Source: Flavobacterium sp. N502540
Lineage (GTDB): Bacteria > Bacteroidota > Bacteroidia > Flavobacteriales > Flavobacteriaceae
DNA: 64,000 nucleotides
Assembly (NCBI RefSeq): GCF_025947365.1
Contig: NZ_CP110012.1
Location: forward strand, 1,798,001 to 1,862,000
Reading direction: 5' to 3'
Each line of letters starts with the position of its first letter. Position 1 is the first letter of the stretch. Under the pieces are notes generated by a model that had not been told where the DNA came from, did no database searches, and worked only from the letters and a program-made list of their open reading frames with translations. Both the position numbers and the translations under genes were made by a program. Positions 1 through 64,000 of this stretch are shown here, one piece after another.

Positions 1-49
1 CACTTTGTGAACAAGCAAAAATTTTAGCTTCTGGTTCTAGGTGCGACAT
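1..49 (-). CDS. prs: Ribose-phosphate pyrophosphokinase, N-terminal fragment cut by the window edge
   Basis: Only the first 16 codons are in the window, read leftward from an ATG at 49-47. They encode MSHLEPEAKIFACSQS, which I recognise as the usual N-terminus of flavobacterial PRPP synthetase (ribose 5-phosphate + ATP to PRPP + AMP). The rest of the gene lies outside, so the call rests on this short match and no catalytic motif can be checked. A -7 box is seen at 100-107 on the same strand. Confidence 0.6.
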   Translation of the reverse strand, partial: MSHLEPEAKIFACSQS

Positions 50-99
50 TTAATTTGTTGTTTTGTAGTTAGTTGTGTGTGCTTCGTTTTAACGAGGTG

Positions 100-107
100 C
101 AAATTTA
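100..107 (-). promoter_or_regulatory. -7 box of the prs promoter
   Basis: Read on the minus strand the sequence is TAAATTTG, a full match to the Bacteroidota -7 consensus TAnnTTTG. It lies about 50 bases before the prs start codon. No clear -33 TTG element was seen at the usual distance. Confidence 0.4.
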
Positions 108-173
108 GAAAATTTATTGGACACTGAAAGGAAAAAATTAAGTATTTTTATTAGAATTTTTAATTTTATTTTT

Positions 174-181
174 TACATTTG
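174..181 (+). promoter_or_regulatory. Possible -7 box for tRNA-Leu
   Basis: TACATTTG matches the Bacteroidota -7 consensus TAnnTTTG and lies about 95 bases upstream of the tRNA-Leu gene on the same strand. No convincing -33 element accompanies it, so the assignment is tentative. Confidence 0.3.
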
Positions 182-277
182 CACCGTGTTAAAGGAATAA
201 GCACAGTTATGACATCATAATGAACTTATTCTATTGCGTTGAAATAATCAAATTTTGATTGTTTTTTCGTCTGCTAA

Positions 278-357
278 GCCCGGATGGCGGAATTGGTAGA
301 CGCGCTGGTCTCAAACACCTGTGGGAAACCGTGCCGGTTCGACTCCGGCTCCGGGTA
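278..357 (+). tRNA. tRNA-Leu (anticodon CAA)
   Basis: The acceptor arms GCCCGGA and TCCGGGT pair over 7 bp (G-U at the end). The T arm GCCGG-TTCGACT-CCGGC is present, and the anticodon loop CTCAAAC places CAA at 34-36, reading UUG codons. The long variable arm (around TGTGGGAAACCGT) is the class II feature expected of leucine tRNAs. The 3' CCA is not encoded. One T-T mismatch sits in the anticodon stem as I draw it. Two hairpin terminators follow. Confidence 0.88.
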
Positions 358-361
358 CTTA

Positions 362-393
362 AAAGCCTCTTCTGTTTAGAAGGGGCTTTTTTT
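362..393 (+). terminator. Terminator after tRNA-Leu
   Basis: The arms AAGCCTCTTC and GAAGGGGCTT enclose a TGTTTA loop and are followed by a T run. It sits 4 bases after the tRNA 3' end. Confidence 0.7.
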
Positions 394-436
394 GTGCTTC
401 ATAAATTTTTGAATTTGATCTTTGCTTTGAATATTG

Positions 437-463
437 CCCGCGGTTGAAACCGCGGGTTTTTTT
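437..463 (+). terminator. Second strong terminator hairpin
   Basis: CCCGCGGTT and AACCGCGGG form a GC-rich stem with a very small loop, followed by seven T. It would stop read-through from the tRNA transcript before the downstream AHSA1-like gene. Confidence 0.65.
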
Positions 464-624
464 GTTGTGTTTGTGTGGGTTTATGGTCTATTGATGTTGT
501 GAAGGAGTGTGTTCTTTGGTGAAGTGGTGAATTAAAGTTCTTGGGGTTTTGAGATAACGGCTTGTGTTGGAGTAGTGTAAAACTTGTTAACTTTGAGGGT
601 GTGAATAATAAGCTAGTTGTAAAT

Positions 625-1053
625 ATGGAAAAAATAGAGCATATCAATTATGTTAAAGCGCCTATTGCGGAAGTTTATAAGGTGTTGACGACGCAGGAAG
701 GTTTGGCTGCTGTCTGGACGGAGGAATTAGTTGTTGAGCCGGAAGTGGGTTTTGTGAACGAGTTTGGTTTCGGAGATGAGGATGTGACAAGAATGAAAGT
801 GATAGAATTGTCTTCTAATAAAAGAATAGTGTGGAAATGTATAGATTCAGATCCGGAATGGATTGGAACGGGTATTTCGTTTGATTTGACGGAGAAGAAC
901 GGGATAACGGCGGTTGTTTTGAGGCATTTTGACTGGCGTGAGCTAACGGAATTCTATCAATGGTGCAATTACAACTGGGCGATGTTTCTTTTGAGTCTTA
1001 AAGGTTATTGTGAAGATGGTGAGGGTACGCCGTATCGGAAGCGAAAGTTTTAG
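625..1053 (+). CDS. START-like / AHSA1-domain (SRPBCC) protein
   Basis: The 142-aa protein has the SRPBCC pattern: an opening strand and helix (IEHINYVKAPIAEVYKVLTT), a tryptophan after the helix (AVWTEEL), a central FGFGDEDVTRMKVIEL strand pair, and a C-terminal helix ending in W-x6-L (NWAMFLLSLKGYCEDGEGTP). The GTP ending is common in bacterial AHSA1/polyketide-cyclase-like proteins. The fold binds hydrophobic ligands or assists protein stability. The specific ligand cannot be told from sequence. An upstream in-frame start at 562 exists, but the added residues (MCWSSVKLVNFEG) do not look like this family, so the ATG at 625 is preferred. Monocistronic, between tRNA genes. Confidence 0.75.
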   Translation: MEKIEHINYVKAPIAEVYKVLTTQEGLAAVWTEELVVEPEVGFVNEFGFGDEDVTRMKVIELSSNKRIVWKCIDSDPEWIGTGISFDLTEKNGITAVVLRHFDWRELTEFYQWCNYNWAMFLLSLKGYCEDGEGTPYRKRKF

Positions 1054-1086
1054 ATTGTGACTTGTATGTTGTATGAAGTAAAAGGA

Positions 1087-1122
1087 TAAAAAAAAACCAC
1101 TTACGTTTGTAAGTGGTTTTTA
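1087..1122. terminator. Bidirectional terminator between the AHSA1-like gene and tRNA-Asn
   Basis: ACCACTTAC and GTAAGTGGT form a hairpin flanked by A on the left and T on the right. It can therefore end transcripts of the AHSA1-like gene (rightward) and of the two tRNA-Asn genes (leftward). Confidence 0.7.
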
Positions 1123-1127
1123 GTAAG

Positions 1128-1201
1128 CTCCCCCTCTTGGGCTCGAACCAAGGACCCTCTGATTAACAGTCAGATGCTCTAACCAACTGAGCTAAGGAGG
1201 A
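1128..1201 (-). tRNA. tRNA-Asn (GTT), copy 2 in transcription order
   Basis: On the minus strand the 74-nt gene runs from TCCTCCTTAGCTCAG to a 3' AGGGGGA-G end. The acceptor arms pair over 7 bp, the T loop is TTCGAGC and the anticodon loop CTGTTAA gives GTT for asparagine. No CCA is encoded. It is identical to the neighbouring copy, which shares its promoter. Confidence 0.93.
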
Positions 1202-1237
1202 ATCACCTTAAAGGTAAATATGTTTGCTAAAAAGTTG

Positions 1238-1311
1238 CTCCCCCTCTTGGGCTCGAACCAAGGACCCTCTGATTAACAGTCAGATGCTCTAACCAACTGA
1301 GCTAAGGAGGA
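1238..1311 (-). tRNA. tRNA-Asn (GTT), copy 1 in transcription order
   Basis: Every base matches the tRNA-Asn at 1128-1201 on the same strand, with a 36-bp spacer between them, so this is a tandem duplication. The anticodon is GTT. It is the promoter-proximal copy. Confidence 0.93.
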
Positions 1312-1335
1312 AGTTGCTGTTCTTTTTAGCGAGTG

Positions 1336-1367
1336 CAAATATAAGACGTTTTTTAGTTTCTCAAAAA
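1336..1367 (-). promoter_or_regulatory. Promoter of the tRNA-Asn pair
   Basis: On the minus strand a TTTTTG (1362-1367) is followed after 18 bases by TATATTTG (1336-1343). This matches the Bacteroidota -33/-7 pattern and ends about 25 bases before the first tRNA-Asn. Confidence 0.6.
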
Positions 1368-1397
1368 TATTTTAGCACTTTTTATTGATTTTTTTTT

Positions 1398-2738
1398 CTA
1401 TTTCACAATTGCCTTATAAATGTCGTTCCCATTAGCAAATAAAAGCAGTGCTATAAGTAAAACGAAACCAACCATTTGGGCGTTTTCAAGGAATTTATCG
1501 CTCGGTTTTCTGCCGCTAATTATTTCGTATAATAAAAACATTACATGACCGCCATCAAGAGCAGGAATTGGCAATAAATTCATTACTCCAAGCATAATTG
1601 ATAATAAAGCAGTGATCGACCAGAAGGTTTCCCAGCTCCAGCTGCTTGGAAAAATGTTGAAAATAGCTGCAAAACCACCCACTTGTTTGTAAGCTTTCGT
1701 CTCAGGATTAAAAATCATTTTAAGCTGTTTCCCGTAGCCTACCAATTGATCTTTACCTTTTGTAAGTCCAACCGGAATTGATTCTAAGAAAGTATAGCTT
1801 TTTTTGCTTACCTTATAGTATCCTAATTTTTCTAAGGATTCAATATTTAAACCTCCAACGCCAACACCAAGTTTTCCGGCTGTAGAAATTTTAACCGTAA
1901 TTGGTACTTTCTTTAAATCACGTAAAACAACAGCAGGAATAGTTTTGCCTTTGTTGCTTTCTAAAATTGTTTTTACCTGATCATAGTATCTTGCGTCCTG
2001 ACCGTTAAGGCTAACAATTAAATCTTTTGGTTTTAAAGCGGTATTTCCGGATTCTTCTGTAACACTTGCCACTGCAAAAGGAATTCTCATGTCTACAAGA
2101 TGTGATTTTTCCTGTTTCGACAATTGATCGACAAAGTCAGTTGGCATTTTTACCGTTTGTTGCTGTCCATTTCTTTCGATTAAGATTTCTTTGGCCATGA
2201 TAATTTTCATGTTGATATCATTATCGAAATTTTCGATTTTTTGTCCGTCAACAGCCAGGAATTTATCTCCGGTTTTGAAACCTGCTTTTAGCATTACAGG
2301 GTTTTCAACTAAAACACCATCTTTCAGATCCGCATTGGCTACATAAATATCACCGTAAGCAAATGCCATCCCAATATAAATAATAAAGGCCAGGATAAAG
2401 TTTACTGTAACACCACCCAACATAATGATTAGACGCTGCCATGCCGGTTTAGAACGAAATTCCCAAGGTTGTGGAGGAAGAGCCATTTGGTCCTTGTCCA
2501 TACTTTCGTCGATCATTCCGGAGATTTTTACATAACCTCCTAGTGGCAGCCATCCGATTCCGTATTCTGTTTCGCCAATTTTCTTTTTTAAGAGAGAGTA
2601 TTTAACATCAAAAAATAAGTAGAATTTTTCGACTCTTGTTTTAAATAATTTTGCTGGGATAAAATGCCCTAATTCGTGAAGAATAATAAGTAAAGATAAA
2701 CTCAATAGAAATTGAGAGAGTTTGATAACTATATCCAT
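1398..2738 (-). CDS. rseP: RIP metalloprotease RseP (site-2 protease)
   Basis: The 446-aa inner-membrane zinc protease has HELGH at residues 21-25 in the first membrane helix (metal ligands plus catalytic Glu) and the partner motif NLLPIPALDGGH near residues 387-398, whose Asp is the third ligand. Between them lie further hydrophobic segments and two PDZ-like regions (around 125-215 and 215-300). The family cuts anti-sigma factors and signal-peptide remnants inside the membrane. The length is normal for the family. Start at 2738 is supported by a -7 box about 30 bases upstream. Its neighbours do not suggest a specific substrate. Confidence 0.93.
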   Translation of the reverse strand: MDIVIKLSQFLLSLSLLIILHELGHFIPAKLFKTRVEKFYLFFDVKYSLLKKKIGETEYGIGWLPLGGYVKISGMIDESMDKDQMALPPQPWEFRSKPAWQRLIIMLGGVTVNFILAFIIYIGMAFAYGDIYVANADLKDGVLVENPVMLKAGFKTGDKFLAVDGQKIENFDNDINMKIIMAKEILIERNGQQQTVKMPTDFVDQLSKQEKSHLVDMRIPFAVASVTEESGNTALKPKDLIVSLNGQDARYYDQVKTILESNKGKTIPAVVLRDLKKVPITVKISTAGKLGVGVGGLNIESLEKLGYYKVSKKSYTFLESIPVGLTKGKDQLVGYGKQLKMIFNPETKAYKQVGGFAAIFNIFPSSWSWETFWSITALLSIMLGVMNLLPIPALDGGHVMFLLYEIISGRKPSDKFLENAQMVGFVLLIALLLFANGNDIYKAIVK

Positions 2739-3089
2739 TTTGTATTTTTAGTTCGTATTTAACGCACAAAAGTAACGTTTCTATTTTAATTTGATAGTGC
2801 AATATAATACATAAGGTTTTAAATGTTTGTTAATACTTCATTCTTATTTTTCATTAAACAGAACTAAAGTCTTTTTCGTAAAAAGGAAGAAAAGCAGTTC
2901 TTTTCTCTTGCGTCCTATATATAATGACAGATGAATATAAAATAAGTCTTATCATGATGGTTTTATGGCTTCTTGAGACAGCTTGTTGTGAAAACCTTTT
3001 GTAATTTTCCTACTTTTTAATCATGAAACTTTTTAGAGAAAGATTCGATTTTGGAAGATTTATGTTTCACTTATTCATTACTATAAGCG
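2739..3089. other. Intergenic region upstream of rseP and of the HTH gene
   Basis: Holds the rseP -7 box (TACTTTTG read on the minus strand, 2767-2774). The rest is AT-rich; I see no further gene, repeat or clear hairpin in it. Confidence 0.5.
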
Positions 3090-3362
3090 ATGAGTTTTAT
3101 AAAGAAAATAGAGCGAATGAAAAGTATTCATCAGTTAATCTGTGAGGAGAAAACAGGCTCTCCGGCTGCTTTTGCTAAAAAAATGCATCTAAGCAGAAGC
3201 CAGCTTTACAATGAACTGGAAATAATTAAAGGATTTGATGCGCCGTTAAAATATTGTAAAAAAAGAGAGAGCTTTTATTATGAAACTTCCTTTGAACTAG
3301 TAGTGAATTATTCTGTTAGTATAATTAAAGACGAAGAAAGGAAAGAAATTTTCGGAGTTTAA
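3090..3362 (+). CDS. Small helix-turn-helix protein
   Basis: The 90-aa protein carries a helix-turn-helix-like segment at about residues 24-47 (SPAAFAKKMHLSRSQLYNEL), the layout of a small DNA-binding domain. The remainder is short and charged, with no effector domain. Small single-HTH proteins of this sort are found near double-glycine-leader peptide genes in flavobacteria, and two such peptides follow 0.5 kb downstream, so a local regulatory role is possible but inferred. An internal start at 3117 (MKSIHQLI) would remove only nine residues. Confidence 0.5.
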   Translation: MSFIKKIERMKSIHQLICEEKTGSPAAFAKKMHLSRSQLYNELEIIKGFDAPLKYCKKRESFYYETSFELVVNYSVSIIKDEERKEIFGV

Positions 3363-3488
3363 GAGTTCCGTCCAATGTTATTAGACGGAACTCTACTAAG
3401 TTTGTTGTAGTAAAACACTTATAAAGAAAATAGTGTTGTTTGCTTTTTCTTTTTACAATTAAACTAAAATAAACTAAGATGAAAGAAA

Positions 3489-3614
3489 ATGACAAAGATT
3501 GAAAGCTTGTTTTTAGGGACGTTACTTGTTTTTTATGCCTGTTCAATATTTATGGCAGTGTTTTATTTTGTGACGAAAGTGATGGGACATGTATTATTAA
3601 CTGTGGTGCATTAA
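3489..3614 (+). CDS. Tiny single-membrane-span protein
   Basis: A 41-codon frame encodes MTKIESLFLGTLLVFY followed by more hydrophobic residues, i.e. one long membrane helix and a short tail ending in LLTVVH. No family is recognised. It lies between the HTH gene and the leader peptides and could be an immunity-like or export-associated micropeptide, or chance. A 7-codon frame (MKENDKD) starts at 3479 and overlaps its first codons. Confidence 0.35.
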   Translation: MTKIESLFLGTLLVFYACSIFMAVFYFVTKVMGHVLLTVVH

Positions 3615-3889
3615 AAAAGTGAAGTTTAGTTTTCATTTATAATAGAGAGACTCTGACAAAGAAGGTTTTTTTATATGTTCATTTCTCCTCGTGTTTGCAT
3701 GAGCTGCAACGTTTGTATTTTGAGCTTCAATTTTTAGAAAGTACACAGTTACCTAAAGACTCCAGTCATAGGGATCATCACTTTCGACCAAGATAATTAG
3801 ATTGAATTATTATAAGCTTGTTCTTGCAAATTAATTCTCGGTAAAATGATTTTATTGAAATATTGATTAACAATTTACATTTTAAAATT

Positions 3890-4063
3890 ATGGATTTGGA
3901 AAAAATGAAATTAATCGAACTTAATACTCTGGAAGTACGGGAAGTTGATGGTGGAATATCTTTGGTTTCTTGTTTAGCAAGTGCAGGTTGTTACGTTATA
4001 ATGGGATCTGTAGGATTAGGAGCATTTGATCTGGGCTATTTATTAAGCTCATGGAGAATTTAA
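3890..4063 (+). CDS. Double-glycine-leader bacteriocin-like peptide 1
   Basis: The 57-aa precursor reads MDLEKMKLIELNTLEVREVDGG followed by a 35-residue core. The leader has the class II spacing: hydrophobic residues at intervals, an acidic stretch, Val at -4 and Gly-Gly before the cut. Such leaders are removed during export by C39-peptidase ABC transporters. The core is hydrophobic and glycine-rich with two cysteines (SCLASAGC) and a C-terminal tryptophan, resembling lactobin/cerein-type class IIb peptides. An upstream frame start at 3863 would add nine residues that do not fit a leader. Its stop codon lies inside the next peptide gene, so the two are translationally linked. Confidence 0.6.
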   Translation: MDLEKMKLIELNTLEVREVDGGISLVSCLASAGCYVIMGSVGLGAFDLGYLLSSWRI

Positions 4064-4185
4064 AAGAATTATCTCAAGAAAAATTACAAAACATTGATGG
4101 TGGATCTGTGCCTGGAGTTCTGTCATTTAATTTGGCTGTAGCAACAGCTTGCTATAATCTTGATGACGCTTGTGCGGAAATATGA
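4051..4185 (+). CDS. Double-glycine-leader bacteriocin-like peptide 2
   Basis: A 44-aa frame opens with MENLKELSQEKLQNIDGG, a textbook double-glycine leader (LSxExLxxIxGG). The 26-residue core begins SVPGVLSFNLAVATAC and has two cysteines near its end, seven residues apart. Its start codon lies 13 bases inside the 3' end of peptide 1, in another frame, which suggests a co-expressed two-peptide set. The core has no recognised relatives. No maturation enzyme for modified peptides is visible nearby. Confidence 0.6.
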   Translation: MENLKELSQEKLQNIDGGSVPGVLSFNLAVATACYNLDDACAEI

Positions 4186-4214
4186 TAAAAGACATAACTT
4201 TAAAAAATTAAATA

Positions 4215-4322
4215 ATGAAAGATAAATTAATTATTTGTATCTGTTTCTTTGCACATTTTGTGGCTACTATGTGTTATTCTTTAGGACGTGAATGTGCTAA
4301 ATATGATTTAAGACATATGTAG
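4215..4322 (+). CDS. Tiny hydrophobic cysteine-containing peptide
   Basis: A 35-aa frame begins MKDKLIICICFFAHFVATMC and continues into a charged tail (SLGRECAKYDLRHM). Two lysines, then a hydrophobic stretch, resemble a signal peptide or a membrane-anchored micropeptide; four cysteines are present. It follows peptide 2 by 29 bases on the same strand and may be an immunity peptide or a third product of the same transcript. It may also be chance. Confidence 0.3.
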   Translation: MKDKLIICICFFAHFVATMCYSLGRECAKYDLRHM

Positions 4323-4630
4323 TAAAACAAAATAATCTTTCTTCGGAAACTTAAAATATTAATCGTTGAAAATTTTTCCTTGATTAATGATTTTTGATTA
4401 AATATTTTCCAAGCATTCTTTTCCTTAATTAGGATAGTATACTTTTTTTAATCATATCATTTATATCAAAAAGATTTTACAATAAATAGTTGTAGTTATA
4501 AATTGTGGATTGTTACATTTTGCCCACAATTAGTTTATATTGTGTACCTGTTTAGAAAACAAAAATGGTATCAAAATTTTAGAAGTAATTTTTTTAGCAG
4601 AAAAACTAATTATTGATTAGTTGTACTTAC
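4323..4630. other. AT-rich intergenic stretch
   Basis: About 300 bases, very AT-rich, between the last small peptide and the broken CPBP gene. I see no ORF with recognisable content, no RNA gene and no strong hairpin. Confidence 0.4.
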
Positions 4631-5001
4631 ATGCCTGACATCATTTATCGTATGTTTTTTCTGATTATTTTTAAATGGATTAAAGTAGAGAGTACTGTAA
4701 ATTGGGATATTAAAATTATTGGCTATTTTATCTTAATATTTCTTTCGGCATTATTAGAGGAGATTCTATTCCGGTATATTCCGTATAAGATTCTGATAAA
4801 AGAAATTTCAATTAAGAACATAGTATTAGTTTCGGTGTTTTTTAGTTTCTTTCATTTATTTAATCCTAACGTCAATATTATAGCTTTGATTATTGTGCTG
4901 GCGGGAGTTTTTTTAGTTTGATATACTTTAAAAGAGTAACTCAATTTTTTTATGTGGCTTTGTCCATGCTTTTTGGAATTTCTCGATTGGTTTTTTGTTA
5001 G
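4631..5001 (+). pseudogene. CPBP-family intramembrane metalloprotease, frameshifted remnant
   Basis: The open part (ATG at 4631, stop at 4919-4921) encodes membrane helices, then ALLEEILFRYIPYK, the EExxxR motif of CPBP (CAAX-like) proteases, then FFSFFHLFNP, carrying the second-motif histidine. Reading stops just after a run of seven T. One extra T would keep the frame open to 5001 with AG-VFF-SLIYFKR, a plausible continuation of the family. The C-terminal motif is not found, and the fused product (about 120 aa) is well short of the usual 200 or more. CPBP proteins often act as bacteriocin immunity or maturation factors, which fits the peptide genes upstream. Confidence 0.55.
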
Positions 5002-5231
5002 ATAGTAATATAAGTGGTTTAAAAGTAATGAGCGTCTTACAATACTATATTGAAAGGCTTTATTTTTTAAGCGGAGGCGATTTTGGCTTTGAAGCAGATA
5101 TATAGAGCTATCGAATTTATGCTATTCTACAGATATTTATATTTGTGAAGACATATTTAAAAATAAAAGAAGAATGAACTTCAGTTCAGACCCAGTAAAC
5201 ACGTTGGAAAATCTTGTTGCCAAAACATACT

Positions 5232-5333
5232 GGTTATGAAAAAGGAACGATCGTCGAATCAGGAAATTATTTCGAATCATCAGATCAGGAATTGGAATTT
5301 TATACTCTTTGGAACAAGCGAAACTTGTTTTAA
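5232..5333 (+). pseudogene. Possible C-terminal scrap of an ABC-type peptide exporter
   Basis: The frame encodes GYEKGTIVESGNYFES and then a segment ending EFYTLWNKRNLF before a stop. This resembles the last part of exporter-type ABC ATPase domains (consensus VLEKGxIVExGTHxEL ... FYxLWxxQ). No Walker or signature motifs remain upstream in any frame, so at best it is a decayed tail. The link to a C39-peptidase exporter that would serve the two leader peptides is inference from resemblance and position. Confidence 0.3.
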
Positions 5334-5447
5334 ATGTTTGTTAATTAATAAACATTTGAATTTTTACTTTTAAGCAGATACCGTAACTTTACTTTTTAGA
5401 GTACCATCATAGCCAACAGGTGGTTCAAAACAATTAAAAGTTACAAT

Positions 5448-6518
5448 ATGACCTCATTATTATTTAGTCCCTTAACCATAAAAAAGATTACTTTAAAAAA
5501 CAGAATTGTTATTTCGCCTATGTGTCAGTATTCGGCAATAGACGGATTTGCAAACGACTGGCACTTGGTTCATCTGGGTAGTCGTGCCAGTGGCGGAGTG
5601 GGTTTAATCATCCAGGAAGCTACTGCAGTTTCTCCTGAGGCAAGAATTTCTCCTTCTGATCTAGGTTTGTGGAAAGACGACCATATTGAAAAATTAAAAA
5701 CAATAAACGAATTTATTCTTTCTCAAAATGCTGTACCCGGAATTCAATTGGCACATGCCGGCAGGAAAGCCAGTGTTTCGGTTCCGTGGGAAGGCAATAA
5801 AAAATTAGATATTGGACATGGCGGATGGCAGACTGTTTCGGCAAGTGCGATCCCGTATCATGATGATGAACCGTTTCTTCCTGAAGCTTTAGATAAAAAT
5901 GGAATTCAAAAAGTAATTTCAGATTTTAAAGCAGCAACAAAAAGAGCCGTTAAAGCCGGTTTTCAGGTCATGGAAATTCATGGAGCGCACGGGTATCTGC
6001 TGCACCAGTTTTTATCACCTTTAACAAATGTCAGAAATGACGAATATGGTGGAAGTTTCGAAAACAGAATCCGTCTGACCCTGGAAATAGTTGAAGCTGT
6101 ACAATCAGAATGGCCGTCTGATTTGCCTTTATTAGTCCGGATTTCAGCTACTGATTGGGCAGAAGGAGGATGGAATCCGGAAGAATCAGTAAAACTTTCA
6201 ATACTCTTAAAAGAGAAAGGTGTGGATTTAATTGATACCTCGTCAGGCGGATTAGTTTCGCATCAGCAGATTCCTTTACAGCCCAATTATCAGGTTCCTT
6301 TCGCAGCCAAAATAAAAAAAGAAGCTTCTATTTTAACAGGGGCTGTCGGTTTAATTACCGAAGCTAAGCAAGCAGAAGAAATTTTAGAGAGTGGTCAGGC
6401 CGATGTGATCTTGTTCGCCAGAGAATCACTCAGAAATCCGAATTTACCTTTAGATTTTGCTAAAGAATTAAACGACGATATTCAGTGGCCAAAACAATAC
6501 GAAAGAGCGAAACTTTAA
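5448..6518 (+). CDS. namA: Old Yellow Enzyme family NADPH dehydrogenase (YqjM/NamA-like)
   Basis: The 356-aa FMN-dependent alpha/beta barrel has SPMCQYSA with Cys26 and Tyr28, the two residues diagnostic of the YqjM class. HGAHGYLLHQFLSP holds the substrate-binding His pair (178 and 181) and NDEYGGSFENR is the family signature. The enzymes reduce activated C=C bonds of enals, enones and quinones with NAD(P)H in the cytoplasm, often as a response to electrophiles. Full length. It is followed 96 bases later by an oxidoreductase on the same strand, and a repeat lies between, so co-transcription is uncertain. Confidence 0.88.
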   Translation: MTSLLFSPLTIKKITLKNRIVISPMCQYSAIDGFANDWHLVHLGSRASGGVGLIIQEATAVSPEARISPSDLGLWKDDHIEKLKTINEFILSQNAVPGIQLAHAGRKASVSVPWEGNKKLDIGHGGWQTVSASAIPYHDDEPFLPEALDKNGIQKVISDFKAATKRAVKAGFQVMEIHGAHGYLLHQFLSPLTNVRNDEYGGSFENRIRLTLEIVEAVQSEWPSDLPLLVRISATDWAEGGWNPEESVKLSILLKEKGVDLIDTSSGGLVSHQQIPLQPNYQVPFAAKIKKEASILTGAVGLITEAKQAEEILESGQADVILFARESLRNPNLPLDFAKELNDDIQWPKQYERAKL

Positions 6519-6523
6519 TATTT

Positions 6524-6600
6524 TTATTTGCCACGAATTCACGAATTTAATTTATGAATTACTTCGTCCGTTTGCTATCGCTCGGGTTGTGGCAGCCAAA
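6524..6600. repeat. Flavobacterial intergenic repeat (CACGAATTCACGAATT / GCTATCGCTCGGGT type)
   Basis: The stretch contains CCACGAATTCACGAATTT and TTTGCTATCGCTCGGGTT. Closely similar modules lie at 56958-57045, and a related CTTCGCGATAGCGAA module lies at 58851-58945. All are intergenic. They look like dispersed extragenic repeats rather than genes. Confidence 0.5.
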
Positions 6601-6614
6601 CAAAAAGAAAACCA

Positions 6615-7658
6615 ATGCAAAAGATTAGAACAGCATTATTATCATACGGAATGTCGGGTAAAGTATTTCATGCCCCATTTTTAAACATACACCAAGGATT
6701 TGAGCTATTAGGCTCCTGGGAAAGAAGCAAAAAGCTTATTCAGGAGGATTATCCGGCTGTAAAAAGCTATGCGTCTCTTGAGGATTTACTGGCAGATGAT
6801 GTCGATTTGGTGATTGTAAACACACCAGTGGGAACGCATTATGAATATGCGAAACAAGTACTTTTAAGCGGAAAACATGCCGTAGTTGAAAAAGCTTTTA
6901 CCACAACAGCAGCCGAAGCTCAGGAACTGGCTACAATAGCAAAAGAAAAAGGATTGAAATTAGCCGTTTTTCAAAACAGAAGATGGGACAGTGATTTTAA
7001 AACGGTTCAAAAAATAATTCGCGATGGAGTTTTAGGAGACTTGGTTGAAGCCGAATTTCATTTTGACCGATACAATCCGTTATTAAGTCCTAAAGCACAT
7101 AAAGAAACTGCAAATGACGGTGCCGGAATCCTGAAAGATTTAGGTCCTCATTTAATTGATCAGGCCGTTTGTTTGTTTGGTTCTCCAAATGCAGTTTTTG
7201 GAGACATTCGTTTGACCAGAGCCGATACTTTGGTGGACGATTGGATCGATTTATTGCTGATTTATGAAAATTTCAGAGTCCGTTTAAAAGCCGGTTTTTT
7301 TGTCAGAGAAGCCAATCCTGCTTATGTGCTTCACGGTAAAAAAGGATCATTTTTAAAACCCCGCGGCGATGTTCAGGAAGAGGACTTAAAATTAGGTAAA
7401 AAAACAAATCTGGAATCCTGGGGTACAGAATCAGAAGTCTTACAAGGCCTTTTACACACCGAAATTAAGGGAGAAGTAATCAGGAAAAAAATCCCAACGC
7501 TTCAGGGCAATTATTTTTCCTTCTTTGATGGTGTTTATGAGGCTATCGTAAAGAACGAAAAAGAGCCGGTTACCGCACAAGACGGGGTAAAAGTAATGCA
7601 GATTATCGAAGCGGCAATCGCAAGTCATGCGCAGCAAAAAGTAATTAATTTGTCGTGA
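6615..7658 (+). CDS. Gfo/Idh/MocA family NAD(P)-dependent oxidoreductase
   Basis: The 347-aa protein has the N-terminal Rossmann fold (TALLSYGMSGKVFHAPF, the nucleotide-loop form of the YdgJ/YvaA subgroup), the VVEKAFTTTAAEA motif at about 91-103 (canonical EKP, here EKA), and a C-terminal alpha/beta domain with DLGPHLIDQA supplying the catalytic-region histidine. The family oxidises or reduces sugars, inositols and related alcohols; the substrate is not evident. The third motif residue is Ala rather than Pro. Full length. It lies 96 bases after the Old Yellow Enzyme gene. Confidence 0.85.
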   Translation: MQKIRTALLSYGMSGKVFHAPFLNIHQGFELLGSWERSKKLIQEDYPAVKSYASLEDLLADDVDLVIVNTPVGTHYEYAKQVLLSGKHAVVEKAFTTTAAEAQELATIAKEKGLKLAVFQNRRWDSDFKTVQKIIRDGVLGDLVEAEFHFDRYNPLLSPKAHKETANDGAGILKDLGPHLIDQAVCLFGSPNAVFGDIRLTRADTLVDDWIDLLLIYENFRVRLKAGFFVREANPAYVLHGKKGSFLKPRGDVQEEDLKLGKKTNLESWGTESEVLQGLLHTEIKGEVIRKKIPTLQGNYFSFFDGVYEAIVKNEKEPVTAQDGVKVMQIIEAAIASHAQQKVINLS

Positions 7659-7903
7659 AGTTGCCCACAGATTTAACGAATAAAACAGATAGTCAGAGAT
7701 TAGAAAGCTTTTGAGTATCTGCGGCAAAAGAGAATATTACTTTAAATATGGAGAGGCAAAGCGGTAGTCAGGTACAAAAAAACTTTGCTCCCTTTGCTTC
7801 TCAGAACCTTTGTCTCTCAAAAAAAATTATAAACATACAACGTTGTAAATGGAGTAACAGTCAGGTTTTATAGGTCATAAAGCAGCTTTTTAGTACTTTT
7901 ATA
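7659..7903. repeat. Intergenic region with flavobacterial repeat fragments
   Basis: Contains CCCACAGATTTAACGAATAAAACAG-like and CTTTGCTCCCTTTGC-like modules of the kind scattered between flavobacterial genes. No gene or strong terminator is seen. Confidence 0.35.
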
Positions 7904-9145
7904 ATGTTAAATCCAAAATCCATTATTTTGATCGACTTCAATCCATTAGCATTATTCCAAACCAAAGGGAAAATTAAGAAAGCTTACAGAGAAGCTAAAA
8001 TCTCTTATTTGAACCGAATTCGTTTTGCTGTTGGGATGTTTTATTTCGGAATGGGTTTAAGCTTTGCGACCTGGGCAAGCAGAATTCCTGACATTAAAAC
8101 GGCTTTGCATTTAACCGAAGGAGATTTAGGTTCTATTCTTTTTGCTTTGCCGATGGGACAGTTGCTGATTATGCCATTTTCAGGCAAGATGGTTACAAAA
8201 TTTGGCAGTCATCGAATTTTGATTCTTTCCTTAATCATGTATGTTTTGTGTCTGGCTAATTTAGGTTTGGCTACTACCGCCTTACAATTGTCATTAGGGT
8301 TATTTTTGTTTGGATTGTTTGGAAATCTGGCCAATATCGCAGTCAACACACAAGGTGTTTATACCGAAGTTCTTTTTAGAAAAACAATCATGTCGTCTTT
8401 TCATGGCATGTGGAGTTTTGCCGGATTTACCGGAGCTTTAGTAGGACTGGGAATGCTGGCTTTAAAACTAAGTCCTCTTCATCACTTCCTGATCGTGGCG
8501 GGAATCGTATTAATAATGATTGCTTTTAATTTTAAGTTTTTAATTAAAGCCAAAGAAAAAATCAAAGTTAAGAACGAGAAAAAGAAACTGTTTGTAAAAC
8601 CGGACAGCGCTTTAATCTGGCTTGGAGTGATTGGATTTTGCAGTATGGCAAGCGAAGGTGTAATGTTTGACTGGAGTGGAGTATACTTTAAAGATATAGT
8701 AAAAGCACCAGGCCCATTGGTGATTTTGGGATATACTTCCTTCATGATTATGATGGCAAGCGGACGTTTTCTGGGAGACGGTCTGATCAATAAATTCGGA
8801 CGTGAACGTGTCATGCAAATTAGCGGTGTTATGATTTCGGCTGGACTTTTTACAGCCGTGTTTCTTCCTTATCTTATACCTTGTACCATCGCTTTTATGG
8901 CAGTTGGTTTAGGAGTTGCTACTATAGTTCCTACCGTTTATAGTATGGCAGGGAAAAACCCGACAGTTCCACCCGGAGAAGCTTTAACTATTGTTTCGAG
9001 TGTAAGTTTTTTGGGATTCTTAATGGGACCGCCGGTTATCGGGCATATCGCTGAAACTTTCGGACTTCAGTTTTCATTCGCTTTTATTGGAATTTTCGGA
9101 GTTCTGATTGCTTTTATGGTTTCCAAAATCAGAATAGCCTCTTAG
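7904..9145 (+). CDS. MFS transporter, YbjJ-like
   Basis: The 413-aa protein has about twelve hydrophobic segments. After a roughly 45-residue polar N-terminal extension, the first helix and loop read FYFGMGLSFATWASRIPDIK, resembling the start of E. coli YbjJ and its relatives, an inner-membrane major facilitator group. The loop between helices 2 and 3 carries GKMVTKFGSHR, the usual acidic/basic MFS signature position. The direction and substrate of transport are unknown. The true start may be an ATG further in, since the extension (MLNPKSIILIDFNPL) is not typical. It appears monocistronic. Confidence 0.8.
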   Translation: MLNPKSIILIDFNPLALFQTKGKIKKAYREAKISYLNRIRFAVGMFYFGMGLSFATWASRIPDIKTALHLTEGDLGSILFALPMGQLLIMPFSGKMVTKFGSHRILILSLIMYVLCLANLGLATTALQLSLGLFLFGLFGNLANIAVNTQGVYTEVLFRKTIMSSFHGMWSFAGFTGALVGLGMLALKLSPLHHFLIVAGIVLIMIAFNFKFLIKAKEKIKVKNEKKKLFVKPDSALIWLGVIGFCSMASEGVMFDWSGVYFKDIVKAPGPLVILGYTSFMIMMASGRFLGDGLINKFGRERVMQISGVMISAGLFTAVFLPYLIPCTIAFMAVGLGVATIVPTVYSMAGKNPTVPPGEALTIVSSVSFLGFLMGPPVIGHIAETFGLQFSFAFIGIFGVLIAFMVSKIRIAS

Positions 9146-9226
9146 TTTGTACGCTAAAAAAAGCGAGGGATTGTTCTGGTATTAAATTTTATTTAACAAG
9201 AAAATACTTTATTATTGTTTTTTGTT

Positions 9227-9234
9227 TATATTTG
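9227..9234 (+). promoter_or_regulatory. Possible -7 box for the TonB-dependent receptor gene
   Basis: TATATTTG fits the TAnnTTTG consensus and would give a leader of about 140 bases before the start at 9382. No -33 element at the expected distance was seen, so this is tentative. Confidence 0.3.
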
Positions 9235-9381
9235 AATCCTGAAACTAAATAAGGAGTATTGGCTTATTATTTTTTATTTCTTCCAAAAACCAATTTTATC
9301 TTTTGATGTAAGAGATTGGATGTTTTTGTTTTTAAAACATTCGATTCTAAAAACAAATTCTAAAAGTAAATTGGGGTTTTC

Positions 9382-12219
9382 ATGACAAAAAAAGGAACGT
9401 TACTATTTGTTTTATTGCCTATTAGTCTTCTGTTTGCGCAAGAGCACACCATTTTTTTAGGAACTATAGTTGATGCAAAGACTCTAAATCCATTGGAAAA
9501 TATTGTGGTAAACATTCAAAATTCTTCTATAACACAATTAACCAGTGCCAAGGGGAAATTTGAATTACACTCTGCTATAAAGGGAGAACAATTGTTATGG
9601 GTACACAGTCAGGGTTATAAAGACCTTCTCTTCAAAATACAATCAAATCCGGGGCAAAAGGTTGAATTGGGCGTTTTAACGTTAGAAGATAATTATTCAG
9701 AGGAGACACCGGCAGCACTAATCACTTTGTTAGACAGTGATTTTTCGGACGATAATAGCTCCTCTGAAACGACTTCGGGTCTTTTACAATCTTCAAGAGA
9801 TGCTTTTATGCAGGCTTCAGCGTTCAATTGGGGTCAGACCCGATTTAGAGTTCGGGGTCTGGACAGCGAATATGGTACAATGATGCTTAACGGTCTGGTC
9901 ATGAATAAAATTTACGACGGAAGACCACAATGGAGCAATTGGGGAGGCTTGAACAATGTATTGCGAAATCAGGAATTTTCAGTTGGAGCAGCCACTTCAA
10001 ATTATACTTTCGGAGGAGTTTTAGGAACCCAGCAAATAAATACACGTGCTTCACTGTACAGAAAAAGCAGCCAGCTTTCTTTTTCAGGGAGCAATACAGC
10101 CTACAATTGGCGAGCCATTGCTACTTATGCCTCCGGAATGAATGCTTCCGGTTGGGCTTATGTACTTTCAGCAGGAAAACGTTGGTCGGATGAAGGTTAT
10201 TTTGACGGAACAAATTTCAAAGCAGAATCTTTTTTTATTAGTGTAGAAAAGAAACTGAATGACAGTCATTCATTGAACTTTACAGGATTTTATACGCCAA
10301 ACTCAAGAGGGAAAAATTCGGCAAATACAGATGAAGTTGCCCAGTTAACCAATGAGAAATACAATTCTTATTGGGGATTTCAAAACGGGAAAAAGAGAAA
10401 TGCGCGAGTAAAAAGAGTCGAAGAACCGTTATTGATGCTAAATCATTATTACAAAATAAATGAGAAAACAAATCTGAATTCCAGTTTAATGTATCAATTC
10501 GGTCAGGTAGGAAACAGTACCATTGACTATCAAAATGCTGCAAGTCCTGATCCGGGGTATTATCAAAAATTGCCCAGTTATTATACCTCAATCTACGAAA
10601 AAGACAAAGGCGAGTTTTCAGGAGATTTCACCCCCGATTTTATAAGTGCCGAAAAAGCAAAAGCAAATTTTCTCGAAGACCGTCAAATCAATTGGGATGA
10701 ATTATATCGTGCCAATGAGAAACCAATTTTAAATGCTGATGGAACAATTAACGGATTTGAGCCTGCACAAAGTCATTATGTTTTATACGAAGACCGGGCA
10801 GATGATAAAACCCTCGCCGCAAATTCAAATCTGAATATACAATTAACAGAGAATACTGCTTTTGACGGAGGAATTACTTTTAGGAATTTAAAGTCACATC
10901 AGTTTCAATATCTTTTAGATTTGTTGGGAGGGCAATATTTTGAAGACATTGATGCGTTTTACCAAGGCAATCAGTCGCAGTCCGATTTACAAAATCCAAA
11001 TCGTGAGGTAAAAGTGGGAGATATTTATGGATACAATTATAATCTTATTGCAACCACAATTGATGCTTTCACACAGTTTAAATTCAGTTATAATAAAACA
11101 GATTTTTATTTAGGACAGTCTTATTCTGTTTCCAATTATCAGAGAGAAGGATTATATCAAAATGGGATTTATCCAACATCATCACTTGGAAAAAGCAACA
11201 AGGTGAATTTTGAAAATTTTGGTTTTAAAGGAGGTCTGACTTATAAAATTTCAGGAAAACAATGGTTGTTTTTTAACGGAATGCATCTTAGCAGAGCACC
11301 ATCCTTACGAAACACGTTTTTAAATTCCAGATTGAATAATTCAATAGTCGACGGAATTGAAAATGAAAGTATAAGTAGTGCCGAAGGAAACTATGTTTTT
11401 CGTTCTCCAAATTTTAAAATTCGTTCTACGATTTATTATTCATGGATTAAAAATACAACCCGAACTTCCTTCTTCTTCGCTGAAGGAATTTTTGATCAGG
11501 GCGCAGCTTATAACAATACGGATGCATTTGTTAGTCAGACTTTAACGCATCTGGACAAGAAAAATATTGGTACGGAATTTAGTCTTGAATGGCAAATTTT
11601 ATCAACTTTAAAAGTGACTATATCTGCGGCATACGGTAATTATGTCTATAGCAGTAATCCTAATGTATCTATAACTAACGATGCAAATGTGGCCGAAGGC
11701 GGTACTCAGACTGTTTTTGATTTTGGGGAATCCTATCTTAAAAACTACAAACAGCCGGGCATGCCCCAACAAGCTTATTCGATTGGATTAGAATACAGAG
11801 ATCCTAAATTTTGGTGGCTGGGAGCCAATATTAATTATTTGTCTGAAGCTTATATTGACGTTTCGCCAATTGCAAGAACCAATCGGTTTTATGTAAACGC
11901 TGTGAATGGTCACCTCTTTCCAGAAGCGACAGAAGAACGGACAGCTGCTTTGCTGAAACAGGAAAAATTTAATCCGGTTTCATTATTAAATATTACAGGA
12001 GGAAAGTCCTGGCGTATCGCTCACAAATATATCGGGCTTTTCTGGAGTGTTAATAATGTCTTGAATGCGGTGTACAAAACAGGAGGTTTTGAACAAGCCC
12101 GAAATGCCAATTTCAGAGCTCTTAATCAGGATGTTTCCAGCGGAACACCCTCATTTGGTTCTAAATATTATTATGGATATGGAAGAACTTATTTTGTGAA
12201 CCTTACAATGAGTTTGTAA
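9382..12219 (+). CDS. TonB-dependent outer-membrane receptor with carboxypeptidase-like regulatory domain
   Basis: The 945-aa protein has a signal peptide (to about residue 19, ...LLFAQ), then a CarboxypepD-regulatory-like beta-sandwich (about 22-105, IFLGTIVDAKTLNPLENIVV), a plug (about 110-225, including RFRVRGLDSEYGTMMLNGLV) and a long beta-barrel of alternating aromatic strands ending in VNLTMSL. Such receptors import large or scarce substrates with TonB-ExbBD energy. No SusD-like partner gene is present. Instead a DUF5689 lipoprotein follows after 20 bases on the same strand, so the two probably form an uptake pair. The substrate is unknown. Confidence 0.88.
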   Translation: MTKKGTLLFVLLPISLLFAQEHTIFLGTIVDAKTLNPLENIVVNIQNSSITQLTSAKGKFELHSAIKGEQLLWVHSQGYKDLLFKIQSNPGQKVELGVLTLEDNYSEETPAALITLLDSDFSDDNSSSETTSGLLQSSRDAFMQASAFNWGQTRFRVRGLDSEYGTMMLNGLVMNKIYDGRPQWSNWGGLNNVLRNQEFSVGAATSNYTFGGVLGTQQINTRASLYRKSSQLSFSGSNTAYNWRAIATYASGMNASGWAYVLSAGKRWSDEGYFDGTNFKAESFFISVEKKLNDSHSLNFTGFYTPNSRGKNSANTDEVAQLTNEKYNSYWGFQNGKKRNARVKRVEEPLLMLNHYYKINEKTNLNSSLMYQFGQVGNSTIDYQNAASPDPGYYQKLPSYYTSIYEKDKGEFSGDFTPDFISAEKAKANFLEDRQINWDELYRANEKPILNADGTINGFEPAQSHYVLYEDRADDKTLAANSNLNIQLTENTAFDGGITFRNLKSHQFQYLLDLLGGQYFEDIDAFYQGNQSQSDLQNPNREVKVGDIYGYNYNLIATTIDAFTQFKFSYNKTDFYLGQSYSVSNYQREGLYQNGIYPTSSLGKSNKVNFENFGFKGGLTYKISGKQWLFFNGMHLSRAPSLRNTFLNSRLNNSIVDGIENESISSAEGNYVFRSPNFKIRSTIYYSWIKNTTRTSFFFAEGIFDQGAAYNNTDAFVSQTLTHLDKKNIGTEFSLEWQILSTLKVTISAAYGNYVYSSNPNVSITNDANVAEGGTQTVFDFGESYLKNYKQPGMPQQAYSIGLEYRDPKFWWLGANINYLSEAYIDVSPIARTNRFYVNAVNGHLFPEATEERTAALLKQEKFNPVSLLNITGGKSWRIAHKYIGLFWSVNNVLNAVYKTGGFEQARNANFRALNQDVSSGTPSFGSKYYYGYGRTYFVNLTMSL

Positions 12220-12239
12220 AATTTTAAAACCAATTTGAA

Positions 12240-13589
12240 ATGAAAAATAGATTCTTAGTTTTCGGTTATGTATTCTTGCTGCTGATAATTTACAGTTGCA
12301 ATAATGAAACTGAAATTCCAAAACTAGAATGTACACAACCGAGTTTAGTTATTAATCAGAAGGTTCAGAAAGTCAAAGATTTTTCAGGGCCCGTTCCGAA
12401 ACAATATGGCTACGATGATACTATTGAGGCTTACGTAGTGTCAAGCGATGAGGGAGGAAATTTCTTTAAGATACTTTTCCTGCAAACTATTGCAACGGAT
12501 GAAACACCGGCAATAGGATTTAGTGTTGCGGTTGATGTTGCCAACACCTATATCGATTTTCGGGTAGGAAATAAAGTGTATATCAAATTAAAGAATCAGT
12601 TTACAGATTTATATTTTGATGGTTTGCGTATCGGAAGTTTGTCTGTAAGCAATTCGGGAGATCCAACGATCGGCAGAATTTCGCAGACCGACTATAAAAC
12701 TGTTCTTAATGCGTCTTGTACAATAATGGATGAAAGTAAGCTGGTGAAAGCAATTTCAGTAGAAGAAGCGCTAAATGACGATAAGCTTAATACGCTGGTG
12801 GAGTTAAGCGGAGTCCAGTTTGCAGAGGAAGCGATTGGCCGTCATTATTTTGAAGAGTCTAACAATGTAGGAGGTTCGACAAACTGGAGCCTGCAGGATA
12901 AAAGTGGGAATCAGATTATTTTCAGAACAAGCAGTTATGCTGGTTTTGCTAATAAATTGGTACCGGAAGGGAGTGGAAAAGTGAGAGGAGTTTTGACCAA
13001 ATACGGATCAGATTATCAACTAATGAGCAGATCAGAAAAAGATCTGGAAATGAACGGAAAAAGAGATATTCCGATTTTTGCGGAAGATTTCCAATCCGTA
13101 AAAAACAATGTGAATTTTACTTTGCCGGGTTGGAGCAATATTGTTGAAAAAGCTTCAAAATTATGGGAGAGCATGCTGTATGCTGGAAACGGTTATGCGG
13201 AGTTTAATACTACAAGTACAACCGCAGCCGAAAATGTTGCCTGGATGGTTACTCCCAAAATCAATTTGAGCGGCTATAAAAGTGCAGTATTATCCTTTAG
13301 AAGCGCACAGCACGACTTAAAGATTGATTCGCCATTAAATGTGCTTGAAGTCTATGTTTCAACTAATTTCGATAGTTCTAGCGTAACGAAAGCAAAATGG
13401 ACAAAACTAACAGCAAAATTTCCGTCATTGTCAACACTGTCCCGGGTTTTTATCAGTTCGGGAGCAATTGATTTATCTTCCTATTCAGGAAATATTAATA
13501 TTGCCTTTAAATATATGGGTTCGGGTAAGGATAAAACTTTGAATGGCGCTTTTATGGTTGATGATGTTAGAATTTTTGCCGAAAAATAA
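12240..13589 (+). CDS. DUF5689-type surface lipoprotein
   Basis: The 449-aa precursor has a lipoprotein signal (LLLIIYSC, lipidated Cys near residue 20). Residues about 30-280 match my recollection of DUF5689 (EAYVVSSDEGGNFFKILFLQ, then an OB-like stretch). About 285-449 is a jelly-roll resembling choice-of-anchor J modules (WMVTPKINLSGYKSAVLSFR ... GAFMVDDVRIF). The family is typically encoded next to TonB-dependent receptors and is thought to sit on the cell surface. Here it lies 20 bases downstream of one, and co-transcription is very likely. Ligand unknown. Confidence 0.8.
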   Translation: MKNRFLVFGYVFLLLIIYSCNNETEIPKLECTQPSLVINQKVQKVKDFSGPVPKQYGYDDTIEAYVVSSDEGGNFFKILFLQTIATDETPAIGFSVAVDVANTYIDFRVGNKVYIKLKNQFTDLYFDGLRIGSLSVSNSGDPTIGRISQTDYKTVLNASCTIMDESKLVKAISVEEALNDDKLNTLVELSGVQFAEEAIGRHYFEESNNVGGSTNWSLQDKSGNQIIFRTSSYAGFANKLVPEGSGKVRGVLTKYGSDYQLMSRSEKDLEMNGKRDIPIFAEDFQSVKNNVNFTLPGWSNIVEKASKLWESMLYAGNGYAEFNTTSTTAAENVAWMVTPKINLSGYKSAVLSFRSAQHDLKIDSPLNVLEVYVSTNFDSSSVTKAKWTKLTAKFPSLSTLSRVFISSGAIDLSSYSGNINIAFKYMGSGKDKTLNGAFMVDDVRIFAEK

Positions 13590-13727
13590 GACTGTTTTTA
13601 ATAGAGATTCAGTTAAGATGTTGATTTTTAGACGATAATTTAATGCGGTATTGTTTTTGAGATTTAAACTGTTAAATTTTAATAGAATTTTGTATTTTGG
13701 TCACCCCAAATCAATACAAATACCACT

Positions 13728-14597
13728 ATGAAAATCTATTTTCTTGCCATCATCATGATGGTTTTCCCATGTTTAGTACATAGTCAGAATCAGGATGCTA
13801 AACCTGTGAGACTAAAACAAATTAATATTGTAAAAACAAATTACCAGAATTCTAAAGATGGTGAAATTGTAAACAAAACAGTTGTTTTTAAAGACGGAAA
13901 AATACAAACCATTACTACTTCAGATGTCATTCAGCATTTCTTTTACAATACCAAAGGACTATTGGATATGACGGTTAAAGATAAGGTAGGAAGTGACTGG
14001 AAAGAAGTTGTGAATTACACTTATGATGCAGACAACAACATCACAAAGTTTGTAAAAAAATATCAGGAAGGAAATGACTACATTACCAAAGTAGTGACTT
14101 TTACTTACGAAGGAGCCAGAGTAAAAGTAATTACGAAAAAGAGTACCAACCATCAGAATTTAGTTGATGATATCGAGTACATTGTTGAAAACGGTGCTAT
14201 TGTGCGACGTACTTCCCGAGACAGAAATAAAGCCATCATTGGTAAAATCGAATATGTTTACTTCAACGATAATGTCATAAAGCATAAAGGTTTGGTAGGA
14301 GATAAAATTTCGAAAAGTTTTATTTTTGATGATAAAAATTCTGTTGACGTTCTAATTGTTAAAAGCTTATTTGGAGACAATTATAAAGTGATTGTACCAA
14401 TGATCTCCTATCATGAGGAAGAATTTAGCTTTGAATCCATCTCTCCTAATAACGAAATTGTTTTTAGCCCTTCCTCTACTGTCTTGGTAGGAGTGAGCAG
14501 AAAATACAAATACAACAAGTTGAACTTTCCAATTTCTTGCTCTCAGGTAGAGGAGAACGGGATTGTAAAAACAGAAAAGACTTTTATTTACGAGTAA
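13728..14597 (+). CDS. Secreted protein of unknown function with YD-like repeats
   Basis: The 289-aa protein has a clear signal peptide (MKIYFLAIIMMVFPCLVHSQ). The body carries successive beta-hairpin-like units ending in FFYNTKGLLD, YTYDADNNI, FTYEGARV, YVYFNDNVI and YKYNKLNFP, the spacing of YD/RHS-type repeats found in many secreted Bacteroidota proteins. No catalytic motif is seen. It follows the DUF5689 gene by 138 bases and may have its own promoter. A strong inverted repeat lies just after its stop. Confidence 0.65.
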   Translation: MKIYFLAIIMMVFPCLVHSQNQDAKPVRLKQINIVKTNYQNSKDGEIVNKTVVFKDGKIQTITTSDVIQHFFYNTKGLLDMTVKDKVGSDWKEVVNYTYDADNNITKFVKKYQEGNDYITKVVTFTYEGARVKVITKKSTNHQNLVDDIEYIVENGAIVRRTSRDRNKAIIGKIEYVYFNDNVIKHKGLVGDKISKSFIFDDKNSVDVLIVKSLFGDNYKVIVPMISYHEEEFSFESISPNNEIVFSPSSTVLVGVSRKYKYNKLNFPISCSQVEENGIVKTEKTFIYE

Positions 14598-14622
14598 CGT
14601 AAATTTTAAAACTGAAATCCCA

Positions 14623-14666
14623 AATCCCAAATTCCAAACTTCGATTAACAATTGGAATTTGGGATT
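14623..14666. repeat. Perfect 15-bp inverted repeat after the YD-like gene
   Basis: AATCCCAAATTCCAA at 14623-14637 is exactly complementary to TTGGAATTTGGGATT at 14652-14666, with a 14-base loop. A T-rich tail follows. It may work as a terminator, and it belongs to a type of AT-rich inverted repeat seen several times between genes here. Confidence 0.65.
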
Positions 14667-14746
14667 TGGATTTTTAAAGAATAAGGTAATTTTTCAAATA
14701 CAGTTTAAAAAACAAGTTCTATAAGGGTTAGTACCTTACAAATCAT

Positions 14747-14754
14747 TAAATTTG
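14747..14754 (+). promoter_or_regulatory. -7 box of the hflX promoter
   Basis: TAAATTTG matches the Bacteroidota -7 consensus and ends 16 bases before the hflX start codon, giving a short leader. The upstream -33 element is weak. Confidence 0.5.
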
Positions 14755-14770
14755 CACCTTATTCAAAGCT

Positions 14771-16000
14771 ATGTTAGAAAAAGAAGTTATAAATTTTGAG
14801 AGAACAGCCATTGTAGGTATTATAACTCAAAATCAAAGTGAGGAAAAACTTAACGAATATCTGGATGAATTAGAGTTTTTGACTTTTACCGCAGGAGGTG
14901 AAGTGATTAAACGCTTTTCGCAAAAAATGGAACGTCCAAATCCGAAGACTTTTGTCGGGACAGGAAAAATAGATGAAATTAATCTTTTTGTAAAAGAAAA
15001 CAATATATCGACGTTGATTTTTGATGACGAATTATCACCATCACAACAAAAGAATATTTCCAGAATTATCGATTGTAAAATTTTAGACCGAACGAATTTA
15101 ATTCTGGATATTTTTGCACAAAGAGCCGAGACTTCTTATGCAAGAACACAGGTTGAGTTGGCACAATGTCAATATTTACTACCTAGACTTTCAGGTTTAT
15201 GGACACACCTTGAGCGTCAAAAAGGGGGTATTGGTATGCGTGGTCCGGGAGAAACCGAGATCGAAACGGACAGACGTATCGTGCGTGACCGAATTTCGTT
15301 ATTAAAGGATAAAATCAAGACCATCGACAAACAAATGAGCATTCAGCGCAGCAATCGCGGTGCGATGGTTCGTGTGGCATTGGTAGGATATACCAATGTT
15401 GGAAAATCGACCCTTATGAATGCGATTGGTAAAAGTGATGTTTTTGTTGAAAATAAATTATTCGCAACTTTAGACACCACTGTTCGAAAAGTAGTGATTA
15501 AAAACTTGCCGTTCTTGTTATCGGATACCGTAGGGTTTATTAGAAAATTGCCAACACAACTGGTAGATTCGTTTAAAAGTACACTCGATGAGGTGCGTGA
15601 AGCCGATTTATTATTGCATGTTGTAGATATTTCACACCCTGATTTTGAAGACCATATCGAATCGGTAAATCAAACTTTGTTAGAGATTAAGAGTAATGAC
15701 AAACCTACTATTATGGTTTTTAATAAAATTGATGCCTACAAACATTTGACGATTGATGAAGATGATTTAATTACGGAGAGAACAAGAAGACATTATACTC
15801 TTGAGGAATGGAAACAGACCTGGATGAGTAATGTTGGAGAAGATAAAGCACTATTTATCTCGGCAACACAAAAACAGAATTTTGAAGAATTCAGAGAAAT
15901 GGTTTACGAGGCAGTCCGCCAGATTCATATCACAAGATTTCCGTATAATAAGTTTTTGTATCCGGATTATAAAGATGCAGTTGAGAAAGAAGAGGAATAA
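14771..16000 (+). CDS. hflX: Ribosome-associated GTPase HflX
   Basis: The 409-aa protein has the HflX N-terminal domain (residues about 1-190, with KTFVGTGKIDEI and the glycine-rich GGIGMRGPGETEIETDRR linker) followed by a G domain: GYTNVGKST (G1, about 210), the DTVGFIRKLP switch (G3) and NKID (G4). HflX binds the 50S subunit and splits stalled or heat-stalled 70S ribosomes. All GTPase motifs are intact and the length is normal. Single gene with its own -7 box and terminator. Confidence 0.95.
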   Translation: MLEKEVINFERTAIVGIITQNQSEEKLNEYLDELEFLTFTAGGEVIKRFSQKMERPNPKTFVGTGKIDEINLFVKENNISTLIFDDELSPSQQKNISRIIDCKILDRTNLILDIFAQRAETSYARTQVELAQCQYLLPRLSGLWTHLERQKGGIGMRGPGETEIETDRRIVRDRISLLKDKIKTIDKQMSIQRSNRGAMVRVALVGYTNVGKSTLMNAIGKSDVFVENKLFATLDTTVRKVVIKNLPFLLSDTVGFIRKLPTQLVDSFKSTLDEVREADLLLHVVDISHPDFEDHIESVNQTLLEIKSNDKPTIMVFNKIDAYKHLTIDEDDLITERTRRHYTLEEWKQTWMSNVGEDKALFISATQKQNFEEFREMVYEAVRQIHITRFPYNKFLYPDYKDAVEKEEE

Positions 16001-16002
16001 AA

Positions 16003-16033
16003 AAACGGCTTTTGAGTAATCAAAAGCCGTTTT
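16003..16033. terminator. Terminator after hflX
   Basis: AAACGGCTTTTGA and TCAAAAGCCGTTT pair over a short loop. A on the left and T on the right allow it to act in both directions, for hflX and for the convergent lipoprotein gene. Confidence 0.8.
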
Positions 16034-16066
16034 GGTTATATGTAGACTTGTTTGAACATTGTTTAT

Positions 16067-16501
16067 TTAGTGATTGCATTTTTTGATTATTATGGTATCT
16101 TTATTAAATACTAATCCTACTTCACCATCAAGTTTTTTTTGAATTTCTTGATTAGATAATTTATTTCCTAAGTCATTTTCGAATAATGTTGTTATTATTG
16201 GTAAGCTAATTAATTTTTCATCTATTATTTTGAATTGTTTTCCTGAAGCAAAGGAAGTTAGATAAAAATATTTTCGATCATTTTTTTTAATGGAATATAA
16301 AATAATATTTTTTAATTGCCCTGTCATAACTTTTTGTTTTAAAGTGCCATTTAAATCTTCGATTTGAATCTTAACAATTGAAGGAATTAATTTTTGCCTT
16401 TGATCTACATATTCAATCTTTTTGATACAAAAATTTTCAGATGATTTTTTCTGACCACAAGAGATACTTAGAATTATAATTGCTATTATTAGTTTTTTCA
16501 T
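16067..16501 (-). CDS. Small lipoprotein, candidate partner or immunity protein of the upstream toxin-like gene
   Basis: The 144-aa precursor has a lipoprotein signal peptide (MKKLIIAIIILSISC, Cys15). The mature part is mainly beta-strand and lysine-rich with no recognised family. Its start overlaps the stop of the upstream toxin-like gene by 4 bases, so the two are translated from one message. Toxin genes are often followed by small immunity genes, and lipoprotein immunity proteins protect the periplasm or envelope. That role is inferred from position only. Codon use is AT-rich like its partner. Confidence 0.5.
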   Translation of the reverse strand: MKKLIIAIIILSISCGQKKSSENFCIKKIEYVDQRQKLIPSIVKIQIEDLNGTLKQKVMTGQLKNIILYSIKKNDRKYFYLTSFASGKQFKIIDEKLISLPIITTLFENDLGNKLSNQEIQKKLDGEVGLVFNKDTIIIKKCNH

Positions 16502-17424
16502 TTTTTAAAGTATTTTTTTAATTCTGAATAATGTACGTATTTACCCGCTACTTGTTCGATATAATCTTTATATGCTTGTGAAGTGTTTTTCCATGATTTT
16601 TCTTGTACTTGTTTCATATAAGCATTGTACTCAAAACGTGTGTTGTAAATTTCCTTTCCTAGTTTTTTTAAATCTTCTACATGCTGACCTCTCTCATGAG
16701 AAAAAAGATTTATTATATCATAACCATTTTGTAAACTTGACCCTACCTCACCATACGTAACACTAATGTCTATTTCTCCTGGCTTTAAATGATCTGAACC
16801 TGGTGTAACTCCACCATATCTTGATAACGCCATCCCACTTTCTGGATTGTCCGTAATTGTTTTTGCTTTTAATTCATTTAAATTGTACCCGGCTTCTTTA
16901 TAATAGTGATTAAGAATTCCCCTTGCAATATTCTTTCTTAACTCAAAAGGAAGTTTCGTTATTTCAATTGAATTTTTTTTTCTGATTTCTTTATTGATTG
17001 TCCCATTTTTATTATAATAGTTTAAAGGAGTATTAAAATAGCTATACTCCATTTCCAAAGGATTATTATTCTTTATAATGTATATAAGTTTATTATGCAA
17101 ATTGTCGGACCCCATATAAGTTCCGTTTAGATCAAAATAATCACCTAATTTAGGATCTTCAATATTATTCTGGTTTTCTACATAGATGCTGTCAGATTTA
17201 TTGGTGTTATTTATATATTGTGCATCATAAAGATCGTTTTTTATAGTGATCTGACCAAGTCTGGTAGTATTGTTTGTGTATTTTGCAGCAAATTTCTCAA
17301 TTTCAGCAGTATTTTTATCGCCTTCAATCTGCTGACGCCAGATGTTAAGAAAAAAATATCTAAAGCGTGCCATTTCACCTGGACTGGTATCTTTTAATAC
17401 AATTTTGTGGTTTTTAATAGTCAT
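16498..17424 (-). CDS. Polymorphic-toxin-like protein, no delivery domain
   Basis: The 308-aa protein has no signal peptide or membrane segment. A middle region (about 95-115, YFDLNGTYMGSDNLHNKLIY) and a C-terminal region (about 238-300) resemble the toxin tips of Bacteroidota RHS/polymorphic toxins as I remember them. The latter has HERGQH at 243-248 and then FEYNAYMKQVQEKSWKNTSQ. HERGQH has one more residue between the histidines than a standard HExxH zinc site, so metallopeptidase activity is uncertain. The RHS core, PAAR, VgrG or sorting domain needed for delivery is absent, so this may be a displaced toxin cassette. A small lipoprotein gene overlaps its end. Confidence 0.5.
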   Translation of the reverse strand: MTIKNHKIVLKDTSPGEMARFRYFFLNIWRQQIEGDKNTAEIEKFAAKYTNNTTRLGQITIKNDLYDAQYINNTNKSDSIYVENQNNIEDPKLGDYFDLNGTYMGSDNLHNKLIYIIKNNNPLEMEYSYFNTPLNYYNKNGTINKEIRKKNSIEITKLPFELRKNIARGILNHYYKEAGYNLNELKAKTITDNPESGMALSRYGGVTPGSDHLKPGEIDISVTYGEVGSSLQNGYDIINLFSHERGQHVEDLKKLGKEIYNTRFEYNAYMKQVQEKSWKNTSQAYKDYIEQVAGKYVHYSELKKYFKK

Positions 17425-17935
17425 AATTTTTTTGTGTTAATGAATGGTACTTGATCACTATGGTTTTGTAATTTGTAGTTAGTCAATTTTGCATAGGGTC
17501 AATTTCTGGTAAATTTAATAACCACATTTCTTTAGGATAACTAGTTTCTAAAAGGAGACAAAAGTACTCTGAATTAGCTTCTTTAAAAAAAGAGTAGACT
17601 TTAAAAATCAGTAGTTTCAGTTGATGTGTTCTATCTTGATTATGAGCTCAGTAGTCTGGGGGAAATTACATTGTTTTCATGCTATATGGCATTATACTCT
17701 AATATGTAGAACTAATCAATAGATGTAATTTGGTGTAATATTTATGTGTTTTAGGTGCTTCGTTAAAACTCAAAAAAAAACACCCACTATTTCAATTAAG
17801 AAAAAGGGGTGTATAACGAAAATAGAAATTTTAGCTTCTATAGTTTTTTAGGTTTTAAATCTTCTTACTAATTAATGTATTAGGAAGATGTAAGAGAAAG
17901 TTTATCGTTTGTGGATTTGTTTTGTATTGTGATTT
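17425..17935. other. Intergenic region between the toxin-like gene and the DUF3078 gene
   Basis: About 500 bases, AT-rich. It contains a terminator at 17772-17812 for the DUF3078 transcript. I found no further toxin fragments or RHS repeats in either strand and no recognisable gene. Confidence 0.45.
17772..17812 (-). terminator. Terminator of the DUF3078 transcript
   Basis: Read on the minus strand, ACACCC and GGGTGT pair around a loop and are followed by nine T. It lies downstream of the minus-strand DUF3078 gene and ends the SUF-side transcription unit. Confidence 0.65.
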
Positions 17936-18886
17936 TTAAAAACCAAAATTTATTCCTACACCAAATATTTGTCTGGTTTGGAATCCACTGAAAGCATTAT
18001 CGTCATAGATGGCCTGGAAGGATAAGTTTGCCGATAGAAATTTGTTAACTTTCATGATAACATTCAACGAGTAGTTGATATCTACATTTTGCGGATCTTT
18101 TAAATAGTTAGAATACAAATTCAGGGTATTCTCGGCAGTTACGTTGGTCATGATAGCCAGTTTGTAATAAACCGAAGCATAAAACCCGAGTTCGTATAAC
18201 ATACTTTTATTGGCATCTACTCCAAAATAAGCCCCGTCTACATAAGGTAATCCTGTTGCCTGATCAATTCCCGAAGTATAAGCGCGGTCTACAAAAGTGA
18301 ATTTTGAAGTTAGAGGAGCAAAGTTTATTTTTAAATCCTCCGTTTTAGACCAGTAAATACCGGGCCCCGTAGTTAGATACCCCGGAGACATAAACTTGGT
18401 GTTTTCAGTTCGGATTTCCTTCCCATTTACATCCTTCCCATACAGATAACCGGTTGTAAATTGGGTTCTGAAATTTAAAAAGAAAGAATAATACCAGTCT
18501 CCAAAAGCTTTCTTCCCTACAATTGAATTAAATTCTAAACGGTCATCCGTCTTTTTTTCGAAATCTGTATTTTTAGTTTGCAAAAGACCATATGAAGCCA
18601 GAATCTTGTTGTCCCAGGTGAGATCGTCTTTTTTATAGTTAAAGTCATAATTGATTCCTAAAGTTCCGGAGAAGCTGTCTTCACCTCCGGCAACCCAATT
18701 GTTAAAGCTAGATTGATTCAGTAAAAGAGACACCGTACCTTTTGCCTTCCATCCTTCATCTTCGATCGTATCATTTATTTTTTTTACCGCTTTTTCAGTA
18801 TTCTGAATCAGTTCTTTTTCTGAATTTTGTGCATGAACAAAAGTAAAGTTTGCTAAAACAAGGAGTAATAATGCTAGCTTTTTCAT
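17936..18886 (-). CDS. DUF3078 outer-membrane beta-barrel protein
   Basis: The 316-aa protein has a signal peptide (MKKLALLLLVLANFTFVHA) and then the DUF3078 pattern: WKAKGTVSLLLNQSSFNNW, repeated aromatic beta-strands and an ending GVGINFGF with a terminal Phe, typical of outer-membrane barrels. Function unknown. It ends the minus-strand cluster after DUF2480, but with its own -7 box (TATATTTG on the minus strand at 18912-18919), so it can be transcribed alone. Confidence 0.78.
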   Translation of the reverse strand: MKKLALLLLVLANFTFVHAQNSEKELIQNTEKAVKKINDTIEDEGWKAKGTVSLLLNQSSFNNWVAGGEDSFSGTLGINYDFNYKKDDLTWDNKILASYGLLQTKNTDFEKKTDDRLEFNSIVGKKAFGDWYYSFFLNFRTQFTTGYLYGKDVNGKEIRTENTKFMSPGYLTTGPGIYWSKTEDLKINFAPLTSKFTFVDRAYTSGIDQATGLPYVDGAYFGVDANKSMLYELGFYASVYYKLAIMTNVTAENTLNLYSNYLKDPQNVDINYSLNVIMKVNKFLSANLSFQAIYDDNAFSGFQTRQIFGVGINFGF

Positions 18887-18966
18887 GATATCTGGTTTAA
18901 ATGTGTAAGAACAAATATACTAAATAATCGTTAAAAAGCCTTATGGGATGCAGCTGGGAAGGAGTG

Positions 18967-19476
18967 TTATTTTTTTGGTTCTTTGTATAAGGGTACCGCC
19001 GAACAGGCCTCGCCATACATGATACTTCTTGCAAATGGCTGCAGATAGGTCGCTGCTAAAATGTAAGCACGGGTAGGTACAGGTTTGCGGGAACAGCCTT
19101 TTACGATAACAGGTTTGCCTTTATAGGGAGTGTAATCAAGTTTGCTTAATATTTCTTCGTATAAGCTTGCTTCCAGATCTTCTATAGTTCCGTTCACCAC
19201 TTTTTTGGCGTATGGAGCCAAATGGATTGCAACCAGAATAGAAGACCAGGCAGGAACAATTGCATCTGTACTGCAATTTATAGCCACATATTGATCCTGA
19301 TATTGCGACCAGTCATGATTTTTTAAATGCTCTCTAAAGTCTTTTTCTTTTAACAAAAAGCCTTCTAAAAGCCATTGTGATATATCGATTTGCACACGTG
19401 CTCCTTTTGGGTAATAATCTTCAAGATCAAAAACCTCCAAGGCACTATTAGCAACTTTATTGATAATTTCTTCCAT
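18967..19476 (-). CDS. DUF2480 family protein
   Basis: The 169-aa soluble protein starts MEEIINKVANSALEVFDLED, the usual opening of the DUF2480 family, which is found almost only in Bacteroidota and commonly sits at the end of SUF loci. It contains a conserved CSRKPVPTRAY stretch and acidic surface segments, but no known catalytic motif. A role linked to iron-sulfur assembly is suggested by location only. Confidence 0.75.
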   Translation of the reverse strand: MEEIINKVANSALEVFDLEDYYPKGARVQIDISQWLLEGFLLKEKDFREHLKNHDWSQYQDQYVAINCSTDAIVPAWSSILVAIHLAPYAKKVVNGTIEDLEASLYEEILSKLDYTPYKGKPVIVKGCSRKPVPTRAYILAATYLQPFARSIMYGEACSAVPLYKEPKK

Positions 19477-19488
19477 AAGAAAATTTTG

Positions 19489-19540
19489 GTTTCAAGTTTC
19501 AAGTTTTAAGTTGAGTAACGTGAAACTTGAAACTTGAAAC
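19489..19540. repeat. 18-bp perfect inverted repeat (GTTTCAAGTTTCAAG type)
   Basis: GTTTCAAGTTTCAAGTTT at 19489-19506 pairs exactly with AAACTTGAAACTTGAAAC at 19523-19540 across a 16-base loop. The unit GTTTCAAG recurs in other gaps of the SUF locus (25041-25070, 25110-25125 and 25570-25602). Confidence 0.7.
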
Positions 19541-19545
19541 AAATA

Positions 19546-19869
19546 TTAAAGCATTCCTAATTCTAATTTTGCTTCTTCGCTCATTAAGTCTTTGCTCCAT
19601 GGCGGATCGAAAGTAATTTCAACATCAACATCTTTTATGTTTTCAATTGTTTTTACTTTTTCTTCCACTTCTCTTGGCAAACTTTCTGCGACAGGGCAGT
19701 TTGGAGAGGTTAAAGTCATTAAGATTTTTACTTCATAATCGGTGTTGACCATTACATCGTAAATCAATCCTAACTCGTATATGTCCACAGGAATTTCCGG
19801 ATCATAAATGCCTTTTAAAACCTTTACGATAGATTCTCCCAGTTCGTTTGTGTCTATTTCTTGTTCCAT
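19546..19869 (-). CDS. SUF-associated DUF59 (MIP18-type) iron-sulfur assembly protein
   Basis: The 107-aa MIP18/DUF59 domain protein has the signature GIYDPEIPVDIYELGLIYD and LTSPNCPVAESLP, the latter carrying the conserved cysteine. Homologues (SufT/PaaD-like) help mature or transfer Fe-S clusters. Placed between sufE and DUF2480 on the same strand, it is part of the SUF transcription unit. I do not use a gene symbol because SufT proper is a longer protein. Confidence 0.85.
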   Translation of the reverse strand: MEQEIDTNELGESIVKVLKGIYDPEIPVDIYELGLIYDVMVNTDYEVKILMTLTSPNCPVAESLPREVEEKVKTIENIKDVDVEITFDPPWSKDLMSEEAKLELGML

Positions 19870-19954
19870 TGTTTTTGTTTTTTACCATTAAGACAGTAAG
19901 CAAATTAAGTTTAAGGCTTTATGAAACTTAATCTCTTTATGGTTTAATTTTTAT

Positions 19955-20380
19955 TTAATTTTTATTTTTTGCATCAAAAGCCAATGCATACATTTTGATG
20001 TTTTTAATCATCGATACCAAACCATTTGCACGTGTTGCGGATAAATGTTCTTTTAGACCAATTTCGTCAATAAAATCAACATCGGCGCTTAAAATATCGG
20101 ATGCTTTTTGATTGGAGAATGTACGAATTAAAATCGCGATTATTCCTTTAGTCAGGATAGCATCACTATCGGCAGTAAAGACAATGTTGTCTTCTTTTTG
20201 TTCCCCTTGCAGCCAAACTTTTGATTGACATCCTTTGATTAAATTGTCGTCGGTTTTATATTCTTCTTTGATTAACGGAAGACTTTTTCCTAATTCGATG
20301 ATGTACTCGTAACGTTGCATCCAGTCATCAAACATCGAAAATTCGTCTATTATTTCGTTTTGTATTTCTTTTATCGTCAT
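19955..20380 (-). CDS. sufE: SufE family sulfur acceptor
   Basis: The 141-aa protein has the SufE fold with the acceptor cysteine in LIKGCQSKVWL at residue 51, the same number as in E. coli SufE. It takes sulfur from the SufS persulfide and passes it to the SufBCD scaffold. It is separated from sufS by one small lipoprotein gene on the same strand. Confidence 0.93.
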   Translation of the reverse strand: MTIKEIQNEIIDEFSMFDDWMQRYEYIIELGKSLPLIKEEYKTDDNLIKGCQSKVWLQGEQKEDNIVFTADSDAILTKGIIAILIRTFSNQKASDILSADVDFIDEIGLKEHLSATRANGLVSMIKNIKMYALAFDAKNKN

Positions 20381-20382
20381 AA

Positions 20383-20808
20383 TTATTTTTTCGTAAAATC
20401 CAGCAGCAAATTTACCAAATTTTCTATCTCTTTTGGAGGGTATCCATTGTCGAAACCCTGAGTTTCATAAATTTTCTGATTCTGAGTGACTTTTAAATTT
20501 CCCAGAGCAGCTCCATCATGAAAGCGTTTTTGTGTTGGGCCTTTTAAGTCCGGAATAGTTTTGAGATTGATTTTCGAAAATTCAGCTACAATCTGTTTCC
20601 ATTTTAAATCATCTATTTTGCTCTCCACCGGCTGAGCATTGCGGCCATTGGTCACCGAAACCGTTTTATTCTGTACCACGATTACTTTGTAAGTGCCTCG
20701 GGAAACTGCAGAATATTCAATTTCAGTAGCTTTCATGTCAGCTTTTTTTTGGCTGGAACAGCTTGTTCCAATAAAAAACGTTAAGAGCAACAAAGATAAT
20801 ATTCTCAT
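20383..20808 (-). CDS. Small lipoprotein in the SUF locus
   Basis: The 141-aa precursor has a lipoprotein signal (MRILSLLLLTFFIGTSC, Cys17). The mature part contains a KWKQIVAEFSKINLKTIPDLKGPTQKRF-like region (quoted in part: LKTIPDLKGPTQKRFHDGA) and no known catalytic motif. Its start lies 11 bases after the sufS stop and its stop 2 bases before the sufE start, so it is embedded in the operon. Why an exported lipoprotein sits between SufS and SufE is not explained by sequence. Confidence 0.65.
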   Translation of the reverse strand: MRILSLLLLTFFIGTSCSSQKKADMKATEIEYSAVSRGTYKVIVVQNKTVSVTNGRNAQPVESKIDDLKWKQIVAEFSKINLKTIPDLKGPTQKRFHDGAALGNLKVTQNQKIYETQGFDNGYPPKEIENLVNLLLDFTKK

Positions 20809-20819
20809 AAAAGATTTTT

Positions 20820-22034
20820 TTAGCTTAACATAGCTTTCGCTTTTTTAATGGCCTCAACCATTATGTCAATTTCTTCTTTGGTATTGTAAAAAGAAAATGA
20901 AGCACGGATCGTTCCCGGAATGCAGAAAAAATTCATAATTGGTTGTGCACAATGATGTCCGGTTCTCACTGCGATTCCCAGTTTGTCGATAATGGAACCA
21001 ATATCGTACGGATGAATTCCATCAATATTAAACGAAATCACTGAAGCTTTATTTTTTCCGGTTCCGTAAATTTTCAGTCCTTCGATTTCTAATAAACGTT
21101 TGGTTGCGTGCTGTAATAAATGTGTTTCATGCTGATGAATGTTATGAAAACCAATGTGGTTCAAATAATCAACGGCAGTTCCTAAAACAATTCCGCCGGC
21201 AATATTTGGAGTTCCTGCTTCAAATTTATGAGGTAAATCGGCATAAGTCGTTTTCTCGAAAGTAACTTCTTTGATCATTTCACCGCCACCTTGGTAGGGA
21301 GGTAATTTATTCAGCCATTCTTCTTTTCCATAAAGAATTCCGGTTCCCGTTGGTCCGCACATTTTATGTCCTGAAAAAGCATAAAAATCACAATCTAAAT
21401 CCTGAACATCAGGTTTTAAATGCGGGACGGCCTGTGCACCATCGATCAAAACAGCAGCACCAACAGCATGAGCCTTTTCGATCATATATTTAATAGGATT
21501 GATAATTCCTAATGCGTTCGAAATATGATTTACCGTTACCACTTTTGTCTTTTCTGACAATAAGGCATCATAAGCTTCTATTATTAGTTCACCTTCTTCA
21601 TTCATTGGAATAACTTTAAGAGTTGCTCCTGTTTTCTCACATAACATTTGCCAAGGCACGATGTTGCTGTGATGCTCTAATGAAGAAACAATAACTTCGT
21701 CTCCGGGTTTTAAAATGGAAGCAAAACCGTTGGTTACTAAGTTAATTCCATGAGTTGTTCCTGAAGTAAAAAGTACTTCGTGCGAGAATTTCGCATTGAT
21801 ATGATGTTGGATTTTTACTCTTGAAATTTCGTAAGCATCAGTCGCCAATTGGCTTAAAGTATGAACACCACGATGAATGTTGGCGTTTATTTCCTGATAA
21901 TACTTTGCGATCGCATCAATCACAATTTGTGGTTTTTGCGAAGTTGCACCGTTGTCGAAATATACTAAAGGTTTTCCGTTCACTTTTTCTGAAAGTATCG
22001 GAAAATCAGCTCTTATTTTTTGGATGTCTAACAT
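20820..22034 (-). CDS. sufS: Cysteine desulfurase SufS
   Basis: The 404-aa class V aminotransferase fold enzyme has the PLP lysine in AFSGHKMCGPTGTG (Lys224) and the persulfide cysteine in RTGHHCAQPIMNFF (Cys362), the group II (SufS) form with a short RxGHHCA loop. It converts L-cysteine to alanine and provides sulfur for clusters through SufE. Normal length. It lies on the far side of a plus-strand serine hydrolase from sufD. Confidence 0.95.
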   Translation of the reverse strand: MLDIQKIRADFPILSEKVNGKPLVYFDNGATSQKPQIVIDAIAKYYQEINANIHRGVHTLSQLATDAYEISRVKIQHHINAKFSHEVLFTSGTTHGINLVTNGFASILKPGDEVIVSSLEHHSNIVPWQMLCEKTGATLKVIPMNEEGELIIEAYDALLSEKTKVVTVNHISNALGIINPIKYMIEKAHAVGAAVLIDGAQAVPHLKPDVQDLDCDFYAFSGHKMCGPTGTGILYGKEEWLNKLPPYQGGGEMIKEVTFEKTTYADLPHKFEAGTPNIAGGIVLGTAVDYLNHIGFHNIHQHETHLLQHATKRLLEIEGLKIYGTGKNKASVISFNIDGIHPYDIGSIIDKLGIAVRTGHHCAQPIMNFFCIPGTIRASFSFYNTKEEIDIMVEAIKKAKAMLS

Positions 22035-22253
22035 GTCTTATTTAGAAAAATTCTACCTACAAAAGTACTAAAACAAAATGGGTTTATTCATTAAAACTAT
22101 AATTTCCTTTTATGATGCTATCAATTGAACGGTTGCTTGTAGATTCTTTAAAAATTGATTCATTTTTTTATATTTCATGAATTTTATTTCTGGAATAAGT
22201 TGTATAATCTTGATGGTAAAATATTTATATTGCATTAAAAATACCACAACCAG

Positions 22254-23603
22254 ATGAAAAGAATTCTTAAATTACTTGTACTTGTTTTAGTTCTTGCCTT
22301 TTTGTATTTCGGGTTTACTACTTATCCTAAACTGGATTTGATTTCAGGCTTCTCGGCCAAAAGTGTTGCATCAGGTCATTTTATTGACAATCGTTCAAAG
22401 GAATTAATCGAAAAAACGGATAATGATATTCACATGATCGATTTAGCGGAGAATACTATTGATGATACCGGTAAGTTTGCTATTTCTACAGTTTATGGAT
22501 TGAAAGAAAGAAAAGCAATTTACAGAGAAGGACTGGGCGCTACTTTGATTGACGATGATTATGATATTTCGAAGCCATACCTGCTTCCAAAAAGAACAAA
22601 ATTGGTTAACAATCTTCCTTTTCCTTATGGGAATAAAGAAGCAAAGGATACCACTTTTTCAAATATTGATTATACCAAACTGAAAAAAGCTGTGGACGGT
22701 TCGTTTGATGTAAAAGGCCAAAAGAATAAACGTACACGTGCCTTGATAGTGGTGTATAAAGACAAACTGATTGCTGAAAAATACGATACTGGTTTTAATA
22801 AAGATAGTAAAATTTTAGGATGGTCGATGACTAAAAGTATCACCAGTTCGGCTTTTGGCGTTTTAGCGAAACAACGAAAAATTGACATTTATAAACCTGC
22901 TCCGATTGCGGAATGGCGAAATGATGATCGTAAAAATATTACCGTTAATGATTTGCTTCATATGAACTCAGGTTTAGAATGGGAGGAAGATTATACCAAA
23001 ATTTGTGATGCGACTGAAATGCTTTTTCAGGCAGAAGATATGGGGAAAGTACAAATGGATAAACCCGCTAAATTTAAACCTAATACGCATTGGTACTACT
23101 CTTCGGGAACCACTAATCTATTGTGCCGAATTTTAAGAGGTCAGTTTAAGACACAACAGGAGTATCTTGATTTCTGGTATAGTGCCTTGATTGATAAAAT
23201 TGGGATGAACTCGATGATTGTAGAGCAGGATATGTCGGGAATTTTTGTGGGATCTTCTTATGCGTGGGCAACAGCGAGAGACTGGTCAAAATTCGGACTG
23301 CTGTATTTACATAAGGGAAATTGGAACGGAGAGCAGGTTTTAGAGGAGAGCTGGGTAAAGTATACCGCAACTCCAACGAATACTTCAAATGGAGGTTATG
23401 GAGCTCAGTTTTGGTTAAATGCCGGAGGGAAGTTTCCCGATGCACCTCGTGATATGTTTTATTGTAATGGCTATCAGGGACAAATGGTAGCGATTATTCC
23501 GTCTCTGGATATGGTAATTGTTAGAATGGGAGTGAATGAAGGTGATCATCAATTTGATTTTAATGAATTTTTGAAGGAGATCATTTCTTCAGTAAAAAAA
23601 TAA
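22254..23603 (+). CDS. Beta-lactamase-family serine hydrolase, membrane-anchored
   Basis: The 449-aa protein begins with a hydrophobic anchor (ILKLLVLVLVLAFLYFGF). The penicillin-binding/beta-lactamase fold follows, with SxxK in GWSMTKSITS (nucleophile Ser, about residue 182), YYSSGTTNLL (second motif Tyr-Ser), and NGGYGAQFWLN in the third-motif position. The arrangement is closest to NylB/EstB-type amide and ester hydrolases. The natural substrate is unknown. It interrupts the otherwise minus-strand SUF cluster in the opposite orientation. Confidence 0.82.
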   Translation: MKRILKLLVLVLVLAFLYFGFTTYPKLDLISGFSAKSVASGHFIDNRSKELIEKTDNDIHMIDLAENTIDDTGKFAISTVYGLKERKAIYREGLGATLIDDDYDISKPYLLPKRTKLVNNLPFPYGNKEAKDTTFSNIDYTKLKKAVDGSFDVKGQKNKRTRALIVVYKDKLIAEKYDTGFNKDSKILGWSMTKSITSSAFGVLAKQRKIDIYKPAPIAEWRNDDRKNITVNDLLHMNSGLEWEEDYTKICDATEMLFQAEDMGKVQMDKPAKFKPNTHWYYSSGTTNLLCRILRGQFKTQQEYLDFWYSALIDKIGMNSMIVEQDMSGIFVGSSYAWATARDWSKFGLLYLHKGNWNGEQVLEESWVKYTATPTNTSNGGYGAQFWLNAGGKFPDAPRDMFYCNGYQGQMVAIIPSLDMVIVRMGVNEGDHQFDFNEFLKEIISSVKK

Positions 23604-23608
23604 ATTTA

Positions 23609-23699
23609 ACCGCAAAGACGCCAAGTAAAAAGCGCAAAGTTCGCAAAGTTTAAAACTAAACTCTGCGAACTTTGCGTAACTCTTTGCGAACCTTGCGGT
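23609..23699. repeat. Large imperfect inverted repeat between the serine hydrolase and sufD
   Basis: The left part (ACCGCAAAGACGCC ... GCGCAAAGTTCGCAAAGTTT) is matched in reverse by AAACTCTGCGAACTTTGCG ... CTTTGCGAACCTTGCGGT. It lies between two convergent genes and probably acts as a shared terminator. A related GCAAAGACGCGAAG palindrome is found at 60287-60342. Confidence 0.65.
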
Positions 23700-23708
23700 C
23701 AAATCATT

Positions 23709-25025
23709 TTACAAATCAAATCCTAAATTAACGCCTAATTTTGTAGCGATGATTTTAGTAATTCGTTGTTTTAATTCCGGTATTTTAATGCTTTCGATTA
23801 CGGCATTCGAGAAGGCGTACATCAATAAAGCTTTAGCTTCTTTTTTCGGGATTCCGCGTGACTGCATGTAGAACATTGCGGTTTCGTCTAATTGTCCAAC
23901 CGTACAACCGTGAGAACATTTTACGTCGTCGGCAAAAATTTCCAATTGCGGCTTGGCATTGATCGTAGCTTTGTCACTCAATAAAATGTTGTTGCTTTTT
24001 TGGAAAGCATTTGTTTTTTGAGCTTCTTTCTCTACTAAAACTTTTCCGTTGAAAACTCCTGTTGAACGATCAGAGAAAATTCCTTTATAATCCTGGAAAC
24101 TTTCGCAATTTGGCGTTGCGTGATTCACTAAAGTATAATGGTCAACATGCTGCTTGTCATTCAAAATAGAAATTCCGTTAAGCGTACTTGTTAATCTTTC
24201 ACCAAAATGGTAAAAGTTTAAGTTGTTACGCGTTAGGTTTCCTCCAAATGAAAAGGTATGAACATAAGCATGACTTTCCTGTTGTTGAGAAACGTAAGTG
24301 TTGTCTACTAAATTCGCTTCGCTATTGTCGTTCTGAATTTTGTAATAATCAACAATAGCACGTTTTTGAGCGAAAATCTCTGTAACCGAATTGGTTAGAA
24401 CGGGATTCTCATTCAAACTCTGGTGACGCTCGATAATCTGAACATGTGAGTTTTCACCAACAATAATAAGATTTCTAGGCTGAACCATTAATGCAGCTTC
24501 ATTACCGGTAGAGAAATACATGATTTCGATAGGTTTGTCGGCTACTTTCTTTTTTGGGATATTGATGAAAGCCCCTTCACTTGCAAAGGCTGTATTCAAC
24601 GAAGTCAAACTATCGTCTTTACTTGCTACCTGATTGAAGTAGGTATCAATAATCATTTTATATTTTGGTTTGGTCAATGCCGAAGACATTAAGCAAACAT
24701 CGATTCCGTCATGTGTAGTCGAAGACAAATGCGAGCTAAAAACACCATCGATGAACACTAATTTATAAGTGTCGATTTCATGTAAAAAATATTTCTTTAC
24801 CTGATTAAATTCGATTGCACTTTCTTGCTTAGGAAAAACCGTAAAGTCATTTTTTAAGATGGCGTTTAACGATGTGTATTTCCAAGCTTCTTCCTTTTTG
24901 GTTGGGAAACCTTTATTTTCAAAGTTTTTTAGTGCTTTGGTGCGAATGTCATGCAAATCTGAATGTACATCGACACGCTCTTCAAAAGCCATAAAAGACG
25001 ATACTAATTTTTCTTTTAAATCCAT
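23709..25025 (-). CDS. sufD: SufD, Fe-S scaffold complex subunit
   Basis: The 438-aa SufBD-family beta-helix protein has an N-terminal helical part (KALKNFENKGFPTKKEEAWKYTS in part), a central beta-helix and the C-terminal conserved KCSHGCTVGQLDE / FYMQSRGIPKKEA region that includes the functional His-Gly-Cys segment. It forms the SufBC2D scaffold with SufB and SufC. The gene is downstream of sufC, separated from it by a four-helix-bundle protein gene and repeats. Confidence 0.93.
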   Translation of the reverse strand: MDLKEKLVSSFMAFEERVDVHSDLHDIRTKALKNFENKGFPTKKEEAWKYTSLNAILKNDFTVFPKQESAIEFNQVKKYFLHEIDTYKLVFIDGVFSSHLSSTTHDGIDVCLMSSALTKPKYKMIIDTYFNQVASKDDSLTSLNTAFASEGAFINIPKKKVADKPIEIMYFSTGNEAALMVQPRNLIIVGENSHVQIIERHQSLNENPVLTNSVTEIFAQKRAIVDYYKIQNDNSEANLVDNTYVSQQQESHAYVHTFSFGGNLTRNNLNFYHFGERLTSTLNGISILNDKQHVDHYTLVNHATPNCESFQDYKGIFSDRSTGVFNGKVLVEKEAQKTNAFQKSNNILLSDKATINAKPQLEIFADDVKCSHGCTVGQLDETAMFYMQSRGIPKKEAKALLMYAFSNAVIESIKIPELKQRITKIIATKLGVNLGFDL

Positions 25026-25040
25026 TTTTCTTTTGTTTCC

Positions 25041-25165
25041 TTCGGAGTTTCAGGTTTCAAGTTTCAGGTTGTTTGCCGGAACTTAATTCCTTTGAATCCT
25101 TTTGTTTCAGGTTTAAAGTTTCACGTTTAATCTACTGAAACTTATTTCCTTTGAAATCTTTTTTA
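25041..25165. repeat. Direct and inverted repeats beside the four-helix-bundle gene
   Basis: Two similar segments, GAACTTAATTCCTTTGAATCC (25079-25099) and GAAACTTATTTCCTTTGAAATC (about 25137-25158), lie 58 bases apart. The second covers the end of the four-helix-bundle gene. GTTTCAGG/GTTTCAAG units fill the space, and their reverse form CTTGAAAC occurs on the other side of the gene (25572-25602). Confidence 0.45.
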
Positions 25166-25521
25166 TTTAGATAAGAGATAAAGTTTTTTATTTTACCGCT
25201 TAAATTTTCATAATCTGTTTTTAAAGCCTCAAATTTTTGATCCGAAATGTATTCAAAATCAAAAATTCTGTATAATTGCGATCTTGTTTCTCCGGCTGAA
25301 CCTTTTGCGATGGATAAGAATTGTCTAAACTCTAAATTTCCATCTCGTTCAAAACCCTCAGCAATGTTATCCATTACTGAGCCAGAAGAAGCTTTTATTT
25401 GATTTTTAAATCTGAGATCTGACCTTAACTCAGTGTGAATTGCAATAAGATGAATTTCTTTTGCTAATCGTCGAGCTTCTTTCCAAATTTCTAAATCCTC
25501 AAATCGTGATAATGTCGCCAT
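25132..25521 (-). CDS. Four-helix-bundle protein (23S rRNA intervening-sequence type)
   Basis: The 129-aa protein has the IVP/four-helix-bundle pattern: FEDLEIWKEARRLAKEIH at the start, SGSVMDNIAEGFER in helix 2 and FLSIAKGSAGETRSQLYRI in helix 3. Homologues are encoded within intervening sequences of some bacterial 23S rRNA genes or as free-standing small genes. Their biochemical role is unclear. Here it is wedged between sufC and sufD and flanked by short repeats, so it looks like a later insertion. Confidence 0.88.
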   Translation of the reverse strand: MATLSRFEDLEIWKEARRLAKEIHLIAIHTELRSDLRFKNQIKASSGSVMDNIAEGFERDGNLEFRQFLSIAKGSAGETRSQLYRIFDFEYISDQKFEALKTDYENLSGKIKNFISYLNKKDFKGNKFQ

Positions 25522-25571
25522 AATTTCTGTTTAAATAATTTAAGTTTAAACTTACAAAATATAAGTCAACT

Positions 25572-25602
25572 TGAAACTAAAAAAAACATGAAACTTGAAA
25601 CA
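25572..25602. repeat. CTTGAAAC repeat on the sufC side
   Basis: CTTGAAAC appears twice with GAAACTTGAAAC spacing, the reverse complement of the GTTTCAAG units on the other side of the four-helix-bundle gene and of the 19489 palindrome. Confidence 0.4.
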
Positions 25603-25607
25603 AAAAT

Positions 25608-26354
25608 TTAGTTTTCCGCTTTAATCCAGTCGTATCCTTTTTCTTCCAATTCGTAAGCTAGTTCTTTTCCACCAGATTTTACGATTCTTCCGTTGTAAAG
25701 AACGTGAACGAAATCCGGAACGATATAATCTAATAAACGTTGGTAGTGCGTGATTACGATGATGGCGTTTTTCTCGCTTTTCAATTTGTTAACACCATTT
25801 GCAACAATTCTAAGGGCATCGATATCAAGACCAGAATCTGTTTCGTCAAGGATGGCTAATTTTGGCTCTAACATTGCCATTTGAAAAATCTCATTTCTTT
25901 TTTTCTCTCCTCCGGAAAAACCTTCGTTAAGAGAACGAGATAAAAATTTACGGTCGATTTCTAACAATTCAGATTTCTCACGAATCACTTTCAGCATTTC
26001 GTTTGCAGGCATTTCTTCCTGACCGTTTGCTTTACGAGTTTCATTGATGGCAGTTTTCATGAAGTTAGTTACGCTAACTCCCGGAATTTCTACAGGATAT
26101 TGAAAAGAAAGGAAAACTCCTTTGTGTGCTCTTTCTTCAGGAGCAAGATCAGCAAGATCTTCTCCGTCAAGGAAAACTTCTCCGTCAGTAACTTCATAGT
26201 TTTCGTTTCCGGCAATTACAGCCGAAAGTGTACTTTTTCCGGAACCGTTTGGTCCCATGATAGCGTGTACTTCGCCAGCTTTTACTTCTATATTAATTCC
26301 TTTAAGGATTTCTTTATCACCAATTGAGGCGTGAAGGTTTTTTATTGATAACAT
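25608..26354 (-). CDS. sufC: SufC, ATPase of the Fe-S scaffold
   Basis: The 248-aa ABC-type ATPase has Walker [10 protein letters not shown] (about 34-42), Q-loop region [14 protein letters not shown], the SUF-specific signature [15 protein letters not shown], and Walker [13 protein letters not shown]. It drives conformational changes of SufBC2D. It is preceded by a flavodoxin-like gene and followed by the four-helix-bundle gene. Confidence 0.95.
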
Positions 26355-26366
26355 TGTCTTTTTATT

Positions 26367-26870
26367 TTATATAAATGTCAATTCTATTTTTGTTGTTTCG
26401 TTTAGGATGTTGGCATTAAAATGCGCGTGTCCTAAATATTCCATGCCTAGATAATCGGCTGATTTTTTGAACGGAATGTAAAAACTCTCTTCAATTTCAT
26501 TATCGTGTGAATTGGAGATCACACCAATTTTCTTCCCTCTGAGTTTTCTTCCGGTTTCTTTTTCAATTCGGATTAGATCCGAAAAGCGGTCAAAGAATAC
26601 CTTCATGATTCCACTCATATTATACCAATATATAGGCGTTGCAAAAATTAAAGTGTCATACTTTTCGATGATATCTTTTATTAAAGGAAAAAAATCATCT
26701 TCTCTGTTCTTACTTTCGTAATCATAATAGGAAATATTATAATCACTAAGATTAATTATATCTATTCCGGTTTCTTTAGAAATTTCATCCGCGATTCTGG
26801 TTGTATTTCCGTTTTTTCTGGAGGAGCCTAAAATGATTACTTTTTTATCTTCCATCTCGCAATTAACCAA
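26367..26870 (-). CDS. Flavodoxin-like NAD(P)H-dependent FMN reductase
   Basis: The 167-aa protein has a flavodoxin-like FMN phosphate loop ([17 protein letters not shown], about 12-28) and the [20 protein letters not shown] segment that contacts the isoalloxazine ring and forms the dimer in NADPH-dependent FMN reductases. Its start overlaps the sufB stop by 8 bases and its stop lies 12 bases before sufC, so it is translationally joined to the scaffold genes. A role supplying electrons for cluster assembly is a reasonable guess from position; the substrate is not shown. Confidence 0.85.
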
Positions 26871-28311
26871 CAGATCCTTCTAAAGAAATTTCTAATAATT
26901 TTTGAGCTTCAACAGCAAATTCCATTGGTAATTTGTTCAATACATCTTTACTGAAACCGTTTACAATTAGGGCAATCGCTTTTTCAGTAGGGATACCTCT
27001 CTGGTTGCAATAAAAAACCTGATCTTCTCCAATTTTACTTGTTGTTGCTTCGTGCTCTATTTTGGCTGATGGATTTTTACTTTCGATATATGGGAAAGTA
27101 TGTGCACCACAATTATTCCCCATTAAAAGAGAATCACATTGCGAAAAGTTTCTGGCATTTTCAGCTCTTGGACTAATCTGAACTAATCCGCGGTAACTGT
27201 TTTGAGATTTACCAGCTGAGATACCTTTAGAGATAATAGTCGATTTAGTATTTTTTCCTAAATGGATCATTTTAGTTCCGGTATCAGCTTGTTGGTAATT
27301 ATTGGTAACGGCAATAGAGTAAAATTCTCCAACCGAATTGTCGCCTTTAAGTACACAAGAAGGATATTTCCAGGTTACAGCAGAACCTGTTTCCACCTGC
27401 GTCCATGAAATTTTAGCGTTTGTTTCGCATAAACCTCTTTTGGTAACGAAGTTATAAACACCACCTTTTCCTTCTTTGTTTCCAGGGAACCAGTTCTGAA
27501 CGGTAGAATATTTAATTTCAGCGTCATCTAAAGCGATTAATTCAACTACCGCAGCGTGTAATTGATTTTCGTCACGGCTTGGAGCGGTACAGCCTTCAAG
27601 GTACGAAACGTAACTTCCTTCATCAGCAATAACTAGTGTTCTCTCGAACTGACCAGTTCCTGCCTGATTGATTCTGAAATAAGTAGAAAGTTCCATTGGG
27701 CAACGAACGCCTTTTGGGATATAGCAGAAACTTCCGTCAGAGAAAACCGCTGAGTTTAAGGCAGCATAGAAGTTGTCTTTTTGAGGTACAACAGTTCCTA
27801 AGTATTTTTTTACTAATTCAGGGTGTTCTTTTATAGCTTCTGAAATCGGGCAAAAAATAATTCCTTTTTCAGCAAGAGTTTTTTTGAAGGTCGTAGCTAC
27901 AGAAACAGAATCGACTACAATATCCATAGCGACATTGTTCATCTTCTTTTGTTCGTCGATAGAGATCCCTAATTTTTTGTACATCTCTAAAAGTTCAGGA
28001 TCTACATCGTCCAAAGTTTTGTTTGGATCTACCTGTTTTGGAGCTGAATAATAAGAAATAGCCTGAAAGTCAGGTTTTTCATAATGTACATTTGCCCATT
28101 CTGGTTCGATCATTTCTTTCCAGGCACGAAAAGCTTCAATGCGCCAGTCGGTCATCCATTGTGGTTCTTCTTTTTTAAGAGAAATAGCTCTTACGATGTC
28201 TTCGTTTAAACCAATAGGAAAGGTCTCCGATTCAATATCAGTATAAAACCCGTATTCGTATTCTTTAGTTTCGAGTTCGATTTTTAAATCGTCTTCTGTG
28301 TATTTGCTCAT
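26863..28311 (-). CDS. sufB: SufB, Fe-S scaffold complex subunit
   Basis: The 482-aa protein has the complete SufB architecture, including the N-terminal region with [23 protein letters not shown] (in part: [14 protein letters not shown]), [19 protein letters not shown] in the beta-helix, and the C-terminal [20 protein letters not shown] segment with the ligand-region residues. It nucleates clusters with SufC and SufD. First large gene of the operon after the IscA-type carrier. Confidence 0.95.
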
Positions 28312-28405
28312 TGTTTTTTTATTGAAAGATTCAAAAATTGAAGGATTTAAATAACATCACTTCTGTAATTTTTAAATCTTTAAATTTTGCAATCGTTTAA
28401 TTATT

Positions 28406-28735
28406 TTATAGTGAAAAAGATTCTCCGCAACCACAAGTTCTGCTTGCATTCGGATTATTGAATACAAAACCTTTTCCGTTTAATCCACCTGAAAATTCAA
28501 GAATTGTTCCGGCCAGATATAGAAATGATTTCTTTTCAACTGCAATTGTTATGTCGTTGTCTACAAATATTTTATCGTCGTCGCCTTTGGTTTTGTCGAA
28601 TTTTAAATCATAAGACAAACCAGAGCATCCACCGCTTTTTACGCCTACTCTTACGTAGTCGCTAGCAGCATCAAAACCATCTTCTCTCATCAAATCGATG
28701 ATTTTATTTTTGGCAGTATCAGAAACTTTTATCAT
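28406..28735 (-). CDS. HesB/IscA (SufA-type) Fe-S carrier
   Basis: The 109-aa A-type carrier has the three conserved cysteines: Cys37 in SGGCSGLSYDL and CGCG near the end (101 and 103). It accepts clusters from SufBCD and delivers them to targets. It is the first gene of the SUF operon, 94 bases before sufB. A-type carriers are hard to divide into IscA, SufA and ErpA by sequence alone, so no symbol is given. Confidence 0.92.
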   Translation of the reverse strand: MIKVSDTAKNKIIDLMREDGFDAASDYVRVGVKSGGCSGLSYDLKFDKTKGDDDKIFVDNDITIAVEKKSFLYLAGTILEFSGGLNGKGFVFNNPNASRTCGCGESFSL

Positions 28736-28844
28736 TGTTTATCGTGTTTATTTTTGCTTCCACCTCAATTTTGCTCTTAAAAATAGTAATCCGAAGATTA
28801 CGATTTTAAAGTGCTGTCTTTCAATGTTGAAATGAAATTATTTG

Positions 28845-28852
28845 CAAAGATA
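28845..28852 (-). promoter_or_regulatory. -7 box of the SUF operon
   Basis: Read leftward the sequence is TATCTTTG, matching TAnnTTTG. It would start transcription about 100 bases before the IscA-type gene. No clear IscR-like site was recognised. Confidence 0.4.
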
Positions 28853-28971
28853 CGACTTAAAAACCTTTTTCCATAACGGTTGACATTATTATAACAAATG
28901 TTAAAATAGATATATGTTATATTAATAAAAGAATGAGACTTTATTATTGTTTTTTGAAGACTTTATGATGG

Positions 28972-29007
28972 TTTGTTGTAAAAATGAAATAGTATTTCCT
29001 AGTTTTG
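28972..29007 (+). promoter_or_regulatory. Promoter of the MBL hydrolase gene
   Basis: A TTTGTTG stretch (28972-28978) is followed 21 bases later by TAGTTTTG (29000-29007), the Bacteroidota -33/-7 pair, 24 bases before the start codon at 29032. Confidence 0.5.
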
Positions 29008-29031
29008 TTTTCCTATTAAAAATCTATTCTC

Positions 29032-29889
29032 ATGAAACTTTACCCTATAGAATCCGGAAATTTTAAGTTAGATGGCGGCGCCATGTTTGGCGTAGTTCCT
29101 AAAACCATCTGGAACAAAACCAATCCTGCCGATGCTAATAACTTAATTGATATTGCTGCACGCTGCCTGCTTATTGAAGATGGAAATCGTCTGATTTTGA
29201 TTGATACCGGAATGGGAGACAAACAATCGGAGAAGTTTTTTGGCTATTATTCGCTCTGGGGATCGCATTCGATCGACAAATCGTTAGCGAAATATGGTTT
29301 TCAGAGAGACGATATTACAGACGTTTTTATGACGCATTTGCATTTTGATCATTGTGGCGGAAGTGTGCAATGGAATTCAGACCGGACTTTTTACGAGCCG
29401 GCTTTTAAAAATGCGAAGTTTTGGACGAATGAAAATCATTGGGAATGGGCAACAAAACCCAATGCACGTGAAAAGGCTTCTTTTCTTTCAGAGAATATTT
29501 TGCCTATGCAGGAAAGTGGACAATTGCATTTTATAAGTCGTCCAGAGAGTGATTTTGGTTTTTCTGAGGAAATGAATTTTGGAATTTATTATGTGGATGG
29601 CCATACCGAAAAACAAATGATCCCACATATCCAATATCAGGATAAAACGATTGTTTTTTGTGCCGATTTGCTGGCTACAGCGGGACATATTCCGTTACCC
29701 TATGTAATGGGCTATGATACGCGACCTTTGCTAACCATGCCGGAAAAATCAAAGTTTTTGAACGCAGCGGCTGACAATAACTATTATTTGTTTTTAGAAC
29801 ATGATGCGCACAATCAGATTATAACGGTGGAACATACCGAAAAAGGTGTTCGCTTAAAAGAAGTATTTACCTGCGAAGAAATTCTTTAA
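29032..29889 (+). CDS. MBL-fold metallo-hydrolase
   Basis: The 285-aa metallo-beta-lactamase fold protein has the zinc signature THLHFDHCGG (His102, His104, Asp106, His107), further metal ligands YYVDGHTEK and VFCADLLATAGHIP, and a terminal FLEHDAHN histidine. The pattern is that of general thiol-ester/lactone-type hydrolases rather than antibiotic-degrading beta-lactamases. No signal peptide is seen, so it is probably cytoplasmic. Substrate unknown. Monocistronic between a promoter and a strong terminator. Confidence 0.85.
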   Translation: MKLYPIESGNFKLDGGAMFGVVPKTIWNKTNPADANNLIDIAARCLLIEDGNRLILIDTGMGDKQSEKFFGYYSLWGSHSIDKSLAKYGFQRDDITDVFMTHLHFDHCGGSVQWNSDRTFYEPAFKNAKFWTNENHWEWATKPNAREKASFLSENILPMQESGQLHFISRPESDFGFSEEMNFGIYYVDGHTEKQMIPHIQYQDKTIVFCADLLATAGHIPLPYVMGYDTRPLLTMPEKSKFLNAAADNNYYLFLEHDAHNQIITVEHTEKGVRLKEVFTCEEIL

Positions 29890-29907
29890 AATTAAAGCTA
29901 TAAATGC

Positions 29908-29949
29908 AAAAAAGTCCCATTTTCATGATGTCGAAAGTGGGACTTTTTA
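29908..29949. terminator. Bidirectional terminator between the MBL and LRR genes
   Basis: AAAAAGTCCCA and TGGGACTTTTT form the stem, flanked by A and T runs. It serves the plus-strand MBL gene and the minus-strand LRR gene. Confidence 0.8.
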
Positions 29950-29977
29950 TTAACAAATTTAATTCAACAAATTATAA

Positions 29978-32900
29978 TTACTCTACAATAATTTTTTTAG
30001 CTGAAGCTGCATCTTTATTTATTAAGTATATGTAATAAACTCCTTTTGGTAAACCGGATAAATCGATTGTATTATTGAGATCACTTGAATTTAATGTAAA
30101 TGATTTCACAAGCTGGCCCAGACTATTATAAAGAGTTGCTTTTTCTAAACTTGCATTTTGAATGTTTAGGTCGCCCTTTGTTGGATTTGGATAGATTGTT
30201 ACTTTTTCAAAATTGTTGGTATCAATACCTAATGTTTTACAAGTGTTAGAATAAGTGGCACTTTTTTCTTTAATGTTTGCCCAGTTGGCATTTGAATAAT
30301 CGGCATCATCCACTTGTATACAGCTTAGTGTTTTATTTCCTAAGAAGCTGGTGTATATGGCGGTAGCAGCATTTTTACCGGATTTAGACGGCAATACGAA
30401 ATTTTTATTGTTACCATTTTGGACATTCAGTGAAGTTAACGGGTTAAATTCAAGGAAAACAAGTTCTAAAAGGGGATTATGTGATAAATCTAAAGATGTT
30501 AATTTATTCCAGCTTAAACTTATTATTTTTAAAAGCGGGTTGTTGCTAAGGTCTAAAGATGCTAATTGGTTACTGCTAAAGTATAAGTTTTCCAGTTTTT
30601 TATTAGAGGAAACGTCTAATTTTGAAATTGTAGTAAAATTGCAACTTAACGTTTCAAGATTAGGTTGATTTGATATATTTAATGTGGTTAAATTATCTTG
30701 ACCACAAGAGAGAGATCTTAGTTGAGTATTTGAAGATATATCTAGATCATTTAGAAGATTTCTATCACAGGTTAAAAAATGAAGTTCCTTGTTTTGAGAT
30801 AAATCAATTGTTGAAACCTGGTTTTCGCTAAAGGTTAAACTAAGTAACTTTTTGTTTTTGGTAACGTCTAAGCTCGTCAATTTGTTTTCAAATAAATCTA
30901 AACCAAGTAATGCTTCGTTATTTTTGATATTTATATTGCTTATTGTATTGTAATTACAATTTAAAGAAGTTAATGCAATGAAATCTTCTATTCCCGAAAT
31001 GTCGCTAATGTTAGAATTAGAAATGTCTAAAGAGATAACTTTGTTTACACTTGCGGTTGCAACTTTACCATTTTTGCCGTCTTTGTCAATTTCCAGAGCA
31101 ATTAACTTATCTTCAAAATTAGAGTCCGGAATTAGGGTGTATCTGGTACAGTCTACATTGTAGTTTGCAGCCGTATCTTTGAAAGTACTCCAATTCGTAT
31201 TGGCATAAGCATCGTCATCAACCTGAATGCAATTTAGATTAGGATTGTTCTTAAAATTAGAGTTTACATCAAAATTTATATTATTCCCGTTCTTTAGATT
31301 TAAACTTTCTAAAGAATTATTGGTGCAATTAAGAAGGGTTAAAGCTTTATTTTGAGAAACATCTAAAAGAGACAATAGATTTCCGGAACAATTTAGAGAG
31401 TTTAAACTGGTGAAACCTTTAATTCCGGTTAAGTTTTTTATAGTGCTTGAAGCAACGTCTAAAGAAGCTATATTTTCAATACTGCTGTTTAAAACTGTAC
31501 CGTTTTTACCGTCTTTGTCAATGTTTAATGCAATTAACTTATCTTCAAAAGCGGGATCTGGAATTGCCGTAACCTGAGAGCAATCTACAGTTGAGTACGA
31601 TGCAGAAACATCTTTAAAACTTCCCCATTTTTCATTTGAATAAAGAGCATTGTCTACTAAGATGCATGTTAGTAAAGGGTTTTCAGTAAAATTAATAGCA
31701 TTGTAAGTAATTTGCATAGAGCGGTTGTTTCCATTTTTTAAATTTATTGTGGTCAATAATTTATTTTCAGGACATTTTAAAGATGTTAAAGATCGGTTTT
31801 TAGAAAGATCTAAACTTGTTAACAGGTTTGAAGCGCACCATAATGCAGATAGATTTTTATTGTTGGATGTATCAATATTGGTTAGTTTGTTTGAATCAAC
31901 GCTTAGAAGTCTCAAATTAACATTTTGCGAAAGGTCGAGATTTGTTATTTGATTGTAAGCAAGTGTTAAATATAGTAGAGTAAGGTTTTTGGATGTATTT
32001 AATGTTGTTAAATTATTGAAACCTGCTTCTAGGGATAATAATTGCAAATTTTGAGAGATGTCAAGACTGGTTATGTTGTTGGACATACAGCTTAATGACG
32101 TTAAAGATTTAAAATCCTGAATTCCGGTTAGGTCGCTAATATTACTATAGTAAAGATCTATTTCTGTGATAGTGGAAATTTTTGAAGTTAGGACTTTTCC
32201 GTCTGGAGCTCCCGAGTCGATTCCTAATGCTATTAGTTTTTTCTCAAAATTAATATCCGGAATTAAGGTGTATGATCCAGGAGCGATACAAGGGGTCGAG
32301 GAAAAGGATGTCGTTGGGTCTTTTTTGGTTGACCAATTTGTATTTGCAGCTGCAACATCACTAACCTGAATACAAGTTAATTTTGGATTCGATGTGAAAG
32401 AGATTTGATTGCTAAGTAAGGATGTATTGTTAGTGAGATTTAAACTTGTCAATAGATTCTCTTGTAAATATAAAGTAGTTAGTCCCGGATTATTGGAAAC
32501 GTCTAATGTTTCGAACTTATTTTGACGAAGGTCCAGACTGCGCAAAGCTTTATTTTGAGACAGATCTATCGTTGTTAATAGACTGTTTGCTGCCGTGAAA
32601 GACTCAAGAGCTTTGTTTTTGGTCAGATCAGGACTTTTTGCTAAATTGTTTCCGGAGACGGACAAATAAGTAAGTTTTAAATTTTGAGATACGTCAAGAT
32701 CTGTTATTTTATTTTGATTAATAGTAAGTGTTTCCAGAGCTTTATTAGCGGTTAAATCAATATTTGAAATTTGATTTGAGCTCACATTTAATTGAATTAA
32801 TGAAAGGTTTTTAGAAACATCTATAGTGGTTAGACTATTTCCTGCAATAAAAAATTTCTCTAATGATAAGTTTTTAGTGATATCAATTGTTGTCAGTTTA

Positions 32901-33772
32901 TTATAAGGACAATAGAGCAATTTTAAGGCTAAGTTTTGTGATACGTCTAAGTCTGTTAGCTGATTTCCGGAGCAGTATAATGTGGTTAGCTTTGTATTTT
33001 TAGTAACGTTTAATTTTGTCAATTTACCTGTTACTCCTCCATTAGGGTCGGAAGCTCCAGAACAATACAAGGTTTCTAAGTTATAAAAATCTTCAAGTCC
33101 TGTTAAGTCATAAACTATTGTGGTGGCAAGGTCTAAAATTTTAACTTTTATAATATTGGCTGTTAATACCTTTCCATCGGCAGTTCCGGAGTCAATTCCT
33201 AATGCGATTAACCTGTTTTCAAAATTCACGTCAGGTATTAAAGTGTATGGAGAAGGAACATCAGCAACATCTACAACAGAAATGTTATCGACTAAAATTT
33301 CAGAGTTCAGTGTTCCTGTGGTCCAGATATCTATTTCTATGTTTTCGCTTACGGTTGGGGTATACTCAAATTCGATTTTTCTCCATTCTGAGCTTGAAAA
33401 CACTGCATCTGTTTTTTTAATAATCTCAGCTTTAAAAGTGCCTGGTTTATGATATAAACTAAAATCAAGAGCAGAAAATGTACCGGAAACTAATTTGTGG
33501 TACATGGTTATACGGTACGTTTTATTTGCTGTTACCGGAAAAAATTCGCTATTAATATAGTTAAATGTACCGCTGGAAATCTTCATATTGGTACTCGAGG
33601 AACCTTTTTGAGCTGTTGTACTTTGAGAAATAAATCCACTAAAATAGCGATACCAGTTATCGGGTTGTGATGAGGAAGACCAGGTTTCGAAGTCACCATT
33701 TGGGACTAAATTAGTCTGGGCATAAATTGAAAAATTTGCTAGTAACAGCAATAAAAGTAGTTTTATTTTCAT
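29978..33772 (-). CDS. Secreted LRR protein A with T9SS type A sorting domain
   Basis: The 1264-aa precursor has a signal peptide (MKIKLLLLLLLANFSIYA). A carbohydrate-binding-like jelly roll follows (about 22-170, LVPNGDFETWSSSSQPDNW, then TYRITMYHKLVSG). Next come several blocks of 21-22-residue leucine-rich repeats (pattern LxxLxCSxNxLTxLDxSxN), each opened by a header like YTLIPDVNFENRLIALGI and closed by CIQVDDxxYxNxNW. The end is a T9SS type A domain (about 1190-1264, VTIYPNPTKGDLNIQNASLE). The T9SS carries such proteins across the outer membrane and anchors or releases them. Binding partners are unknown. Its promoter carries the shared palindrome, and the gene is a tandem paralogue of the next one. 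Confidence 0.88.
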   Translation of the reverse strand: MKIKLLLLLLLANFSIYAQTNLVPNGDFETWSSSSQPDNWYRYFSGFISQSTTAQKGSSSTNMKISSGTFNYINSEFFPVTANKTYRITMYHKLVSGTFSALDFSLYHKPGTFKAEIIKKTDAVFSSSEWRKIEFEYTPTVSENIEIDIWTTGTLNSEILVDNISVVDVADVPSPYTLIPDVNFENRLIALGIDSGTADGKVLTANIIKVKILDLATTIVYDLTGLEDFYNLETLYCSGASDPNGGVTGKLTKLNVTKNTKLTTLYCSGNQLTDLDVSQNLALKLLYCPYNKLTTIDITKNLSLEKFFIAGNSLTTIDVSKNLSLIQLNVSSNQISNIDLTANKALETLTINQNKITDLDVSQNLKLTYLSVSGNNLAKSPDLTKNKALESFTAANSLLTTIDLSQNKALRSLDLRQNKFETLDVSNNPGLTTLYLQENLLTSLNLTNNTSLLSNQISFTSNPKLTCIQVSDVAAANTNWSTKKDPTTSFSSTPCIAPGSYTLIPDINFEKKLIALGIDSGAPDGKVLTSKISTITEIDLYYSNISDLTGIQDFKSLTSLSCMSNNITSLDISQNLQLLSLEAGFNNLTTLNTSKNLTLLYLTLAYNQITNLDLSQNVNLRLLSVDSNKLTNIDTSNNKNLSALWCASNLLTSLDLSKNRSLTSLKCPENKLLTTINLKNGNNRSMQITYNAINFTENPLLTCILVDNALYSNEKWGSFKDVSASYSTVDCSQVTAIPDPAFEDKLIALNIDKDGKNGTVLNSSIENIASLDVASSTIKNLTGIKGFTSLNSLNCSGNLLSLLDVSQNKALTLLNCTNNSLESLNLKNGNNINFDVNSNFKNNPNLNCIQVDDDAYANTNWSTFKDTAANYNVDCTRYTLIPDSNFEDKLIALEIDKDGKNGKVATASVNKVISLDISNSNISDISGIEDFIALTSLNCNYNTISNINIKNNEALLGLDLFENKLTSLDVTKNKKLLSLTFSENQVSTIDLSQNKELHFLTCDRNLLNDLDISSNTQLRSLSCGQDNLTTLNISNQPNLETLSCNFTTISKLDVSSNKKLENLYFSSNQLASLDLSNNPLLKIISLSWNKLTSLDLSHNPLLELVFLEFNPLTSLNVQNGNNKNFVLPSKSGKNAATAIYTSFLGNKTLSCIQVDDADYSNANWANIKEKSATYSNTCKTLGIDTNNFEKVTIYPNPTKGDLNIQNASLEKATLYNSLGQLVKSFTLNSSDLNNTIDLSGLPKGVYYIYLINKDAASAKKIIVE

Positions 33773-33837
33773 AGGTAAGTGATTAGTTGCTACAAGTCTA
33801 CGAATTGCTATTTGAAATTCCTTACGGGAAGCCGTAA
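33168..33837. repeat. 670-bp near-identical block, copy 1 (promoter + N-terminus of LRR protein A)
   Basis: Aligns without gaps to 36141-36810 (constant offset 2973). I counted roughly 17 to 20 differences by eye, so about 97% identity. It covers the palindromic promoter, signal peptide, jelly-roll domain and the first LRR header. The remaining LRR parts of the two genes are clearly less similar. Confidence 0.8.
33793..33837 (-). promoter_or_regulatory. Shared LRR-family promoter: palindrome plus TAnnCTTG box (gene A)
   Basis: Read on the minus strand: TTACG-GCTTCC-CGTAA (33822-33837), 21 bases, then TAGACTTG (33793-33800), and the start codon 20 bases later. The same layout and spacing occurs at three other places in the window. 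The -33 position falls just downstream of the palindrome, so the bound factor would touch RNA polymerase. Confidence 0.7.
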
Positions 33838-33873
33838 CGAGCCGAATTTAATTTTGGGGTAATTAAGACATGA

Positions 33874-33907
33874 AAAAATCCCATTCGCCGCAGCGAATGG
33901 GATTTTT
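33874..33907. terminator. Terminator of LRR gene B (AATCCCATTCG hairpin)
   Basis: AAAAATCCCATTCG and CGAATGGGATTTTT pair around a 6-base loop (CCGCAG). The stem is the same as that at 42223-42256 apart from the loop, showing that terminators were duplicated with the genes. Confidence 0.8.
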
Positions 33908-33925
33908 GGGATTAACAAATTATAA

Positions 33926-36745
33926 TTACTCTACAATAATTTTTTTAACGGAAGCTGTATCTTTATTTATTAAGTACACATAATAAACACCTTTTGTAAG
34001 ACCTGATAAATCGATAGTATTATCTGTAGTATTTGAGTTTAGTGTAAATGATTTTACCAGTTGCCCTAATGTGTTATAAACAGTTACTTTTTCTAAAGTT
34101 GCATTTTGAATGTTTACTTCGCCTTTGGTTGGATTTGGATAGATCGTTACTTTGTCAAAAACATTGGTCACAACATCTAATGTTTTACAAGAGTTAGAAT
34201 AAGTAGCATTTTTTTCCTTAATATTTGACCAGTTAGCATTTGAATAATCGGCATCATCTACCTGTATACAATTTAGCGTTTTGTTTCCTAAAAAGCTAGT
34301 GTATATGGCCGTAGCGGCATTTTTTCCGGTTTTAGACGGCAACACTAAATTTTTATTGTTGCCATTTTGAATATTCAGAGAAGTTAGTGGGTTAAATTCA
34401 AGGAAAACAAGTTCTAAAAGGGGATTATGTGATAAATCTAGTAATGTCAACTGATTCCAGGCAAGATTTAATCTTTTTAAACGAGGATTATTGCTAAGGT
34501 CTAAGGTGGTTAATTGAGCATTATCAAAATATAAGTCTTCTAATTTTGGATTAGAAGAAACATCTAGTTTTGAAATTTTAGTATAGGTGCAGTTTAATTG
34601 CAAAAGATTAGGTTGATTTGATACATCCAATGTGGTTAGATTATTATTACCACAATAAATGGATTCTAGTTCAGTATTTGCTGATAAATCAATGCTAGTT
34701 AACTGATTTCGATCCGCCGTTATGGAATAAATTTTTTTATTTTGCGATAAATCAATGGTTGAAATTTGATTCATACTAAACATTAAATTAAAGAGTTCTT
34801 TGTTTGCAGTGACATCCAGAGCTTTTAGTTTATTGTCGTGCAGTGCTAATTTTATAAGTGATTTGTTCTGACTTACATTAATCGACTGTATATTGTTATA
34901 GTTAAGATCTAAGTAGGTCAATGACGTGAAATCTTCTATACCTTTAACGTCACTAATGTTAGAATTAGAAAGGTCTAAGAAGGTTACTTTATTGATACTT
35001 GCGGTTGTAACTTTACCGTTTTTACCGTCTTTGTCAATTTCCAGCGCAATTAATTTATCTTCAAAATTTGAATCCGGAATTAGGGTGTATATAGTACAGT
35101 CTAAATTGTAGTTAGCAGTCGTATCTTTGAGAGCGATCCAATTCGTATTGGCATAAACATCGTCGTCAACCTGAATGCAATTTAAATTAGGGTTGTTCTT
35201 AAAGTTAGAGTTTAAATCAAACTTTGTATTATTTCCATTTTTTAGGTCTAAACTTTCCAAAGAATTATTGCTACAATTAAGAAGGGTTAAAGCTTTATTT
35301 TGAGAAAGATCTAAAAGAGACAATAGATTCCCGGAACAATCTAGAGCGTTTAATTTTTTAAAACTTTCAATTCCGGTTAAGTCTTTTATAGTACTTGAAG
35401 AAACATCTAAAGAAGTTAAATTTTCAATACTGCTGTTTAAAACCGTTCCGTTTTTACCGTCTTTGTCAATATCTAATGCAATTAATTTGTCTTCAAATAC
35501 GGGATCCGGAATTGCTGTAATTTGAGAGCAGTCTACAGTAGAGTAAGATGCTGAAGTTTCTTTAAAGTCTTTCCACATTTTATTGGAATAAAGAGCATCG
35601 TCGACTATGATACAAGTTAGTAATGGTGTTTTTGTAAAATTAGTAGCATTGTAAGTAATTTGCATATAGCGGTTGTTTCCATTTTTTATATTTATTGTGG
35701 TCAATAATTTATTTTCAGAGCAATTTAAAGATGATAGAGATGGATTTTTAGAAAGATCTAGGCTAGTTAACAGGTTTGAAGAGCACCATAATGAAGATAA
35801 AAGCTTATTGTTTGTAAAATCAATACTAGTTAATTGGTTAGAACCACAGTTTAGGAGACGTAAATTAACATTTAGAGAAAGATCAAGACTTGTTATTTGA
35901 TTATAATTAAGTGACAGGTATTCTAAAGCAAGGTTTTTTGAAGTGTCTAGCGTGATTAAATTGTTGTAACCTGCAAGTAAAAAGTATAAGGCCTGGTTTT
36001 TAGAGATGTCAAGATTCGTTATCTTGTTAGACATACAATTTAGATAAGTTAAGGCCTTAAAATCCTGAATTCCGGTCAAGTCTGTAATATTACTATTGTT
36101 AAGTTCCAGTTTTGTAATGTTGGAAATTTTTGAGGTTAGGACCTTTCCATCGGCAGTTCCGGAGTCAATTCCTAATGCGATTAACTTGTTTTCAAAATTC
36201 ACGTCAGGTATTAGGGTATATGGTGAAGGAACATCAGCAATATCTACAACAGAAATGTTATCGACTAAAATTTCAGAGTTCAGCGTTCCTGTGGTCCAGA
36301 TATCTATTTCTATGTTTTCGCTTACGGTTGGGGTGTACTCAAATTCGATTTTTCTCCATTCTGAGCTTGAAAACACGGCATCTGTTTTTTTAAGAATCTC
36401 AGCTTTAAAAGCACCTGGTTTATGATATAAACTGAAATCAAGAGCAGAAAATGTACCGGAAACTAATTTGTGGTACATGGTTATACGGTACGTTTTATTT
36501 GCTGTTACCGGAAAAAATTCGCTATTAATATAGTTAAATGTACCGCTGGAAATCTTCATATTGGTACTCGAGGAACCTTTTTGAGATATTGTACTTTGAG
36601 AAATAAATCCACTAAAATAGCGATACCAGTTATCGGGTTGTGATGAGGAAGACCAGGTTTCGAAGTCACCATTTGGGATTAAATTAGTCTGGGCATAAAT
36701 TGAAAAATTTGCTAGTAACAGCAATAAAAGTAGTTTTATTTTCAT
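33926..36745 (-). CDS. Secreted LRR protein B with T9SS type A sorting domain
   Basis: The 939-aa precursor is a shorter sister of protein A. It has a virtually identical signal peptide and jelly-roll domain (residues 1-170), then three header-LRR blocks (YTLIPD/AIPDPVFEDKLIALDI) each ending in CIQVDD or CIIVDD with a tryptophan, and a T9SS type A domain (VTIYPNPTKGEVNIQNATLE). Each repeat contributes an LDxSxN loop. The near-identity to protein A ends soon after the first header, and similarity rises again near the C-terminus (a 52-base exact match 30441-30492 / 34389-34440). Function is probably surface adhesion or ligand binding, which is inferred. Confidence 0.88.
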   Translation of the reverse strand: MKIKLLLLLLLANFSIYAQTNLIPNGDFETWSSSSQPDNWYRYFSGFISQSTISQKGSSSTNMKISSGTFNYINSEFFPVTANKTYRITMYHKLVSGTFSALDFSLYHKPGAFKAEILKKTDAVFSSSEWRKIEFEYTPTVSENIEIDIWTTGTLNSEILVDNISVVDIADVPSPYTLIPDVNFENKLIALGIDSGTADGKVLTSKISNITKLELNNSNITDLTGIQDFKALTYLNCMSNKITNLDISKNQALYFLLAGYNNLITLDTSKNLALEYLSLNYNQITSLDLSLNVNLRLLNCGSNQLTSIDFTNNKLLSSLWCSSNLLTSLDLSKNPSLSSLNCSENKLLTTINIKNGNNRYMQITYNATNFTKTPLLTCIIVDDALYSNKMWKDFKETSASYSTVDCSQITAIPDPVFEDKLIALDIDKDGKNGTVLNSSIENLTSLDVSSSTIKDLTGIESFKKLNALDCSGNLLSLLDLSQNKALTLLNCSNNSLESLDLKNGNNTKFDLNSNFKNNPNLNCIQVDDDVYANTNWIALKDTTANYNLDCTIYTLIPDSNFEDKLIALEIDKDGKNGKVTTASINKVTFLDLSNSNISDVKGIEDFTSLTYLDLNYNNIQSINVSQNKSLIKLALHDNKLKALDVTANKELFNLMFSMNQISTIDLSQNKKIYSITADRNQLTSIDLSANTELESIYCGNNNLTTLDVSNQPNLLQLNCTYTKISKLDVSSNPKLEDLYFDNAQLTTLDLSNNPRLKRLNLAWNQLTLLDLSHNPLLELVFLEFNPLTSLNIQNGNNKNLVLPSKTGKNAATAIYTSFLGNKTLNCIQVDDADYSNANWSNIKEKNATYSNSCKTLDVVTNVFDKVTIYPNPTKGEVNIQNATLEKVTVYNTLGQLVKSFTLNSNTTDNTIDLSGLTKGVYYVYLINKDTASVKKIIVE

Positions 36746-36810
36746 AGGTAAGTGATTAGTTGCTACAAGTCTACGAATTGCTATTTGAAATTCCTTACGG
36801 GAAGACGTAA
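36141..36810. repeat. 670-bp near-identical block, copy 2 (promoter + N-terminus of LRR protein B)
   Basis: Partner of 33168-33837. The boundaries are at the LRR header (ACCTTTCCATCGG in both) on one side and just past the palindrome on the other, where the sequences diverge abruptly. Confidence 0.8.
36766..36810 (-). promoter_or_regulatory. Shared LRR-family promoter: palindrome plus TAnnCTTG box (gene B)
   Basis: On the minus strand TTACG-TCTTCC-CGTAA (36795-36810), 21 bases, then TAGACTTG (36766-36773), with the start codon 20 bases further at 36745. The best palindrome match of the set. Confidence 0.7.
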
Positions 36811-36850
36811 TGGATATGATTATAATTCGGAGTTTATTATAAGAAGCATA

Positions 36851-36886
36851 AAAAATCCTGTTTTCAGTATATCGAAAACAGGATTT
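36851..36886. terminator. Terminator after the FnIII lipoprotein
   Basis: AAAAATCCTGTTTTC and GAAAACAGGATTTTT pair with a small loop; it ends the two-gene unit of LRR protein C and the lipoprotein. Confidence 0.8.
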
Positions 36887-36918
36887 TTTTGGTTTAACTA
36901 ATTGTAATTATTAAGGTT

Positions 36919-37608
36919 CTAGTTGGTCTTGAATTTCCAGATTTGACCAACAGTTTCCCCTCCTTTATTGTCTTTTACAACCACTTTCCAGAAGTATTCT
37001 TTTGAAGTGGTAAGCGTTACATCAAATGAAGTTGCACTAGTGTTTTCAGCAACTTTTGCTGTGGGTGGGTTCGTCGTTCCAAAATATACATCATATTTAA
37101 GAACATCTGCTGCATCAACATCTGTCGCATTCCATTTTAAAATAGCCGTTGTGGTGTTCAAAACAGAGTTTAGGACAGGCTGTATTAATTCCGGAGAAAA
37201 AGGCAAATGATTTACTACTGCATCGCCACTGGTGTAGAGTTTAAAAGTAGACGAATAAGTACTGGCCAGCCCTTTGCTATCAGTCGCTTTTACTCTCCAA
37301 TAATAGGCAGTGTTTTTCTCCAATGCTATTGAAGTGGTAGTAGTAGTGACTTCCGATGATTTTACAATTTGCGCAAACGTATTTTCTTTTGCTACCTGAA
37401 TTTGATAGGTTATAGCGTCTTTATTTGAATCTGTAGAAAGATCCCATTGAAAAGAAACCGTATTGTCTACACATAATTTATTATCAACCGGAGCTTTTAA
37501 TGCAGGTACAGTTGGTGCCTCATTGGCAGGTTCTGCAGGTCCTGAATCATCGCTGCCACAAGCTGCAAATAAAAGACTAATGATCGTGAGGGATATGAAA
37601 TTCTTCAT
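36919..37608 (-). CDS. Lipoprotein with two fibronectin type III domains, paired with LRR protein C
   Basis: The 229-aa precursor has a lipoprotein signal (MKNFISLTIISLLFAAC, Cys17) followed by two fibronectin type III-like domains (about 35-125 and 137-229), recognisable by YYWRVKATDSKG and YFWKVVVKDNKG strands and the Pro-rich linker. It starts 2 bases after the stop of the 1503-aa LRR gene, so it is co-translated with it. It could be a membrane anchor or partner for the secreted LRR protein; this is inferred. No catalytic motif. Confidence 0.8.
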   Translation of the reverse strand: MKNFISLTIISLLFAACGSDDSGPAEPANEAPTVPALKAPVDNKLCVDNTVSFQWDLSTDSNKDAITYQIQVAKENTFAQIVKSSEVTTTTTSIALEKNTAYYWRVKATDSKGLASTYSSTFKLYTSGDAVVNHLPFSPELIQPVLNSVLNTTTAILKWNATDVDAADVLKYDVYFGTTNPPTAKVAENTSATSFDVTLTTSKEYFWKVVVKDNKGGETVGQIWKFKTN

Positions 37609-37610
37609 CT

Positions 37611-40600
37611 TTATTTTTTTATAATTTTAATGTATTCCGGAGTCTCCAAATAGATTTTGGCAGCATAAATTCCTGACGGTTGGTTGTCAAGATTCAATAG
37701 TGCTTTTCCATTTTCAATAACATAGTTTTTGGTTGAAACTAGCTGACCGGAGAAGTTGTATAATTCTATTTGAACTTCATTTTTAGCACCCGGAATTTCT
37801 ATTTCGAAACCTCCCGAAGTTGGGTTTGGATAAGCCGATAAGATTTGTGATTCGAAATCTGAAACAGAAACTTTTTTAGCAAAAACACCTTCACAAGCTT
37901 TTGCAGTCGCCACTTCTACTAAGGCATTTTTAGCAACATCCACAGAGAAAGCCGCATCATCGGTCTTGAATTGTTCTGTTCCGTTCACAAAAACGGTAAA
38001 CGGAGCGGTTCCTTCCATAATTTCAACGTTAACCGTTTTAGCAGTTACGCTTGATTTTCCGGTAATAGTAGCGCCTTTTGCAATGGTAACCGCAAAGTTT
38101 TGTTCGAAAATAACATCCGGAATAGTGATCTTAACTTTGTAGTTTCCGGGTGCCAGAGCGCTAACTTTTAAGCTGTTATTGGTAAAAGTATAAGGCTTGT
38201 CGTTTATAGTCGCAGTGTAAGCAAATGTTGCTTTTCCAACAATGCTTATTTCTCCATTATTTTCCCCAAGACAGGATTCGCTTTTCGTTTGAATGGCGAA
38301 ATTGTCTGCGGGTAAAGTAAATTCAGGAGTACAGTCTGTATTAAAAGTTGCAGTGGTATCTTTTCTGTTGGACCAGTTGGTATTAGAAAAGGCAGCATCA
38401 TCAACCTGAATACAAGTTAGATTTGTGTTACTCAAAAAACCAGTGTTGTTAAGGTTTAAATTAATATTGTTTCCGTTCTTTACGTTTAGATAGGTTAGTT
38501 TATTACTAGAACAGGTTAGATTTTTCAGAACTGTATTTTTAGAAAGATCAAGACTTGTTAATTGATTGCCATCACAGTAAAAAAGGTTTAAAGCCTTGTT
38601 TTCAGAAAGATCTATTGTCTTTAATTGATTTTCATAAGCATATAGTTCTGTTAAAGATTTATTTTTAGAAAGATCAAGAGCGGTTAGTTTATTGTAGCTT
38701 ACCTGCACAACTTTCAAACTATTAGCTTCAGGAAGGTTAATAGAGCTTAGCTGATTTTCACGACAATAAACAGAGATTAAAGTGATATTTTGAGAAAGAT
38801 CTAGAGTTGTTAGATTATTTTTATACGCAAATAAAGAAACTAAACTTTTATTTTGAGAAAGATCTAGAGTTGTTATTTGATTATTATCACATTGCAAAGA
38901 TTTTAAACTTAAATTTTTTATAACATCAAGAGCCGTTAATTGGTTTGAGCCACAAATAAGAGTATATAATTCAATATTTTCAGAAACATCAAGAGTTGTT
39001 AAATTATTATTGGCCGTACTAATGTTTGTTAATTTTTTATTTTGACTGACATCTAATGCGGTTAATTCGTTTTGGTGAACAGATAAATTTGTCAATAAGA
39101 TGTTTGCCCTTATGTTTATGTTTTTCAGCTTATTTTCGCTTGCATATAATGTAGTTAACTTGGTATTGGAAGAAAGGTCTAATGTTGTTAGTTGATTTTG
39201 ACTCACTTTCAAAAACGTTAATTCTTTAAAAGCTTCAATTCCCGTTAAATTAGTAATTGAGGAATTACTAAGGTCTAAGCTTTTTACAGCAGCAATAGCC
39301 TCGGTTAAGACTTTTCCATCAGGAATTCCAGTGTCTAGTTTATCGGCAATTAATTTCTTCTCAAAATTCACATCCGGAATCAAAGTATAAAGTGTTTTTA
39401 CAGGGCATGGGCTAGAAGAGAAAGTTGCTGTGGCATCTTTTTTCGTGGCCCAATTTGCATTCGAGTAATTCACGTCATCCACCTGAATACAGCTTAAGTT
39501 AGGGTTTTGGGCTAAACTAAAATTATATATTAAGGTGTTTTTTCCATTTTTAAGATTTGCGCTGGTCAAAGCATTAGTATCAGCCATTATATTGCTTAAT
39601 TTTAGATTTTTTGAAACGTCTAATTTTTCAATCTGATTATTGGAACAATATAAACCAATCAATTCTTTATTTTTTGAAACATCTAATGAAGTCAAAGCAT
39701 TATAGGGTAAAGACAAGAAGGTTAGTTTTGTGTTGTGTTGAAGATCAATAGCTTTTAGGTTGTTGCCGTACATGCTCAAACTTGATAATTCTGCATTTTT
39801 AGAAAGGTCAATTACGGATATCTTATTATGAGTAACCTCCAGATCTGTTAAAGATTTAAAATCCTGAATTCCGGTTAAATCAGAAATAGAGCTTTGTGAG
39901 ATGTTTAAAGAGGTTACTTTAGAAATACTTTCGGTTTTTACTTTTCCATTTTTCCCATCTCTGTCAATATTCAAAGCGATTAATTTATCTTCAAAATTGG
40001 GATCCGGAATAAGCGTATAAACATTGCAGTCTAAATTAAAGTGGGTAAAAGCATCTTTAGTTACAGCCCATTTAGCAGCAGCGGTAAGATCTGAAACCTG
40101 AATACAGGTCAAAGCAGCATTGTTAGCGGTATTTAAAGTGTTTATCGCAGCATTTTTTGAAACATCTAATTTCTGCAATACATTGTTAGAAACGTTTAGG
40201 TTGGTTAAGGCTGTGAAACCTTCAATACCGGTTAAATCAGAAATGGAACTGTTTGAAAGATCTAAAGCACTAATAGTGCTAATACTCGAATTTAAAACAG
40301 CTCCATTTTTTCCGTCTTTATCGATGTTAAGAGCAATTAGTTTGTCTTCAAATTTTGGATCTGTAATAATAGTTGAAAGGCTGCAATCCAATGAAGTAAA
40401 ATAAGTGCCCTCATTTTTTAGTTCAGACCAGTTCGTTCTGGCATAATCAATATTATCAACCTGAATACAAGTTAAATCTTTATTGATTTTAAAAGATGAT
40501 TTATAGATTTCAATATAATTACCCGCTTGATATATTTTATGGGTTTGGAGGAAATTAGAATTGTTTCCGTTTTTTAAATTCAGACTCTTTAAATTGTTAG

Positions 40601-42122
40601 AAGCACAGTTTATAAAAGTTAAGGCTTTATTGTTGCTGATATCCAAAGCGGTTATTTGATTGGAATCACAGATTAAGGTTTGTAATAGTGTATTGTTGCT
40701 GATATCTAATGTTGATAATTTATTGTTATTGACAAATAGGCCCTCCAATGCTGTATTCATCGATAAATTTAGGGATGTCAATTGGGTATTATTACATTTT
40801 AGTTGTCTTAAAGCTGTGTTTTTTCTTAAATCGAGAGTGGTTAAATTTCGTATGTGGGAGACATCTAAATCGGTTAGATTGATGTTTTGCGAAAGATTTA
40901 GCGTCGTAAAATTTTTTGTATAATTTTGACCACATCTTAAAAATTTTAAAGCTGTGTTTGAAGTCAGGTCTAAGGTTTCCAGTGCATTTCCGTAACCATC
41001 CAAATAAGTCAGATTGGTGTTCTTACTTACATTTAAAGTATTTAAATCGCGATTACTTTCAGTTTTTAAACTGGTTAAAGCGGTATTTTTGCTTAAATCT
41101 AAATTTGTGATATTATTACTACTGCAGTCTAAAGATGTTAAAGCTGTAAAGTCCTGAATTCCGGTTAGATTAGTAATAGAGCTTCTGGAGATGTTTAAGG
41201 TTGTTACTTTAGAAATGTTTTCTGTTTTCACCTTTCCATTTTTTCCATCGGTATCAATGCCAAGCGCAATAAGTTTGTTTTCGAAATTCACATCCGGAAT
41301 TAAGGTATATGCTGGACAATCTGTACTAAAACTTGCCGATGGGTCTTTTGCTTGAGACCAGATTTTTTTTGCATCTTCTATATTGTCCACCTGAATGCAT
41401 TCCAGATAGTTACCGTAAAAGGTTGCATAAGAAGCATTGGGATTAAATAAATAATTTGCTCCGTTCTGTATATTCAAATAGGTTAGCAAATTTGTATGGG
41501 CAGTCATTACAGCCAGTTTATTGTTTTTGCTCAGATCGAGACTTTTTAACAGATTGTTACTGCACCATAAAGACCTTAGCATTAGATTAGAGAACAGGTC
41601 TAGAATTTTGATACTATTACGACTGCAATTCAGACTTTCCAGCATTAACTGTTTGGAAACATCTATGCTTGTAAGCTGATTGTTGTGACAAAAAATAGTT
41701 TTAAGTGCTGTATTGCTAGAAAAATCAAGCATTGTTAATTTATTATTGTCACATTCCAGGCTAGTTAAGAGTGGATTATTAGCAAGATCCAATGTCGTTA
41801 ACAGATTATTGCTGCAATGTAAAGAGGCTAGTTTATTGTTTTTTGATAGGTTCAGTTTACTCAATCTATTGTTGTAACAAGACAAAGAGTTTAAGGCAAT
41901 AAAATCTTCAATCCCGGTAAGGTCTGTAATGGAGCAGTCGTTAACACCCAAATAAGTTACAACAGCCGCTTTAGAGGTCAGAACTCTCCCGTCAGGGGTT
42001 CCCGAATCAATTCCTAGTTCGATTAATTTATTTTCAAAATTCACATCAGGTATAACAGTGTACTGCTGCGCATGAATAGAAAAACTTACTAATAGTAGCA
42101 AGAAAAGTAGTTTTGTTCTCAT
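37611..42122 (-). CDS. Giant secreted LRR protein C with T9SS sorting domain
   Basis: The 1503-aa precursor has a signal peptide (MRTKLLFLLLLVSFSIHAQ), no jelly-roll domain, and five header-LRR blocks beginning YTVIPDVNFENKLIELGI, YTLIPDVNFENKLIALGI and so on. After the LRRs is a beta-sandwich tail (ESCLGENNGEISIVGKATF, then PGNYKVKITIPD) of the kind seen before flavobacterial sorting domains. The end is a T9SS domain (ILSAYPNPTSGGFEIEIPG). Surface or extracellular location is expected. Its promoter carries the same palindrome as A and B. A FnIII lipoprotein gene follows after 2 bases. Confidence 0.88.
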   Translation of the reverse strand: MRTKLLFLLLLVSFSIHAQQYTVIPDVNFENKLIELGIDSGTPDGRVLTSKAAVVTYLGVNDCSITDLTGIEDFIALNSLSCYNNRLSKLNLSKNNKLASLHCSNNLLTTLDLANNPLLTSLECDNNKLTMLDFSSNTALKTIFCHNNQLTSIDVSKQLMLESLNCSRNSIKILDLFSNLMLRSLWCSNNLLKSLDLSKNNKLAVMTAHTNLLTYLNIQNGANYLFNPNASYATFYGNYLECIQVDNIEDAKKIWSQAKDPSASFSTDCPAYTLIPDVNFENKLIALGIDTDGKNGKVKTENISKVTTLNISRSSITNLTGIQDFTALTSLDCSSNNITNLDLSKNTALTSLKTESNRDLNTLNVSKNTNLTYLDGYGNALETLDLTSNTALKFLRCGQNYTKNFTTLNLSQNINLTDLDVSHIRNLTTLDLRKNTALRQLKCNNTQLTSLNLSMNTALEGLFVNNNKLSTLDISNNTLLQTLICDSNQITALDISNNKALTFINCASNNLKSLNLKNGNNSNFLQTHKIYQAGNYIEIYKSSFKINKDLTCIQVDNIDYARTNWSELKNEGTYFTSLDCSLSTIITDPKFEDKLIALNIDKDGKNGAVLNSSISTISALDLSNSSISDLTGIEGFTALTNLNVSNNVLQKLDVSKNAAINTLNTANNAALTCIQVSDLTAAAKWAVTKDAFTHFNLDCNVYTLIPDPNFEDKLIALNIDRDGKNGKVKTESISKVTSLNISQSSISDLTGIQDFKSLTDLEVTHNKISVIDLSKNAELSSLSMYGNNLKAIDLQHNTKLTFLSLPYNALTSLDVSKNKELIGLYCSNNQIEKLDVSKNLKLSNIMADTNALTSANLKNGKNTLIYNFSLAQNPNLSCIQVDDVNYSNANWATKKDATATFSSSPCPVKTLYTLIPDVNFEKKLIADKLDTGIPDGKVLTEAIAAVKSLDLSNSSITNLTGIEAFKELTFLKVSQNQLTTLDLSSNTKLTTLYASENKLKNINIRANILLTNLSVHQNELTALDVSQNKKLTNISTANNNLTTLDVSENIELYTLICGSNQLTALDVIKNLSLKSLQCDNNQITTLDLSQNKSLVSLFAYKNNLTTLDLSQNITLISVYCRENQLSSINLPEANSLKVVQVSYNKLTALDLSKNKSLTELYAYENQLKTIDLSENKALNLFYCDGNQLTSLDLSKNTVLKNLTCSSNKLTYLNVKNGNNINLNLNNTGFLSNTNLTCIQVDDAAFSNTNWSNRKDTTATFNTDCTPEFTLPADNFAIQTKSESCLGENNGEISIVGKATFAYTATINDKPYTFTNNSLKVSALAPGNYKVKITIPDVIFEQNFAVTIAKGATITGKSSVTAKTVNVEIMEGTAPFTVFVNGTEQFKTDDAAFSVDVAKNALVEVATAKACEGVFAKKVSVSDFESQILSAYPNPTSGGFEIEIPGAKNEVQIELYNFSGQLVSTKNYVIENGKALLNLDNQPSGIYAAKIYLETPEYIKIIKK

Positions 42123-42147
42123 AGATTACATTTATGATTAGATCGCG

Positions 42148-42192
42148 CAAGTCTACAAAATTCGGTCGGTATTTCCTTACGGGAAGACGTAT
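42148..42192 (-). promoter_or_regulatory. Shared LRR-family promoter: palindrome plus TAnnCTTG box (gene C)
   Basis: On the minus strand the palindrome (42177-42192) is ATACG-TCTTCC-CGTAA, with one mismatch in the outer arm. After 21 bases comes TAGACTTG (42148-42155), and the start codon is 25 bases later. The surrounding sequence differs from genes A and B, so the conserved parts stand out. Confidence 0.7.
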
Positions 42193-42222
42193 TGGAAGAA
42201 CCTAACTTTCGAATAATTAAAA

Positions 42223-42256
42223 AAAAATCCCATTCGCTGCGGCGAATGGGATTTTT
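42223..42256. terminator. Terminator of the RCC1-LRR gene (AATCCCATTCG hairpin)
   Basis: AAAAATCCCATTCG and CGAATGGGATTTTT around CTGCGG; the same stem as at 33874-33907. Confidence 0.8.
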
Positions 42257-42274
42257 GAGTTTAAAGAAATTGTA

Positions 42275-45200
42275 TTATTTAAGGATAACTTTTTTCGCAG
42301 AAGCGGCACCCTGATGGATTAAATATACGTAATAAACTCCTTTCGGTAAATCGGATAAGCTTATTGTATGGTTTGTATTGCTTGAATTTAAAGTGAATGT
42401 TTTTATCAATTGTCCTAATGAATTATAAACTGTTGCTTTTTCTAAAGCCATATTATTAATGTTCACTTCACCGGTTGTTGGGTTTGGATACATTGTTATT
42501 TTATCAAAAACAGAATCTTCTATTCCTAAATTCTTACAGCTATTAGAATAAATTGTGTTGGGCTCCTTGATTCTGGACCAGTTAGCATTCGAATAGTTGG
42601 CATCATCAACTTGTATGCAACTAAGAGTTGTAAGTCCTAAAAAACTGGTATATAAAGAGGCCGTTTTTTTATCTGTTGGAGAAGCTAAAACAAAATTTCT
42701 ATTATTACCGTTTCGCAGGTTTAATGAAATTAATGGGTTATTTGCTATATAGATGATCTTAATATTTGCATTTTTAGAAAGGTCTAATGTTGTAAGTTGG
42801 TTTGTAGACGCATTTAGTGTTTCTAAGGCAAGATTCCTGCTCACATCTAATGTCTTCAATTGATTATTACTGCAATCTAAAAATGTTAGTGCTGTAAAAC
42901 TCTCGATACCTGACAGATCTTTAATAGTACTGTTTGAAAGATCTAAAGACGTAATTGAGCTTATGTTTGCAACAGAGATTTTTCCGTTTAGGCCGTCGGT
43001 ATCAATTCCTAAATCAATTAATTTTTGCTCAAAATTTTGATCTGGAATCTGAGCAAAACCGGAGGTACAGTTAGTGTTATAGCTTGCAGTTGCATCTTTT
43101 TTTGCTGCCCAGTTAAGATCAGAATAGGCTTTGTCGTCAACTTGAATACAGCTTAAATTTGGATTGTTTGTAATATTTAGAAATGGCAATTGAAAGTTAA
43201 TATTATTTCCATTTTTCAAATTTAGACTTGTTAATTGATTAGTGTGAGCATATAAACCCACTAAGGCTGTATTTATGCTTAGATCCAAAGTGGTTATTTG
43301 ATTTTTTGAAGCATTTACAAATTCTAGGGATTTATTTTTGCTTATATTCAAATCTTTTAATTGATTGGACTGACAATATAGCTCTGTTAGAGTAGTGAGT
43401 TTAGAAACATCCAGGTTGGTTATTTTGTTTTCACGACAATCCAGAAGAGTCAAAGCAGTGTTTTTGCTCACGTCTATAGAAGTTAATTGACTGGTATTAC
43501 AGCCCAAAAATGTTAATGCCGTATTGGTGCTCACATCCAAAGAAGTATATTGGTTTGAACCTGAATCTAATTTCAGTAACGCTGTATTTACCTTAACGTC
43601 TAAAGAGGTTAATCGGTTTGCGTAACAGCTTAAATTAAGTAAGGCGGTATTATTGCTTACATCTAAGGAAGTTATTTTATTGTTGTTACAGTCTAAAGTG
43701 ATCAAAGCTTTATTCTTGCTCACGTTCAATGCTGATAATGAATTTTGACCGCAATACAAATCAGTTAACGATACAAAGTTTTCAATTCCTGTTAAATCTG
43801 AAATATTACGATTGGTAACATTTAAGATCTTTACAGTGCTAATTTTATAGGTCAAAACTTTACCGTCGATGGCCCCGCTGTCAATTCCGCTATCAATTAA
43901 TTTTTGCTCAAAATTTGGGTCAGGAATTAAAGTGTAATTTTCTGCATTTTCAGGCATATATAAAGCTGAAATTTCTGCCGGTGTAAGTACACGATCCCAA
44001 ATGGCAACATCATCTATTGTACCTTTAAAGTCTTCTTTTATGTTATCTCCGGAAATTCTTTGTCCAATTCTAAAAATAGTGCCTACAGTATTTAAATTCA
44101 CCGCTTTTTGATCCACAAATTTGCCGTTTACATATATCGAAAGCTGAGTTCCATCATAGGTAACGGTGAAAAAATACCAATCGTTGTTAGCATAATCAAA
44201 GTTGTTTACATAAAAATCATCATTAGAAAAATCAGAACCAGTTATTGCTTGAAGATAACCTTTAGGATAAACAGAAAGAGACAATCTTTGCAATTTTGCT
44301 AAAGTCCCATAGTTAAAAATGGAGACTTCATATTTACTCGGATCAGGAAAAGCATCATTTGTTTTAAACCATCCTGAGATTGTTCTCGAAGAATTGTTTT
44401 TAGGAATATTTGGCAGAACAGCATCGATATAATTGTTTAAACCATCAAAGCTATAAGCTGCATTATTATTTCCAAATCTGTCTGATGTTAGTGTAGCGCC
44501 TGTTACGGTTCCATTTGATTCGTTTCCGCTAAGATCATTTGCATTTCCATTAAAAGGGAAATAAGCAATTAAACCATTTGTTGGTACTTGCCCGTCTATC
44601 AAAGAAGGAATAACGGTGACATCAACAACAGTTCTGGTACTTTCGCATCCATTAACCGTTTGAGAAACATAGTATTTGCCTGTTTGTAAAGGAGTAGATA
44701 AATTTAAGTCGCTCTGTATAATGGCACTGCTGTACCATTTAAGATTAGATCCCGTAGCCTGTAAGCTGGCAATAGTAGCACTGTTATTAAAAGACTGTGC
44801 ATTTGCAGTTGGAGCAGCTGTGATGGATGAGTTTATGGTTATCGTATAAGGATTGGTTGTACATCCTTTGGCATCTTTTGCAATAATCGAGTACGTGCCT
44901 GCTGATAAATTAGAGAATATATTTGAAGACTGGAAATTCATGGCAGGATACATAGCATACTGATAAGGTTGCGTTCCGCCAGCTGCCATAGTGGTTATAA
45001 TTCCGTCATTTTTAGTATTACAAACAGATGTCGCAGTTGCCTGAACAGTAATAGGAATTGGCTCTATAATCGTGATGGTTTTGGATACTGACGATGTAGC
45101 ATCACTTACCGTGCAGGTGTAATTTCCCGGATATAATCCTGTGATGGTTGAAGTTGTATATCCATTAGACCAAAGATATGAATATGGCATCGTACCACCA

Positions 45201-46393
45201 GAAACAGCTGTTACTGAGGCTGAACCATTAGCATAACCCGTGCACGTTATAGCCGTAAAAGATGTTGTAATTGTTAAAGACGATGGGCAATCTATTTTTG
45301 TTGGCACTTTTTTATCGATGGTTGTGTTGTCACCTAATGGTCCACTTTGGTTTCTGCCCCAAGTCCATATATCTCCACCTGTATCAACCGCAACAGTGTG
45401 GTAATTGCCTGCTAAAATTAAAGACCATTTGGTAGTTGTTCCTACTTGTATAGGGGTATTACTTCCTACAGTTGTACCATTGCCCAGTTTTCCAAATAAG
45501 TTGTCACCCCAAGCCCATAATGAATTATCGGTTTGGATGGCATAACTACTATTCCATCCGGCAGAAATACTTTTCCAATTTGTAGATACCCCAATTTGTG
45601 TTGGTAAATTTTTATTTATAGAGGTTCCATCTCCAACTCCGCCATTTATATTTTCACCCCAAACCCATAAAGTTCCATCAGTTTTTAGAGCGATTGAATG
45701 ACTGTATCCTGAAGAAATTGTTTTCCAGTCATTAGCAGTTCCTATTTTCGTTGGAATGGTTTTACTAATTAACGTACCATCTCCTAAAGCCCCCTTAGAA
45801 TTTTCTCCCCATGCCCATAAAGAACCGTCTTTTTTTAAGGCAATTGTATGTTCTCCACCTGCAGCTACAGTTTGCCAGTCAGTATCGGTTCCTATTTGTA
45901 TTGGAATATTTTTATTAACGGTGGTGCCATCGCCTAATTGTCCTGTAGAATTATATCCCCAAGCCCATAAAGTACCGTTGGTTTTTATTGCCATGGTATA
46001 ATTTCCTCCTGCAGATATACTTTGCCAATCTTTCGCAGATCCGATTTGTTGGGCAGCATTATAACCGGTAACAGTGCCCGGACCGTTTCCTATTTGCCCT
46101 AATGAACCATAACCCCAAGCCCATAAAGTTCCGTCTGATTTCATTGCAACGGTATGTCCCCATCCGGCGCTTACCGTTTTCCAGTCATTTGATGTTCCTA
46201 TTTTTACAGGAGCGTTTTTTTGAGTTGTGGTGCCATCTCCCAATTGACCATTACCATTATTACCCCATGCCCACATGGTGCCGTCTGGCTTTATTATAAT
46301 ATTATGGTTGTATCCGGCGGCTGTAGATTGGATACATTGTGCCTTAATGTGAAAGCAAGAAAGTATTAAAAATAAAAGTAAAATTTTTCTCAT
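42275..46393 (-). CDS. RCC1-propeller / LamG / LRR fusion protein D with T9SS sorting domain
   Basis: The 1372-aa precursor begins with a signal peptide ([20 protein letters not shown]). Residues about 20-370 are seven RCC1-like repeats (for example [20 protein letters not shown] and then WAWG), enough for a complete seven-bladed propeller. Next come an SprB-like repeat and an Ig-like region (about 375-600), a LamG/concanavalin-type domain (about 605-780, [19 protein letters not shown]), two LRR blocks with [18 protein letters not shown] headers, and a T9SS type A domain ([20 protein letters not shown]). The domain mix points to multivalent extracellular binding. Its nearest palindromic promoter is 278 bases upstream, beyond a leader-peptide remnant. 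Confidence 0.88.
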
Positions 46394-46581
46394 ACGATAA
46401 AAATTTGGTTATTTAATAGTGTGTTTTTTGGTTAGAATAGGTTTTATTGAGTGAGCCTTTAAGCTTGATTTGTAAGAGTAATAACAACAAAAAAATATAC
46501 CTTTTTTATTGTTATTTTAAAACCGGTTAAAAATGGTACCTCTGAATATTACCGATGGTTTGGTATACAGGGAGATACATT

Positions 46582-46614
46582 TTACAGAAGCAAAAAAAGT
46601 AGTTTTATTTTCAT
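46582..46614 (-). pseudogene. Remnant of a fourth LRR-family gene start (10 codons)
   Basis: Read leftward from the ATG at 46614 the codons give MKIKLLFLLL and then TAA. The other family members begin MKIKLLLLLLLANF or MRTKLLFLLLLVSF, at the same distance from the same promoter (28 bases from the TAnnCTTG box). The homology ends at the stop, so the body of a gene was lost, or the leader of the RCC1-LRR gene was created by rearrangement. Confidence 0.6.
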
Positions 46615-46641
46615 AAAAGTATGTTTTTGAGGTTTCTGACG

Positions 46642-46686
46642 CAAGGATAAGGTTTTTAGGCGAATTTTCCTTACGGAAAGACGTAA
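46642..46686 (-). promoter_or_regulatory. Shared LRR-family promoter: palindrome plus TAnnCTTG box (remnant)
   Basis: On the minus strand TTACG-TCTTTC-CGTAA (46671-46686), 21 bases, then TATCCTTG (46642-46649). It heads the remnant leader and may still drive the RCC1-LRR gene through a 280-base leader. The sequence between motifs is unrelated to copies A to C, which makes the preserved spacing informative. Confidence 0.65.
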
Positions 46687-46911
46687 ACCATATCTTTTTA
46701 GTCATTAAAAGAAGAAATAGTTAGCAACTATTTTTTGAATGTAAGGATTTTTGTAAATATTTGGAGTTAAGAGTCTTAATTGTATTTTACACTTTCTTAA
46801 AACACAAACAAAAAATCATAACACAGTGTTAATCGTTAGCTTTATGTAACAAAAAATCATAATTTAGACCCATAATTTAACTTTAGAATACTTATTAGAT
46901 ACATGAGTCAT

Positions 46912-48537
46912 ATGAAACATCTCAAATTATCTGCTTTTGCATTAATCGTTTTAGCAGGTTGCAGCACTACTTTGCAAGCGCAAAATTCGGCAACAAAAGA
47001 ATTTATTAAAGCTCCTTTAGCCGTTGTTAAAAAAGCCCCTGTTAGCGAAAATGAATTAAAAAGATGGAGTCATCTTGATTTAATCAAAGATTCGATCCCG
47101 GGAATGAGTGTCGATAGGGCTTACGCTGAATTATTACAGGGAAAAACCGGAAAGAAGGTGATCGTGGGAATTGTAGATTCAGGTGTCGATATCGAACATG
47201 AAGATCTGAAAGGGATGATCTGGACGAATCCAAAAGAAATACCGGGTAACGGAATCGACGACGATAAAAACGGATTTATTGATGATGTTAACGGATGGAA
47301 TTTCTTAGGAAATGCTGTTCATGAAAATCTTGAATTAACGCGTGTCGTTAAAAAAGGCGATGACGGATCTAAGGAGTATAAAGAGGCTTTGGCACAGTAT
47401 ACGAAAAAGTATGAAGAAGCTTTACGAGACAAGCAGCAATCTGACTTTTTGTTAGAAGTTCATAAAACAATACAAAAAGAACTTAATAAAACAACTTATA
47501 AAATTGAGGATTTAGATGTTATAACTTCTACAGATCCGAAAGTAGCTCAGAGCAAAGAAATCATGACTCAAATTTTAACGAATGCGGGGCCAACTTTTGA
47601 CCCTGACTCTGAGTTAAAAGAGTATAGTAAGCAGGTTTACGGTCAGTTGAACTACAACTTAAATAAAGAATTCGACGGAAGAAAAATTGTAGGTGATAAT
47701 CCGGAGGATATTAAAAACGCACGTTATGGAAATAACATCGTTTTTGGTCCTGATAAAGAGGAAGCACTTCACGGAACACACGTAGCCGGAATTATTGCGC
47801 AGGTTCGCGGGAATAACTTAGGAGGAGACGGAGTTAGCAATAATGTAGAAATCCTGACGGTAAGAGCTGTTCCGGATGGAGATGAGTACGATAAAGATAT
47901 TGCTTTAGGGATACGCTATGCAGTAGATAACGGAGCGAAAGTGATCAACGGAAGTTTCGGAAAAAGTTTCTCTCCTCATAAAAAATGGGTATATGATGCA
48001 ATAAAATATGCTGCGAAAAAAGATGTTTTGATTGTGCATGCCGCCGGAAATGACGGATACAATATTGATGAAACCAAAAACATCAACTATCCAAACGACT
48101 CAGAAGATAACGTTAAAGAGTTTGCGGATAACGTAATCACAATTGGTGCACTTAATAAAGAATATGGCGAAACTGTTGTAGCTGGATTTTCGAACTTCGG
48201 AAAAATAAACGTAGATGTTTTTGCTCCGGGAGAAGAGATTTATGCAACGGTACCTAATAACAAGTACAAATATCTGCAAGGAACTTCAATGGCTGCTCCA
48301 AATGCAGCAGGAGTTGCAGCACTGATACGTTCGTACTATCCAAAATTAAAAGCAGCTCAGGTAAAACAAATTTTAATGGAGTCAGGAGTTGCGCTTCCAT
48401 CAATGGTTGTTCTAGGAACAAATCCAAATCCGGAAGCAAAACCGGTGGCAGTTTCTTCCAAAGAATCATCAAGAACAGCTAAAATGGTCAACGCTTACAA
48501 TGCTTTATTGATGGCAGAAAAAATGTCTAAAAAATAA
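46912..48537 (+). CDS. S8 family (subtilisin-like) serine peptidase lipoprotein
   Basis: The protein has a lipoprotein signal (ALIVLAGC). The catalytic triad is clear: Asp in IVGIVDSGVDIEHEDL (about residue 89), His in HGTHVAGIIAQ (about 286) and Ser in GTSMAAPNAAGVAAL (about 458). A long insert between Asp and His (about 115-270, charged and helical) is larger than in basic subtilisins. It is likely a periplasmic or surface protease. The upstream in-frame ATG at 46903 would add MSH; the MKHLKLSAFAL start is preferred as the signal peptide. No sorting domain. Confidence 0.88.
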   Translation: MKHLKLSAFALIVLAGCSTTLQAQNSATKEFIKAPLAVVKKAPVSENELKRWSHLDLIKDSIPGMSVDRAYAELLQGKTGKKVIVGIVDSGVDIEHEDLKGMIWTNPKEIPGNGIDDDKNGFIDDVNGWNFLGNAVHENLELTRVVKKGDDGSKEYKEALAQYTKKYEEALRDKQQSDFLLEVHKTIQKELNKTTYKIEDLDVITSTDPKVAQSKEIMTQILTNAGPTFDPDSELKEYSKQVYGQLNYNLNKEFDGRKIVGDNPEDIKNARYGNNIVFGPDKEEALHGTHVAGIIAQVRGNNLGGDGVSNNVEILTVRAVPDGDEYDKDIALGIRYAVDNGAKVINGSFGKSFSPHKKWVYDAIKYAAKKDVLIVHAAGNDGYNIDETKNINYPNDSEDNVKEFADNVITIGALNKEYGETVVAGFSNFGKINVDVFAPGEEIYATVPNNKYKYLQGTSMAAPNAAGVAALIRSYYPKLKAAQVKQILMESGVALPSMVVLGTNPNPEAKPVAVSSKESSRTAKMVNAYNALLMAEKMSKK

Positions 48538-48559
48538 ACAAAAACAGAATACTAATGTA

Positions 48560-48583
48560 ATGGAAGAGTTCGCGCTCTTCCAT
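48560..48583 (+). terminator. Hairpin between the S8 and M1 peptidase genes
   Basis: ATGGAAGAG and CTCTTCCAT pair around TTCGCG. The following T run is short, so it may act as a partial terminator. Confidence 0.45.
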
Positions 48584-48599
48584 TTTGATTGAAATAACC

Positions 48600-50480
48600 A
48601 TGCGAAAAATTTTACTACTATCTTTTTTGAGTTTGAGTTTAAACTCAGCATTTGCACAAAGCGCTCCTTATTGGCAACAACATGTCGATTACAAAATGGA
48701 AGTCTCCATGGATGTAAAAAACTATCAGTACAAAGGAAAACAAGAGTTAGTGTACACAAACAACTCTCCTGATACTTTAAAGAAAGTGTATTACCATTTG
48801 TTTTTGAATGCGTTTCAGCCGGGAAGTGAAATGGATGCACGTCTGCATTCTATAAAAGATCCTGATGGAAGAATGGTAAATAAAATAAAAGGCGCAGATG
48901 GTAAAGAAACCAAACAGAGCCGAATTGAAACTTTAAAACCAAATGAAATTGGGTATTTAAAAGTTTCAGACTTGAAACAAGATGGCGTTTCGGCGCAAAC
49001 GAGAGTTTCAGGAACTATTTTAGAAGTGACTTTGGTGAAACCAATTTTACCAAATTCTAAAACAACCTTTACTTTAGATTTTGACGGGCAAGTTCCGGTT
49101 CAGGTTCGTCGTACAGGACGTAATAATTCTGAAGGAGTTGAATTGTCAATGTCACAATGGTACCCAAAATTAGCCGAATTTGATTTTGAAGGCTGGCACG
49201 CAGATCCATACATCGCTAGAGAATTTCATGGCGTGTGGGGGAACTTTGATGTGAAAATTACAATCGATAAAGATTATACTATCGGAGGTTCAGGATATTT
49301 AGAAGATAAGAATCAAATAGGCCACGGTTATGAAGATGCTGGCGTAACCGTTACTTATCCAAAGAAAACAAAAACATTGACCTGGCATTTTATTGCACCA
49401 AACGTTCATGATTTTACCTGGGCAGCAGATAAAGAATACACACATGATATTGTAAAAGGACCCAATGATGTTGATTTGCACTTCTTCTACAAAAACAATC
49501 CAAAAACAACTGCAAATTGGAAACAATTAGAACCTTTAATGGTGAAAGTAATGGATTATTACAACCACAGAGTGGGAGCATATCCGTACAAACAATACTC
49601 TTTTATTCAGGGTGGAGATGGCGGAATGGAGTATGCAATGTGTACTCTGATGCTTGGAAACGGAACTCTTGAAGGAATTTTAGGAACAGCAACTCATGAA
49701 TTAGGACATTCCTGGTTTCAGCATATTTTGGCTTCAAACGAATCAAAACACCCTTGGATGGATGAAGGTTTTACCACTTACATTGAAGACAGTGCTTTGA
49801 ATGAATTAAAAGGGGATAAAAAAGAAGTGAATCCATTTAAAGGAAATTATGCATCTTATTACAGCTTAGTTAATTCAGGAAAAGAACAACCGCAAACAAC
49901 TCATGGAGACCGTTATGATGAAAACAGACCTTATAGTATTTCTTCTTATGTAAAAGGAAGTCTTTTCTTGTCGCAATTAGAATATGTAATTGGGAAAGAA
50001 AATGTAGACGCTACTTTGAAAAGATATTACAATGATTTCAAATTCAAACACCCTACTCCAAATGATATTAAAAGATCAGCAGAGAGAGTTTCAGGAGCAG
50101 AATTAGATTGGTATTTAATCGATTGGACAGGAACTACCAATACTATTGATTATGGTATCAAAGAAGTAGCGGATAACGCAGGAAAAACGAATGTTACTTT
50201 AGAAAGAATCGGAAGAATGCCAATGCCGATTGATTTAACAGTGGAGTATACAGACGGAACTTCTGAAAGCTTCTACATTCCGTTAAGAATGATGAATTTC
50301 ATCAAACCAAATCCAAATCCGAATGAAAAAAGAACTGTTTTAGACGACTGGGCCTGGGCACAATCGAACTACAGTTTTACAATAGATAAAAATAAAACTG
50401 CCATTAAGAAAATCACGATTGATCCAAGCGGATTAATGGCTGATGTAAAAGCAGCAAATAATGTTTATGAGGTGAAATAA
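48600..50480 (+). CDS. M1 family aminopeptidase-like metallopeptidase
   Basis: The 626-aa exported protein has a signal peptide (MRKILLLSFLSLSLNSAFA), a beta-rich N-terminal domain, and the M1 catalytic core: GGMEYAM (exopeptidase motif in place of GAMEN), and HELGHSWFQ with the glutamate ligand 18 residues on in MDEGFTTY (zinc site HExxHx18E, about residue 366). It should release N-terminal residues from peptides in the periplasm or outside the cell. It lies 63 bases after the S8 peptidase gene on the same strand. The start at 48585 (TTG) would add MIEIT, so ATG at 48600 is chosen. Confidence 0.9.
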   Translation: MRKILLLSFLSLSLNSAFAQSAPYWQQHVDYKMEVSMDVKNYQYKGKQELVYTNNSPDTLKKVYYHLFLNAFQPGSEMDARLHSIKDPDGRMVNKIKGADGKETKQSRIETLKPNEIGYLKVSDLKQDGVSAQTRVSGTILEVTLVKPILPNSKTTFTLDFDGQVPVQVRRTGRNNSEGVELSMSQWYPKLAEFDFEGWHADPYIAREFHGVWGNFDVKITIDKDYTIGGSGYLEDKNQIGHGYEDAGVTVTYPKKTKTLTWHFIAPNVHDFTWAADKEYTHDIVKGPNDVDLHFFYKNNPKTTANWKQLEPLMVKVMDYYNHRVGAYPYKQYSFIQGGDGGMEYAMCTLMLGNGTLEGILGTATHELGHSWFQHILASNESKHPWMDEGFTTYIEDSALNELKGDKKEVNPFKGNYASYYSLVNSGKEQPQTTHGDRYDENRPYSISSYVKGSLFLSQLEYVIGKENVDATLKRYYNDFKFKHPTPNDIKRSAERVSGAELDWYLIDWTGTTNTIDYGIKEVADNAGKTNVTLERIGRMPMPIDLTVEYTDGTSESFYIPLRMMNFIKPNPNPNEKRTVLDDWAWAQSNYSFTIDKNKTAIKKITIDPSGLMADVKAANNVYEVK

Positions 50481-50495
50481 TAGTCACTTAAATAT

Positions 50496-50535
50496 AAAAA
50501 AAGCCAAAGTTAGTTTTCTGCTAGCTTTGGCTTTT
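50496..50535. terminator. Terminator between the M1 peptidase and DUF5683 genes
   Basis: AAAAAGCCAAAG and CTTTGGCTTTTT form the stem, flanked by A and T. The two genes converge on it. Confidence 0.8.
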
Positions 50536-50540
50536 TGTCT

Positions 50541-51056
50541 TTAGAAGTTGTAAATACAGCTAAAACCGAAGTCGCTTTTTAAAGTTATAGTATTTGTATT
50601 TATCATAGGTCTTAGTGTTAATGGTTTGCTTGCATTAAATTGTGATAAAGAAGGGGCAATATTTGCATCAATAATATTTAAAGCATAGAATAGAATAATA
50701 CATAATAGAGACAGATCTCTTTTTAGCTTGAATTGTTTTTGAGCAGCAAGTAATTGAGAATTACTTAAATCAGATAAATATTCTGAATCACTTTGTTTTT
50801 CGGCAAGTCTGTTTTTATATTCATTCCGATATATGTTGTATTGCTTCTGATTGTCGATATATAAAGATATACCAATACCAATCGTTCCATAAATAAATGG
50901 AACTTTCCAGTATTTTTTATTATAAACCTGACCCAGTCCGGGTAAAATTGCAGAGTAAAAATTTACTTTAACGGAATTCAAAGAATCGGGTATTTTATTA
51001 GTTTGAGAATAAAGAGATAAAGTAAAAAGACATACAAAAATTAGAAAGAAACGCAT
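50541..51056 (-). CDS. DUF5683 domain-containing membrane protein
   Basis: The 171-aa protein has a signal peptide (MRFFLIFVCLFTLSLYSQ) followed by SAILPGLGQVYNKKYWKVP, the DUF5683 hallmark, then two or more membrane helices and a short beta tail. The family is common in Bacteroidota, often near parB or lepB; its function is unknown. The ATG at 51056 was chosen because the upstream extension (MWESNLKT) lacks signal-peptide character. Confidence 0.75.
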   Translation of the reverse strand: MRFFLIFVCLFTLSLYSQTNKIPDSLNSVKVNFYSAILPGLGQVYNKKYWKVPFIYGTIGIGISLYIDNQKQYNIYRNEYKNRLAEKQSDSEYLSDLSNSQLLAAQKQFKLKRDLSLLCIILFYALNIIDANIAPSLSQFNASKPLTLRPMINTNTITLKSDFGFSCIYNF

Positions 51057-51174
51057 AGTTTTCAAATTAGATTCCCACAAAAAAACAATAAAATAAGATT
51101 TTTCTTTAATTTAAAAGTTTTAAACTTCAAAACTAAAGCTTTTTTGTAGTACATTGGCTTCAAAAATTAGTAAA

Positions 51175-51522
51175 ATGACTTTTGGAACTAGATTGCAAAA
51201 ATTAAGAGGAGAAAAAAGGATGTCGCAAAAGGAGATTTCGACTATTCTGAAAGTTTCACAAACGATTTATGGAAAATGGGAAAGCGATATCTTTTATCCA
51301 ACGTATAAAAACTTAAAGAAAATTGCGGTTTTTTACAACATTAGCGTAGATGTGCTGGTAGATGTTAAAGATAAAAGAAAAGCGGGTAAGATTTTAATTT
51401 CAGATAATCTGACCGCAGATCCGGTATCTTTCATTACCATATTTAAACTCCTGAAAAGAATAGAAAAGACTGTTTTATTGATCGAAAAGCAAACAGCGAT
51501 TCCGGAGAAAGAAGGAGAATGA
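51175..51522 (+). CDS. XRE-family helix-turn-helix regulator
   Basis: The 115-aa protein has an N-terminal Cro/C1-type HTH (FGTRLQKLRGEKRMSQKEIS, about 3-22, and the recognition part VSQTIYGKWESD) and a predicted C-terminal coiled helix (LLKRIEKTVLLIEKQTAIPE) that probably dimerises. The upstream in-frame TTG at 51154 would add seven residues; the ATG at 51175 is preferred. Single gene followed by terminators. Confidence 0.82.
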   Translation: MTFGTRLQKLRGEKRMSQKEISTILKVSQTIYGKWESDIFYPTYKNLKKIAVFYNISVDVLVDVKDKRKAGKILISDNLTADPVSFITIFKLLKRIEKTVLLIEKQTAIPEKEGE

Positions 51523-51569
51523 AAAAGTCCCGTTTAATTTTAGAAATAAATTTTAAAAGGGACTTTTTT
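51522..51569 (+). terminator. Terminator after the XRE gene
   Basis: AAAAAGTCCC and GGGACTTTTT pair across a loop that itself has TTTAATTTTA/TAAATTTTAAA symmetry. Confidence 0.7.
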
Positions 51570-51672
51570 ATTAATAGATTATTTTCTCAAAAAGCAACCA
51601 GATGGAGAAGAATAGAAAAATCTCCATTCCACTGTCTAATAAGTAATATCGGTGAGCAAATGAGAAGCATAA

Positions 51673-51700
51673 AAAAAACGCACAATTTGTGCGTTTTTTT
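51673..51700. terminator. Terminator after L-threonine dehydrogenase (bidirectional)
   Basis: AACGCACAA and TTGTGCGTT form a near-perfect stem with flanking A and T runs. It serves the convergent minus-strand dehydrogenase. Confidence 0.75.
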
Positions 51701-51716
51701 ATTTTATAAGCAGATG

Positions 51717-52655
51717 TTATCCCAAATGCTCTAACATGTCTTTTGTCATGGTTTCCAGATCAAAAGTGTGTTTCCAGTCCCAGTCTTCTCTTGCCTGAGA
51801 ATCGTCGATACTAGCCGGCCAGCTGTCCGCAATTTTCTGGCGGAAATCAGGGTTGTATGTTATTTCGAATTCAGGAATATGTTTCTTAATTTCTGCGGCA
51901 ATTTCAGTAGGAGTAAAACTCATTGCAGCTAAATTGTAGGATGAATGTATTTTGATTTTTTCTGCCGGAGCTTTCATGATATTAATAGTTGCATCAATAG
52001 CATCATCCATATACATCATTGGCATTTTTGTTTCCGAAGATAAAAAGCACTCGTATTTTTTATCGGCAATAGCTTTGTAAAAAATATCAACAGCGTAATC
52101 TGTAGTTCCGCCACCCGGAGGCGTCGACCAGCTGATTAAGCCCGGATAACGGATGCTTCGAACATCAACTCCGTAAATATTATGGTAGTATTCGCACCAT
52201 CTTTCTCCCGCTTGTTTACTAATTCCGTAAACCGTAGAAGGCTCCATTACGGTATATTGAGGTGTATTTTCTTTAGGAGTAGTAGGTCCGAAAACCGCAA
52301 TACTGGAAGGCCAGAATATCTTTTTTATCTTTTTGGCTTTTGCTAAATTTAAAACATGAAATAATGAATTCATATTCAGATCCCAGGCAAATGCAGGGTT
52401 TTTCTCAGCTGTAGCCGATAAAAGTGCTGCCATCAAATAAATGTCAGTAATTTGATGTACTTCAACAAGATGCTCAATTTGGTTGAAATCTAAAGCATTG
52501 ACTACTTCAAACGGACCGGAATTTACAACGTCAGTATTTAATTTTCTAATATCAGAAGCAATTACATTGTCTGTTCCGTATAGTTTGCGCAGTTTTTGAG
52601 TCAGTTCCGTCCCAATTTGACCGCAGGCACCAATGATTAATATTTTTGGATTCAT
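51717..52655 (-). CDS. NAD-dependent L-threonine dehydrogenase, short-chain (epimerase-like) type
   Basis: The 312-aa Rossmann protein has GACGQIGTEL (about 9-18, NAD binding), FWPSSIAVFGPT with the Ser/Thr of the triad, and YGISKQAGERWCEYY with the catalytic Tyr and Lys. IRYPGLISWSTPPGGGTTDY is a characteristic motif of the flavobacterial short-chain L-threonine dehydrogenases, which oxidise L-threonine to 2-amino-3-oxobutyrate. The length agrees with that group. A -7 box (TATATTTG on the minus strand, 52681-52688) lies inside the possible upstream extension, supporting the ATG at 52655 over the one at 52700. Confidence 0.85.
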   Translation of the reverse strand: MNPKILIIGACGQIGTELTQKLRKLYGTDNVIASDIRKLNTDVVNSGPFEVVNALDFNQIEHLVEVHQITDIYLMAALLSATAEKNPAFAWDLNMNSLFHVLNLAKAKKIKKIFWPSSIAVFGPTTPKENTPQYTVMEPSTVYGISKQAGERWCEYYHNIYGVDVRSIRYPGLISWSTPPGGGTTDYAVDIFYKAIADKKYECFLSSETKMPMMYMDDAIDATINIMKAPAEKIKIHSSYNLAAMSFTPTEIAAEIKKHIPEFEITYNPDFRQKIADSWPASIDDSQAREDWDWKHTFDLETMTKDMLEHLG

Positions 52656-52965
52656 TTTTTTGAATAGTTTTTTTGAAAGACAAATATAACGTTTTCGCAA
52701 ATGTTTTCGCTTTTAAGGAGAACAAATTATAAATTTAACAATGATAAAGATTCTTTTTTAGATTATTCGCTGTTGAATACAGAATGTAAATTGTAAAATA
52801 TAAGTATTTTCGATCAGGAATTCAGGATTTTTCCATAAGTCTTACAAAGTAGAATTCCTAAATTTGTTTCGGTCTATTAGCCGCTAAATAATGCAATTTG
52901 TACCAAAAATCAGAATTCGTAATTGTAAAATTACTTCGTAACTTTGTAGCTTAATGTTTTACCAA
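52656..52965. other. Intergenic region with divergent promoters
   Basis: Contains the -7 box of the dehydrogenase gene (52681-52688, minus strand) and TAACTTTG (52939-52946, plus strand), 20 bases before the lipoprotein start. Nothing else is recognisable. Confidence 0.45.
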
Positions 52966-53592
52966 ATGAAATATAAGATATCTCTTTTTTTGCTTTTTGT
53001 TTTTGTATTGAATTCATGTCAGAATGAAGATGAAAAACGCCGCGCTGAAAACGAAAAGGAAGCCAAAAAAAACGAAGTCATTTTTAATAAAATCAATAAA
53101 AGCTGGTCTTTTATCGATGAGCCAATCAACGAAATCTCGGAGCAAAAAGTGAATTCGTGGAGTGAGTGGCGCGATTTTCTGAACGAACTCAGAGATAAAC
53201 CCAGAAAAACAATTGGAGCATTTCAAAAAAAGTCAGCAGCGATTTCAAAAAAAGTAATGGCTTTAAACAATAATATTCCTGCAGAATTCAATATTCCACA
53301 GATCAGAAGCCGAATTTCTATTTTGATTACAAAAGTCAGAATGATGGATTTATTCATTCATCTGAATCAGATTCCTTCGGAGAAAGTAACATTTTTAATT
53401 GGTGAAATCAACAAAGAATTGGTTTCATTAGAAAGACAAATGGACGTTGTTATTGTAAAAAGTAAAATTCCGAAAGAAGAAGGTGAGGAAGATTTCTTAA
53501 GAATGTTAGATACCGCTCGTGCCATTCCAAACGAGACCACAGCTCCGGTTCCGGTAAAAAATATAGATCCAAATACACCAAAAGTTGAGTAA
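52966..53592 (+). CDS. Helical lipoprotein upstream of mfd
   Basis: The lipoprotein signal (MKYKISLFLLFVFVLNSC, Cys18) is followed by a charged, helix-rich mature part with coiled-coil character (NEDEKRRAENEKEAKKN, then WSEWRDFLNELRDK and LISKEL-type heptads), ending in a proline-rich tail (TTAPVPVKN). No known domain. Its last 8 bases overlap the mfd start, so the two are co-expressed. The functional link to transcription-coupled repair is unclear. The ATG at 52966 is chosen over 52954. Confidence 0.7.
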   Translation: MKYKISLFLLFVFVLNSCQNEDEKRRAENEKEAKKNEVIFNKINKSWSFIDEPINEISEQKVNSWSEWRDFLNELRDKPRKTIGAFQKKSAAISKKVMALNNNIPAEFNIPQIRSRISILITKVRMMDLFIHLNQIPSEKVTFLIGEINKELVSLERQMDVVIVKSKIPKEEGEEDFLRMLDTARAIPNETTAPVPVKNIDPNTPKVE

Positions 53593-56500
53593 AAACGCCT
53601 TATATACCCTGTATGATGATCTGCCAAAAAATCAGCAGATTGCCACACAATTACTGGAACAGAAACAAATAAAAATGCATCTTAACGGATTGTTAGGATC
53701 AGCAGTTTCATTTGTTTTGCGTGCTGTTTTCAAAAAATCAGAATTGCCTTTTTTAGTTGTTTTAGACAACAAAGAAGAAGCGGCTTATTATTTGAACGAT
53801 CTCGAACAAATGATCGGAGAACAGGATGTGTTGTTTTATCCCGCGTCATTTCGCCGTCCGTATCAAATTGATGAAACAGACAATGCCAATGTTTTGCTTC
53901 GTGCTGAGGTTTTAAACCGAATCAATTCCCGTAAAAAACCGGCAGTGATTGTTACTTATCCTGAAGCACTTTTCGAAAAAGTAGTGACACGAAGGGAACT
54001 CGATAAAAACACTTTGAAAGTCGCTTTGAACGATAAAATTTCGATAGATTTCATCAACGAAGTTTTGTTTGAATATGAATTTAAAAGAGTCGATTTTATC
54101 ACAGAACCGGGAGAGTTTTCTGTTCGTGGAGGAATTGTCGATGTCTTCTCATTTTCTAACGATCATCCGTACCGAATAGAGTTTTTTGGTAACGAAGTAG
54201 ACAGCATCAGAAGTTTTGATGTCGAAACACAACTATCAGTAGAAACCCATAAGAAGATCACGATAATCCCGAATGTCGAGAACAAACTTTTTCAGGAAAA
54301 CAGAGAGAGTTTCTTAGACTATATTGCCGAGAAAACCGTCTTGTTTATTCAAAATACAGAAGGACTTTTTACTCAGTTAGACAAACAATTCGTCAGGGCT
54401 GAAGAAGCTTTCGAGAAGCTTTCAAAAGAAATAAAACACGCAGAACCTGAAAAGCTATTTTTAAATCAAACCTCATTTATCAAACGGGCGCTAGATTTTT
54501 CAATAGTCGAATTGGCTTCAAAACCTGTTTTCAAAACTACAAAAACGTTCGATTTCCATATTCACCCTCAGCCTTCCTTCAACAAACAATTTGATTTGCT
54601 GCTGAATAATCTGAGTGATAATCATTTTAACGGATATAAAAATTATCTGTTCTGTTCGAATGAAACGCAAGCCAAACGTTTTCATGATATTTTTGAAACT
54701 TTAGACGAGGCCAATTCCGAGAACATTCGAAAACAATACCATACCGTTGTATTGCCTTTGTTTCAGGGGTTTATTGACGAAGAAAGCCAGATTACTGCCT
54801 ATACCGATCACCAGATTTTTGAGCGTTATCATAAGTTTAATATCAAAAACGGATATTCGAAAAAACAGAATATTACGCTTAAGGAATTAACAGCGCTTTC
54901 CGTTGGTGATTATGTAACGCATATTGATCACGGAATTGGGAAATTTGGCGGCTTGCAGAAAATTCAGGTCGAAGGAAAAACACAGGAAGCGATAAAACTG
55001 GTTTATGCCGATAATGATATTGTGTATGTGAGTATTCACTCGCTTCATAAAATCTCAAAATACAACGGAAAAGACGGAACTCCTCCCAAAATATATAAAC
55101 TGGGATCGAACGCCTGGAAAGTTTTAAAACAAAAAACCAAAGCGCGTGTCAAACATATTGCCTTCAATTTGATTCAGTTGTATGCCAAACGACGTTTGGA
55201 AAAAGGGTTTCAGTTTGCACCGGACAGTTATTTACAGAACGAATTAGAGAGTTCGTTTATATACGAAGACACCCCAGATCAAACTAAATCAACACAAGAG
55301 GTTAAAGCGGATATGGAAAGCGATCGTCCGATGGATCGTTTAGTTTGTGGTGATGTAGGTTTTGGAAAAACAGAGGTAGCGATTCGTGCGGCGTTTAAGG
55401 CAGTAGACAATAGCAAACAGGTAGCTGTTTTGGTTCCAACCACCATTTTGGCTTACCAGCATTACCGTACGTTTTCAGAACGTTTGAAAGACATGCCGGT
55501 TACCATTGGTTATATGAACCGCTTTAGAACCGCCAAACAGAAAGCGCAAACTTTAAAAGATTTAGCAGAAGGAAAACTGGATATTGTGATTGGAACACAC
55601 CAATTAGTCAATAAAAATGTAGTTTTTAAAGACCTTGGTTTATTGATTGTCGACGAGGAACAAAAGTTTGGAGTAAACGTAAAAGATAAACTTAAGACCA
55701 TTGCTGCGAATGTCGATACACTAACATTAACGGCAACGCCAATCCCGAGAACGTTGCAGTTTTCATTAATGGCAGCGAGAGATTTGTCTGTTATTACAAC
55801 TCCTCCGCCAAACCGATATCCTATAGAAACCAATGTTGTTGGGTTTAATGAAGAGATAATCCGTGATGCCATTTCGTATGAAATTCAGCGTAACGGTCAG
55901 GTTTTCTTCATCAATAACCGAATCGAAAATATAAAAGAAGTTGCCGGTATGATTCAGCGTTTGGTACCAAATGCCAGAGTTGGAATCGGTCACGGACAAA
56001 TGGAGGGTGCGAAACTCGAAGAATTGATGCTGGGTTTCATGAACGGCGATTTCGATGTTCTGGTAGCCACAACAATTATCGAAAGTGGTCTGGACGTACC
56101 AAATGCCAACACGATTTTCATCAACAATGCCAATAATTTTGGATTGTCTGATTTACATCAAATGCGAGGAAGAGTAGGTCGAAGCAATAAAAAAGCATTC
56201 TGTTATTTCATCTGTCCGCCTTATTCCTCTATGACCGAAGATGCCAGAAAACGTATTCAGGCTTTAGAGCAATTTAGCGAATTAGGTAGCGGTTTTAACA
56301 TTGCGATGAAAGATCTTGAAATTCGTGGTGCAGGAGATCTATTGGGGGGAGAACAAAGTGGTTTCATTAATGAAATTGGATTTGATACCTACCAAAAAAT
56401 CATGAATGAGGCCATCGAAGAATTGAAGGAGAATGAGTTCAAAGACTTATATCCGGAAGAGAACGATATTGAAACCAAGGAATATGTAAAAGACCTGCAA

Positions 56501-56950
56501 ATCGATACTGATTTTGAGTTATTGTTTTCTGATGAATACATCAACAATGTCACCGAACGTTTGAGTTTATACAACGAGTTGGGCGGTGTGAAAAATGAGG
56601 AAGAATTAGTAATCTTTCAAAATAAACTAATTGACCGTTTCGGTCCAATGCCTCCGCGTGCCAATGCGTTGATGAATAGTATTCGAATCAAATGGATTGC
56701 AACAAGTGTAGGTATTGAGAAGTTAGTGATGAAGAAAGGTAAAATGATTGGTTATTTCGTTTCAGATCAACAATCTGATTATTACCAATCGAAGCGTTTC
56801 CATAAAGTGATCAAGTTTGTACAGACTCATAGTAATCTTTGCCAAATGAAAGAAAAACAAACACCTAATGGTTTACGACTTTTGCTGACTTTTGATAATG
56901 TAAAATCGACCAAACGAGCATTGGAATTAATGGAGATGTTGGGAGAATAA
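53585..56950 (+). CDS. mfd: Transcription-repair coupling factor Mfd
   Basis: The 1121-aa protein has the full Mfd architecture: an N-terminal UvrB-like region, a CarD-like RNA polymerase interaction domain (about 438-500, LSVGDYVTHIDHGIGKFGGL), helicase domain 1 with GDVGFGKTE (Walker A, about 589) and VDEEQKFGV (Walker B), helicase domain 2 with QMRGRVGRSNKKAFCYF, and the C-terminal TRCF domain. It removes stalled RNA polymerase and recruits repair. The start codon is TTG, overlapping the upstream lipoprotein gene; no ATG lies near the expected N-terminus (SKNALYTLYDDLPKNQQ). Confidence 0.94.
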   Translation: MSKNALYTLYDDLPKNQQIATQLLEQKQIKMHLNGLLGSAVSFVLRAVFKKSELPFLVVLDNKEEAAYYLNDLEQMIGEQDVLFYPASFRRPYQIDETDNANVLLRAEVLNRINSRKKPAVIVTYPEALFEKVVTRRELDKNTLKVALNDKISIDFINEVLFEYEFKRVDFITEPGEFSVRGGIVDVFSFSNDHPYRIEFFGNEVDSIRSFDVETQLSVETHKKITIIPNVENKLFQENRESFLDYIAEKTVLFIQNTEGLFTQLDKQFVRAEEAFEKLSKEIKHAEPEKLFLNQTSFIKRALDFSIVELASKPVFKTTKTFDFHIHPQPSFNKQFDLLLNNLSDNHFNGYKNYLFCSNETQAKRFHDIFETLDEANSENIRKQYHTVVLPLFQGFIDEESQITAYTDHQIFERYHKFNIKNGYSKKQNITLKELTALSVGDYVTHIDHGIGKFGGLQKIQVEGKTQEAIKLVYADNDIVYVSIHSLHKISKYNGKDGTPPKIYKLGSNAWKVLKQKTKARVKHIAFNLIQLYAKRRLEKGFQFAPDSYLQNELESSFIYEDTPDQTKSTQEVKADMESDRPMDRLVCGDVGFGKTEVAIRAAFKAVDNSKQVAVLVPTTILAYQHYRTFSERLKDMPVTIGYMNRFRTAKQKAQTLKDLAEGKLDIVIGTHQLVNKNVVFKDLGLLIVDEEQKFGVNVKDKLKTIAANVDTLTLTATPIPRTLQFSLMAARDLSVITTPPPNRYPIETNVVGFNEEIIRDAISYEIQRNGQVFFINNRIENIKEVAGMIQRLVPNARVGIGHGQMEGAKLEELMLGFMNGDFDVLVATTIIESGLDVPNANTIFINNANNFGLSDLHQMRGRVGRSNKKAFCYFICPPYSSMTEDARKRIQALEQFSELGSGFNIAMKDLEIRGAGDLLGGEQSGFINEIGFDTYQKIMNEAIEELKENEFKDLYPEENDIETKEYVKDLQIDTDFELLFSDEYINNVTERLSLYNELGGVKNEEELVIFQNKLIDRFGPMPPRANALMNSIRIKWIATSVGIEKLVMKKGKMIGYFVSDQQSDYYQSKRFHKVIKFVQTHSNLCQMKEKQTPNGLRLLLTFDNVKSTKRALELMEMLGE

Positions 56951-56957
56951 AAGAGGT

Positions 56958-57045
56958 CGCCACGAATTCACGAATTGTTTTAAAAACTTTGTAGAAAATT
57001 AATTAATGAATTTGCAGTACCTGTTCGCTATCGCTTGGGTCATTT
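56958..57045. repeat. Flavobacterial intergenic repeat (CACGAATTCACGAATT / GCTATCGCTTGGG type)
   Basis: Same modules as at 6524-6600: GCCACGAATTCACGAATTG, then TTCGCTATCGCTTGGGTC. It lies between mfd and a terminator. Confidence 0.5.
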
Positions 57046-57068
57046 GTTAATAATATCTCATATACAAA

Positions 57069-57102
57069 AAAGGGGCAGACTCACTTTTGAGACAGCCCCT
57101 TT
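57069..57102. terminator. Terminator between mfd and the IPT/TIG gene
   Basis: AAAGGGGC and GCCCCTTT pair across an 18-base loop that is itself partly self-complementary (AGACTCA / TGAGACA). The genes converge on it. Confidence 0.7.
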
Positions 57103-57121
57103 GCTTTAATGAACATAAGTG

Positions 57122-58426
57122 TTATTCAACTTTTAAATAATGTAATCCTTTCTTGCCTGAAAGGATGATTTTATTTTTAGAAAAAGAAATATCATTAACA
57201 ACAGAACCAGAAGGTAACTCTAATTCCAATTCCCAGTTTATTCCGGAATCTTTCGTTACTAATATTTTATCACCAGATTGAATGTACCATTGTGTCGATG
57301 TTCTCAGGAAGGCTCTAGATACATTCGTTTTTATTATACTCCATGTTTTCATCATGTCTGTTGATATTTCTAAGGTCTCTTTTGTAATATTAGTCATTAC
57401 AATCTTGTTGATATCAACAAATTTATATACAGAATAATCTTGATTTCCATTAGAGATGGAGTCTAATACAGTCCAATTGCTATATCCGGTCTCAGATTCC
57501 AGAACAATATTTTTTATAATCGAACCGTATTTTTTTTGATCATATATTTTACCAATTTGGTAGAATTTACCATTTGAAGCTGATTTACCAAAACCTGAAA
57601 TGGATGCTCTGGTTGTTATTCCGCCTCCTGGGCGATCTATTTTTGCCCAACTTGGGGATTCATTTTTAATAACTGTTGTGCCATTATCAGCCAAATAAAC
57701 CTGAGCTGCAATTTGGTTGTTAATAATTGTAGTGTTCTCATCCAAATATCCTATTCGCAACCCATTTATAATCATATTGAAATTAGACCCCACATTAATG
57801 ACCTTATTTGTTTTAAATCCGTCATTGCTGTAAATAATTTGAGTTGTATTAGTTGAAACGCCTTTTTTGTCATCAAACATTTTGAAAGCACCACCTATCG
57901 CTAATGATGGTATTGAAGCCTTAGAATAACCTGAAGAAGAGGTTTGTAATTTTATCGGGTAATTTTCACCATAAAATGAGTAAACATTATAATTATTGTC
58001 AATTATAGAAGAAGTATTGATATCTAGATCTCCTAAAGTAGTCAATTTATTCCATCCTTTTTCTATTACAAAAAAACTAATAGGGGAACTTTTTATTTTG
58101 TCAATTTGTATTGTCAAAGAATTTGTTCCTGCTTTTATACCTTTTAAATCAGATAATAGAAATTTAGTATCTGTAAGTTCTTTTGCCGTTACTTCTGTTT
58201 CATTGATAAAAATTTTTGTTGGATAATCTTTGTTGGTAAAGTTCGTTCCGGTAATTTCTAAACTTTCCCCCTTTACAATAAACTCAGAAGAAAGGTTGGT
58301 AACGGTAATTGCCGAAGGAACAGTAACAACCGGTTTCGGATTATCTGATTTACTTTCGTCGCTGGAACACGCAATAAATAATGAACTAATTAGTAAAAAT
58401 GTTACTACAAGTAATTTTTTTTTCAT
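57122..58426 (-). CDS. IPT/TIG-domain lipoprotein with sialidase-like repeats
   Basis: The 434-aa precursor has a lipoprotein signal (MKKKLLVVTFLLISSLFIAC, Cys20), a SusE/IPT-TIG-like immunoglobulin domain (about 35-120, VTNLSSEFIVKGESLEITGT), and a beta-rich body with BNR-like turns (SNDGFKTNKVI, TDMMKTWSII, TKDSGINWELEL) reminiscent of an incomplete propeller. Likely surface-located and binding or sensing; no catalytic residues are recognised. Monocistronic. Confidence 0.7.
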   Translation of the reverse strand: MKKKLLVVTFLLISSLFIACSSDESKSDNPKPVVTVPSAITVTNLSSEFIVKGESLEITGTNFTNKDYPTKIFINETEVTAKELTDTKFLLSDLKGIKAGTNSLTIQIDKIKSSPISFFVIEKGWNKLTTLGDLDINTSSIIDNNYNVYSFYGENYPIKLQTSSSGYSKASIPSLAIGGAFKMFDDKKGVSTNTTQIIYSNDGFKTNKVINVGSNFNMIINGLRIGYLDENTTIINNQIAAQVYLADNGTTVIKNESPSWAKIDRPGGGITTRASISGFGKSASNGKFYQIGKIYDQKKYGSIIKNIVLESETGYSNWTVLDSISNGNQDYSVYKFVDINKIVMTNITKETLEISTDMMKTWSIIKTNVSRAFLRTSTQWYIQSGDKILVTKDSGINWELELELPSGSVVNDISFSKNKIILSGKKGLHYLKVE

Positions 58427-58850
58427 TTGTTTTTTTGATTAATTTCGACTGCAAATGAATGGAATTGAAAAATAAAATCAAAATTAACAACCTTAATTTT
58501 TTAAGTTATTTCTGGTAAAAAAAGGCGTTCGAATTGAAATAAAAGCCTGAGAATTGGATATTTCAACACCGTTCCTGTAGGGGAGTATGAACAAATTCAG
58601 CTTTTAAATAGAAGCGAATTTATTGGTCTCAGGTTCGGGGTTAAAACTCTGTAATTTAGTGCAGTACTTTAGTAATGGGAAAGAATACAATCTTTGACCT
58701 TTTTAATATTGTTAAATTTTAGTGTTGCTAAAAAGTTTCTAAAAATGAAGAGGTCCTAAAAGTATAGAGAGTCTCTTTTATGTTGTACTGTTTTAAATAA
58801 CTACTTTAATTCGACGCGGATAAAATGGTTTTAGCTCTTAAAAACGCAAA

Positions 58851-58945
58851 TAAAAACAGATTTTTTTCCTCATTTAAAGATTTTTTAATTTTTAAAATCC
58901 GTTTTTATCAGCGTCTTCGCGATAGCGAATCTGTCAAATCAGCGC
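58851..58945. repeat. Flavobacterial intergenic repeat (CTTCGCGATAGCGAA type)
   Basis: GTCTTCGCGATAGCGAATCTG contains a CTTCGC/GCGAA hairpin core and is flanked by AAAACGCAAATAAAAACAG and AAATCAGCGCTGGATT segments. It is related to the CTATCGCTCGG modules at 6524 and 56958. Confidence 0.5.
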
Positions 58946-59016
58946 TGGATTAAGACGTATAATTTTTGCTGACTAAGGGAAACTGCTTTTGGATTATAAT
59001 TCAATCTAAAGTATAA

Positions 59017-59047
59017 AAAAGACTGTCATTGCTTTTCGGACAGCCTT
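59017..59047 (-). terminator. Terminator of the ACT-like gene
   Basis: On the minus strand GGCTGTC and GACAGTC pair (one G-T) around a loop, followed by six T. It lies downstream of the ACT-like gene. Confidence 0.55.
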
Positions 59048-59058
59048 GTGAAACCAAC

Positions 59059-59079
59059 CTCTGCACTTTCAGTGCAGAG
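59059..59079. repeat. 9-bp perfect hairpin
   Basis: CTCTGCACT, a TTC loop and AGTGCAGAG. It sits between the ACT-like gene stop and its terminator, so it could stabilise the transcript end. Confidence 0.5.
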
Positions 59080-59094
59080 TGGTTTAGTTCGCAA

Positions 59095-59751
59095 TTAGTT
59101 TTTTAAGTCTTTAATTACTTTAAAAGCAACATCAACCTGATCTTCTCCAACTAAAATGGTAAATTCATTTGAAGTCGAAATTACCTCATTGATGATAATT
59201 CCTTCCCACGCCAAACGTTGGAAAATGAAATAGTAAATTCCGGGAACCACGATGTTTTCTTTTGGCAATTTTACAGTTATAGAGGCCAAGTTGTCTAACT
59301 TCTGAATAAGTTTCTCACGCATAAAGTGTTTTTCAACCAAATGATTTACGCTGCTGCTTACCACAATATTGGTTTCGTTTACGCCACGTGATGAGGTATA
59401 AAAGATGTCAGATAAACTATTGATATCAGAAATTAAATCAGCCTGTTTGTTTAAAACAGTTTCGGAAGCGGCAAAAGTATAATCCGTCAATTCAGATCGA
59501 ACAGTGATTTCGCCTATATTTTTAATTACTTTATTGATTTTATGATTCAGTTTAAAATCCAGTTCTTCTGTGAGTCTTTTTAATGACATTACAACAGCGC
59601 CTTGTTTTACTTCTTTACCAAATTCACTTTCTAATTCGGTCATAATGTTCCGTGAAAGAGAAGTGAGGTTGATAATTCCAAGCGATAACGCATTTAATAA
59701 AAAGGGTTTTGTTTTAATGTAATTTTCGACGATTGAAGAAACGGTTTTCAT
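59095..59751 (-). CDS. ACT-like regulatory protein (often annotated as aspartate kinase, but without kinase domain)
   Basis: The 218-aa protein resembles the flavobacterial proteins labelled aspartate kinase, yet lacks the KFGG and other nucleotide-binding motifs of the amino-acid kinase domain. The N-terminal half (about 1-90) is helical with a winged-helix-like character (LLNALSLGIINLTSLSRNIM). The C-terminal half (about 140-218) has the beta-alpha-beta order of an ACT domain (ITVKLPKENIVVPGIYYFIF ... EFTILVGEDQVDVAFKVIKD). A ligand-sensing, perhaps DNA-binding, role is plausible but inferred. Confidence 0.6.
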   Translation of the reverse strand: MKTVSSIVENYIKTKPFLLNALSLGIINLTSLSRNIMTELESEFGKEVKQGAVVMSLKRLTEELDFKLNHKINKVIKNIGEITVRSELTDYTFAASETVLNKQADLISDINSLSDIFYTSSRGVNETNIVVSSSVNHLVEKHFMREKLIQKLDNLASITVKLPKENIVVPGIYYFIFQRLAWEGIIINEVISTSNEFTILVGEDQVDVAFKVIKDLKN

Positions 59752-59869
59752 AGTTTTTTTCTTTTTTTTTGTAACTTAATTGGTTTGTTGTAGTTAATTT
59801 TGTGTTATAAAACTTCGCGAATATAAATAAAAGAACAATTTGTTACAAATATAACAAGGTAAAATTATG

Positions 59870-60229
59870 TTAAAAATGGAAAAAAGCGTCTGTAATGTGT
59901 TCAATTGCAAATGTTTCCTTGTTTTTGTGTATCGCAATGATGTCAAAACGGACTTCAATATCCATTTCCCTATCGTTTATATAGGCATTTACAGCTTTTA
60001 CCAGCAGTTGAATCTTTTTAGGTTTCACGAAATCCTGTGGTAAACCAAAATCCAGAGTCGATCTTGTTTTTACTTCAATGATGGCCAAAATAGATTCTTT
60101 TTCTGCGATAATATCAATTTCGGCCTTTTGAAAGGTCCAGTTTCGATCGAGAATTTTATAGCCATTTTGCTCGAGATATTCCACAGCGAGATCTTCACCT
60201 TTTTTTCCAAGTTCGTTGTGTTCTGCCAT
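59870..60229 (-). CDS. YraN family (UPF0102) endonuclease-fold protein
   Basis: The 119-aa protein has the PD-(D/E)xK-like core of the family: GEDLAVEYLEQNGYKILDRNW, then KAEIDIIAEKESILAIIEVKTRS holding the Asp and the ExK. The fold is shared with restriction and Holliday-junction nucleases; the physiological role of YraN is not settled. It lies between the ACT-like gene and the S66 peptidase gene on the same strand. Confidence 0.88.
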   Translation of the reverse strand: MAEHNELGKKGEDLAVEYLEQNGYKILDRNWTFQKAEIDIIAEKESILAIIEVKTRSTLDFGLPQDFVKPKKIQLLVKAVNAYINDREMDIEVRFDIIAIHKNKETFAIEHITDAFFHF

Positions 60230-60286
60230 CTTTTAATTATGAATTGCGAATTGTGATTTTTTTATGCTGTAATGAGCAATTTGCAT

Positions 60287-60342
60287 GCAAAGACGCGAAG
60301 TTGCAAAGAAAGGAATATGACTTTGCGACTTCGCGTTTTTGC
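60287..60342. repeat. GCAAAGACGCGAAG inverted repeat
   Basis: CGCGAAGTTGCAAAG (60294-60308) is matched in reverse by CTTTGCGACTTCGCG (60321-60335), with GCAAA/TTTGC extending the stem. It lies between the S66 peptidase and yraN; related to the large palindrome at 23609-23699. Confidence 0.6.
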
Positions 60343-60395
60343 GAGATTACGATATGTGGTATTTAAAATTCTTTAGAGAAAAATCTCAGAAGCTA

Positions 60396-61418
60396 TTATT
60401 TTTTAAAGGTAAGAGAACTTCCGGATGCATTTACATCAATAGTAACGGTACTTCCCATAATTAAGGCCCTATTGTCCTGAATGTGTCCGGCTGGGAAATT
60501 AAAAATTACGGGAATATTGTACTTTTTGGTCACATCATCTACAATTTCTACCGCATTTTTCCCCCATGGAACTTCGTTATCCTTCATTTTGGTCATACCT
60601 CCAACAACAATTCCTTTTAGGTTTTCGATACATCCATTGCGTCTTAAATTCATCATCATACGATCGATATGATAAAGATATTCGTCCAGATCTTCAAGGA
60701 ACAAAATTTTATCCTTACAGTCAATCGCCGAAGGAGAACCTAACAAACTGTATAAAATAGATAAATTACCGCCCACCAATTCACCGGTTACTGTTCCAAA
60801 GCGGTTCATTTTATCCGGAGCAATAGTATAGGAAATAGGTTCACCAAACAAGGCAGATTTCATTGAACTGACCGCAGCGGGAGTTGCTCTTGGAACCGTT
60901 ACAGGCATGATCCCGTGAATGGACTGATAGCCCATCGTATTCAAATGATTGTGCAGAACGGTAACGTCACTGAAACCAACAATCCATTTTGGGTGTTGTT
61001 TGAATTTGGTAAAATCAAGTAAATCGATCATCCTCACCGTTCCATAGCCACCGCGAACACACCATATTGCTTTGATATTTGGATTGTCTAACTGTTTTTG
61101 AAAATCGGAAGCACGTTGTTCATCGGTACCGGCCAGTTGGTTAAAATCCAAACCAATAGTACTTCCAACGACAGCTTCAAGTCCCCAGCTGTGTAATAAA
61201 TCAATAGTAGGTTTTAGATTGTCGTCTATATTTTTTCTAGCCGTTGCTAAAATGGCTACAGTATCTCCTTTTTGTAAATAAGGTGGTGTTATCATGTTTT
61301 GTTGTGATTGACAGTGGATGGATTGTAAAGCAAAAATAAGAAATGCAAGTTTATAAATAGAAAAGTAGTTTATGTGGTATTGACGGGCGCTCGCTTTCAT
61401 GTTTTTCTGCTGATTCAT
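60396..61418 (-). CDS. LD-carboxypeptidase (peptidase family S66)
   Basis: The protein has an N-terminal hydrophobic export segment (YKLAFLIFALQSIHC, probably a lipoprotein signal), then the S66 fold: PYLQKGDTVAILATARK, WCVRGGYGTVRMIDLLD, the nucleophile in WIVGFSDVTVLHN, the glutamate in FLEDLDEYLYHIDRM and the histidine in NFPAGHIQDN. The family cleaves the L-D bond of murein tetrapeptides during cell-wall recycling. A -7 box (minus strand, 61433-61440) lies inside the longest reading frame, so the start at 61463 is excluded; 61418 or 61400 are possible and I give the former. Confidence 0.85.
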   Translation of the reverse strand: MNQQKNMKASARQYHINYFSIYKLAFLIFALQSIHCQSQQNMITPPYLQKGDTVAILATARKNIDDNLKPTIDLLHSWGLEAVVGSTIGLDFNQLAGTDEQRASDFQKQLDNPNIKAIWCVRGGYGTVRMIDLLDFTKFKQHPKWIVGFSDVTVLHNHLNTMGYQSIHGIMPVTVPRATPAAVSSMKSALFGEPISYTIAPDKMNRFGTVTGELVGGNLSILYSLLGSPSAIDCKDKILFLEDLDEYLYHIDRMMMNLRRNGCIENLKGIVVGGMTKMKDNEVPWGKNAVEIVDDVTKKYNIPVIFNFPAGHIQDNRALIMGSTVTIDVNASGSSLTFKK

Positions 61419-61432
61419 TCGTAAAGATAAAA

Positions 61433-61440
61433 CAAATATA
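61433..61440 (-). promoter_or_regulatory. -7 box of the S66 peptidase gene
   Basis: Reads TATATTTG on the minus strand and would start transcription about 10 bases before the ATG at 61418. It decides against the longer reading frame. Confidence 0.5.
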
Positions 61441-61523
61441 AATATTTTAAAAAATAAAAACATTAGAAAATTCCTACAATTTATTTTAATTGTTTAAATT
61501 GAAGCTTTTAAAGAGTTAAGTTT

Positions 61524-62624
61524 ATGAGAGTAATTTCTTTTCAATTGTGTAGTATCGCTTTTTTATCTTTTATAATGCTGCAGGCACAGCCAAAAAAATA
61601 TGCTATCCATACTATTGCATTTTACAACTTTGAGAATCTTTTCGATACTAATGATGATGTCAATACCAACGATGATGAATGGACACCCAATGGGACTCAG
61701 CATTGGACGACGGAAAAATACGAACAGAAATTAAAAAACCTGTCCAGAGTTTTATCTGAAATTGGAAGGCCGGATAATTCAAATGCTCCCGTACTCATTG
61801 GCGGTGCCGAAATTGAAAACCGCACAGTTCTCGAAGATCTGGTGAAACAACCAAATTTACTTCCTTTTGACTATGGGATCATTCATTTTGATTCGCCGGA
61901 TAAACGAGGAATTGATGTTGCGCTTTTATATCAGAGAAAATACTTTAGACCCACGTCGTATTCCAATATTCCGCTGCGTATTTATCTAAAGAAAAATGCT
62001 GATAAAGAAGAGGAGGTTCAGCAACCGGAAGATGATATTGAGATTAAAAACGATAATAAGAATCGGGTTTTTACCAGAGATCAGCTTTTAATTTCAGGAT
62101 TTTTAGAAGGAGAGGAAATTCATATTATCGTCAATCATTGGCCGTCCAGATCAGGAGGGGAGAAAGTAAGCAGTATTTTTCGGGAAGCTGCCGGAAGTTT
62201 AAACAGAAGAATTATCGATTCGCTACAGCAAATAAATCCCAATGCTAAAGTGGTTACGATGGGTGATTTGAATGATGGGCCCTTTAATAAAAGTGTAAAA
62301 ACTGTTTTGGGTGCAAAGACGAAAAAATCAGAAGTAGAGGAATTCGGGCTTTTTAATCCCTTTGCGGGAATGCTCCATAAAGGTTTAGGCACAATTGCAT
62401 TTAGAGATTCCTGGGATATTTTCGATCAGATCATCATTACAAAGTCACTTATGCAATCTGATTTTTCGACTTTTAACTTTTGGAAAGCGGGAATTTTCAA
62501 TAAATCTTTTCTGATCCAGAGCTCAGGAACGTATAAAGGTTATCCGCTGCGACATAGTTTGACAGAAGTTGGATTTAGTGACCATTTTCCCGTTTATATT
62601 TATTTGGTTAAAGAAGTGAAGTAA
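61524..62624 (+). CDS. Exported endonuclease/exonuclease/phosphatase (EEP) family protein
   Basis: The 366-aa protein has a signal peptide (to ...FIMLQAQ, about residue 22) and the DNase I-like motifs FYNFENLFDT, LIGGAEIENRTVLEDL (metal-binding Glu), IVNHWPSRSGGE (catalytic His), MGDLNDGP (Asp and Asn) and SDHFPVYIYL (terminal Asp-His). It is likely a secreted or periplasmic nuclease or phosphatase; the substrate class is not decided by sequence. It is divergent from the S66 peptidase gene. Confidence 0.85.
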   Translation: MRVISFQLCSIAFLSFIMLQAQPKKYAIHTIAFYNFENLFDTNDDVNTNDDEWTPNGTQHWTTEKYEQKLKNLSRVLSEIGRPDNSNAPVLIGGAEIENRTVLEDLVKQPNLLPFDYGIIHFDSPDKRGIDVALLYQRKYFRPTSYSNIPLRIYLKKNADKEEEVQQPEDDIEIKNDNKNRVFTRDQLLISGFLEGEEIHIIVNHWPSRSGGEKVSSIFREAAGSLNRRIIDSLQQINPNAKVVTMGDLNDGPFNKSVKTVLGAKTKKSEVEEFGLFNPFAGMLHKGLGTIAFRDSWDIFDQIIITKSLMQSDFSTFNFWKAGIFNKSFLIQSSGTYKGYPLRHSLTEVGFSDHFPVYIYLVKEVK

Positions 62625-62642
62625 GTCTCGTTATTAGTTTTA

Positions 62643-62733
62643 GTTTACAGTCTCAGTTTTCAGTCGCAGTCTTAGTTGGTCAGTGTAAACTGAGACTGCG
62701 ACTGCGACTAAAAACGGGCACTGAGACTGAAAA
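62643..62733. repeat. CAGTCTCAG inverted repeat between the EEP and dioxygenase genes
   Basis: Multiple CAGTCTCAG, CAGTCGCAGTC units on the left are matched by GAGACTGCGACTGCGAC and CTGAGACTG on the right. Probably a fold-back element or terminator of the EEP gene. Confidence 0.55.
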
Positions 62734-62776
62734 CTTTTCCTTAACTTAGCTACTTAGAAACTTACTACCTTTAAAA

Positions 62777-63316
62777 ATGGCAATAGCAAAACCTTTCAAT
62801 CTAACAAAGTGGATCGATGAGAACCGTCATTTACTAAAACCTCCCGTTGGGAATAAAAATCTTTATGTTGATTCCGGCGACTATATCGTGATGATTGTTG
62901 CAGGTCCGAATGCCCGAAAAGATTATCATTATAACGAAACCGAAGAGCTTTTTTATCAGCTGGAAGGCAGCATAAAAGTGATTATTCAGGAAGATGGAGA
63001 ACGAAAGGAAATGGATTTACATGCAGGTGATATGTATCTTCATCCGGCTAAAGTTCCCCATTCACCTGTTCGTTCCGAAGGTTCAATAGGATTGGTAATC
63101 GAACGCAAACGTGCAGGATTAGGGTATACTGACGGATTGCTTTGGCACTGTGATCATTGCAATCATAAACTCTATGAAGTGTTTTTTGAATTGCATAATA
63201 TAGAAAAAGATTTTCTGCCGCATTTCGAACATTTTTATAATTCGTTAGAGTTGAGAACCTGCGATAATTGCGGAACTGTAATGGAATCGGATCCCAGATT
63301 TGTGGCGAAGAAATAA
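62777..63316 (+). CDS. 3-hydroxyanthranilate 3,4-dioxygenase
   Basis: The 179-aa cupin enzyme has the Fe(II) ligands in YHYNETEELFYQLEGS (His and Glu) and MYLHPAKVPHSPVRSEG (second His), and the C-terminal rubredoxin-like metal site of the bacterial form (CDHCNHKLYE and CDNCGTVMES, two CxxC pairs). It opens the ring of 3-hydroxyanthranilate to give the precursor of quinolinate in NAD synthesis from tryptophan. No other kynurenine-pathway gene is in the window. Confidence 0.92.
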   Translation: MAIAKPFNLTKWIDENRHLLKPPVGNKNLYVDSGDYIVMIVAGPNARKDYHYNETEELFYQLEGSIKVIIQEDGERKEMDLHAGDMYLHPAKVPHSPVRSEGSIGLVIERKRAGLGYTDGLLWHCDHCNHKLYEVFFELHNIEKDFLPHFEHFYNSLELRTCDNCGTVMESDPRFVAKK

Positions 63317-63328
63317 ACTTACTAAAAT

Positions 63329-63362
63329 AAACCCGGCAGATTTTTAAAACCTGTCGGGTTTT
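63329..63362. terminator. Terminator after the dioxygenase gene
   Basis: AAACCCGGCAG and CTGTCGGGTTT pair (one G-T) around a loop, with a T tail. Confidence 0.75.
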
Positions 63363-63440
63363 GTTTTTATGGCAAATAAACAATTTACTTTCATATTCGA
63401 TGTATATTTGTATTATAAATGATGTGAAAATATATCAAAA

Positions 63441-63752
63441 ATGATACAAGAAATAATTACATACATGAATATTGTGGATAGTATTGAAAATTTAATTGAT
63501 AAATCTCCATATAAAAAAAATTATATTATCGAGAAAGTTGGTATTCCAAGTCCGACTTTCTATCGAAAACTAAAATCTCAGACTTTCACTCCGGATGAAG
63601 TATTGTCTATAGTAAAAATACTTTCTCCCGAAGAAAATTTCAGATTAGAGCTCAAGGCTGATATTGAACAAGCCAAACGAGAGTTTGAAGAAGGTAATTT
63701 TGTAACACATGAAGACATGCTACTTGAATTAAAGAGAAAAGGAATAATTTAA
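63441..63752 (+). CDS. Antitoxin-like HTH protein
   Basis: The 103-aa protein has a small HTH (KKNYIIEKVGIPSPTFYRKL, about 25-44) and a C-terminal acidic tail (KREFEEGNFVTHEDMLLELK) that resembles the toxin-binding ends of ParD/RelB-type antitoxins. Its 3' end overlaps the toxin-like gene on the opposite strand by 4 bases, a tail-to-tail layout unusual for toxin-antitoxin pairs. The frame also opens at an ATG at 63465, which may be the true start. Function is inferred from resemblance. Confidence 0.6.
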   Translation: MIQEIITYMNIVDSIENLIDKSPYKKNYIIEKVGIPSPTFYRKLKSQTFTPDEVLSIVKILSPEENFRLELKADIEQAKREFEEGNFVTHEDMLLELKRKGII

Positions 63753-64000
63753 AAAAGATCTAAAATTGTTGCCGGTTTTTGACGGTTATCATAAAACCGA
63801 ATTAAATGAATGAAGTCCTCGTTAATTACATAATAGAGTGATATATGTTTTGTAATAAATATTTCATTACATTCTAAATCATACCTAAACTTTCCTAAAT
63901 GGGGATTTTTCGAAATTAAATTAGTACTTCGTAAAACTTCATTCACAAATTTTTATGCGATTTCAGTATTTCTATATTGAATTAAATAATTGCGTGTTGT
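63749..64000 (-). pseudogene. RelE/ParE-type toxin with in-frame stop, cut by the window edge
   Basis: Read leftward from the window edge, one frame gives NYLIQYRNTEIA, a TAA stop, then KFVNEVLRSTNLISKNPHLG and onward through FITKHISLYYVINEDFIHL and FYDNRQKP, the typical second half of a RelE/ParE toxin. The stop falls between two segments that are normally continuous (IAxKFVNEV), so the gene is probably inactivated, unless the GTG just after the stop is used. The start lies outside the window. Confidence 0.6.

Follow-up and report, generated by a model that had tools for sequence, protein, structure and literature searches.

Results

Four copies of a composite element

The 64-kb stretch of Flavobacterium DNA analysed here (the window) holds four giant surface-protein genes that have a 45-base element in common, with the layout TTACG-N6-CGTAA-GGAA-N17-TAnnCTTG. 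All four copies are on the minus strand, one with a mismatch, and each precedes a secreted LRR gene or an LRR leader remnant. Site 1 (33793..33837, 0 mismatches to the composite pattern) consists of the dyad TTACGG-CTTC-CCGTAA (33822-33837), GGAA (33818-33821), N17 and the -7 box TAGACTTG (33793-33800), and its target (29978..33772, minus strand) encodes a 1264-aa LRR protein with LRR_4 and Por_Secre_tail, the T9SS C-terminal sorting domain. Site 2 (36766..36810, 0 mismatches), in which the dyad TTACGT-CTTC-CCGTAA (36795-36810), GGAA (36791-36794), N17 and TAGACTTG (36766-36773) follow each other with the same spacer as in site 1, precedes the gene of a 939-aa LRR protein with a T9SS tail (33926..36745, minus strand). 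The N-termini of these two proteins are almost the same, and the shared spacer is the product of a recent duplication. CGT stands directly before the TA of the box in two of the four window sites (1 and 2), by chance or otherwise.

Site 3 (42148..42192; dyad ATACGT-CTTC-CCGTAA, 42177-42192; GGAA, 42173-42176; N17; TAGACTTG, 42148-42155) carries the single mismatch, ATACG replacing TTACG, and its target is a 1503-aa LRR protein with a T9SS tail (37611..42122, minus strand). Directly behind this gene lies that of a 229-aa fn3/SusE-like protein (36919..37608, minus strand), for which the 64-kb composite search (up to 3 mismatches) gave no site of its own, and which is probably co-transcribed with the site 3 gene. 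Site 4 (46642..46686, 0 mismatches; dyad TTACGT-CTTT-CCGTAA, 46671-46686; GGAA, 46667-46670; N17; TATCCTTG, 46642-46649) is followed at once by a leader remnant of 10 codons, MKIKLLFLLL-stop (46582..46614, minus strand). The first long ORF after it, encoding a 1372-aa RCC1/SprB/LamG/LRR protein with a T9SS tail (42275..46393, minus strand), starts at 46393, beyond the remnant, and thus has a long leader. RCC1-like genes follow the box in relatives as well, at +27 (5 mismatches, L322), +78 (L116) and +112 (L120), and in one relative a site whose spacer has drifted (G159:C11:170553-170597) probably corresponds to site 4.

A search of the window with TTACGNNNNYCCGTAAGGAA-N17-TANNYTTG, allowing up to 3 mismatches, gave exactly these four matches, while 100 dinucleotide shuffles of the window gave none. 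The four minus-strand sites of common layout described in the initial annotation were therefore all recovered, as was its observation that the pattern precedes no other gene of the window. The palindrome-to-box distance that it reported as fixed is indeed 21 bases from CGTAA to TAnnCTTG in 4/4 sites, and the start codons, placed by it 20-28 bases after the box, lie at 20, 20 and 25 bases for the intact genes of sites 1, 2 and 3 and at 27 bases for the remnant of site 4. The spacers, identical in sites 1 and 2, differ in copies 3 and 4, as had been noted. The dyad alone (up to 2 mismatches) was found 24 times against 26.4 expected; since this is chance frequency, the significance rests on the composite. 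Eight frames of this genome bear LRR_4, of which the four of the window cluster carry the element; the upstream regions of three of the other four were examined and gave no element match.

The element in this genome and in relatives

The genome-wide search proposed with the initial annotation returned matches elsewhere in this genome and, with one rigid spacing, in many relatives. Outside the window, related elements occur at 624326 (perfect core) and 3385441 (2 mismatches), together with a related site at 2492087 that has one core mismatch and a shifted box. Several two-mismatch matches of the 20-base core lie within ORFs and were dismissed as chance. In the same genus, 85 of 199 genomes have a match (up to 2 mismatches), and the site statistics use 150 places, from 69 of the 85 motif genomes, among the matches listed. 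A TAnnYTTG box somewhere 6-32 bases beyond the site accompanies 69 exact sites, and in 69/69 it lies at 17. The dyad arms are almost invariant (positions 2-5 and 13-16 at 0.99-1.00 in the 150-site matrix), a value to be read knowing that the search pattern required arms and GGAA alike. Between relatives the spacers vary, while dyad, GGAA and box are kept. A list of 88 dyad rows includes one dyad entered on both strands (two G015 rows).

The element's commonest location in relatives is before the gene adjoining a regulator (see below), and it also precedes many non-LRR genes, including unrelated genes in other genera. Its carriers besides LRR genes are small secreted proteins, lipoproteins and others, with single cases of HsdR-N, GmrSD, caspase and PLD-type proteins; two loci (L201 and L214) have two boxes within 1 kb behind the regulator gene. 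Among the matches listed, 82 sites lie away from the regulator, of which 80 were retrieved (all save G048:C13:41576 and G036:C1:33398) and 79 assigned to a gene, L099 having none and sharing its site string with L052. Pfam and PADLOC were run on 85 of the 108 distinct downstream genes, after dropping 17 look-alikes and 6 genes over 700 aa (5 of these with LRR-type leaders), and returned scattered families, none of the 25 listed having more than 2 members, so that no single function is enriched. The surface-protein regulon suggested initially is not LRR-specific, other gene types carrying the element too.

LRR-type genes in the examined loci, a listing of 36 that includes three of the window's genes, have a box within 3 mismatches in 35 cases, most loci having been chosen for the box. 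Array neighbours not chosen for their own box have one at 3 mismatches in 3/4 cases, with GGAA altered and no more than one base changed in the dyad, and lack it in the fourth (7 mismatches, L265). A DNA-pattern search for the leader MKTKLLL, meant as an unbiased LRR test, matched many unrelated signal peptides and was discarded.

A response regulator beside the element

The perfect site outside the window begins 13 bases after the end of a gene for a 222-aa response regulator, RR1 (G000:C1:623644-624309), itself preceded by two TPR histidine kinases. In relatives, too, the element often lies directly downstream of a signalling-protein gene whose product probably binds it, so that a likely master switch of the LRR genes can be named. 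In the genus sample, the regulator family is present in 84 of 85 motif genomes versus 27 of 114 others (counts that ignore phylogeny), and in a phylum-wide draw motif and family occur together in 14/14, both co-occurrences partly reflecting sites that adjoin the regulator gene itself. Listed matches within 2.5 kb of a listed regulator gene are all downstream and on the same strand (68/68). In a named-genome scan of 120 loci, 75 of the 124 exact sites follow a gene of the regulator family, and a tighter rule applied to 80 of these loci left 51 of 84 sites near the regulator. Behind the regulator in 18 of the 27 regulator-positive genomes without a site at up to 2 mismatches, we found the exact dyad in 6, the version of a paralogue, RR2, in 4 and nothing by regular expression in 8, one of which (G130) reads TTATGG-N4-CCGTAA by eye. 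Conversely, a 2-mismatch site is present in G056, for which the regulator search gave no match. The regulators of smaller genomes are 55-69% identical to RR1, so the name is used loosely there. A dedicated factor at a common promoter, as initially envisaged, is supported. Of its two proposed kinds, co-occurrence and neighbourhood favour the response regulator; an alternative sigma factor is disfavoured by features of the sites (see Discussion).

Response_reg was reported for 29 of 34 regulator members at E<=0.01, scoring below its curated threshold in the first member, and D10 and D59 are invariant in A2, in keeping with the phospho-acceptor Asp of NarL/FixJ regulators. The receiver part of the RR1 model matches solved receiver domains; four C-terminal helices are predicted (158-168, 173-182, 190-203 and 209-218), as in a four-helix HTH, and model residues 1-222 give a full-length structural match to the RcsB-DNA complex 5w43. 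GerE (PF00196) is absent among the 7 families found at E<=0.01 in the 34 members, a profile miss compatible with the fold. DUF5932 was reported for 15/34 members, under its cut-off for the first, and a literature search on it found no paper. With a receiver and a four-helix HTH in its predicted structure, RR1 is a predicted NarL/FixJ-type response regulator. Its paralogue RR2 has an operator version of its own with the same geometry, TTATGG...AATACTGG versus TTACGG...GGAA for RR1; RR2-type sites are without GGAA.

Discussion

The accessible text of PMC9723704 places the TAnnTTTG-type box at -12 to -5. Taking the element's box as the sigma-A -7 element would put the dyad centre at -41.5, where class II activators bind; relative to this inferred start, the dyad lies near -41.5 at a fixed distance from the box (N21; 69/69). 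Activators are known to bind dyads placed near -41.5. The -33 TTTG of the standard Bacteroidota sigma-A promoter is absent, matrix positions 14-20 reading TAAGGAA. Among the matches listed, the fifth base of the box is T in 68/68 RR-adjacent sites (TAnnTTTG, the sigma-A form), and GGAA is intact in 34/68 of them; their inner arm is unbroken and their box consensus, whereas most LRR sites, defined in this comparison by leader motif only, have one arm base changed and the box TAnnCTTG. Such sites should need more active RR1, and the best reading of the sequences is that promoters of LRR genes form a weaker subclass.

We consider it probable that the element serves a two-component system as its operator-promoter, bound and activated by RR1. 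The sites, their rigid spacing, co-occurrence, neighbourhood, predicted regulator fold and class differences are the observations from which we infer that RR1 binds the element, that it activates and does not repress, that the adjacent kinases phosphorylate it, and that a signal drives the system. An RR1 dimer would bind the 16-bp dyad TTACGG-N4-CCGTAA and stand at the spot for contact between sigma region 4 and the -33 element, which these promoters lack, activating sigma-A RNA polymerase at weak promoters (class II activation), and the neighbouring TPR histidine kinases would phosphorylate it.

A repressor, too, would fit a dyad placed across the -33 region. It is unlikely, in our judgement, that RR1 or another protein on the dyad blocks this region, with LRR expression on its leaving: the dyad does span the positions expected for sigma region 4, but promoters without the -33 TTTG look too weak to need repression, the box of the LRR subclass is weaker still, and the one-base rigidity between dyad and box (69/69) fits polymerase contact better than blockage. 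The argument from the missing TTTG is weakened by statements in the accessible texts that this motif is not essential though needed for full activity (PMC2483708, citing earlier work), and that it escaped global identification in F. johnsoniae (PMC7366714).

Recognition by an ECF-type alternative sigma factor, with GGAA as -35, the box region as -10 and the dyad incidental or belonging to a second factor, is in our view quite improbable. The -35 and -10 elements of ECF promoters are spaced by close to 17 bases, and 17 bases separate GGAA from the box; in sites 1 and 2 the sequence is CGTAGACTTG, its CGT adjoining the TA. F. psychrophilum, according to the accessible text, has 7 ECF sigma factors and an ECF-like motif, SM6 (CGT box), before T9SS genes (PMC9723704). 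Against this, box position 5 is T in all 68 listed RR-adjacent sites, and a CGT is not conserved in or just before the box (positions 35-45, with 35-37 before the box; 150 listed sites). GGAA is intact in only half of those 68, against almost no variation in the dyad arms, and is missing from RR2-type sites, whose geometry is unchanged. What neighbours the site in this genome is a two-component pair and no gene for a sigma factor. That the LRR cluster and its promoter only spread together, through duplication or gene conversion and with no regulator, can be set aside: the LRR genes are paralogous, and sites 1 and 2 share their spacer as the two proteins nearly share their N-termini, but the spacer changes in copies 3 and 4 and between relatives while dyad, GGAA and box persist, and the element before unrelated genes in other genera already contradicts it. 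As the LRR genes are paralogues, their common features are nevertheless not independent.

Returning to an RR1-dependent operator-promoter, a bolder and less likely reading is a modular regulon, in which many targets travel as cassettes with their own 45-bp operator-promoter, sometimes accumulating behind the regulator gene and elsewhere distant from it, paralogous regulators have diverged in operator code, and large Flavobacterium genomes have recruited the system to giant T9SS LRR arrays and small secreted proteins. If so, one signal would switch the surface coat and possibly defence-like functions. To our knowledge, regulator-operator pairs described for Bacteroidota are few outside the gut and mouth genera. 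The analysis yields a candidate regulator, a base-accurate 45-bp operator and target lists in many species, with RR2, whose operator is distinguishable, as an internal control. Control of T9SS-secreted LRR proteins, whose fish-pathogen counterparts are plasma-induced (accessible text of PMC9723704), becomes testable. The DUF5932-like C-terminal region also gains a testable function. The literature searched, which comprised neither subscription journals nor supplements, gave no description of this operator; matches listed for the operator searches include primers and STAT3 oligonucleotides.

Among known systems, FimS of Porphyromonas gingivalis carries TPRs and FimR is of the NarL type. FimR directly binds the mfa1 promoter region (PMC1974823), and FimS/FimR, compared by description, is likewise a Bacteroidota two-component system activating surface-protein genes. 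Its targets are fimbriae rather than T9SS LRR proteins, and the accessible text of PMC1974823 names no dyad, 'inverted repeat' or 'binding site'. RcsB and other NarL-FixJ regulators share with RR1 the receiver and C-terminal four-helix HTH, including the full-length match to a DNA complex. However, RR1 is about 16-22% identical to the RcsB chains listed, the Pfam scan at E<=0.01 did not assign its HTH to GerE, and it would act with the Bacteroidota form of the sigma-A promoter. PorX is, as far as we know, not of the NarL type. PorXY-SigP also ties two-component control to T9SS, but acts, in the accessible text, on secretion-machine genes via an ECF sigma factor (PMC4800418), whereas here the cargo genes carry the dyad and a sigma-A-like box.

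Of the promoter motifs SM1-SM6 of F. psychrophilum, SM1-3 are TAnnTTTG variants, and fish plasma induced 17 tandem LRR genes of this species (PMC9723704, accessible text); no dyad or palindrome is described in that text. The element differs from SM6-type ECF promoters in that a CGT box is not conserved. SM5 is TAnnTTGY, one base under TAnnTTTG, and the element differs in its 8-base box, which the search pattern required; site 2492087, which reads TAACTTGC, would fit SM5.

A composite element ahead of the LRR genes

The element consists of a dyad (TTACG-N6-CGTAA), GGAA, and a TAnnCTTG box (TAnnYTTG in searches) 17 bases further on. Searched at up to three mismatches, the composite TTACGNNNNYCCGTAAGGAA-N17-TANNYTTG finds four minus-strand sites in the 64-kb window (33793..33837, 36766..36810, 42148..42192 and 46642..46686; sites 1-4) and nothing else, with no match in 100 dinucleotide shuffles of the window; the dyad alone, at two mismatches, occurs at chance level. 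This bears out the four-site layout of the initial annotation and its remark that the pattern precedes no other gene of the window. The products encoded downstream are LRR_4 proteins bearing a T9SS C-terminal sorting domain, and the claimed start codon of an LRR gene or leader remnant is present shortly after the box at every site. The ATG follows by 20, 20 and 25 bases at sites 1, 2 and 3; the ATG of site 4 belongs to a leader remnant of 10 codons (46582-46614), followed by an RCC1/SprB/LamG/LRR gene that begins at 46393. The survival of an LRR leader ahead of an RCC1-type gene suggests that the original gene at site 4 was replaced and its promoter retained; in relatives, RCC1-like genes lie downstream of the box at +27, +78 or +112. 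Sites 1 and 3 are each closely preceded by one of two near-identical hairpins with a T-run (CCATTCGC...GCGAATGG-GATTTTTT; 33871-33900 and 42221-42250), likely terminators isolating the LRR genes.

A perfect 20-base core occurs four times in the 5.41-Mb genome: at three window sites and at 624326, where TATTTTTG stands at N17. A site at 3385441 has two mismatches and TAGTTTTG at N17, and a related one at 2492087, in which the box is shifted (TAACTTGC), lies ahead of the gene for a 458-aa lipoprotein that is similar at its N-terminus to boxed lipoproteins in three relatives. The genome holds eight LRR_4-repeat frames; the four inside the window carry the box, and none was found upstream of the three of the other four whose upstream regions were read. 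Ahead of another LRR gene (contig C1, about 178 kb) we saw a dyad, TTATGGTAAACCGTAA, resembling the RR2 version described below, with no clear box at the usual distance.

Association with a response regulator

The site at 624326 starts 17 bases past the last sense codon of RR1, a NarL/RcsB-type response regulator of 222 aa (623644-624309), that is, 13 bases past its stop codon. Two tandem TPR histidine kinases precede RR1 (L001:278-2134 and L042:3621-5345, at 620-624 kb); the first has an intact ISKKLHDEL motif, and the second, which reads ISKKLSDEL, may be a non-phosphorylatable partner because Ser replaces His.

Across the genus the element, at up to two mismatches, is present in 85 of 199 genomes, against three reversed-control matches in total. 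The regulator family (profile matches at E<1e-60, hence including RR2-like members and broader than RR1) is present in 111. Element and regulator occur together in 84 genomes, the element only in 1, the regulator only in 27 and neither in 87 (Fisher p about 1e-30, a statistic that ignores relatedness). Among 150 matches listed, 68 lie within 2.5 kb of a regulator gene, all downstream and on the same strand. The one element-positive, regulator-negative genome, G056, has a weak site (two mismatches; C18:26692-26736), which lies 84 bases ahead of a large secreted-type ORF. None of the 27 regulator-only genomes has a site at up to two mismatches; of 18 read behind the regulator, 6 have an exact dyad and 4 the RR2 version, and a regular expression matched nothing in 8. 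One of these 8, G130, has TTATGG-N4-CCGTAA by eye.

Among 247 Bacteroidota genomes drawn, all 14 with the element (up to one mismatch) fall within the 24 with the regulator. A scan of named species genomes yielded at least 120 stretches, and the 80 listed include Flavobacterium, Chryseobacterium, Elizabethkingia, Epilithonimonas, Kaistella, Pedobacter, Sphingobacterium, Olivibacter, Lacinutrix, Galbibacter, Salegentibacter, Croceitalea, Hanstruepera, Aquimarina, Flexibacter and Flavobacteriaceae, all of which we take to be Bacteroidota. In 120 of these stretches, the 124 exact sites comprise 75 behind a family regulator gene, 16 before LRR-type leaders and 33 others; two lie within same-strand ORFs longer than 150 aa.

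Fixed geometry and the paralogue RR2

Exact dyad+GGAA matches number 88 in the genus sample, versus 1 in the reversed control, and all 51 genomes that hold them encode the regulator. A TAnnYTTG box, sought from N6 to N32, follows at 69 sites, invariably at N17 (with another box nested at N9 in one case); 19 of the 88 lack a strict box in that interval. If the box is placed at -12 to -5, as described in PMC9723704, the dyad spans -49 to -34, centred at -41.5 relative to the start predicted from the box. Strong promoters are described as carrying a -33 TTTG (PMC2483708, PMC7366714), which is absent from sites of the element; this layout would fit an activator standing in for the upstream promoter element.

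The initial annotation had proposed a dedicated factor, either a response regulator or an alternative sigma. GGAA might be the -35 element of an ECF sigma promoter, and at sites 1 and 2 CGT directly precedes the box, as it might in an ECF promoter. However, RR2, a paralogue 53% identical to RR1 (C1:361896-362561), has its own putative operator 77 bases past its last sense codon: TTATGG-TTTT-CCGTAA-AATACTGG, with TACTTTTG spaced N21 from the dyad as in the RR1 version. Since this version without GGAA keeps the geometry, GGAA is not fixed, which counts against an ECF -35 element; co-occurrence and adjacency favour the response regulator. RR2 and its putative operator provide, at the level of sequence, an internal control for the geometry. 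The RR2 version has 43 matches in 33 of the 199 genomes, against none when the pattern is reversed; in 39 cases the match lies downstream of a same-strand regulator gene. G162, G183 and G185, each with one regulator (76-86% identity to RR2, 53-54% to RR1), and G060, whose regulator is RR2-like by score only, have the RR2 version and lack the RR1 version. In the source genome the RR2 version occurs twice (C1:361896-366231), 77 bases and 3.6 kb past the last sense codon.

Putative operator classes and downstream genes

Among the matches listed, dyad position 6 is G and box position 5 is T (TAnnTTTG) at all 68 regulator-adjacent sites. Before LRR-type leaders, G is found in 7 of 23 and T in 1 of 23, counts that are not independent, as the LRR genes are paralogues. 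Because of these deviations the LRR promoters seem to be a weaker form of the regulator-adjacent ones, as would be expected if they required the active regulator at a higher level.

The element is not specific to LRR genes: lipoproteins, small secreted proteins and others carry the same element as the LRR giants. RR1 is followed by genes for a small membrane protein and an exonuclease/endonuclease/phosphatase-like protein, and many relatives have a similar pair; HsdR-N, GmrSD, caspase, PLD, KTSC, GYF_2 and DUF1508 proteins appear behind the element in one or two cases each. No enrichment of one function was found among these genes. A modular regulon of promoter-gene cassettes would be a novel reading, not an established one. 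Three loci (L039, L201, L214) contain several boxes per ~1 kb, each ahead of a different small gene, and look like portable promoter-gene cassettes; by look, the small genes are GYF-like in L039 and KTSC-like in L214, and the stretches in L201 and L214 adjoin a regulator gene.
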